Below, piece after piece: positions 1 through 23,458 of a stretch of 23,458 nucleotides of DNA. Under the pieces are notes generated by a model. That model was not told where the DNA came from, did not search any database, and was given only the letters and a program-made list of their open reading frames with translations. The DNA is taken from the IMG/VR virus record IMGVR_UViG_3300048672_000059, positions 1 to 23,458 of that record; one strand, given 5' to 3'. The translations under genes were made by a program, and so were the position numbers. This DNA comes from a virus. Within the stretch, counting starts at the first letter, position 1, and each line of letters begins with the position of its first letter.

Positions 1-1
1 A

Positions 2-3000
2 AAGCAGATCGCCCAAATTCTTGAGATGGGGAAGACTGCTCAGGATGCCGCGACTAAGGTAAAAACATTCAGTCAACTGGTTAGTACTCTACAAGAAGCA
101 GCTGGGTCAGGTTGGGCCAAAACTTGGCAACTCATATTTGGCGATTTTGAACAAGCCAAAACACTATGGACAAATGTCAACAACGTCCTTGGTAAATTCA
201 TATCTGCCTCTGCTGATACCCGTAATAAAGTACTTGGCGACTGGGCCGCACTAGGCGGACGTACGGTTCTCATCGAAGCCATTGGTAATGCGTTCAATGC
301 TTTGCTGTCTGTACTTCGTCCAATTCGGGATGCTTTTCGGGATGTGTTTCCGGCAACTACAGGCAAACAACTGTACGATTTAACAGTCGCTGTTCGGGAT
401 TTCACTTCCGGGCTGAAACTGACAAGTACGGGGGCGCAAGAGCTCCGGAGGATTTTCGCCGGATTGTTTTCAGTTTTTGGTATTGGTTGGGATATTATCA
501 AGCAGGTCGCTGTTACTTTGGCTCATCTGTTTGGTGTTGCAACAGAAGGTTCCGGAGGATTTCTATCCGCCGCGGCAAAGGTTGGCGATTTTATCGTCAA
601 TCTTCGAGAAGCAATTAACAAAGGTAAAGCGCTGGAGGTTATCTTTGGCGCTATCGAAAAGGTTTTAAAGGGTCCGATCCAGCTAGTCGGTCTTCTCGGC
701 AAAGCACTGGCTAAGATGTTCAGTGGTTTTGACGCCATCGGGGCATCCAAGTCTGTTACTGGATTTGTCGCCAAATTGGAACCGATTACTAAGTTGGGTG
801 ACCTAGCTGCGGCAGCCTGGAAAGGTTTGTTTGCTATTCTTGGTGGTGTGTGGGATGTATTCTACCCACTAGCTGGTAAGATGGCTGATTTCTTCGGCAA
901 GCTAGGCGGAATGATTTCTGGGGCGCTTAAGGGTGTCGATTATAACGATATTCTAGGGTCTATTAGTACTGGTATGTTTGCCGGTCTTATCATGACTCTT
1001 ATAAGTACCTTCCGAAAGTTTGTTGGTGGCGATAGCATCTTTGGATCTATCAAGGATTCGATCGACCAACTAACAGATACAATGCAGACAATGCAGAATA
1101 CTCTGCGTGCTGCTACATTGATTCAAATTGCTATAGCTATTGGTATGTTGACTCTATCAGTCAACGCACTTTCCAAGATAGATTCAGAAGGTCTGACTCG
1201 AGCTCTGACGGCTATGACCGTCATGTTTACCCAGTTGTTTGCGTCCATGGTAGTCTTTGAAAAGGTCCTAGACCTAGACAAATTGGCGGGGATGGCTAAA
1301 CTAGCGTTTGGCATGATACTTCTGGGTGCCGCGATAGATGTACTTACAATCGCTGTTACTAGGTTGGCCAAACTAGACTGGAACGGGCTAGCTCGGGGTC
1401 TTGTTGGTGTAATAACTCTTCTTGCGGGCCTCACTGCGGCTATGCGTTTCATGCCAGCAACAGAAGGTATGATTGCTACGGGCACAGGTCTTGTTATCTT
1501 GGCCGCCGCCATCAAGATCCTCGCAAGTGCTGTAACCGATCTTTCTGGTCTTGGCTGGGAAGAGATGGCTAAGGGTCTCGTTGGTGTAGGAACTCTTCTC
1601 GCCGCATTGACTCTATTTACCAAATTCGCAGTAATGGATAAAGGTGGGATCCTACAAGGCGCAGGACTAGTGCTTCTTGCCGCTTCCATCAAGATTCTTG
1701 CAAGTGCCATAAAAGATTTCATTCAGTTTAACTGGGAGCAGATTGCTCGAGGTTTGACTGCGATGGCTGGTGGTTTGACACTAATGTCGGCCGCTTTGTA
1801 TATGATTCCACCGACCGCCATATTCTCAGGTGCTGGTGTGCTTATCACCGTAGCATCGCTAGGTCTTCTTGCTGATGCAATGGCTAAGATGGCCACTATG
1901 AGTTGGGGTGGTATCGGTAAAGCTATGACTGAACTTGCCGGCGCGCTAACTCTTATGTCGCTGGCACTAATTATGATTCCACCAAGTTCGGTAGCATCTG
2001 CGATAGCACTGGTAGGAACGGCTGCTGCGTTGCTCGTTGTGGCTCAGGTTCTTGAACAATTCGGAGCCATGAGTTGGGGCGAAATCGGAAAAGCTATGAC
2101 AGTTCTTGCTGGCTCTCTTATTCTAATAACTACTGCGATGATGTTTGCTACATTCGCAGTCCCAGGTGCCGCCGCTATTCTAATCATGGCTGCTGCTCTT
2201 GCTATATTGACTCCTGTGATGCTAACACTATCGCAGATGAGTCTCGGCGAGATAGGAACGGCGCTGCTTGCTTTGGCAGGAGCATTCACTGTTCTAGGAC
2301 TTGCTGGACTATTGCTAGCTCCAGTGGTCCCGTTCTTGTTCGCACTAGGCGCCGCCATTCTACTAATTGGGGCCGGTGTAGCACTGACAGGCGTTGGTAT
2401 TCTAGCGCTATCGGCAGGTATTACAGCCTTGTCTGTAGCTGGTGCAGCTGGAACCGCGGTTCTTGTCGGTATGGTATCAGCTCTTATTGGGTTGATACCT
2501 ATGGCACTAACACAAATCGGTTTGGGTCTTGTGGCTATCGCTAAGGTGATTATCACTTCGGCGCCAGTCTTTGCTCAAGCTATTATAACAGTTATATCCT
2601 CCATGTTGGATCTAGTCAATACGCTACTTCCCAAGTTTGTAATCGTAGCAACAAATATCATTACTTTGTTATTGCAGACCTTGGTAAATCTAACCCCGAA
2701 AATCGTCCAGGCTGGTTGTAATATTGTAATTTCCATCCTTACTGGTATTGCAAATAATATCGGTATGATGGTTCAACGGGGTGTCGACATTGTTGTTAAC
2801 TTTATCAATGGTGTTTCGGCAGGTATTCCTAGGGTCATCGAAGCCGGCGTAAATCTAATTCTTAATTTCATAAATAGTCTTACTAATGCTATTAATGGCC
2901 ATAGTGCCGAAATGGGAGCCGCTGGAGGAAGACTCGCAGTGGCTATTGTATCTGGTATGGTCAATGGTATTCGGGCTGGCGTTTCGCAGATCGCCGACGC

Positions 3001-3526
3001 AGCACGAGGAGTAGCCGAATCTGCTCTAAATGCAGCTAAGAGTTTCTTGGGTATTAACTCTCCCTCGAAAGCTTTCACAGAAGTTGGTAGATTCTCGAGC
3101 ATGGGTTTCGCCAATGGTCTTGAGCAGTACTCCAAACTTTCTGAGACGGCTGCTACAAATGTTGGTAATGATGCTATGAATGCTTTGAAAATGTCGCTAA
3201 GCGGGCTTAGTCAACTTACAGATTCAGAGAAGACTTTGTCTCCGACTATTCGTCCGGTCTTGGATCTTACTGATGTTCGTGCTAATGCTGGTATGATCAC
3301 TAAACTTCTTGCTGCAGAACCTGTGTTTGTCGCTACGAGTACAGATAAGGCTAATAATGCCGCGTCAGGCTATAACGATAACCAGACTGCCACGGACGAA
3401 TCAATGAGTGGCGCAGTTAACGCTATATTTAATCAGTACAATACTTCGCCGAAGGCTTTGAGTGCGGCGGAAATTTATAGGCAGACAAACAATCAAATAT
3501 CAACCGCGAGAGGGGTCTTGGCATGA
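2..3526 (+). CDS. Tape measure protein, 5' end cut by the window
   Basis: This is the tail tape measure protein, which sets tail length and is threaded through the tail tube during DNA ejection. The frame is open to the first base, so the ATG at 26 is probably internal and the true start lies upstream. At least 1174 residues are visible. The middle is very hydrophobic (Ala/Gly/Leu/Ile-rich) and contains about seven degenerate 56-65 residue repeats, each starting near a W-x-x-(I/L)-(A/G) turn. The C-terminus carries the GINSPSKAF segment followed by a small (G)FANGL helix, which is typical of Gram-positive phage tape measures. The stop overlaps the next start as ATGA, indicating translational coupling to the distal tail gene. 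Size, hydrophobicity and position make the call firm. Confidence 0.93.
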   Translation, partial: KQIAQILEMGKTAQDAATKVKTFSQLVSTLQEAAGSGWAKTWQLIFGDFEQAKTLWTNVNNVLGKFISASADTRNKVLGDWAALGGRTVLIEAIGNAFNALLSVLRPIRDAFRDVFPATTGKQLYDLTVAVRDFTSGLKLTSTGAQELRRIFAGLFSVFGIGWDIIKQVAVTLAHLFGVATEGSGGFLSAAAKVGDFIVNLREAINKGKALEVIFGAIEKVLKGPIQLVGLLGKALAKMFSGFDAIGASKSVTGFVAKLEPITKLGDLAAAAWKGLFAILGGVWDVFYPLAGKMADFFGKLGGMISGALKGVDYNDILGSISTGMFAGLIMTLISTFRKFVGGDSIFGSIKDSIDQLTDTMQTMQNTLRAATLIQIAIAIGMLTLSVNALSKIDSEGLTRALTAMTVMFTQLFASMVVFEKVLDLDKLAGMAKLAFGMILLGAAIDVLTIAVTRLAKLDWNGLARGLVGVITLLAGLTAAMRFMPATEGMIATGTGLVILAAAIKILASAVTDLSGLGWEEMAKGLVGVGTLLAALTLFTKFAVMDKGGILQGAGLVLLAASIKILASAIKDFIQFNWEQIARGLTAMAGGLTLMSAALYMIPPTAIFSGAGVLITVASLGLLADAMAKMATMSWGGIGKAMTELAGALTLMSLALIMIPPSSVASAIALVGTAAALLVVAQVLEQFGAMSWGEIGKAMTVLAGSLILITTAMMFATFAVPGAAAILIMAAALAILTPVMLTLSQMSLGEIGTALLALAGAFTVLGLAGLLLAPVVPFLFALGAAILLIGAGVALTGVGILALSAGITALSVAGAAGTAVLVGMVSALIGLIPMALTQIGLGLVAIAKVIITSAPVFAQAIITVISSMLDLVNTLLPKFVIVATNIITLLLQTLVNLTPKIVQAGCNIVISILTGIANNIGMMVQRGVDIVVNFINGVSAGIPRVIEAGVNLILNFINSLTNAINGHSAEMGAAGGRLAVAIVSGMVNGIRAGVSQIADAARGVAESALNAAKSFLGINSPSKAFTEVGRFSSMGFANGLEQYSKLSETAATNVGNDAMNALKMSLSGLSQLTDSEKTLSPTIRPVLDLTDVRANAGMITKLLAAEPVFVATSTDKANNAASGYNDNQTATDESMSGAVNAIFNQYNTSPKALSAAEIYRQTNNQISTARGVLA
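1190..2300 (+). repeat. Seven-fold degenerate repeat inside the tape measure gene
   Basis: Repeat units start at GLTRAL (1190), then at the W codons 1379, 1556, 1733, 1904 and 2075, and at the equivalent L codon 2243. Period is 65, 59, 59, 57, 57 and 56 residues. Each unit has the form (M/L/F)-x-W-x-x-(I/M/L)-(A/G)-(K/R)-(A/G)-(L/M), then a hydrophobic helix, a Pro/Gly turn and a second hydrophobic helix. Similarity is clear at protein level and much weaker at DNA level, so the duplication is old. Confidence 0.65.
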
Positions 3527-4344
3527 TAACGCAAATTGATGTTACGGCCCCTTCGGGGGATGTTCTTAATCTTAATATGACCGACTGGTCCAACGGATTT
3601 TCCATTCAAGATGTCGATGGACTAGGACCGGTCAAAGCAACCATCACGTCATCTAGTTTCGCCAAAATTGATGGAACGCAGTACCAAAGCAGTCGACGTG
3701 AATCAAGAAATATTCTTCTGAAAATCGGTCTCGAAGCAAACTACACAACCACCACGGTCCGTAGTTTGCGTGAAACTTTGTATAATTACTTTATGCCGAA
3801 CCGAGAAGTCACGCTTCGTTTCCATGTAGATAATGATTTGGAAGTCATCATCTCGGGCCGAGTTGAATCATGCGTTCCTGATATATTCTCAAAAGATCCA
3901 GTAGTAGATATTTCCATTATTTGTTTTGATCCCGACTTTGTTGAGGAAACAGCCGAAAGTTTCAGCGGATCTTCCGTAGACACTGACACTGTGATTCCCT
4001 TCACGTACAATGGAACTGTGGATACTGGTATGGTATTCACAATTAACATTGACCGATCAGTAAGTTCTTTTACGATTTACCATACTCCTCCGGACGGTAC
4101 TATCCGATCGTTGGATTTTGCGATGTCTCTATCAGCTGGTGATGTCGTAGAAATTCGTACCGTTCGAGGTGACAAATTCGTAGGTAATACCCGTGAAGAT
4201 GTTACATATTCCGTTCTCTACGCTATGTCTCCGCAGAGTAACTGGATAGAATTCTCTCGGGGTGATAATACATTCCGAGTCTACGCCGCAGGTGCCGCAC
4301 TTTCCTACACGGTGTCCTACTTTAATAGGTATGGAGGCCTATAA
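3523..4344 (+). CDS. Distal tail (Dit)-like protein
   Basis: A 273-residue protein directly after the tape measure gene, with start and stop overlapping as ATGA. By position and by the N-terminal pattern (short strand, D-V-x-G-L-G-P around residues 31-37, then R-E-S-R-N-I residues 60-65) it matches the Gram-positive siphovirus Dit family. That family forms the hexameric hub joining tail tube to baseplate. The N-terminal half (to about residue 140, ending near FDPDF) would be the ring domain. The rest is beta-rich and could be a galectin-like or peripheral domain. Family assignment is from pattern and context, not from a search. It overlaps the following gene by one base (TAATG). Confidence 0.75.
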   Translation: MITQIDVTAPSGDVLNLNMTDWSNGFSIQDVDGLGPVKATITSSSFAKIDGTQYQSSRRESRNILLKIGLEANYTTTTVRSLRETLYNYFMPNREVTLRFHVDNDLEVIISGRVESCVPDIFSKDPVVDISIICFDPDFVEETAESFSGSSVDTDTVIPFTYNGTVDTGMVFTINIDRSVSSFTIYHTPPDGTIRSLDFAMSLSAGDVVEIRTVRGDKFVGNTREDVTYSVLYAMSPQSNWIEFSRGDNTFRVYAAGAALSYTVSYFNRYGGL

Positions 4345-5519
4345 TGGAGGTGTACGTCCTTGACAGTCTCTACCGTCGGATCGCAGTTGTCGATGACTAT
4401 GTGTCTTTGATCTGGACCGAAAGGTTCTACAAGATCGGGGATTTTGAACTAAAGGTTCTCTCGAATCTAGCCAACAAGAATTTGTTGACCATCGGCACAC
4501 GACTCTCTACAAACGAGAGTTACCGCGTTATGGTGATAGAGTCTGTCGAGGACTCCACCGATTCTGACGGTAACAAAATAATAACTATAAAAGGACCTTC
4601 GCTAGAAAGCATATTCAAACATCGTCTCGCTGCGGGTTCTTTGGACGACTCAACAAGTAGTCCTAAATGGATCTTGACAGGGCTACCCAAAGCGATAGCA
4701 GAAAAGATTTTCCACGATATTTGTGTAACGGGTGTCGTCCATACAGGGGATATAATTCCCTACATAGTTGAAGACACGATATTCACCTTGGACACGATCG
4801 CCGAGCCTCCTACGTCTATTACGTACGAAATAGTTCTCGGTGCTACTATGAGCGACGCGTTGATAAAACTCTGTGAAGTTTATGGTATGGGTAATCGAAT
4901 TGTCCGAGAACCTACCACGAACGTTCTATATTTTGATATCTATATGGGTAGTGACAGAACTACCCAACAAAGTCTGTTGGCTCCTGTAGTATTCAGCGAG
5001 GGTTTGGAAAACCTCAGCAACTCAAGGGAACTGAAGACTAGCGCTTCGTATAAAAACGTGGCTTATGTAATTAGTCCGGTTGGTTGCGAAGTAGTCTTGG
5101 CTGACAATGTAGATCCATCAGTAAGTGGGTTTGACCGTCAGGTTCTAATAGTCAAGGCTGATGATATTACAGACACAGTTCCAGCTACTGCCACGGCGAA
5201 GATGATCCAACGTGGTAAAGAGGAACTTGCTAAGAACCGACAACTACAGGCTTTTGATGGCGAAGTAACTAAGAATAGCAACTATGTATATGAATTTGAC
5301 TATCGTCTTGGGGATCTCGTAGAACTTCGAGATGACAGTGGCGCTTGCAGTACCATGCAAGTTACAGAACACATATTTGTATCAGACAAAGAGGGTGAGC
5401 GAAGTTATCCGACTCTAGCTATTAACACGTTCATCACTCCAGGATCTTGGTTGGCTTGGGACTACAGTCAGGTTTGGTCGGATCTTTCCGATACTGAGTA
5501 CTGGGCAGACCAACCATAA
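4344..5519 (+). CDS. Siphovirus ReqiPepy6 Gp37-like tail protein
   Basis: A 391-residue tail protein. The N-terminus (V-L-D-S-L-Y-R-R at residues 4-11, then W-T-E-R-F-Y-K-I-G-D-F-E around 25-36) is characteristic of the Sipho_Gp37 family. These are baseplate hub or tail-associated proteins of Gram-positive siphoviruses, structurally related to the T4 gp27-like hub. The C-terminal part with Y-x-Y-E-F-D-Y-R-L-G-D-L-V-E-L is also typical, with GDLVEL acting as the beta-hub end. The protein ends with an aromatic tail (W-A-W-D-Y-S-x-x-W). It likely binds the Dit ring and anchors tail fibre proteins. Translation is coupled to the upstream gene by a 1-nt overlap. Confidence 0.85.
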   Translation: MEVYVLDSLYRRIAVVDDYVSLIWTERFYKIGDFELKVLSNLANKNLLTIGTRLSTNESYRVMVIESVEDSTDSDGNKIITIKGPSLESIFKHRLAAGSLDDSTSSPKWILTGLPKAIAEKIFHDICVTGVVHTGDIIPYIVEDTIFTLDTIAEPPTSITYEIVLGATMSDALIKLCEVYGMGNRIVREPTTNVLYFDIYMGSDRTTQQSLLAPVVFSEGLENLSNSRELKTSASYKNVAYVISPVGCEVVLADNVDPSVSGFDRQVLIVKADDITDTVPATATAKMIQRGKEELAKNRQLQAFDGEVTKNSNYVYEFDYRLGDLVELRDDSGACSTMQVTEHIFVSDKEGERSYPTLAINTFITPGSWLAWDYSQVWSDLSDTEYWADQP

Positions 5520-5534
5520 TTATAAGGATGAATC

Positions 5535-5774
5535 ATGGCTATTGGTGATGCGGCGACTGCCGCTGGTTTTCCTTTGGTGCCTGATACTGGTGAGGAAGGA
5601 CGTGTTCGTTACGGGGCACGGGAGATCAACCGTACTCGAGACGAAGTGGCTGGAGTACTAGGTCTCATTCCCTCTGGAAAGGCTGCGTATCGTACCGCGG
5701 CTGGAATCACGTCAGGCACGGCTGACCCATCTGGCGGATCTGATGGGGATATTTACTTTAAGATTCTGTCTTAG
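5535..5774 (+). CDS. Small tail-region protein, linker-like
   Basis: A 79-residue protein with AAGGATGA ribosome binding site 8 nt before ATG. The first half is charged and helical (R-E-I-N-R-T-R-D-E-V). The second half is Gly/Ser/Thr/Ala-rich and ends in GGSDGDIYFKIL, a sequence type often seen at the ends of phage collagen-like or fibre proteins. It lies between the Gp37-like protein and the fibronectin-type tail protein, so a minor structural or adaptor role at the tail tip is likely, but no enzymatic motif is visible. I do not recognise a named family with confidence. Confidence 0.65.
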   Translation: MAIGDAATAAGFPLVPDTGEEGRVRYGAREINRTRDEVAGVLGLIPSGKAAYRTAAGITSGTADPSGGSDGDIYFKILS

Positions 5775-5788
5775 TCAAAGGATATATT

Positions 5789-6583
5789 ATGGCTACCTCA
5801 GGATCAGTAAACGGTAATAACGTAGATGGATCCGACGGTTCATATTTGGATTGGCAACTCTACGATCAGAATATAGACCAGAACTATACGAGAATTTCTT
5901 GGCAGGCTGGTTGGCGTTTCGGTTCCACAAGCTGTCGAGGTCTTAGAAATGGGACCGCGACAATTAATGGCACTACTGTGTACTATGACCATGATTCTGG
6001 TGATGGTGTACACGGTTATGTCTATGGACACGATCACCGTCCTAAATTGCAGTGCGCTTCAGGTATCCTGATAATTTGGCATGCGAATGATGGTACAGCA
6101 AGTGTAGGTATGTGGGTAGAGATGACTGGGTATTCCGGTCTGTACTCTGCCGGATCTGCGTGGTTCAGTATGCCACAAATACCTCGCATGCCAGCCGCAC
6201 CCGGGGCGCCGACCTTATCTGTAATTAGACATACAACTGTGAATGTTTCATTTACAGATGGGTATAGTGCACTAACAATAGATTCCCGGCAAATTGGTTG
6301 GGGAACCGATTCTGGATCCCCACAATATACAATGAGTTCTGATGGCTCAGATACAGTAACTGGCCTTACGCCCGGTCGGCAGTATTATTTCTGGGCAAGA
6401 ACTCACAATTCTTCTGGTTGGAGCCCTTGGTCGGCTTCAAGTACTGTACGAACTATCGGGGGCGTACTAGTCAAGGTTGGAACTCAAAATAGTATAGCAG
6501 TACCATATATTAAAAGTGGTGGTGTGTGGGTTCCAGTACAACCTTGGGTTAAATCTGCTGGGGTCTGGAAGGAGACAACTTAA
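5789..6583 (+). CDS. Minor tail protein with fibronectin type III domain
   Basis: A 264-residue protein in three parts. Residues 1-130 are beta-rich and Gly/Ser/Tyr/Trp-rich, resembling the beta-sandwich of siphovirus minor structural proteins (DUF859-like). Residues about 135-225 form a fibronectin type III domain, with P-x-A-P-x-x-L at the start, T-V-T-G-L-T-P-G-R-Q-Y-Y-F as the F-strand signature, and a W-S-P-W-S end. Residues 226-264 hold two short Trp repeats (K-S-G-G-V-W and K-S-A-G-V-W), a common phage fibre C-terminus. As the last tail gene before the lysis genes it is the best candidate for host-surface binding here. Receptor binding is inferred from position and architecture. Confidence 0.78.
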   Translation: MATSGSVNGNNVDGSDGSYLDWQLYDQNIDQNYTRISWQAGWRFGSTSCRGLRNGTATINGTTVYYDHDSGDGVHGYVYGHDHRPKLQCASGILIIWHANDGTASVGMWVEMTGYSGLYSAGSAWFSMPQIPRMPAAPGAPTLSVIRHTTVNVSFTDGYSALTIDSRQIGWGTDSGSPQYTMSSDGSDTVTGLTPGRQYYFWARTHNSSGWSPWSASSTVRTIGGVLVKVGTQNSIAVPYIKSGGVWVPVQPWVKSAGVWKETT

Positions 6584-6584
6584 A

Positions 6585-6857
6585 ATGCTAGAGGGTATTG
6601 CAATAGGCGAACTAACTCCTTCTGTACTTCTAGGTATATGCGTACTATTGATATTCCTAGGGAAGTTGGTACCTCGATCAGCATTGCAGGACAAAATAGA
6701 CGAGGCAGAGAAATGGCGCCTCGCATATGAAACAGAACGGGACGCACATGGTATTGCTGACGAACAAACGAATAGGCTACTTGAACTCGCTAACCTCTCG
6801 CATGACCTCATCGCTAGAATGGCTGGGACTTCAAATGGGGTTTCGTCGTCACCTTAA
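6585..6857 (+). CDS. Small membrane protein of the lysis region
   Basis: A 90-residue protein. ATG at 6585 is preceded by a strong GGAAGGAGA and lies 2 nt after the tail gene stop. Residues about 11-29 (P-S-V-L-L-G-I-C-V-L-L-I-F-L-G) form one transmembrane helix. Then comes K-I-D-E-A-E-K-W-R-x-A-Y-E-T-E-R, a charged amphipathic or coiled-coil segment, and a Ser-rich tail. This type of one-helix protein is common beside the holin of actinobacteriophages and may be a second holin or holin regulator. Function is inferred from neighbours. Its 3' end overlaps the next gene by 23 nt. Confidence 0.7.
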   Translation: MLEGIAIGELTPSVLLGICVLLIFLGKLVPRSALQDKIDEAEKWRLAYETERDAHGIADEQTNRLLELANLSHDLIARMAGTSNGVSSSP

Positions 6858-7023
6858 CAATTCGGATGCCGACCGTGCCCTAAGTTCTGCGAGAGAAAAA
6901 CTAGATCGAGTTGCGGAAAGGGGTCCTGCTGTGGAGCATGTTGTTCTGGCTTTGCAGCAGTGGCGTAACGAATATATCGAAAACTTGCTCGATACGCCCA
7001 GTGAAGAAACACATACCACGTAA
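6835..7023 (+). CDS. DUF7620-like small lysis-region protein
   Basis: A 62-residue soluble, charged helical protein starting at the ATG at 6835, inside the previous gene's 3' end in another frame. The pattern D-A-D-R-A-L-x-x-A-R-E-K-L-x-x-V, then E-R-G-P-A-V-E and L-x-x-x-R-N-E-Y matches the small actinobacteriophage proteins classed as DUF7620, usually found between membrane protein genes of the lysis cassette. The role of that family is unknown to me. A longer upstream extension in this frame exists, but it would translate an unrelated sequence overlapping the previous gene, so the short start is preferred. Confidence 0.62.
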   Translation: MGFRRHLNNSDADRALSSAREKLDRVAERGPAVEHVVLALQQWRNEYIENLLDTPSEETHTT

Positions 7024-7036
7024 AGGTAAGAGTGCT

Positions 7037-7366
7037 ATGTATCTAAATAATAAAGTATATGATTTTCTAAAGAAACTAGTACAAGTTATTCTTCCAGCGT
7101 CAGCAACATTGTATTTTAGTATTGCGCAGATTTGGGGTCTTCCAAACGCCGAGAATGTTATAGGTACCATCACTGCCGTAACGACATTCTTGGGTCTAGT
7201 TCTTGGTATTTCTAGTACGGTTTACAACAAGAGTGAGTCTAAGTATGATGGGGTCATCAACGTTGTCGACACCGATAACAAAAAGACTTTCTCTCTGGTG
7301 CTGAATACAGATCCCGAATCTCTTGGTGATCAGTCATCAGCAACATTCAAAATCAACGCTTCATAA
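7037..7366 (+). CDS. Holin, Dp-1 family
   Basis: A 109-residue membrane protein. The N-terminal pattern (N-x-K-V-Y-D-F-L-K-K-L-V-Q-V-x-L-P-A) followed by a first helix with L-Y-F-S-I-A-Q-I-W-G-L-P, then V-I-G-T-I-T-A-V-T-T-F-L-G-L-V-L-G-I-S as a second helix, is the signature of the pneumococcal phage Dp-1 holin family. Holins oligomerise in the cytoplasmic membrane and time lysis. The C-terminal half is hydrophilic. ATG at 7037 is chosen because the family starts at this N-terminus; the SD (AGGTAAGA) is weak. No endolysin gene is adjacent, so its partner must lie outside the window. Confidence 0.82.
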   Translation: MYLNNKVYDFLKKLVQVILPASATLYFSIAQIWGLPNAENVIGTITAVTTFLGLVLGISSTVYNKSESKYDGVINVVDTDNKKTFSLVLNTDPESLGDQSSATFKINAS

Positions 7367-7370
7367 CAGG

Positions 7371-7405
7371 CTCGCGGTAAAAACAGCGTGTATAATGAGA
7401 CCCCT
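7371..7405 (+). promoter_or_regulatory. Promoter, copy 1 of the TATAATGAGACC family
   Basis: A perfect -10 box TATAAT (7391-7396) is followed directly by GAGACCCCT (7397-7405). CTCGC lies exactly 20 nt upstream of the -10 box, as in copies 2 and 3. No good TTGACA is present at -35. Start of transcription would fall close to 7403, giving a short leader before the ATG at 7421. Confidence 0.65.
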
Positions 7406-7420
7406 ATGAAAGGACACGTT

Positions 7421-7696
7421 ATGTTCAAGAAGAGCCAGAAAGCTACTGCCCTTGACGCTAATATCGTTGGACTTCTTTCGTGGATGGAGAATGCAGATCC
7501 TACCACCCCTGAGTATGCACAGATCGTTACCAAATTGGAGAAACTATACGCCCTTCGCGGATCAAAGAAGAGCGTTAGTCCTGACACTTTGGCAATTGTA
7601 CTGGGCAACTTGGCTGGTATAATCATGATTCTTAACCACGAAAGGGCCCACGTAGTAGTATCGAAGGCACTAGGCTTTGTGATGAAGCTGAAGTAA
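7421..7696 (+). CDS. Conserved small phage membrane protein
   Basis: A 91-residue protein whose ATG at 7421 follows GAAAGGA. The N-terminal half is soluble, with the pattern P-T-T-P-E-Y-A-x-I-V-x-K-L-E-K-L-Y. The C-terminal half has V-S-P-D-T-L-A-I-V-L-G-N-L-A-G-I, a hydrophobic helix, then N-H-E-R-A-x-V-V-V-S-K-A-L-G-F-V. This layout recurs in small membrane proteins of many actinobacteriophages, whose function I do not know. It is the only gene between promoter copy 1 and a hairpin terminator, so it is probably expressed as its own message. An upstream in-frame ATG at 7406 would sit too close to the predicted transcript start. Confidence 0.75.
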   Translation: MFKKSQKATALDANIVGLLSWMENADPTTPEYAQIVTKLEKLYALRGSKKSVSPDTLAIVLGNLAGIIMILNHERAHVVVSKALGFVMKLK

Positions 7697-7716
7697 CCAA
7701 CTGAATAGATATCAAG

Positions 7717-7762
7717 CGTAGAAGACTTGTGAGTTAACCACTTACTTGTCTTCTACGTTTTG
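7717..7762 (+). terminator. Rho-independent terminator after the 7421-7696 gene
   Basis: A perfect 10-bp stem CGTAGAAGAC (7717-7726) and GTCTTCTACG (7748-7757) is extended inward by GTGAG/CTTAC with one G-U pair, and followed by TTTT (7758-7761). It separates the first small membrane gene from promoter copy 2. Confidence 0.8.
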
Positions 7763-7782
7763 GTTATCTTCTTTACAAAAAC

Positions 7783-7833
7783 GTTTTCCTCGCAAAGAAA
7801 ACAAGGACTATAATGAGACCCCTATGAAGGAGA
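7783..7833 (+). repeat. 51-bp direct repeat, copy A (promoter cassette)
   Basis: This 51-bp segment is repeated at 8124-8174 with three mismatches. It covers an upstream GTTTTCCTCGC stretch, an A-rich spacer, the -10 box, the GAGACCCCT motif and the AAGGAGA ribosome binding site. Similarity drops at once on either side, into different coding sequences. Confidence 0.9.
7789..7823 (+). promoter_or_regulatory. Promoter, copy 2 of the TATAATGAGACC family
   Basis: TATAAT (7809-7814) is followed by GAGACCCCT (7815-7823), with CTCGC 20 nt upstream at 7789-7793 and an A-rich spacer. It drives the 7838 gene, whose AAGGAGA ribosome binding site begins 4 nt after the conserved motif. Confidence 0.7.
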
Positions 7834-7837
7834 TACC

Positions 7838-8068
7838 ATGACAAACCAAGATGCCATTGGCGTAATCGTTGTCGCCGCAGGACTCGTTATTACAGCAAAA
7901 GCTGTCCAGATCATCCGTAGCCGGAAGAAAGCTGCACGTCAAGAGCAAATTGCTCTGAACAAAGCAGAATCCAACCGCCGCCACATGGAACGTATGGCCA
8001 GTATGAGCACTGTAACTAGCGAAGCCCTCTCCGATTTCGTATGCCGCCAAGGTGCCAAGGCACTCTGA
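7838..8068 (+). CDS. Small single-helix membrane protein
   Basis: A 76-residue protein with AAGGAGA before ATG. Residues about 6-27 form a hydrophobic helix (I-G-V-I-V-V-A-A-G-L-V-I). It is followed by a strongly basic stretch (R-S-R-K-K-A-A-R) and a charged amphipathic helix, so the N-terminus is probably outside and the tail cytoplasmic. No family recognised. It stands alone between promoter copy 2 and a perfect palindromic terminator. Similar layout (one helix plus basic cytoplasmic tail) is seen in the next three small proteins, so they may share a role at the membrane. Confidence 0.78.
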   Translation: MTNQDAIGVIVVAAGLVITAKAVQIIRSRKKAARQEQIALNKAESNRRHMERMASMSTVTSEALSDFVCRQGAKAL

Positions 8069-8090
8069 CCAACCAACATTCGATCTCTAG

Positions 8091-8123
8091 ACTATAATAC
8101 CCTAACACGGTATTATAGTTTTT
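8091..8123 (+). terminator. Palindromic terminator, copy 1
   Basis: A perfect 11-bp stem ACTATAATACC (8091-8101) and GGTATTATAGT (8109-8119), loop CTAACAC, is followed by TTTTTG. The same stem and loop recur identically at 8366-8394. The left arm shares ACTATAAT with the promoters on either side. Confidence 0.85.
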
Positions 8124-8174
8124 GTTTTCCTCGCGAAAAAAACAAGGACTATAATGAGACCCCTATCAAGGAGA
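8124..8174 (+). repeat. 51-bp direct repeat, copy B (promoter cassette)
   Basis: The partner of 7783-7833, differing at three positions. It starts immediately after the first palindromic terminator's T tract and ends with the ribosome binding site of the 8181 gene. Confidence 0.9.
8130..8164 (+). promoter_or_regulatory. Promoter, copy 3 of the TATAATGAGACC family
   Basis: TATAAT (8150-8155) followed by GAGACCCCT (8156-8164), with CTCGC at 8130-8134, exactly 20 nt upstream of the -10 box. It drives the 58-residue membrane protein at 8181. Confidence 0.7.
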
Positions 8175-8180
8175 GCTAAA

Positions 8181-8357
8181 ATGGAAAACAACACTGTCGT
8201 TACCGTTGCAGCCACTGCCGTTGGAGTTGTCGTCACCGAGATCGTTACTGTTCTTGTTGTCGCCAAACTTAACCGGTATTGGATGAACCGTCGTAGCGCC
8301 AAAGCTGCCGCCCAGGAACAAGCCGACTATGAAGCCAGCCTCAACACCGCTGAGTAA
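8181..8357 (+). CDS. Small single-helix membrane protein
   Basis: A 58-residue protein with CAAGGAGAG 7 nt before ATG at 8181. An earlier in-frame ATG at 8154 overlaps the promoter -10 box and is rejected. Residues about 5-29 are a Val/Ala/Thr-rich transmembrane helix, then K-L-N-R-Y-W-M-N-R-R, a basic-aromatic membrane-anchoring segment, and a charged tail rich in Ala, Gln and Glu. Function unknown. It is enclosed by promoter copy 3 and the second palindromic terminator. Confidence 0.78.
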   Translation: MENNTVVTVAATAVGVVVTEIVTVLVVAKLNRYWMNRRSAKAAAQEQADYEASLNTAE

Positions 8358-8365
8358 TACACTCA

Positions 8366-8398
8366 ACTATAATACCCTAACACGGTATTATAGTTTTT
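8366..8398 (+). terminator. Palindromic terminator, copy 2
   Basis: A perfect 11-bp stem ACTATAATACC (8366-8376) and GGTATTATAGT (8384-8394), loop CTAACAC, then TTTTT. Stem and loop are identical to copy 1. The T tract runs almost straight into the AGGAG ribosome binding site of the next gene at 8416, so it could attenuate that gene or mark the start of a separate unit. Confidence 0.85.
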
Positions 8399-8415
8399 CT
8401 TTTTAGGAGAATTCG

Positions 8416-8628
8416 ATGCTATATTGGATTCAGGTTGCCTTGGTGTCTACCTTTCTACTCGGTTCCACACTCTTTCTATTTGGTTCTATTGTCCTTATTC
8501 ACCATAAACTCCCTGAATTCAAGCAGCGTCGACGTGATAAGCGTATTATGAAGTTGGCGGAGGAATATCGGAATGGACTTTCGCAGTATTACACAAAAGT
8601 TCCAGCATCTCGTCATAGAAAACTCTAA
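8416..8628 (+). CDS. Small membrane protein with basic tail
   Basis: A 70-residue protein with TTAGGAGA 7 nt before ATG. Residues about 5-30 are a long hydrophobic helix, followed by a very basic cytoplasmic segment (F-K-Q-R-R-R-D-K-R) and a short tail ending in R-H-R-K-L. No family recognised. Its 3' end overlaps the DUF6353 gene by 56 nt, which suggests coupled translation. No clear promoter lies between the terminator and this gene. TATTAT in the terminator's right arm (8386-8391) could serve as a -10 box, but that is a guess. Confidence 0.75.
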   Translation: MLYWIQVALVSTFLLGSTLFLFGSIVLIHHKLPEFKQRRRDKRIMKLAEEYRNGLSQYYTKVPASRHRKL

Positions 8629-9313
8629 TACTACACTGACTGCTATTGGTGTAGCTGGAGTAGTGGTCACAAGTTTCCTGACTGCGAAAGGAACTTTCAA
8701 AGCTGCGGCTAAATTGCAGGAAGAAAACCTCGACGAACTAACTACTAAGGAAGTGGTCGAACTTGTTTGGACGGATTATGTACCAGCCGTTTCCGCAGGT
8801 CTTGTCACTTGTGCTGCTATCATATTTGCTGATCGGATTGGTAGCAGAAGGGCTGCAGCACTTGCAGCAGCGTACACGATAACCGATCGTGCATTTGTCG
8901 ATTACCGTGAGAAGATCATAGCTAAGATAGGTCCGAAGCAAGAAGAAGTAATTCGCTCTGAAATTGCACGAGATCGGATTGAGAGATCTAAAACAGAAGT
9001 TATCATCTCTTCCGGAGGAGATGTTCTCTGTTACGATTCTTTCACAGGTCGAACTTTCATGAGCGATATGGAGACCCTACGTAAGGCTGAGAACCGAATT
9101 AATCACGATCTTCTCACCGACATGTACGCCTCTTTGTCTGATTTTTATGATTTAGTAGGACTACCCCATACGTCATATTCTGACGAAGTGGGATGGAATG
9201 CTGATAGACTCCTCGAACTAAGATTCTCCGCAGTACTCTGCGACGGGGATCGACCTTGTATTAATATCGAATTCAACGTAACCCCTGTTAAACATTTCAA
9301 TCATCTCGGTTAA
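8573..9313 (+). CDS. DUF6353 family membrane protein, paralogue 1
   Basis: A 246-residue protein with GGAGGA at 8559-8564 before ATG. Two membrane helices are visible (about residues 20-38 and 70-90), followed by A-L-A-A-A-Y-T-I-T-D-R-A-F-V-D-Y-R-E-K and a soluble domain. Near the C-terminus it has M-Y-A-S-L-S-D-F-Y-D-L-V-G-L and V-G-W-N. These landmarks fit the DUF6353 family of phage membrane proteins. The 12194-13081 gene carries the same landmarks in the same order, so the two are divergent paralogues. The role of the family is unknown. It overlaps the preceding small membrane gene and is followed closely by another. Confidence 0.78.
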   Translation: MDFRSITQKFQHLVIENSNTTLTAIGVAGVVVTSFLTAKGTFKAAAKLQEENLDELTTKEVVELVWTDYVPAVSAGLVTCAAIIFADRIGSRRAAALAAAYTITDRAFVDYREKIIAKIGPKQEEVIRSEIARDRIERSKTEVIISSGGDVLCYDSFTGRTFMSDMETLRKAENRINHDLLTDMYASLSDFYDLVGLPHTSYSDEVGWNADRLLELRFSAVLCDGDRPCINIEFNVTPVKHFNHLG

Positions 9314-9339
9314 ATAACCAGAAAAGGAATCGTATTATT

Positions 9340-9552
9340 ATGGCTACCAAGACCTCTGCCGTTGAGACTGTTGTTGAAGCTACTGTCGACGCTACCGAAG
9401 AGCTCGTTGCGACTACCGGACCTGTCAACCTGAAGGTGGCTGCTGGAATCGCCGCGGGTGTTCTGCTGTTGGGTGCGACCTCGTTCGCTATCTACAAGAT
9501 CCGTAAGAACAAGCGCGCTGCTGCAGTTGCGGAGGAAACTGTTGAAGCTTAA
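9340..9552 (+). CDS. Small single-helix membrane protein
   Basis: A 70-residue protein with AAAGGAA before ATG. The N-terminal third is rich in Thr, Val, Ala and Glu and is hydrophilic. Residues about 32-51 are a Gly/Ala/Leu-rich transmembrane helix. Then Y-K-I-R-K-N-K-R provides a basic anchor, and the tail is acidic. No family recognised. Its codon usage is richer in G and C than its neighbours. Its last 11 nt overlap the start of the following TTG-initiated gene, and its GGAGG near the end serves that gene. Confidence 0.75.
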   Translation: MATKTSAVETVVEATVDATEELVATTGPVNLKVAAGIAAGVLLLGATSFAIYKIRKNKRAAAVAEETVEA

Positions 9553-9736
9553 GTGTATAGATCACGACAGACGAGTTATTAGTGGAGCAGGACATTTCAT
9601 TCATCGCACCGGAGACGGTACTGTTTGTAATTCCTGCTTCGCTTCAATCGGAGATTCGGTTTACACATTTGTCCGTGACAAGACCGGTTATGCTCTCGGT
9701 CTGATCAAGCGAGGCGGATTTTACGTTGTTGAGTAA
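9542..9736 (+). CDS. Zinc-ribbon-like small protein with TTG start
   Basis: A 64-residue protein. There is no plausible ATG or GTG, but TTG at 9542 lies 6 nt after a perfect GGAGG (9531-9535), inside the end of the previous gene. C5-x2-H8 and C29-x2-C32 form a likely zinc-binding set, with extra histidines at 18 and 21. The rest is a small beta-rich domain (S-V-Y-T-F-V-R-D-K, G-x-Y-A-L-G). It overlaps the next gene by 11 nt. Function unknown; nucleic-acid or protein binding would fit the fold type. Confidence 0.62.
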   Translation: MKLKCIDHDRRVISGAGHFIHRTGDGTVCNSCFASIGDSVYTFVRDKTGYALGLIKRGGFYVVE

Positions 9737-10268
9737 AGAAATCACATACGAGGATCTCGAGGGTAACCCAGTTACTGAGACCTTCTATTTTCATCTTAGC
9801 AAGGCTGAGATTGCCGAACTGGAACTTGAACACGACGGTGGTCTTCATGACTATCTTCAGGCGATTGTGAATGCTTCGAACACTAAGGCTATCCTTGTCG
9901 TCTTTAAGGAGATCATTTCTCGCTGCGTGGGACGTCGGAGTGCTGACGGAAAACGTTTTCTTAAGGATGAAATTCACACGCAAGAGTTTATGAGTTCTGA
10001 AGCATACTCGGAACTCTTTGTCGAATTCCTGAGAAATCCTGAACTCTTCGTCGCATTCATCAACGGTATCATTCCTAAGGGACTTCGGGAAAAGATTTCT
10101 GAAACTCCGACGCCTATCGTCGAGGTTGAGACTTCCCCAAAACCCCTTAACGCTATTCCTTCTTGGATGGCTGAAGGCCGTGAACCGACTAGGCAGGAAC
10201 TTGAGGACACACCTCAGGAAATGCTTATGGCGCATCTGCGTGGAATGAACGCGGTTTCTAACAAGTAA
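9726..10268 (+). CDS. Tail assembly chaperone-like protein
   Basis: A 180-residue soluble protein, start TTG at 9726 (or 9729) overlapping the upstream stop; GAGG lies at 9711-9714. The pattern Y-F-H-L-S-K-A-E-I-A-E-L-E, then F-K-E-I-I-S-R-C-V-G-x-R-S-x-D-G-K-R-F, then F-M-S-S-E-A-Y-S-E-L-F and F-I-N-G-I-I-P is familiar from Gram-positive siphovirus tail assembly chaperones. The C-terminal W-M-A-E-G-R-E-P-T-R-Q-E-L segment also recurs in that group. Such genes normally precede the tape measure gene and use a frameshift. Here the gene is about 6 kb downstream of it, and no convincing slippery site or long second frame follows. The call is from recalled patterns. Confidence 0.6.
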   Translation: MLSKEITYEDLEGNPVTETFYFHLSKAEIAELELEHDGGLHDYLQAIVNASNTKAILVVFKEIISRCVGRRSADGKRFLKDEIHTQEFMSSEAYSELFVEFLRNPELFVAFINGIIPKGLREKISETPTPIVEVETSPKPLNAIPSWMAEGREPTRQELEDTPQEMLMAHLRGMNAVSNK

Positions 10269-10278
10269 ACTTTATTCC

Positions 10279-10399
10279 GATATTGAGGGGATTGCGAGTT
10301 CGAGAGATAGGCGAGGGGTCTCCTGTCTCTTGGACTTTTCCGGACGCTAATCTTAAACGACAGCCGCAGGGTCCCGAGCCAACATGCGCCCTCAATATC
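10279..10399 (+). ncRNA. Candidate structured RNA closed by an 11-bp helix
   Basis: Between two genes, GATATTGAGGG (10279-10289) pairs perfectly with CCCTCAATATC (10389-10399). Inside, AGAGATAGG (10303-10311) pairs with CCTGTCTCT (10322-10330) with one G-U pair and a 10-nt loop. A weaker GGAC (10342-10345)/GTCC (10371-10374) pairing is also possible, so the shape could be a branched RNA of about 120 nt. It ends 24 nt before the next ATG. No tRNA features, promoter or T tract were found. It may be a leader of the 10423 gene, a processed RNA or a separate RNA. Confidence 0.5.
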
Positions 10400-10422
10400 A
10401 TATATACCTAAGGAGTTTTATA

Positions 10423-10611
10423 ATGGGTAGATCAGACCTACTAATTAAAAAGAGTAATAGTAGTCAAGTCACTAGTGGTAGTCCATTTGTGATTATTACT
10501 TATATTAAAATGCATATCAACAAATCGAATTACTCAAGGTACGAAGTTATTTCTGGTAACGACACGGTCAGTATCAGCGACTATATAAAGAAGCATAAGA
10601 GTCTCTGGTAA
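10423..10611 (+). CDS. Small protein, tandem family member 1
   Basis: A 62-residue protein with AAGGAG before ATG at 10423; an in-frame ATG at 10384 lies inside the structured region and lacks an SD. It shares a skeleton with the next two genes: a Gly near residue 19, a helix ending in Y-I-K, an (Y/F)-x-V-x-x-G turn, then S-I-x-D-Y-I near the end. No known family recognised. It is Ser/Asn/Lys-rich and predicted soluble. The TATAAT overlapping its start codon is not used as promoter evidence. Confidence 0.7.
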   Translation: MGRSDLLIKKSNSSQVTSGSPFVIITYIKMHINKSNYSRYEVISGNDTVSISDYIKKHKSLW

Positions 10612-10651
10612 GTAGTGTTATCTTATATTCCAATGATGAAAGAAGTAGGAA

Positions 10652-10837
10652 ATGTATCTGGATGCTGTTCTTAATGGAGAAAACTACTCGGTAATTTTTA
10701 ATGGTCGTCGCGAAGCCACGATAGCCTTTATCAAGGCGCGTATGGATGACGAAGAAATCATGAAGGCTCTTGTTTGTATTGGCGAGAACATGCGGCTCTT
10801 CACTATCGAAGAATATCTGAATATTTACGCGAGGTAA
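10652..10837 (+). CDS. Small protein, tandem family member 2
   Basis: A 61-residue acidic protein with GTAGGAA before ATG. It has the same order of landmarks as its neighbours: N-G-R-R-E-A, a helix with A-F-I-K-A-R, a V-C-I-G turn, then T-I-E-E-Y-L-x-I-Y. Identity with the other two is low, so paralogy rests on spacing and pattern. Its stop is 2 nt before the next start, and GAGG of its own last codons provides the SD for that gene. Function unknown. Confidence 0.7.
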   Translation: MYLDAVLNGENYSVIFNGRREATIAFIKARMDDEEIMKALVCIGENMRLFTIEEYLNIYAR

Positions 10838-10839
10838 AA

Positions 10840-11013
10840 ATGAAAGATAGAGTTCTTGATTCTAATCGTAAACGTCTCTACACTGGTGACCGATCAGATG
10901 TAAAGAAATGGTTGAAAGAGAACCGAGATCGACCGGATTTCGACAAATTTGATGTTCTTCTTGGCGACAAGTTGATCACAGTTCGGGTCGCAGTATATTT
11001 GAGGAAATACTAA
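10840..11013 (+). CDS. Small protein, tandem family member 3
   Basis: A 57-residue protein starting at ATG 10840, directly behind the preceding gene. Landmarks are T-G-D-R-S-D-V-K-K-W-L-K, then F-D-V-L-L-G-D-K, then V-R-V-A-V-Y-L-R-K-Y. These align in order with the two upstream genes, so the three look like tandem duplicates that have diverged. It is highly charged, with basic and acidic residues mixed. Function unknown. Promoter copy 4 begins immediately after its stop. Confidence 0.7.
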   Translation: MKDRVLDSNRKRLYTGDRSDVKKWLKENRDRPDFDKFDVLLGDKLITVRVAVYLRKY

Positions 11014-11048
11014 ATCGCACAATTAACATGTGTTATAATGAGACCTCT
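11014..11048 (+). promoter_or_regulatory. Promoter, copy 4 of the TATAATGAGACC family
   Basis: TATAAT (11034-11039) is followed by GAGACCTCT (11040-11048), one base different from copies 1-3. ATCGC lies 20 nt upstream of the -10 box, in register with CTCGC of the other copies. Otherwise the spacer is unrelated, so the conserved bases stand out as functional. Confidence 0.65.
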
Positions 11049-11060
11049 GAAAGGACTAAA

Positions 11061-11357
11061 ATGAAACTTCCTAAATTTGACCTCAGTAATATCGACAAGA
11101 AAGCAGTCGCCAAGGCTGCTATCGGCATCGTTGTTAGTGCAGGAGTAAGCAAGATCATCACGGGAATCATTGAGACCAATGTTGACTCAGTAAACGCGAA
11201 AGACCGACTCGCAGTTGCTGCAGCCAAAGTTGCAATCACTGGTATCCTCGTGGTGGCATGCAAGAAATACACCGACAATCTTGTCGATAGCGCCATCGAA
11301 GGCTATCAGACTATTGCTGCTGGGATTGAAGAAGCTACCACCCTCGAAGACATCTAA
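11061..11357 (+). CDS. Small membrane protein
   Basis: A 98-residue protein starting at ATG 11061 after AAAGGA. Residues about 16-33 (A-V-A-K-A-A-I-G-I-V-V-S-A-G-V) form a first hydrophobic segment and about 56-74 (V-A-A-A-K-V-A-I-T-G-I-L-V-V-A) a second. The N-terminus is basic and the C-terminus acidic. No family recognised. Like the genes at 7421, 7838 and 8181 it sits alone between a TATAATGAGACC promoter and a hairpin terminator, so the four probably belong to one regulon. Confidence 0.75.
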   Translation: MKLPKFDLSNIDKKAVAKAAIGIVVSAGVSKIITGIIETNVDSVNAKDRLAVAAAKVAITGILVVACKKYTDNLVDSAIEGYQTIAAGIEEATTLEDI

Positions 11358-11362
11358 ATAAA

Positions 11363-11392
11363 ACTATTAGGCCAACACGGCCTTTTAGTTTT
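11363..11392 (+). terminator. Hairpin terminator with AACAC loop
   Basis: ACTATTAGGCC (11363-11373) pairs with GGCCTTTTAGT (11379-11389) with two internal mismatches and an AACAC loop, followed by TTTT. It resembles the two palindromic terminators at 8091 and 8366 in the ACTAT start, the AACAC loop and the TTTAGT/TATAGT end, as if derived from one ancestor. Confidence 0.75.
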
Positions 11393-11411
11393 GCGAAAAT
11401 AGGGGAAGCAG

Positions 11412-12047
11412 ATGGATGATTTCCCAGGAAATTCCCATGAACGTCGTCAAGCAGTACGTTCCGAACCAGAGGATACTGCAACAAAGAAAGTAGAACGAGT
11501 CACAAAGGGCGTAGCTAAAAAAGCTCGCAAAAGTCTAGGTAAGAAATTTCTAGAAGTATTTGTTGGTGGGGACGCCAAGGGCGTTATCGAATATATTCTT
11601 GTGGACGTGCTCATTCCAGCATTGAAAGATGCGCTTGTAGACGCTGCGACCCAGGGTATCGAGCGTACTTTGTTTGGAGACTCTCGACAAAATCGTAGGC
11701 CTTCGAACTCTTATCGACAGCCAACTAACTATAGTAGTTATAGTCGATCCTATAACCAACCGCAACCAAGACGAGAAGAACCTAGGCGTAACGCTAGACC
11801 ACCATCATCTTCGTACACAGATCTCGTACTTCCATCTCGGGCAGATGCCGACGAAGTACTTGAGAGGATGTATGACCTGATCGACAAGTACGGCAAGGCT
11901 ACTGTTGCTGACTTGTATGAATTGACCGGGATCAGTTCACAGTTCACAGATCAAAAGTGGGGTTGGGAGATCCTAGACGGTAACCAAATTCGCCGCGTAC
12001 CAGAAGGTTATCTTCTCGACCTACCCAGACCAGAAGCTCTAAACTAA
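11412..12047 (+). CDS. Conserved Gram-positive phage protein (MDDFPGNS type)
   Basis: A 211-residue protein with a basic N-terminal region (K-G-V-A-K-K-A-R-K-S), a hydrophobic middle (Y-I-L-V-D-V-L-I-P-A-L-K-D-A-L, about residues 61-75), a low-complexity Arg/Ser/Tyr/Gln/Pro linker at about 92-135, and a C-terminal globular part. That part contains R-A-D-A-D-E-V-L-E-R-M, then A-T-V-A-D-L-Y-E-L-T-G and D-x-K-W-G-W. N-terminus, linker and winged-helix-like end recur in many Gram-positive phages as a hypothetical protein. A membrane- or DNA-associated role is possible; I know of no function. SD is AGGGGAAG. Confidence 0.78.
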   Translation: MDDFPGNSHERRQAVRSEPEDTATKKVERVTKGVAKKARKSLGKKFLEVFVGGDAKGVIEYILVDVLIPALKDALVDAATQGIERTLFGDSRQNRRPSNSYRQPTNYSSYSRSYNQPQPRREEPRRNARPPSSSYTDLVLPSRADADEVLERMYDLIDKYGKATVADLYELTGISSQFTDQKWGWEILDGNQIRRVPEGYLLDLPRPEALN

Positions 12048-12051
12048 AGTC

Positions 12052-12231
12052 ATGAACAATAGAGAACTTCTCAAAAATTATTATCGAGGCGTTAAATGGG
12101 CTCGTCAAGTAGACCGTATGTCTGACGCGCAAGTATACGCCGTTCTATGTAGACTGAGAAGTGCTACTAAACCCAATCGGGAGTTGAAAACAAATGAGCC
12201 TTGTAAATCTCAAGAATGCAGTAACAAGTAA
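12052..12231 (+). CDS. Short basic protein overlapping the DUF6353 gene
   Basis: A 59-residue protein starting 4 nt after the previous stop and running 38 nt into the following gene in another frame. N-N-R-E-L-L-K-N-Y-Y-R-G-V-K-W-A-R-Q-V, then R-M-S-D-A-Q-V-Y-A-V at 22-31 is a compact two-helix pattern I associate with small phage proteins next to DUF6353 genes. It has two Cys near the end. The SD is poor (AAAG), so translation may depend on coupling. Function unknown. Confidence 0.62.
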   Translation: MNNRELLKNYYRGVKWARQVDRMSDAQVYAVLCRLRSATKPNRELKTNEPCKSQECSNK

Positions 12232-13081
12232 GTTCGCACTGAATCTACTTAAGATCAGGAAGGCCAGCCCGACACTAATGTTTGTTGGTGGCGTAGTAGG
12301 TATTGGTGCTACCGTGTATCTGGCTTGCCGCGCTACGCTTCGGGTTGAAGAAACTATCGAGGAAGCCCGGACCGAGATCGAATTCGTCAAGACCACAGAT
12401 TACGACGAAGATCTCGATCGCACCAAGGATCTCTACTATGTCTATGGTAAGTCGTTCGCTTCCTTCGCCAAGTTGTTCGGTCCGCCAGTAATTCTTGGCG
12501 TTACTTCTATCGCGATGTTGACCGGTTCGCATGTCATTCTGCACCGTCGTAATCTGGCTGTTACCGCGGCTTACGCGGCTCTTGACAAGGGTTTCAAGCA
12601 GTACCGTTCTCGGGTTTCTGAGAAGTATGGTGCTGTCGAGGACCAGACTCTTCGCCATGGTCTCGTGGATAAGACTATTGTTGAGGAAACTGAAACTGGA
12701 CCAGTAACCCGAACCGTTAAGGTTCCCGGTAAGAATGCTCCGTCGATCTATGCTAAGATCTTCGACGAGAATAACCGAAACTGGAATCGTCACCCGTCAT
12801 ACAACCAAATCTTCATTCAGTGCCAACAGAATTATGCTAACGACCTTCTTCGTGCCCGTGGTCATGTTACTCTGAATGAGGTGTATGATCTCCTTGGTAT
12901 GGATCGTACCAAGGAAGGATTCGTTGTTGGGTGGGTAAATAACTCAGTCGAGGGAGATGGTTATATCGACTTTGGCGTGTTCTCTGGCGATACTTTCATG
13001 GGCCAGCAATTTGCTAATGGCGACGAGAAGTCGGTGTGGCTGGACTTCAACGTCGACGGCGTTATCTACGACAAGATCTGA
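12194..13081 (+). CDS. DUF6353 family membrane protein, paralogue 2
   Basis: A 295-residue protein with CGGGAG before ATG. Two membrane helices lie at about residues 28-46 and 95-115. Then comes L-A-V-T-A-A-Y-A-A-L-D-K-G-F-K-Q-Y-R, matching the A-A-Y-x-x-x-D-x-x-F-x-x-Y-R pattern of the 8573 gene. Later it has V-T-L-N-E-V-Y-D-L-L-G-M and V-V-G-W-V, and ends in W-L-D-F-N-V-D-G. It is longer than paralogue 1 by an insertion near residues 155-195. DUF6353 function is unknown; the two copies probably act at the cytoplasmic membrane. The helices precede a large cytoplasmic or extracellular domain; orientation cannot be settled by eye. Confidence 0.8.
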   Translation: MSLVNLKNAVTSKFALNLLKIRKASPTLMFVGGVVGIGATVYLACRATLRVEETIEEARTEIEFVKTTDYDEDLDRTKDLYYVYGKSFASFAKLFGPPVILGVTSIAMLTGSHVILHRRNLAVTAAYAALDKGFKQYRSRVSEKYGAVEDQTLRHGLVDKTIVEETETGPVTRTVKVPGKNAPSIYAKIFDENNRNWNRHPSYNQIFIQCQQNYANDLLRARGHVTLNEVYDLLGMDRTKEGFVVGWVNNSVEGDGYIDFGVFSGDTFMGQQFANGDEKSVWLDFNVDGVIYDKI

Positions 13082-13090
13082 GGAATCAAG

Positions 13091-13753
13091 ATGCCGAAAT
13101 TCACAACTGTTCTAGGAGTTTCGGCTCTGGTTCTTACTAGTTTCGTTGCAGGATTTATCCTTTCGAAGCGGTATGAGGACGACTTCGAATCCTTCGACGA
13201 GCCGAGTGAGCCAGAGACGGACGTACGGAATATCACTGTTACTCCGGAAGATATCAATCCGCCTTATGTTTCGAAGTATTACAGTTCTCCAGAGGAAATG
13301 GCCGCTAAGGTTATCCCTGGGTACAATGGAGCTGTAAAACCTCGCGAGGACAAGCAGTACAAGAAGGTTGTTTATCAATACCAACAGCCGGTAACACCCC
13401 CGGAACACCGAGACTTGTATAAAGAACTTCTCAGCGAAAGATCTCTCGACCCGGATTTCTCACAAGACGCTGTACATGACCCCCGTGTAATTAGCGTCAA
13501 AGAGTATTTCGACGACAAATCGAGTTACGAGAAAGTAACCGTGACTTGGTATGAAGGGGATTCTGTTCTGACGGATCAGGACGACGCCGTCGTAGAGGAA
13601 TTCGTTGTTGCTATCGGAGAGGGAAACCTCTTGTTCGGTCACGACAGCGAAGACCCTAATGTTGTATATGTCAGGAACGATCGTCTATCGACTGACTATG
13701 AGGTTGTTCGCAGCGAGGGTAGTTATCGAGTCGATGTTCTAGGACTTGATTAA
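13091..13753 (+). CDS. Membrane-anchored conserved phage protein
   Basis: A 220-residue protein with TGAGGAAT before ATG. Residues about 5-25 are one N-terminal transmembrane helix, then a disordered acidic linker rich in Glu, Pro and Asp to about residue 120. The C-terminal domain has V-I-S-V-K-E-Y-F, V-T-W-Y-E-G-D, L-F-G-H-D-S-E-D-P-N-V-V-Y-V-R-N-D-R-L and D-Y-E-V. That last block recurs in conserved phage proteins located beside DUF6353 genes. No enzyme motif is visible. It probably works with its neighbours at the membrane, an inference from gene order. Confidence 0.75.
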   Translation: MPKFTTVLGVSALVLTSFVAGFILSKRYEDDFESFDEPSEPETDVRNITVTPEDINPPYVSKYYSSPEEMAAKVIPGYNGAVKPREDKQYKKVVYQYQQPVTPPEHRDLYKELLSERSLDPDFSQDAVHDPRVISVKEYFDDKSSYEKVTVTWYEGDSVLTDQDDAVVEEFVVAIGEGNLLFGHDSEDPNVVYVRNDRLSTDYEVVRSEGSYRVDVLGLD

Positions 13754-13755
13754 CT

Positions 13756-14298
13756 ATGCCTCCTAAGCCCCCGCTCGATGAAGAGTACTTCGTTTGGCTT
13801 CTTGATAAAGTGGGCGGCCCAAATGGCAACGTGGATAACAAATATAACCGGTTACTCAGACTACTATTCCAAAAGGAATTCGTCTGGATAATTCCTAATG
13901 ATGATAATCGCGCTGAAGACGGAAAAGATCTCCGCTGTGCATTCATCAATCATAAGGAACTAGATGTTGAAGATATCGATCCATATTGGCTAGAACTCGG
14001 CTGCTCTGTTTTCGAAATGCTTATTGCACTCGCTAAACGTCTCTCGTTCGAAACCGACGGGTTTCCTTCGCAAAGAGATACTAGCGGATGGTTCTGGGGT
14101 TTGATTGAAAACCTAGGTCTTTCGAACCCCAGAATGACTTCTAAAAAGATAGAAGAAAGCTTAAACCGACTTATCTGGAGGACTTACGAACCTAACGGTA
14201 GAGGTGGTCTATTCCCTCTACAAAACCCTAACGGGGACCAAAGGAAAACTGAAATCTGGTACCAGATGTGCGAATATGTGATTGAACTTGGTATATAG
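13756..14298 (+). CDS. Conserved phage protein upstream of replication gene
   Basis: A 180-residue soluble protein starting 2 nt after the previous stop. Landmarks are D-E-E-Y-F-V-W-L, F-V-W-I-I-P-N-D-D-N-R-A-E-D-G-K-D-L-R, L-G-C-S-V-F-E-M-L-I-A-L-A-K-R-L-S-F-E-T-D, W-F-W-G-L-I-E-N-L-G-L and W-R-T-Y-x-x-N-G-R-G-G-L-F-P-L. This combination is highly conserved across unrelated Gram-positive phages, which implies a specific role, but none is known to me. The many invariant Asp, Glu, Arg, His and Trp residues could form an active site. It precedes the replication fusion gene by 14 nt. Confidence 0.78.
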   Translation: MPPKPPLDEEYFVWLLDKVGGPNGNVDNKYNRLLRLLFQKEFVWIIPNDDNRAEDGKDLRCAFINHKELDVEDIDPYWLELGCSVFEMLIALAKRLSFETDGFPSQRDTSGWFWGLIENLGLSNPRMTSKKIEESLNRLIWRTYEPNGRGGLFPLQNPNGDQRKTEIWYQMCEYVIELGI

Positions 14299-14312
14299 GA
14301 AGGGGTAGACTT

Positions 14313-17300
14313 ATGGATTTCTTTCGTGTCGCGATGAGAGAAATCGAAAAAGGACCTCATAAGGGGTCGTTTGAAGTTTACCCCGATTTCGTAGTTCGGC
14401 GATCAAAAGACCTAATGGTTCGTGGAAAAGCATTCCACGCTATCTGGGATGAAGAACAAGGCCTCTGGTCTACAGATGAATACGACGTCGTTCGTCTTGT
14501 GGATGAAGCTCTAGATAAGTTTGCTGCTGAACAAAAAGCTATCGGGGTTACTTGTAGGGTGAAACATCTGTCTTCGTTTAAGACAAATGGCTGGACGCAG
14601 TTCCGAAATTATGTAGGACGAGTATCAGATAATGGCTGTGAACTGGACGCATCTCTAACGTTTCAGAATTCAGTCATAACTAAGAACGACCATGCTAGTC
14701 GTCGACTCCCGTATAAATTGGAGTCGGGGAGTTATGAAGCTTGGGATGAGCTTGTCAGTACTCTATATATCCCTGAAGAACGCGCAAAGATCGAATGGTG
14801 TATAGGTTCTATTGTTGCCGGAGACTCCAAGAGTATACAGAAGTTTGCTGTGTTTTATGGAAAACCGGGAACTGGTAAGTCTACCATATTTGACATTATC
14901 TTTAAATTGTTTGATGGATACTGTGTTACTTTCGATGCGAAAGCTCTTGTTGGCACCAATAATAGTTTTGCTACGGAAGCATTCCGGGGCAACCCCTTGG
15001 TTGCTATCGAGCACGACAGTGACTTGTCTAAGATCGAAGATAATAGTAAACTAAACTCAATCGTCTCCCACGAAGAGATGACGTTTAATGAGAAGTACAA
15101 ACCCGCGTATACTTCTCGAAGTCGTGCTATGTTGTTCATTGGTACCAATAAACCCGTTAAGATCACGGATGCCAAAGCGGGAATCATTAGACGTCTGCTA
15201 GACATTAATCCTAGTGGAAATATTATTCCTGCTAATCATTACTTTGAACTTATCTCTAGAATTAATTTCGAGTTGGGTGCAATCGCGCAGCATTGCCTTG
15301 ATGTGTATAGGACGATGGGTAAGAATTATTATAATGCGTATCGCCCACTCGAGATGATGTATCGCACTGACGTCTTCTTCAATTTTGTAGAAGCTTATTA
15401 CGATGTCTTTAAATCTCAGAATGGTGCTACACTTCAACAAGCGTATGACTTGTATAGGGAGTACTGCAAGGAATCTGGGATAGATTGGGTTCTTCCGAAA
15501 TACAAATTCCGGGACGAATTCAAGAACTACTTTGATTCATTTGACGAACGTTGCACCGTTGATGGCGAAGCTCGGCGAAACTACTACAGTGGATTTTCTG
15601 CCGAACCTTATCGAAGAAAAGAAAAAGTCGAAGAAGTTGTTCCGCCAGCATTTGAGATAGATCAAACGGTCTCTTTGTTGGATGCATATTTGGCTGATTG
15701 CCCGGCTCAGTATGCTAAGGATGATGGTACGCCAAAACAACGATGGTCTCAGGTTACAACTACTTTGGCTGACCTAGATACGACAAAACTGCACTATGTA
15801 AAAGTACCAGAAAACCATATCGTAATTGACTTCGATTTGAAGGAAGACGATGGAATTACAAAATCTCTTGAGAGAAATATCGAGGCGGCTGGTCTTTGGC
15901 CTACCACTTACGGAGAACGTAGTAAAAGCGGTTCAGGAATCCATCTCCATTACAATTACACCGGAGATGATGCCGGAGAACTCGCTTCGAATTACGCTCC
16001 AGGAATTGAAGTCAAATCATTTCGTGGAGGCGCTAGTCTTCGTCGACGAGTTAACGGAAGCAATAAAGTTCCAGTCGCCGCAATAACTAGTGGTCTCCCG
16101 CTAAAGGAGAGCAAACCAGTGATCGAAGATGCGGTCATTAAATCGGAAAAGGGTCTTCGCGATCTTATAGATCGAAATCTTAGAAAAGAGATACACCCGG
16201 GTACTAAACCAAGTGTCGACTTTATTGCGAAGATCCTAGATGATGCATACGCCTCGGGTCTTGCCTATGACGTCACCGATCTTCGTTCCAAATTGATCGT
16301 GTTTGCAAATAACAGCACCAACCAATCTATGGCTGCGCTCAAAATTGTGCAGCATATGAAGTTCAAATCTGAAGAAACAACGACCAAGGAACCAGAAGTT
16401 GTAGAAGATCGTCTGGTGTTCTTTGACGTTGAGGTATTTCCAAATCTATTTGTGATTTGTTGGAAGTACGAGGGTTCTTCAACGGTAATTCGTATGATCA
16501 ATCCTACGGCCCAACAAGTCGAGGCACTATTCAAATTTAAACTTGTAGGATTCAACAACCGTAGATACGATAACCATATTCTATGGGGAGCATATCTTGG
16601 TTACACTAACCTTATGCTTTACAAACTCTCGAAGCGGATCATCGACAACGATCAAGGGGCATTGTTCGGCAAAGCGTATGATTTGTCTTATACTGATATC
16701 TACGATTTTTCTAGCAAGAAGCAGAGCCTCAAGAAGTTCGAAATAGAACTTGGCATTGCGCATGTGGAACTAAACTTCCCCTGGGATCAACCAGTCCCTG
16801 AGGAGAGTTGGGTTGAAGTAGCCGACTATTGTGCGAATGATGTTACGGCTACAGATGCTGTATTTATGGCTCGTAAGGGCGACTGGGATGCCAGAAAGAT
16901 CCTTGCTGAACTGAGTGGGCTTTCTCCTAACGATACTACTCAGAAGCACACTGCGCAGATCATATTCGGTGACGATCGAAATCCTCAAAGATCATTCATA
17001 TATACCGACTTATCGAAGGAATTTGATGGGTACAATTATTCTCGTGGTACTTCTAACTATCGCGATGAGACCGTTGGTGAAGGGGGTTATGTCTATGCTG
17101 AACCCGGCATCTACTCGGACGTTGCCCTATTGGACGTTGCGAGCATGCATCCTACCTCCATCAAAGAGCTCAACGTATTTGGCGAATATACAGATCGATT
17201 CTGGGAACTCGTCGAAGGCCGGCTGGCTGTTAAGCATAAGAAGTACGAGGAAGCCCGGACGCTACTTGGTGGTAAACTGTCGAAGTTTCTGGACCCTTCT

Positions 17301-18092
17301 AATCCAGACTTGGATGCGGCTGCCGGAGCTTTGGCGTATGCTCTCAAAATTGTCGTCAACATCGTCTACGGACTTACATCGGCTCCCTTCGACAATCCCT
17401 TCAGAGATCCTCGAAATAAAGACAATATCGTCGCCAAACGAGGGTCTCTCTTCATGATCGATCTGAAGCACGCTGTTCAAGAGCGGGGCTTCACGGTTGC
17501 TCACATTAAGACCGACTCCATCAAGATCCCAAACGCAACACCTGAGATCATCCAGTTTGTGATGGATTTCGGAAAGCAGTATGGCTATACATTCGAACAT
17601 GAGGCTACCTACTCTAAGTTCTGTCTCGTGAACGACGCTGTCTACATCGCAAATGATGGTACAGACTGGCATGCTGTAGGAGCACAATTCCAACATCCGT
17701 ACGTATTTAAGACTCTCTTCAATGACGCTGATATAGAGTTCTCGGATCTTTGCGAGGCTCGCAGTGTTAAGGAAGGAGCTATGTATCTGGACTTCGACAA
17801 TATCCCTAAGGCAGATATCAATGAAGAAACCATTGGTCGCTGGAAGTTCGTGGGACGCACTGGCTTGTTCACTCCAGTCAAGCCGGATTGCGGTGGAGGA
17901 ACTCTCTATCGTGTTAAGGGCGACAAGACGTACGCGGTAACTGGAACCAAGGGTTATTTCTGGGCCGAATCATTGAATGTTAAACATGATGGTCTCGACT
18001 CGATTGATATGAATTATTTCGAGACAATGGCAGAAGAAGCCATAGCCACTATCGAAAAGTTTGGTTCATTTAAGGAATTTGTATATGGATAA
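14313..18092 (+). CDS. SF3 helicase - AEP primase - family B-like DNA polymerase fusion
   Basis: A 1259-residue replication protein with AGGAAGGGG before ATG. Residues about 140-400 hold a superfamily 3/D5-like helicase: Walker A GKPGTGKST (183-191), Walker B L-V-A-I-E-H-D (229-235), sensor N279 in G-T-N-K-P, and G-I-I-R-R. Residues about 465-600 hold an AEP primase: D506-F-D508 and S-G-S-G-I-H544. From about 700 comes a family B-like polymerase: exonuclease motifs F-D705-V-E707, N-N-R-R-Y-D and Y839-C-A-N-D843; polymerase motif A D941-V-A-S-M-H-P; motif B K1012-I-V-V-N-I-V-Y-G; motif C K-T-D1068-S. Helicase, primer synthesis and proofreading synthesis are thus in one chain. Motif C has Lys where the first Asp of DTD usually is. 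Domains read from motifs only. Confidence 0.88.
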   Translation: MDFFRVAMREIEKGPHKGSFEVYPDFVVRRSKDLMVRGKAFHAIWDEEQGLWSTDEYDVVRLVDEALDKFAAEQKAIGVTCRVKHLSSFKTNGWTQFRNYVGRVSDNGCELDASLTFQNSVITKNDHASRRLPYKLESGSYEAWDELVSTLYIPEERAKIEWCIGSIVAGDSKSIQKFAVFYGKPGTGKSTIFDIIFKLFDGYCVTFDAKALVGTNNSFATEAFRGNPLVAIEHDSDLSKIEDNSKLNSIVSHEEMTFNEKYKPAYTSRSRAMLFIGTNKPVKITDAKAGIIRRLLDINPSGNIIPANHYFELISRINFELGAIAQHCLDVYRTMGKNYYNAYRPLEMMYRTDVFFNFVEAYYDVFKSQNGATLQQAYDLYREYCKESGIDWVLPKYKFRDEFKNYFDSFDERCTVDGEARRNYYSGFSAEPYRRKEKVEEVVPPAFEIDQTVSLLDAYLADCPAQYAKDDGTPKQRWSQVTTTLADLDTTKLHYVKVPENHIVIDFDLKEDDGITKSLERNIEAAGLWPTTYGERSKSGSGIHLHYNYTGDDAGELASNYAPGIEVKSFRGGASLRRRVNGSNKVPVAAITSGLPLKESKPVIEDAVIKSEKGLRDLIDRNLRKEIHPGTKPSVDFIAKILDDAYASGLAYDVTDLRSKLIVFANNSTNQSMAALKIVQHMKFKSEETTTKEPEVVEDRLVFFDVEVFPNLFVICWKYEGSSTVIRMINPTAQQVEALFKFKLVGFNNRRYDNHILWGAYLGYTNLMLYKLSKRIIDNDQGALFGKAYDLSYTDIYDFSSKKQSLKKFEIELGIAHVELNFPWDQPVPEESWVEVADYCANDVTATDAVFMARKGDWDARKILAELSGLSPNDTTQKHTAQIIFGDDRNPQRSFIYTDLSKEFDGYNYSRGTSNYRDETVGEGGYVYAEPGIYSDVALLDVASMHPTSIKELNVFGEYTDRFWELVEGRLAVKHKKYEEARTLLGGKLSKFLDPSNPDLDAAAGALAYALKIVVNIVYGLTSAPFDNPFRDPRNKDNIVAKRGSLFMIDLKHAVQERGFTVAHIKTDSIKIPNATPEIIQFVMDFGKQYGYTFEHEATYSKFCLVNDAVYIANDGTDWHAVGAQFQHPYVFKTLFNDADIEFSDLCEARSVKEGAMYLDFDNIPKADINEETIGRWKFVGRTGLFTPVKPDCGGGTLYRVKGDKTYAVTGTKGYFWAESLNVKHDGLDSIDMNYFETMAEEAIATIEKFGSFKEFVYG

Positions 18093-18177
18093 GAATTCTA
18101 AAGATGCACTTGGATCTGTTCTCCTGGTGATAATGGTTATTGCTATATTGGTGCTTGTTGGCACCTTCTGTGATTAG
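18085..18177 (+). CDS. 30-residue membrane microprotein
   Basis: ATG at 18085 overlaps the end of the polymerase gene by 8 nt and follows AAGGA (18072-18076). The product is a hydrophilic start (M-D-K-N-S-K-D) and one helix of about 20 hydrophobic residues (V-L-L-V-I-M-V-I-A-I-L-V-L-V-G). Overlap coupling and SD spacing support translation. Function unknown; a membrane anchor or small exclusion peptide is possible. Confidence 0.55.
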   Translation: MDKNSKDALGSVLLVIMVIAILVLVGTFCD

Positions 18178-18190
18178 AAAGGTTTTACCT

Positions 18191-18481
18191 ATGAGTGTTC
18201 GTACCTATCGCCCCAAGGGTACCTCGGCTAAGGCTATCCAATTCACCAAGGAAGAAGCTGAAGAAGCCCGCGATTGGTGCAATGGGCGACTGGTGGAAGT
18301 CGAAGGTAACTGGATTCTGCTAGTAGCTACTTTTGACGGTGTACTCGAGGTCAAGGAAGGTGACTACCTTTACTTCGTCAAGAACGAAGGATTCGCTTCC
18401 CTATCTCAGAAGGAATTCGAGGCGCGTTTCGAACCAATCCGCGTTACTCGAAGCGAAGTTGCTTCTGCTGTCGGCGCTTAA
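18191..18481 (+). CDS. Small phage protein of the 'GDYL/GDWI' type, copy 1
   Basis: A 96-residue protein; ATG 18191 is preferred to an upstream in-frame start because the family begins near R-T-Y-R-P-K-G. It reads A-I-Q-F-T, a helix with D-W-C-N-G, two strands, then E-G-D-Y-L-Y-F-V and a final F-E-A-R-F-E-P-I. This mix of beta strands with a conserved G-D-(Y/W)-(L/I) turn and an F-x-x-x-(F/Y)-E end is common in small phage proteins. The gene at 19324 has the same layout, so they are paralogues. Role unknown. Confidence 0.72.
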   Translation: MSVRTYRPKGTSAKAIQFTKEEAEEARDWCNGRLVEVEGNWILLVATFDGVLEVKEGDYLYFVKNEGFASLSQKEFEARFEPIRVTRSEVASAVGA

Positions 18482-18487
18482 TTAATT

Positions 18488-18515
18488 GGGCTGGACTTCT
18501 AAAGGGGTTCAGCCC
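18488..18515 (+). other. Intergenic hairpin
   Basis: GGGCTGGAC (18488-18496) pairs with GTTCAGCCC (18507-18515), nine pairs including one G-U, loop of 10. No T tract follows (TCTAATG), so it is not a classic terminator. It may protect or regulate the message before the 18538 gene. Confidence 0.5.
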
Positions 18516-18537
18516 TCTAATGATGAAAGGTATTATC

Positions 18538-18681
18538 ATGGCTGCTCCTAGTTGGGTACATAGTTCCCACAACATGAAGAAACTCGCTGGTGGATCGAAT
18601 CACTATTATTGCACGAAGTGTAGTGCAACTACTAGTGAGAAGTCTGCTGCAACTACTCTAAAGACGAGATGCCTGAGGTAA
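18538..18681 (+). CDS. Cys-rich 47-residue protein
   Basis: ATG at 18538 with AAAGG 7 nt before it, ending 2 nt before the next start. H22-Y-Y-C25-x-x-C28 and C45 look like a one-knuckle zinc site. The rest is Ser/Thr/Lys-rich. Its GAGG near the end supplies the SD of the 18684 gene, so translation is likely coupled. No family recognised; a nucleic-acid-binding or protein-interaction role would be a guess. Confidence 0.58.
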   Translation: MAAPSWVHSSHNMKKLAGGSNHYYCTKCSATTSEKSAATTLKTRCLR

Positions 18682-18683
18682 TT

Positions 18684-19181
18684 ATGAGCCAGCCTGAACC
18701 GTTTACTCTCGAAAACGCCCGTATCATTTTCCGGAACTTTGCAGGGAAGGAGGGTGCGTATAACCGGGAAGGTGATCGTAACTTCTGCGTGATTCTCGAG
18801 TCTGATATGGCTGAACGCCTTGAACTTGAAGGCTGGAATATCAAGATGCTTCGAGGTCGAGAAGAAGACGAACCGGACCTTCCCTATTTGTCTGTCTCAG
18901 TTGGTTATAAGAGTCGTCCTCCGACGATTGTTATGATTGGCTCTCGAGGACGTACTTCGTTGGGTGCGGATGATATCGAACTTCTGGACTGGGTCGACAT
19001 CAAGACCTGCGATATTGTCATTCGTCCTTACGTCTGGACTATTGGACTCAAGAGTGGCGTGAAGGCCTACGTAAAGGCTCTGTATGCTATTCTGGAGGAA
19101 GATGATCTGGCTATCAAGTATGCGGTTATCCCCGAAGTTCCGATGTCTGAGAATCCTTCTAAACCCCCTTGGCGAGACTGA
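18684..19181 (+). CDS. Conserved phage protein, possible ssDNA-binding protein
   Basis: A 165-residue protein; ATG 18684 follows GAGG by 6 nt, while the in-frame ATG at 18669 has no good SD. The pattern L-E-N-A-R-I-I-F-R-N-F-A-G-K-E-G, then N-R-E-G-D-R-N-F-C-V-I-L, L-E-G-W-N-I-K, a beta-rich middle, I-E-L-L-D, and D-I-V-I-R-P-Y-x-W-x-x-G-x-K-S-G-V-K-A-Y-V-K belongs to a group widespread in Gram-positive phages. It has the size and beta-rich look of an OB-fold protein and lies close to the replication gene, so single-stranded DNA binding is plausible but unproven. Its stop overlaps the next start by one base. Confidence 0.75.
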   Translation: MSQPEPFTLENARIIFRNFAGKEGAYNREGDRNFCVILESDMAERLELEGWNIKMLRGREEDEPDLPYLSVSVGYKSRPPTIVMIGSRGRTSLGADDIELLDWVDIKTCDIVIRPYVWTIGLKSGVKAYVKALYAILEEDDLAIKYAVIPEVPMSENPSKPPWRD

Positions 19182-19315
19182 TGGGGAATGAAGAAAGTAA
19201 TAACTGTCTAGTTTGCGGAAAACCAGACGAAGAGAAAGCAATGTGTTTCAAGGGCGAAGACTGGTGCTGTGAAAACCACCGGAAAGTCCTTGTAGCCAAC
19301 GAAGAGAAAGTATAA
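19181..19315 (+). CDS. Small zinc-finger-like protein
   Basis: A 44-residue acidic protein starting on the last base of the preceding stop (TGATG), so translation is coupled. C9-x2-C12, C22, C29, C30 and H33 give a treble-clef or zinc-ribbon-like set (C-x2-C ... C-C-x2-H). Sequence around it is charged. It may bind DNA or a host protein. No family recognised. It is the third short Cys-rich product in the window, with those at 9542 and 18538. Confidence 0.6.
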   Translation: MGNEESNNCLVCGKPDEEKAMCFKGEDWCCENHRKVLVANEEKV

Positions 19316-19323
19316 AATACTCA

Positions 19324-19605
19324 ATGATCACCTCTCACACTTATGTTCGAAAGCCATTCCTAGTAGATGCGGTTCAGGTAACTGAGGAGAATTTCGTCGA
19401 CGTATGCCTCTGGTGTCAGGGATCTGCTCGTAACGATGATGGAAAGTACATCAAGGTTCGAGTTCTTCGAGCTTTGGGTGAGAACCAGACCAAGGCTCGA
19501 GTTGGAGACTGGATTCTGTACGCAGGAAAAGGCTACAAGGTATACACTAACGCCGCATTCCACGCTGCTTTCGAACTTCTGTCCCTCCGATCAATAGATG
19601 CGTAA
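19324..19605 (+). CDS. Small phage protein of the 'GDYL/GDWI' type, copy 2
   Basis: A 93-residue protein starting at ATG 19324, SD weak (AGAGAAAG further upstream). It has V-D-A-V-Q-V-T, a helix ending in W-C-Q-G, strands, V-G-D-W-I-L-Y, and a final F-H-A-A-F-E-L-L. The layout matches the 18191 gene, including W-C-(N/Q)-G and G-D-(Y/W)-(L/I), so it is a diverged paralogue separated by three genes. Function unknown. Confidence 0.72.
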   Translation: MITSHTYVRKPFLVDAVQVTEENFVDVCLWCQGSARNDDGKYIKVRVLRALGENQTKARVGDWILYAGKGYKVYTNAAFHAAFELLSLRSIDA

Positions 19606-19627
19606 ATACTTCTAACAGGAGTACTAA

Positions 19628-20038
19628 ATGTTTCTTGGTAGATTCTTTAAGATGGACCCCCACACTGATGATCTGTTGTTCGATGGTTCGTTTCTTCGCA
19701 ATGGTATGAAGGTTACCGTAGGCGATAGCAGTCTGCGGTTCGAAGTCACCGATGCGATGGATCCTTACCAGTTGGACCAGGCTGAGATTCTCAATCAGTG
19801 GTACACCATCTCATATGCTACTATCATCAACGGCGGAAAGTATGTCGCCTTTATCGCGACTTATGAGGACGGTCGAAAGAGGAAACTAACATTCCCAATT
19901 GGCCAACCATGGCTTGTGAAACTTGACACCATGCCGAATAAGATCGATACTGAAACCGTTGTGAATCCCGAGACTTTGCTCCTACCAGTGATCACTCGAG
20001 AGGACTTGAATCGAGTTAATTCTCGACACGGAGTCTAG
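19628..20038 (+). CDS. Hypothetical protein, beta-rich
   Basis: A 136-residue protein with AACAGGAGT 8 nt before ATG. The middle reads A-E-I-L-N-Q-W-Y-T-I, then K-Y-V-A-F-I-A-T-Y-E-D-G-R-K-R-K, a strand-turn-strand pattern seen in small actinobacteriophage proteins of unknown function. Charged, no membrane helix, no enzymatic motif visible. It is followed by a 78-nt gap with two hairpins. Confidence 0.7.
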   Translation: MFLGRFFKMDPHTDDLLFDGSFLRNGMKVTVGDSSLRFEVTDAMDPYQLDQAEILNQWYTISYATIINGGKYVAFIATYEDGRKRKLTFPIGQPWLVKLDTMPNKIDTETVVNPETLLLPVITREDLNRVNSRHGV

Positions 20039-20051
20039 TGTTTGTGGGTCT

Positions 20052-20097
20052 GGGTGGACCTAATACGTTCACCCTTTCCCAGAGACACTAAGTCTCT
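20052..20097 (+). other. Two tandem hairpins in a 78-nt gap
   Basis: GGGTGGA (20052-20058) pairs with TTCACCC (20068-20074), seven pairs with one G-U, followed by TTT. Then AGAGAC (20081-20086) pairs with GTCTCT (20092-20097). The first may be a weak terminator and the second may lie in the leader of the 20117 gene. Both are short, so support is moderate. Confidence 0.4.
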
Positions 20098-20116
20098 ACT
20101 TCAAATAGGAGGAATC

Positions 20117-20527
20117 ATGCGGTTTGTCGTGAACAGTAAGGCTTGGATGACGTTTGTCCTAGTACTCGTCATTGGTGTGACCGTCGGCTTCTTTGCCTAC
20201 ACTCCTCGCGAGAATGGTGCGGACTCGGGAATCAAGGGTTGCCAGGGAATTGCTGCTAATGCAGCGTCCCCAAAGGCTTCCGGAAGTAAGAAGAACACCC
20301 CTATGACTGAGTCTGACTATCGGAAGAATCGAAAGATCTACGAAGATTCCAAGTATGCGGATCTTAAGGCCGCGGGAACTTCTGTGATTGACACTGTGTA
20401 TGACATGTCTCAGGACACGGGCCAGGACTACTCGGGAAGTATGGCTGACCTGTATACCCTTCGTGATCATTGGGCTTCTTTGAAGCGTGCATGCGCGAAC
20501 CACGGCGTTACTATTCCTTCTTTGTGA
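20117..20527 (+). CDS. Membrane-anchored or exported protein
   Basis: A 136-residue protein; ATG 20117 has a strong AGGAGGA 5 nt before it. Residues about 11-28 are a single hydrophobic N-terminal helix (F-V-L-V-L-V-I-G-V-T-V-G-F-F-A), either a signal anchor or signal peptide. The rest is hydrophilic, with C42 and one Cys near the C-terminus that could form a disulphide outside the cell. Ser/Lys-rich linker, then a helical Y-R-K-N-R-K-I-Y-E-D segment. A surface role such as superinfection exclusion is possible. No family recognised. Confidence 0.68.
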   Translation: MRFVVNSKAWMTFVLVLVIGVTVGFFAYTPRENGADSGIKGCQGIAANAASPKASGSKKNTPMTESDYRKNRKIYEDSKYADLKAAGTSVIDTVYDMSQDTGQDYSGSMADLYTLRDHWASLKRACANHGVTIPSL

Positions 20528-20538
20528 GGAGGTGTAAT

Positions 20539-20778
20539 ATGACTTATATGTATATCGACGACTTTAATTCCGATTACGAAGCAAGAAGTCCTCGCTATCC
20601 TTTGAAGTTTGTATTTTCTGAAGAGTTCATGAAACCATATCGAGAGTTTTTTAATTCTAAAGCGTTGGGTTTGGGGACTAAAGAAAATCCAATGATCTCG
20701 CTTACTGACGAGGAAAGCGCTAATGACCTTCCGATGGAAGATATAAATGACGCGCCTCTTGAAGGATATGGATGCTAA
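20539..20778 (+). CDS. Acidic hypothetical protein
   Basis: A 79-residue protein with GTGAGGAGGT before ATG 20539, an excellent SD. Very acidic in its second half (D-E-E-S-A-N-D-L-P-M-E-D). N-terminal Tyr/Asp-rich. No membrane helix or motif. It overlaps the Acb2-like gene by one base (TAATG), so the two are translated together and could act together. Confidence 0.65.
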   Translation: MTYMYIDDFNSDYEARSPRYPLKFVFSEEFMKPYREFFNSKALGLGTKENPMISLTDEESANDLPMEDINDAPLEGYGC

Positions 20779-21032
20779 TGTTGAGTCCTAATGATATAGC
20801 TCAAAGGTTCGGACAACATATTCCGACTCCTGAGGCTGCAAAACAACATTACGATTTGCGTGAAAGTTTCGTCCTCTTTGCTGGGATTCTGGCTACCACT
20901 CTTCCTGAGGGTCGCGAGAAGGAGGAAGCGCTTCTTCGTCTTGAGGAAGCATCGATGTGGGCACACAAGGCTGTCGCAATGCCCAACCCTCTAGTTCCGA
21001 TGGGGGTGCAGCGTCGTCGTGCGAAAAGCTAA
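20778..21032 (+). CDS. Acb2/Tad1-like cyclic-nucleotide sponge (anti-CBASS/Thoeris candidate)
   Basis: An 84-residue helical protein. R10-F-x-x-H14-x-P16, then R28, and P43-x-x-R46-E-K-x-x-A-L-x-R-L-E56-E57-A58-x-x-W61-A-x-x-A65-V-A match the pattern I associate with the Acb2_Tad1 hairpin domain of phage proteins. Acb2 binds cyclic di- and trinucleotides and blocks CBASS signalling; Tad1 sequesters Thoeris signals. The A-L-x-R-L-E-E-A-x-x-W-A helix is the key block. Its length fits the single-domain form. It follows the acidic 20539 gene with a 1-nt overlap. Family recognition is by pattern, so binding and specificity remain inferred. Confidence 0.72.
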   Translation: MLSPNDIAQRFGQHIPTPEAAKQHYDLRESFVLFAGILATTLPEGREKEEALLRLEEASMWAHKAVAMPNPLVPMGVQRRRAKS

Positions 21033-21090
21033 ACTGTATCTAGCAATCTTCTTGTTTGTGATGCTTGTAGGGTTTATTCCTTATAGCTGA
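21019..21090 (+). CDS. Possible 23-residue membrane microprotein
   Basis: GTG at 21019 inside the end of the Acb2-like gene opens a frame for 23 residues: a basic start (V-R-K-A-K) and one hydrophobic helix (L-A-I-F-L-F-V-M-L-V-G-F-I). Position after a G-rich stretch and membrane-like content suggest translation, but it is very short and lacks a good SD. Confidence 0.3.
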   Translation: MRKAKLYLAIFLFVMLVGFIPYS

Positions 21091-21091
21091 C

Positions 21092-21123
21092 GTTGTGGGG
21101 TCTCTAACCTGAGGCCCTGCAAC
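21092..21123 (+). other. 13-bp intergenic RNA hairpin
   Basis: Positions 21092-21104 pair with 21111-21123 over 13 bp, three of them G-U, with loop TAACCT. It is followed by AAAAA and not T, so it is not a normal terminator on this strand. It sits 38 nt before the 21162 ATG. It contains GGGGTCTC, the reverse complement of GAGACCCC found after the repeated promoters. Confidence 0.55.
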
Positions 21124-21161
21124 AAAAACATGGTATTACTTTTTTATCTAAATGAGGAACT

Positions 21162-21356
21162 ATGGACTGGTATAGAATTCTGGAAGAAAGATTTACTCAC
21201 CGACAAATCATGATATATATGAAGGTTGCTTACAATGCTTCATATCCTAGTGTGGCCGATTTCATTAAACATTATAATGCTCTGACTACTAATCAGCAAC
21301 GAGCTCTTCTACGTGAAACTTCCAAGTGGTACAAAACATATGGGATTTCGAAGTGA
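21162..21356 (+). CDS. Small basic helical protein
   Basis: A 64-residue protein with ATGAGGAAC before ATG. Rich in Tyr, Arg, His and Lys, with a helix-turn-helix-like spacing (S-V-A-D-F-I-K-H-Y ... N-Q-Q-R-A-L-L-R). No family recognised. Coupled to the following gene by a GTGA overlap, which begins a run of three linked small genes ahead of the helicase. Confidence 0.65.
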   Translation: MDWYRILEERFTHRQIMIYMKVAYNASYPSVADFIKHYNALTTNQQRALLRETSKWYKTYGISK

Positions 21357-21574
21357 ATAGAATCGATGGTGTTATTGTTAAATCAGAAGCTGAAGTAACT
21401 CTTGGAGAAGTTAAAGAATGGTTGGAAACTGTTCATAAAGAGTTTCATTTCGACATTTCTAGTTTCGCCGCTCACTTCGATACTTGGTCTGCGACGCGAC
21501 AAGATATTGTGATTAAACTTACCCGAGCATGGTTGATCGACAAAGCGATTAAAGCCGAACAGGAGACGTTGTGA
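21353..21574 (+). CDS. Small hypothetical protein with GTG start
   Basis: A 73-residue acidic helical protein. The GTG at 21353 overlaps the upstream stop (GTGA) and is the likely start; another GTG at 21326 lies too deep in the previous gene. L-G-E-V-K-E-W-L-E-T-V, then F-D-I-S-S-F and W-S-A-T-R-Q-D-I-V. No motif recognised. The next gene begins on its stop in the same way, so these genes are translated as a chain. Confidence 0.62.
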   Translation: MNRIDGVIVKSEAEVTLGEVKEWLETVHKEFHFDISSFAAHFDTWSATRQDIVIKLTRAWLIDKAIKAEQETL

Positions 21575-21807
21575 AAATTGAAATTGAAGTCGAAGATATC
21601 GAAGAGTCGGATCTGCTTTCTGCTTTTATTTTGGCGCGGCAAGCTATTGCCCTTATGCTTTATCCAGCTCCAGAGGAACGAGACTGGTATTGTCACGTGA
21701 TGCGTACACTTGGTGATAAGTATCTGGAGAGTCTAAAAAACAAATGCCCCAATCCGCACGTAGTTGTTCATAAAGAATACCTTCTTGGCGACTACGAGCC
21801 CATTTAA
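21571..21807 (+). CDS. Small hypothetical protein with GTG start
   Basis: A 78-residue protein beginning with GTG overlapping the previous stop, with AGGAGA (21561-21566) before it. An acidic strand-like start (I-E-I-E-V-E-D-I-E), a helix with L-A-R-Q-A-I-A-L-M-L, then R-D-W-Y-C-H-V-M-R. One Cys-His pair, not enough for a metal site claim. It precedes the SF2 helicase by 35 nt. Function unknown. Confidence 0.65.
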   Translation: MKIEIEVEDIEESDLLSAFILARQAIALMLYPAPEERDWYCHVMRTLGDKYLESLKNKCPNPHVVVHKEYLLGDYEPI

Positions 21808-21842
21808 GGCCCCTGAGAGCCACGTAGACGGGTTTTTATGAA

Positions 21843-23012
21843 ATGTCGGTAGACCTATATCCCCATCAGAAAAAAGCCGTCAGTGATCTTAAGAACGGGT
21901 CTATATTATGGGGAGGTGTTGGGAGTGGGAAATCCCTTACTGCGGTGGCTTATTACATGGCTAACGAATCTCCTCGGAATATTCTTGTAATTACTACTGC
22001 AAAGAAACGCGATAGCCTTGATTGGGATGGCGAATTCGCAAAATTTGGAGTTGGTAAGTATGAGGGCGCCACTCTAGCGGGCTTGTTAAAAGTTGACTCG
22101 TGGAACAACATCAGTAAGTATGTTGGACTGAAGGACTACTTCATAATCTTTGACGAGCAGCGACTTGTAGGATCCGGCGGCTGGGTTAAGGCCTTTCTTA
22201 AGATGACCAAACACAATCGTTGGATCCTACTATCAGCTACTCCTGGAGACTGTTGGCTTGACTACATACCAGTGTTCGTAGCAAATGGTTTTTACAAGAA
22301 TAGAACCGAGTTCAAGCGAGATCATGTAATTTATGCCCCATATACAAAATTCCCAAAAGTAACAGGGTATAAGAATGAACGTAAGCTAGCATACCTCAGA
22401 TCGAAGCTCCTCGTAGAAATGCCATACATGAGGACTACTATCCGAGAAGTATACAAAGTCCCTGTATCGCATGATAAAGACCTTTTAAACATGGTGGTGA
22501 AGCGTTGGCACCCGTACGAAGAACGCCCCCTAAGAGATGCGGGGGAGATGTTCATGATGATGCGAAGAGTCGTGAATGGCGACACATCTCGTTTGTCAGC
22601 CCTGTTGGAGTTGATGGAGAACCACAAGAAGATAGTGCTCTTCTACAACTTCGACTACGAGCTAGTGCTTTTGAGGAGCCTCGCGAATCTAGAAGGCGTG
22701 GGGTACGCTGAATGGAATGGTCACAAGCACGAGAGTATTCCAAAAACTGATAGATGGATTTATATAGTTCAGTATTCAGCAGGAGCTGAAGGTTGGAACT
22801 GCACGGATACTGACACTGTTGTATTCTATTCTTTGAATTATTCGTACAAACTATGGGAGCAGGCTCAAGGTAGAATCGATAGATTGAACACCCTGTTCCA
22901 AGTGTTGAAGTACTATGTTCTTGTAAGTGACACCTCTATTGACAAGGCTATTTTAGAAGCCCTCGAGTCGAAACGAGACTTTAATGAGCAAGCCTTCAAC
23001 AGTAACAACTAA
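21843..23012 (+). CDS. Superfamily 2 DNA helicase
   Basis: A 389-residue helicase, compact for SF2. Motifs in order: Q-like L-Y-P-H-Q (5-9), Walker A GGVGSGKS (24-31), motif Ia I-T-T-A-K-K, motif II D104-E-Q-R, motif III S131-A-T-P-G-D, motif IV V-L-F-Y-N-F, motif [10 protein letters not shown] and motif [10 protein letters not shown] with the arginine finger. This resembles phage SF2/Snf2-like helicases. With the fusion replicase it probably helps unwind, restart or recombine phage DNA. SD is weak (GACGGG). The end overlaps the 22984 gene by 29 nt. Confidence 0.9.
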
Positions 23013-23205
23013 CGCGGACGGAACCGTCACGTCTGTTTGTGATTTTACAGTGAAGGGCGTAAAGAAGCGATCTACTACGGTGACACGTACGACCACGATA
23101 ACATTGCCTTGTATTGAGCATGACAAAACCACAGGCGGAACAGTTGTAGATTTTATTGAAACGCCTTGTGTTGAGATCTTGTCGTATACGGTTGTTGATA
23201 TTTAG
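22984..23205 (+). CDS. Thr/Val-rich hypothetical protein
   Basis: A 73-residue protein starting 26 nt before the helicase stop codon in another frame; no strong SD. Thr- and Val-rich alternating pattern ([11 protein letters not shown]) suggests beta strands. Two Cys near the middle and end. No family recognised. It lies just before the DUF3310 gene and could be coupled to it. Confidence 0.58.
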
Positions 23206-23213
23206 GAAGCGCC

Positions 23214-23458
23214 ATGTCTGCTGATAATGTTAATAGCCCGCCTCACTATCAAATGTATTATGGCCTTGAGGTTATTGATCTAACTGAACAGATGAACTTT
23301 AATCGTGGTAATGCTGTTAAGTATATTTGTAGGGCTGGTTTTAAATCTGGTGGTAATGAGAAGGAAGATTTGCGGAAAGCTATTTGGTATTTGCGTAGGG
23401 AAGTCGATAGACTTGAGAGAACTAGGAATCTTATCGAGCCTATGAAGTTTATGGATAC
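23214..23458 (+). CDS. DUF3310 protein, 3' end cut by the window
   Basis: ATG 23214 with AGGAAGC before it; 81 codons visible and open to the end. V-N-S-P-P-H-Y near the start, E-V-I-D-L, then N-x-x-R-G-N-A-V-K-Y-I-C-R-A-G-F-K and E-D-L-R-K-A-I-W-Y-L are the DUF3310 (PF11753) pattern, found in phages and sometimes annotated as nucleotide kinase or nucleotide metabolism protein. By analogy it belongs with replication genes. Codons favour T at third position more strongly than in most genes here. Confidence 0.82.
   Translation, partial: MSADNVNSPPHYQMYYGLEVIDLTEQMNFNRGNAVKYICRAGFKSGGNEKEDLRKAIWYLRREVDRLERTRNLIEPMKFMD

Follow-up and report, generated by a model that had tools for sequence, protein, structure and literature searches.

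The open frame at 14313-18092 on the plus strand of the window (the whole stretch of DNA that was analysed, a 23,458-base IMG/VR virus record and a metagenome-derived contig fragment) encodes one chain in which an SF3 helicase is followed by an AEP primase with a helical accessory domain and by a family B exonuclease-polymerase. The gene almost certainly encodes the phage's own replicase, which belongs to the widespread HelPrimPolB family, is a homologue (probably an orthologue) of GP55 of Lactococcus phage 1706, and would unwind, prime, extend and proofread. This architecture is already known. Kazlauskas et al. 2020 named the HelPrimPolB group, a PolB with an SF3 helicase and a PrimPol fused at the N-terminus, after its domain order and reported a divergent motif C (PMC7544198). 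GP55 was purified and described as a "four-in-one replicase" (Zhang et al. 2025; PMC12205980). The doubt about novelty expressed in the earlier note was justified by these publications, and the window sequence is a new, ordinary member of the family.

Integrity and spread of the fused gene

14313..18092, plus strand: HelPrimPolB-type replicase gene, 1259 aa (full-length match to PHROG 4210, 1922 bits)

The frame starts with ATG at 14313, its stop codon ends at 18092, and its 1259 codons contain no internal stop. The start lies 14 bases past the end of the preceding gene and is preceded by a purine-rich AGGAAGGGG stretch that resembles a ribosome-binding site. PHROG 4210 ("DNA polymerase", 1304 positions) covers residues 1-1257 and hence the chain from end to end. 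Because of this full-chain match, and because the motif residues show little or no variation in a set of 260 homologues drawn from phages, viral contigs and bacterial contigs, the motif set is more than chance. A second contig carries a replicase of the same length with 98% identity. Between the two, dS is 0.13, dN is 0.008 and dN/dS is about 0.06, and dN is low in each domain, the AEP included. The gene is real, looks intact and is under purifying selection.

A contig or assembly artefact that fused separate genes into a single frame, which the earlier note had named as a possible objection, is conceivable for a metagenome-derived fragment, but its probability is practically zero. Of 240 loci on viral and bacterial contigs (not all independent, as certain contigs were fetched by both scans), 237 have the three domains in one frame and in the same order, and the other three are cut by a contig end. 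Homologues covering at least 80% of the chain occur in 252 sequenced records of the phage collection, mostly from actinophages, plus Lactococcus phages and human-saliva contigs, with a best identity of 59%. These independent genomes already refute the artefact, and with the unbroken order and the 98% identical contig of the same length we rejected it. Split or reordered relatives were absent among the 240 loci, as retrieved by scans that were keyed to family-specific motifs and blind to unfused remote relatives. The AEP domain alone matches 253 phage records compared with 252 for the near-full-length chain; hence, at that sensitivity, practically every copy of the AEP in the phage collection is part of the fusion.

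To address the age of the fusion, for which the earlier note had suggested a phylogeny of each domain, a tree was built for each domain from 90 homologues. The patristic distances of any two domains show a correlation of 0.69-0.73, against at most 0.15 after shuffling, which is what one old fusion would give. The same trees hold 2-5 strongly supported conflicting splits per domain pair, so that occasional exchange of domains is possible. Together with the constant domain order and the low dN, this fits an old fusion that selection has kept, possibly with occasional exchange.

Domains and active-site residues

The following parts were assigned within the chain.

14490..15605, plus strand: SF3 (D5/NrS-1/P4-like) helicase with N-terminal helical region, residues 60-431 (Pfam DUF5906, E 2e-14; TIGR01613 primase_Cterm)
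14859..14885, plus strand: Walker A GKPGTGKST, residues 183-191, G183 to K189 (K189 equals GP55 K189)
15645..16112, plus strand: AEP (PriS/PrimPol-like) primase domain, residues 445-600 (AlphaFold2 pLDDT 91; match to NrS-1 6a9w)
15828..15836, plus strand: AEP motif I, D506-F-D508 (D508 equals GP55 D509)
15921..15944, plus strand: AEP motif II, S537-KSGSGI-H544 (S537 and H544 invariant in the 260 homologues)
16008..16016, plus strand: AEP motif III, E566-V-K568, with the third acidic residue (no variation at E566 or K568 in the 260 homologues)
16146..16358, plus strand: four-helix accessory domain (aHD of GP55), residues about 612-682 (four helices in the model; aligned Y652 and F664)
16410..18089, plus strand: family B 3'-5' exonuclease-DNA polymerase, residues 700-1259 (profile and model matches)
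16425..16433, plus strand: Exo I, D705-V-E707 (equal to GP55 D712 and E714)
17133..17153, plus strand: polymerase motif A, D941-x2-S-M-H-P947 (D941 equals GP55 D949)
17346..17372, plus strand: polymerase motif B, K1012-x3-N-x2-Y-G1020 (motif reading, 260 homologues)
17508..17519, plus strand: polymerase motif C variant, K1066-T-D-S1069 (K in 254 of 255 homologues that cover the position)

Profiles, predicted folds and conserved motifs agree with the earlier reading of a helicase, an AEP primase and a proofreading PolB in one chain, and predicted structures confirm all three folds. The motif positions given in that reading were right; a correction is that motif C reads K-T-D, and the accessory domain at about 612-682 had been omitted.

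The helicase model superposes on the SaPI5 primase-helicase, poxvirus D5/E5, ASFV PrimPol and the NrS-1 C-terminal region (CTR) with Z of about 17-22. The SF3 hallmarks are kept in the 260 homologues, namely K189 of Walker A, D235 of Walker B, N279 of sensor 1 and the arginine finger R293/R294. At K189 and at N279, at most one of the sequences covering the position differs.

The primase domain is seen weakly by sequence profile (Pfam Prim-Pol, E 0.044, below the cut-off), which could speak for a degenerate domain that is structural only, with primers coming from host DnaG or another source. We regard this as very unlikely. The predicted fold is that of an AEP, with the NrS-1 primase-polymerase 6a9w as best match (Z 9.8, rmsd 3.5, 141 residues), followed by pRN1 ORF904 (Z 6.5), S-2L and CRISPR-associated PrimPols; every one of the first 14 matches is an AEP. 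The middle segment is thus an AEP, as had been proposed from its motifs. The DxD and sxH motifs and the third acidic residue are all present, and D506, D508, S537, H544, E566, K568, R577 and R578 are invariant in the 260 homologues. The domain is under purifying selection, and in GP55 the D509A substitution abolished priming (PMC12205980). A pseudo-primase lacking the third catalytic residue was likewise ruled out, because E566 is present and invariant together with D506, D508 and H544 in an AEP fold.

The accessory domain sits between the AEP and the exonuclease. Its residues Y652 and F664 align with Y655 and F667 of GP55, in which the accessory helical domain is essential (PMC12205980). Comparison with PDB structures gave no convincing match, which says nothing on the novelty of the domain.

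The PolB part matches the profiles of E. coli Pol II (1.4e-8) and Pol alpha, and its model matches KOD and Pol alpha with Z of 14-16.5. Exo I is followed by Exo II (..Y752-D753) and Exo III (Y839-x3-D843), so that all three exonuclease motifs of family B are present along with polymerase motifs A, B and C, the first Asp of motif C being Lys. D705, E707, D753, Y839 and D843 are invariant in the 260 homologues; at each of D941, Y1019 and D1068, no more than one covering sequence differs. Motif C reads K-T-D-S and not the usual D-T-D-S across nearly all family members. We rejected the idea that K-T-D marks a dead polymerase, since GP55 has the same Lys and is active. Enterococcus phage phiSHEF2 has a stand-alone family B polymerase (8605-10896), a remote relative of the PolB part, in which N-T-D stands at the expected motif C; hence, the first Asp of this motif may vary outside the fusion family too.

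Comparison with known systems and proposed function

GP55 acts as a polymerase, a 3'-5' exonuclease, a helicase that depends on UTP/dTTP and an RNA primase, replicates M13 ssDNA de novo and is mainly a dimer in solution by SEC-MALS (PMC12205980). Over 1223 aligned residues, the window protein and GP55 (1317 aa) share 39% identity, and they have the same four-part order, a similar length and the same Lys in motif C. All seven mapped GP55 mutant positions (K189, D509, D712, E714, D949, Y655 and F667) are kept. The domain order in one chain, the K-T-D-S motif C and the aHD with Y652/F664 place the window protein in the HelPrimPolB/GP55 group, which shares the fusion and the divergent motif C; no feature was found that sets it apart.

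The N-terminal SF3 helicase would open the duplex, the AEP with the helical accessory domain would prime the exposed strand with a short piece of RNA, and the C-terminal PolB would extend this primer while its exonuclease proofreads. The replicase and the neighbouring ssDNA-binding protein would make up most of the phage replication machinery. The sequences of GP55 and the window protein have diverged; beyond sequence and predicted fold, we infer all of the function of the latter from GP55. By this analogy, the primers are probably RNA, the helicase may use UTP or dTTP, the protein may be dimeric, and primase and polymerase probably cooperate in trans. As identity to GP55 is only 39%, the nucleotide preference, the priming site and the oligomeric state may differ.

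Direct hand-off of a primer to the polymerase, which the earlier note had raised, is weakened by the data on GP55. Mutants dead in priming and mutants without the polymerase complement each other in trans, and T4 and phi29 polymerases also extend GP55 primers (PMC12205980). Hence, hand-off is not obligatory in GP55. We see a small chance that the actinophage-like branch, at 39% identity to GP55 as the one enzyme studied, could run the same architecture differently, with a hexameric ring on DNA, another energy nucleotide or an obligatory in-cis hand-off.

Some AEP PrimPols serve in damage tolerance, and the protein might accordingly be a PrimPol for repair or damage tolerance and not the main replicase. 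This is highly improbable, as no second polymerase or primase is annotated among the 55 genes of RosaAsantewaa, a complete relative of 42.7 kb, and the replication proteins listed for phage 1706 are GP55 and an ssDNA-binding protein only (PMC12205980).

Other relatives differ in layout or in annotation. The NrS-1 phage primase-polymerase and pRN1 ORF904 share the AEP fold, and NrS-1 also shares the SF3 helicase part (CTR, Z about 17.7), but the NrS-1 chain begins with the AEP and ends with the helicase. Both lack PolB and proofreading, and the accessory helical bundle is a different one (PMC12205980). The actinophage "DNA primase/polymerase" proteins Gravy gp61 (Gordonia phage) and RosaAsantewaa gp39 are full-length homologues with about 59% identity that are annotated only as primase/polymerase, the helicase part being unnamed. 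For Rhodococcus phage ReqiPoco6, the GenBank note already names two domains, a primase-type one at the N-terminus and a PolB at the C-terminus. With unwinding, priming, extension and proofreading in one polypeptide, such a protein offers a compact model of helicase, primase and polymerase coupling; this point was already made for GP55 in 2025, and the window sequence adds a well conserved member from another branch.

Neighbouring genes

Two genes downstream of the replicase have homologues in phage 1706.

18669..19181, plus strand: ssDNA-binding/annealing protein, homologue of phage 1706 gp66 (PF24083, E 3.7e-59; 36% identical to gp66)
21843..23012, plus strand: separate SF2-type helicase, homologue of phage 1706 gp67 (40% identical to gp67)

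Near GP55, too, the homologues of both are found. Phage 1706 gp75 (22083-25172, annotated as RNA-dependent RNA polymerase) has a weak similarity to Pfam RdRP and is 39% identical to RosaAsantewaa gp54 (39649-42279, annotated as HTH protein), as if an RNA polymerase travels with the replicase; the window ends before the expected position of this gene. A DUF3310 gene (PF11753) at 23214-23458 on the plus strand is truncated where the contig ends. Three plus-strand genes (12194-14298) of PHROGs 2152, 4695 and 4678, which have no known function, lie directly upstream of the replicase. Their counterparts stand in the same order directly upstream of the RosaAsantewaa replicase. An 86-aa ORF at 20772-21032 on the plus strand matches Pfam Acb2_Tad1_hairpin (PF24729, E 2e-11) and is a candidate cyclic-nucleotide sponge that may act against CBASS or Thoeris defence.

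Follow-up and report, generated by a model that had tools for sequence, protein, structure and literature searches.

In Acb2 proteins, a short helix at the N terminus precedes a pair of long antiparallel helices (PMC12043709). In phage T4 Vs.4 bound to cGAMP, the ligand is stacked on Y8 and F82, and polar contacts are made by Y8, H11, K23 and R79 (PMC10097602). Binding is impaired by S74N, by Y8A and F82A, which lower it more than 5-fold and more than 25-fold, respectively, and by changes at the interface residues L29, A66, A73 and A77, mutations of which abolish hexamers (PMC10097602). T68M decreases the affinity of T4 Acb2, and Y8A has been described as a binding-deficient mutant (PMC12657230). 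Members from actinophages have already been named Acb2 or cyclic-oligonucleotide sequestration proteins, namely Statler gp57 (PMC13348362) and those of Xandras and BigBubba (PMC11953737). Xandras gp101 (L016, 10262-10459) is a cyclic nucleotide sequestering protein in the text of that paper and a hypothetical protein in the deposited record. In this study, we report an acb2-like gene that adds to this known family of immune-signal sponges in phages of actinobacteria, most copies of which are deposited as hypothetical proteins.

The window, which is the whole stretch of DNA analysed (23,458 nucleotides), corresponds to a virus record of 23.5 kb and includes a tail and replication module. A 1259-aa primase-polymerase encoded at 14313-18092 is ~59% identical to those of Gordonia phages of Tanisvirus type, suggesting a phage near the Tanisvirus-type actinophages. 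Two small genes at 18140-18481 and 19324-19605 are distant paralogs (25% identity, E 1e-6), and the latter falls in a widely distributed set of function-unknown phage families (phrog_35556, phrog_14977 and phrog_1810). The 136-aa protein encoded at 20117-20527 has one N-terminal hydrophobic segment (~residues 7-28) followed by a soluble domain, gave no family match, and is 100% identical in the sibling contig L002, being more conserved than its neighbours. The features of the acb2-like locus are listed in Table 1.

Table 1. Features of the acb2-like locus, with positions numbered from the first letter of the window
Feature	Position	Strand	Remarks
Upstream acidic ORF	20539..20778	+	79 aa, pI 4.2; two L002 genes apparently fused by a deletion
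GAAGGA, possible ribosome-binding site	20761..20766	+	5 nt before ATG 20772, 11 nt before ATG 20778
acb2-like gene	20778..21032	+	84 aa; start codon from 20778, last stop base 21032; Pfam, PHROG, dN/dS
Gln13 codon	20814..20816	+	Place of the stacking aromatic, Vs.4 Tyr8 / Acb2 Tyr11
Acb2_Tad1_hairpin domain	20817..20978	+	Residues 14-67, Pfam envelope
Arg28 codon	20859..20861	+	Place of Vs.4 Lys23 (cGAMP contact); ungapped VIA-align register, first half
Leu53 codon	20934..20936	+	Place of Vs.4 Thr68
Ser59-Lys64 codons	20952..20969	+	Equivalents of Vs.4 Ser74 (Ser59) and Arg79 (Lys64), each contact retained in type

The limits of the 84-residue frame given in a preliminary description of this DNA, made from the sequence, agree with the start and stop codons found here. 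An alternative in-frame ATG at 20772 would extend the product to 86 aa, and the spacing of the GAAGGA element is better for this codon than for ATG 20778; a start equivalent to 20778 is present in most relatives, with the pattern M-L-x-x-x-[DE]-[IVL]. From its sibling in L002, the product of which is near-identical (96%), the gene differs synonymously at 12 codons and non-synonymously at 3, and the resulting dN/dS of ~0.07 indicates purifying selection. The C-terminal tail of the protein (PLVPMGVQRRRAKS) is basic and is not conserved among relatives.

The acidic ORF immediately upstream appears to be a deletion fusion. At positions 5419-5998 of L002 it matches two separate genes, the beginning of the first being joined to the final ~16 residues encoded by the second, and the window is without ~350 bp present in L002, the surrounding DNA being 95% identical. 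The missing segment spans the greater part of the second gene, which is weakly similar to PHROG 3954 (E 3.1e-6), and since weak PHROG relatives exist for this gene, the ~350 bp were more probably deleted in the window lineage than inserted in L002. As noted in the preliminary description, the acidic ORF and the acb2-like gene share one base, in TAATG, with the TAA of the acidic ORF at 20776-20778; this overlap derives from the tail of the second L002 gene. The acidic ORF gave no family match in Pfam or PHROG and, among the other acb2-carrying loci, it had no relative save that in the near-identical sibling L002; elsewhere the acb2-like gene does without it. Searches of Pfam and PHROG with the neighbours of the acb2-like gene found no defence or anti-defence family. 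The earlier suggestion of a counter-defence cluster (20117-21032) is not supported by these results, and a counter-defence operon with the acidic neighbour was rejected on account of that gene's restricted occurrence, its lack of a Pfam or PHROG match and its apparent origin by fusion.

The acb2-like gene is a member of the Acb2/Tad1 hairpin family, and the assignment is solid and ordinary. The 84-aa protein matched the Pfam model PF24729 (Acb2/Tad1 hairpin) at E 1.9e-11 and 44.4 bits, 17 bits over the cut-off of 27 bits; T4 Vs.4 and other phage relatives match this model as well. PHROG 1454, to which no function is assigned, was also matched (E 3.1e-18). When a profile of 13 relatives was searched against 177,635 PDB sequences, seven matches were obtained, all to Acb2, Tad1 or Vs.4: Acb2 homolog 43 (9ptq) at E 1.5e-9, five Tad1 sequences at 0.006 and Vs.4 (7uq2) at 0.02. 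With a profile of 76 relatives these values were 6.6e-11, 1.7e-4 and 0.05, respectively, and neither search of the PDB sequences returned anything outside the Acb2 homolog, Tad1 and T4 Vs.4. A profile from which the acb2-like protein and its 96% sibling had been left out still gave the ORF 73.5 bits (E 9e-22), while no shuffle out of 1,000 exceeded 8.5 bits, and none of the other window ORFs was among its top matches. The R-F-x-x-H-x-P start and the R-E-x-x-x-A-L-x-R-L-E-E-A-x-x-W-A helix, from which membership had initially been proposed, were both found in the protein, as R10-F11-G-Q-H14-I-P16 and R46-E-K-E-E-A-L-L-R-L-E-E-A-S-M-W61-A62.

Structure prediction agreed with this assignment. An AlphaFold2 monomer model, for which the input alignment was limited to window and viral-contig sequences, had a mean pLDDT of 88.9 with helices at residues 4-11, 18-41 and 46-67 and a weaker tail, the two long helices forming a hairpin around the loop LPEGREK. 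The predicted 84-aa model therefore has the Acb2 topology of a short helix followed by a two-helix hairpin. The top Foldseek match among PDB chains was 9ptq (Acb2 homolog 43 with 3'cADPR), at probability 1.00 and an E-value of only 0.11. VIA-align also placed 9ptq best (Z 8.3, rmsd 1.9, 68 residues, 28% identity), with Vs.4 (7uq2) third at Z 7.2, Acb2 (8h2x) eleventh at Z 6.5 and Tad1 (7uav) at Z 5.7. The structural match to Acb2/Tad1 on which the preliminary description had made its claim depend was thus obtained, with both 9ptq and Vs.4, and the hairpin fold and family are borne out by PF24729, the profile searches of the PDB, the model and its structure matches. Unrelated helical hairpins score middling too (5vr3, Z 7.4), and since the Foldseek E-value is 0.11, the fold would not by itself establish membership; the assignment is drawn from the sequence evidence, with which the structure agrees. 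The scores of such hairpins are what could be expected if the protein lay outside the family and were a generic helical hairpin matched by chance, but this is extremely improbable and is refuted for practical purposes by the 17 bits above the cut-off of an independent Pfam model, by PDB profile matches exclusive to the family and by the shuffle control.

Relatives of the gene are widespread among actinophages. The homologs in PSonyx (gp28), Scarif and Quhwah (gp29) are 45-48% identical to the acb2-like protein, and as tblastn queries those of PSonyx and Quhwah retrieved 165 and 172 phage records, respectively, mostly phages of Mycobacterium, Gordonia, Streptomyces, Microbacterium and Paenibacillus. 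Family members recur as small standalone ORFs in many actinobacteriophages and in Paenibacillus phages. The gene adjoins holin or lysin genes in PSonyx, Scarif and prophi91-3, lies close to portal and head genes in Quhwah, follows thyX in Jordennis, and is found by a single-strand annealing protein gene or before a helicase gene in relatives of the window phage (L003, L004, L029 and L121). These scattered locations suggest the pattern of a standalone accessory gene. In a tree of the family, Vs.4 and homolog 43 were on very long branches and their placement was disregarded.

The positions of the ligand pocket were located by two registers: the Pfam envelopes (Vs.4 7-83 on model positions 1-58; acb2-like protein 14-67 on 3-57) and VIA-align (predicted model 11-69 on Vs.4 6-84, and 8-73 on Acb2 6-92). 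A MAFFT register placing Vs.4 Tyr8 on His14 was rejected, since the Pfam envelopes and VIA-align with 7uq2, 8h2x and 9ptq all give residue 13. The interface residues L29, A66, A73 and A77 of Vs.4 correspond to F34, A51, A58 and A62, and are kept in kind. The basic and polar ligand contacts of Vs.4, Lys23, Arg79 and Ser74, are represented by Arg28, Lys64 and Ser59; position 28 is R in 123 of the 127 alignment rows. The aromatic base-stacking residue of cGAMP-binding Acb2 is replaced by Gln13; 119 of the 125 other relatives have F, Y or H there. Neither H11 nor F82 of Vs.4 is kept, the corresponding residues being P16 and A67, but Ala at position 67 is usual in nearly all relatives, so that Q13 alone is peculiar to the window lineage. 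Position 53 is Thr in 112 of the 125 other relatives; Thr53 was rejected as an invariant site, as D, E, G, I, K, R or V stand there in ~10 relatives, and Leu53 alone therefore means little. The combination of Q13 and L53 was found, among the sequences compared, only in the window and L002; the sister L003 also has no aromatic at position 13 (Thr). From these alignments the oligomer interface and the phosphate grip look preserved, and base recognition looks altered.

Loss of signal binding, leaving a hairpin with another purpose or a decaying copy, would fit the differences at four Vs.4 ligand-site residues, the confinement of Q13 with L53 to two contigs and the unconserved basic tail; it is nevertheless unlikely, given a dN/dS of ~0.07, an intact ORF and the retention of the interface and phosphate contacts. 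The best reading of the protein is as a nucleotide-signal sponge. Six copies would assemble into a compact hexamer, by analogy with the solved relatives, and the pockets between protomers would bind cyclic immune signals and hold them uncut, so that the suicide effector of the host would stay off. We estimate the probability that this Acb2/Tad1-family member acts as such a hexameric immune-signal sponge, with the hexamer, the ligand binding and the counter-defence role all inferred, at about 0.8.

Family membership does not tell the ligand, and for this protein classical cGAMP binding seems doubtful. A classical anti-CBASS Acb2, a hexamer binding 3'3'-cGAMP-type cyclic dinucleotides like Vs.4 and Pseudomonas Acb2, is a possibility we hold tentatively: the protein matches the same PF24729 model as Vs.4, retains the phosphate contacts and the Ser74 equivalent, and belongs to a family whose members are named Acb2 by actinophage annotators (PMC13348362; PMC11953737), but both base-stacking aromatics of Vs.4 are missing (Q13, A67), and Y8A and F82A weaken cGAMP binding by Vs.4 (PMC10097602). 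Tight 3'3'-cGAMP binding is less likely than in Vs.4 because the equivalents of the stacking aromatic, F82 and T68 are lost. The remaining candidate ligands are ADP-ribose-type Thoeris signals or cyclic trinucleotides. An anti-Thoeris sponge of 3'cADPR or 2'cADPR, like Acb2 homolog 43, is possible to a similar, limited degree. Homolog 43, solved with 3'cADPR, is the nearest solved relative by both sequence and structure, and in the numbering of the acb2-like protein it has Thr at 13, where the Tyr8 place is likewise non-aromatic, Ala at 67 (the F82 place) and Lys at 28 and 64 (the basic K23 and R79 places); L003 is non-aromatic at position 13 in the same way. Against this, identity to homolog 43 is 28%, it keeps the T68-equivalent Thr in place of Leu53, it has Phe for Trp61 and Met for Ser59, and that a Tyr-to-polar change admits cADPR is itself an inference. 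More speculatively, the branch comprising the window, L002 and perhaps L003 may have exchanged the stacking aromatic and cyclic dinucleotides for another signal, such as the Thoeris signal 3'cADPR, with Gln13 and Leu53 as a specificity switch. A lineage in which the residue that grips the base in cGAMP-bound relatives has changed naturally is well suited to asking whether the choice between CBASS and Thoeris signals depends on a single position.

Among known systems, the acb2-like protein shares with Tad1 (7uav, 8kbe) a hairpin with the R-E-x-x-x-A-x-T-x-x-E-E-A-x-x-W signature, but is without the N-terminal antiparallel beta-sheet domain whose loops help form the gcADPR pockets of Tad1. Ahead of the hairpin, the model of the 84-residue protein has no more than a short helix, and the profile match in Tad1 begins near residue 42 of 125; Tad1 proper was therefore rejected, and on the predicted model the protein is an Acb2-type hairpin. 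The Acb2 of Pseudomonas phage PaMx33 (8h2x, 8h2j, 8ixz) likewise pairs a short helix with a long hairpin and aligns at Z 6.5 across 64 residues, but identity is 16% and its Tyr11 is Gln13 here. T4 Vs.4 (7uq2, with cGAMP) shares PF24729, the EASMWA motif, the interface residues in kind and the equivalents of Ser74, Lys23 and Arg79, whereas its Tyr8, His11, Phe82 and Thr68 and its longer inter-helix region are without counterparts. PSonyx gp28, Scarif, Quhwah gp29 and Xandras gp101 have the same signature residues, although nearly all actinophage homologs carry Phe, Tyr or His at position 13 and most carry Thr at 53. The closest resemblance is to homolog 43 (9ptq), which has the LPEGREK loop and gives the best match in both sequence-profile and structure comparisons.
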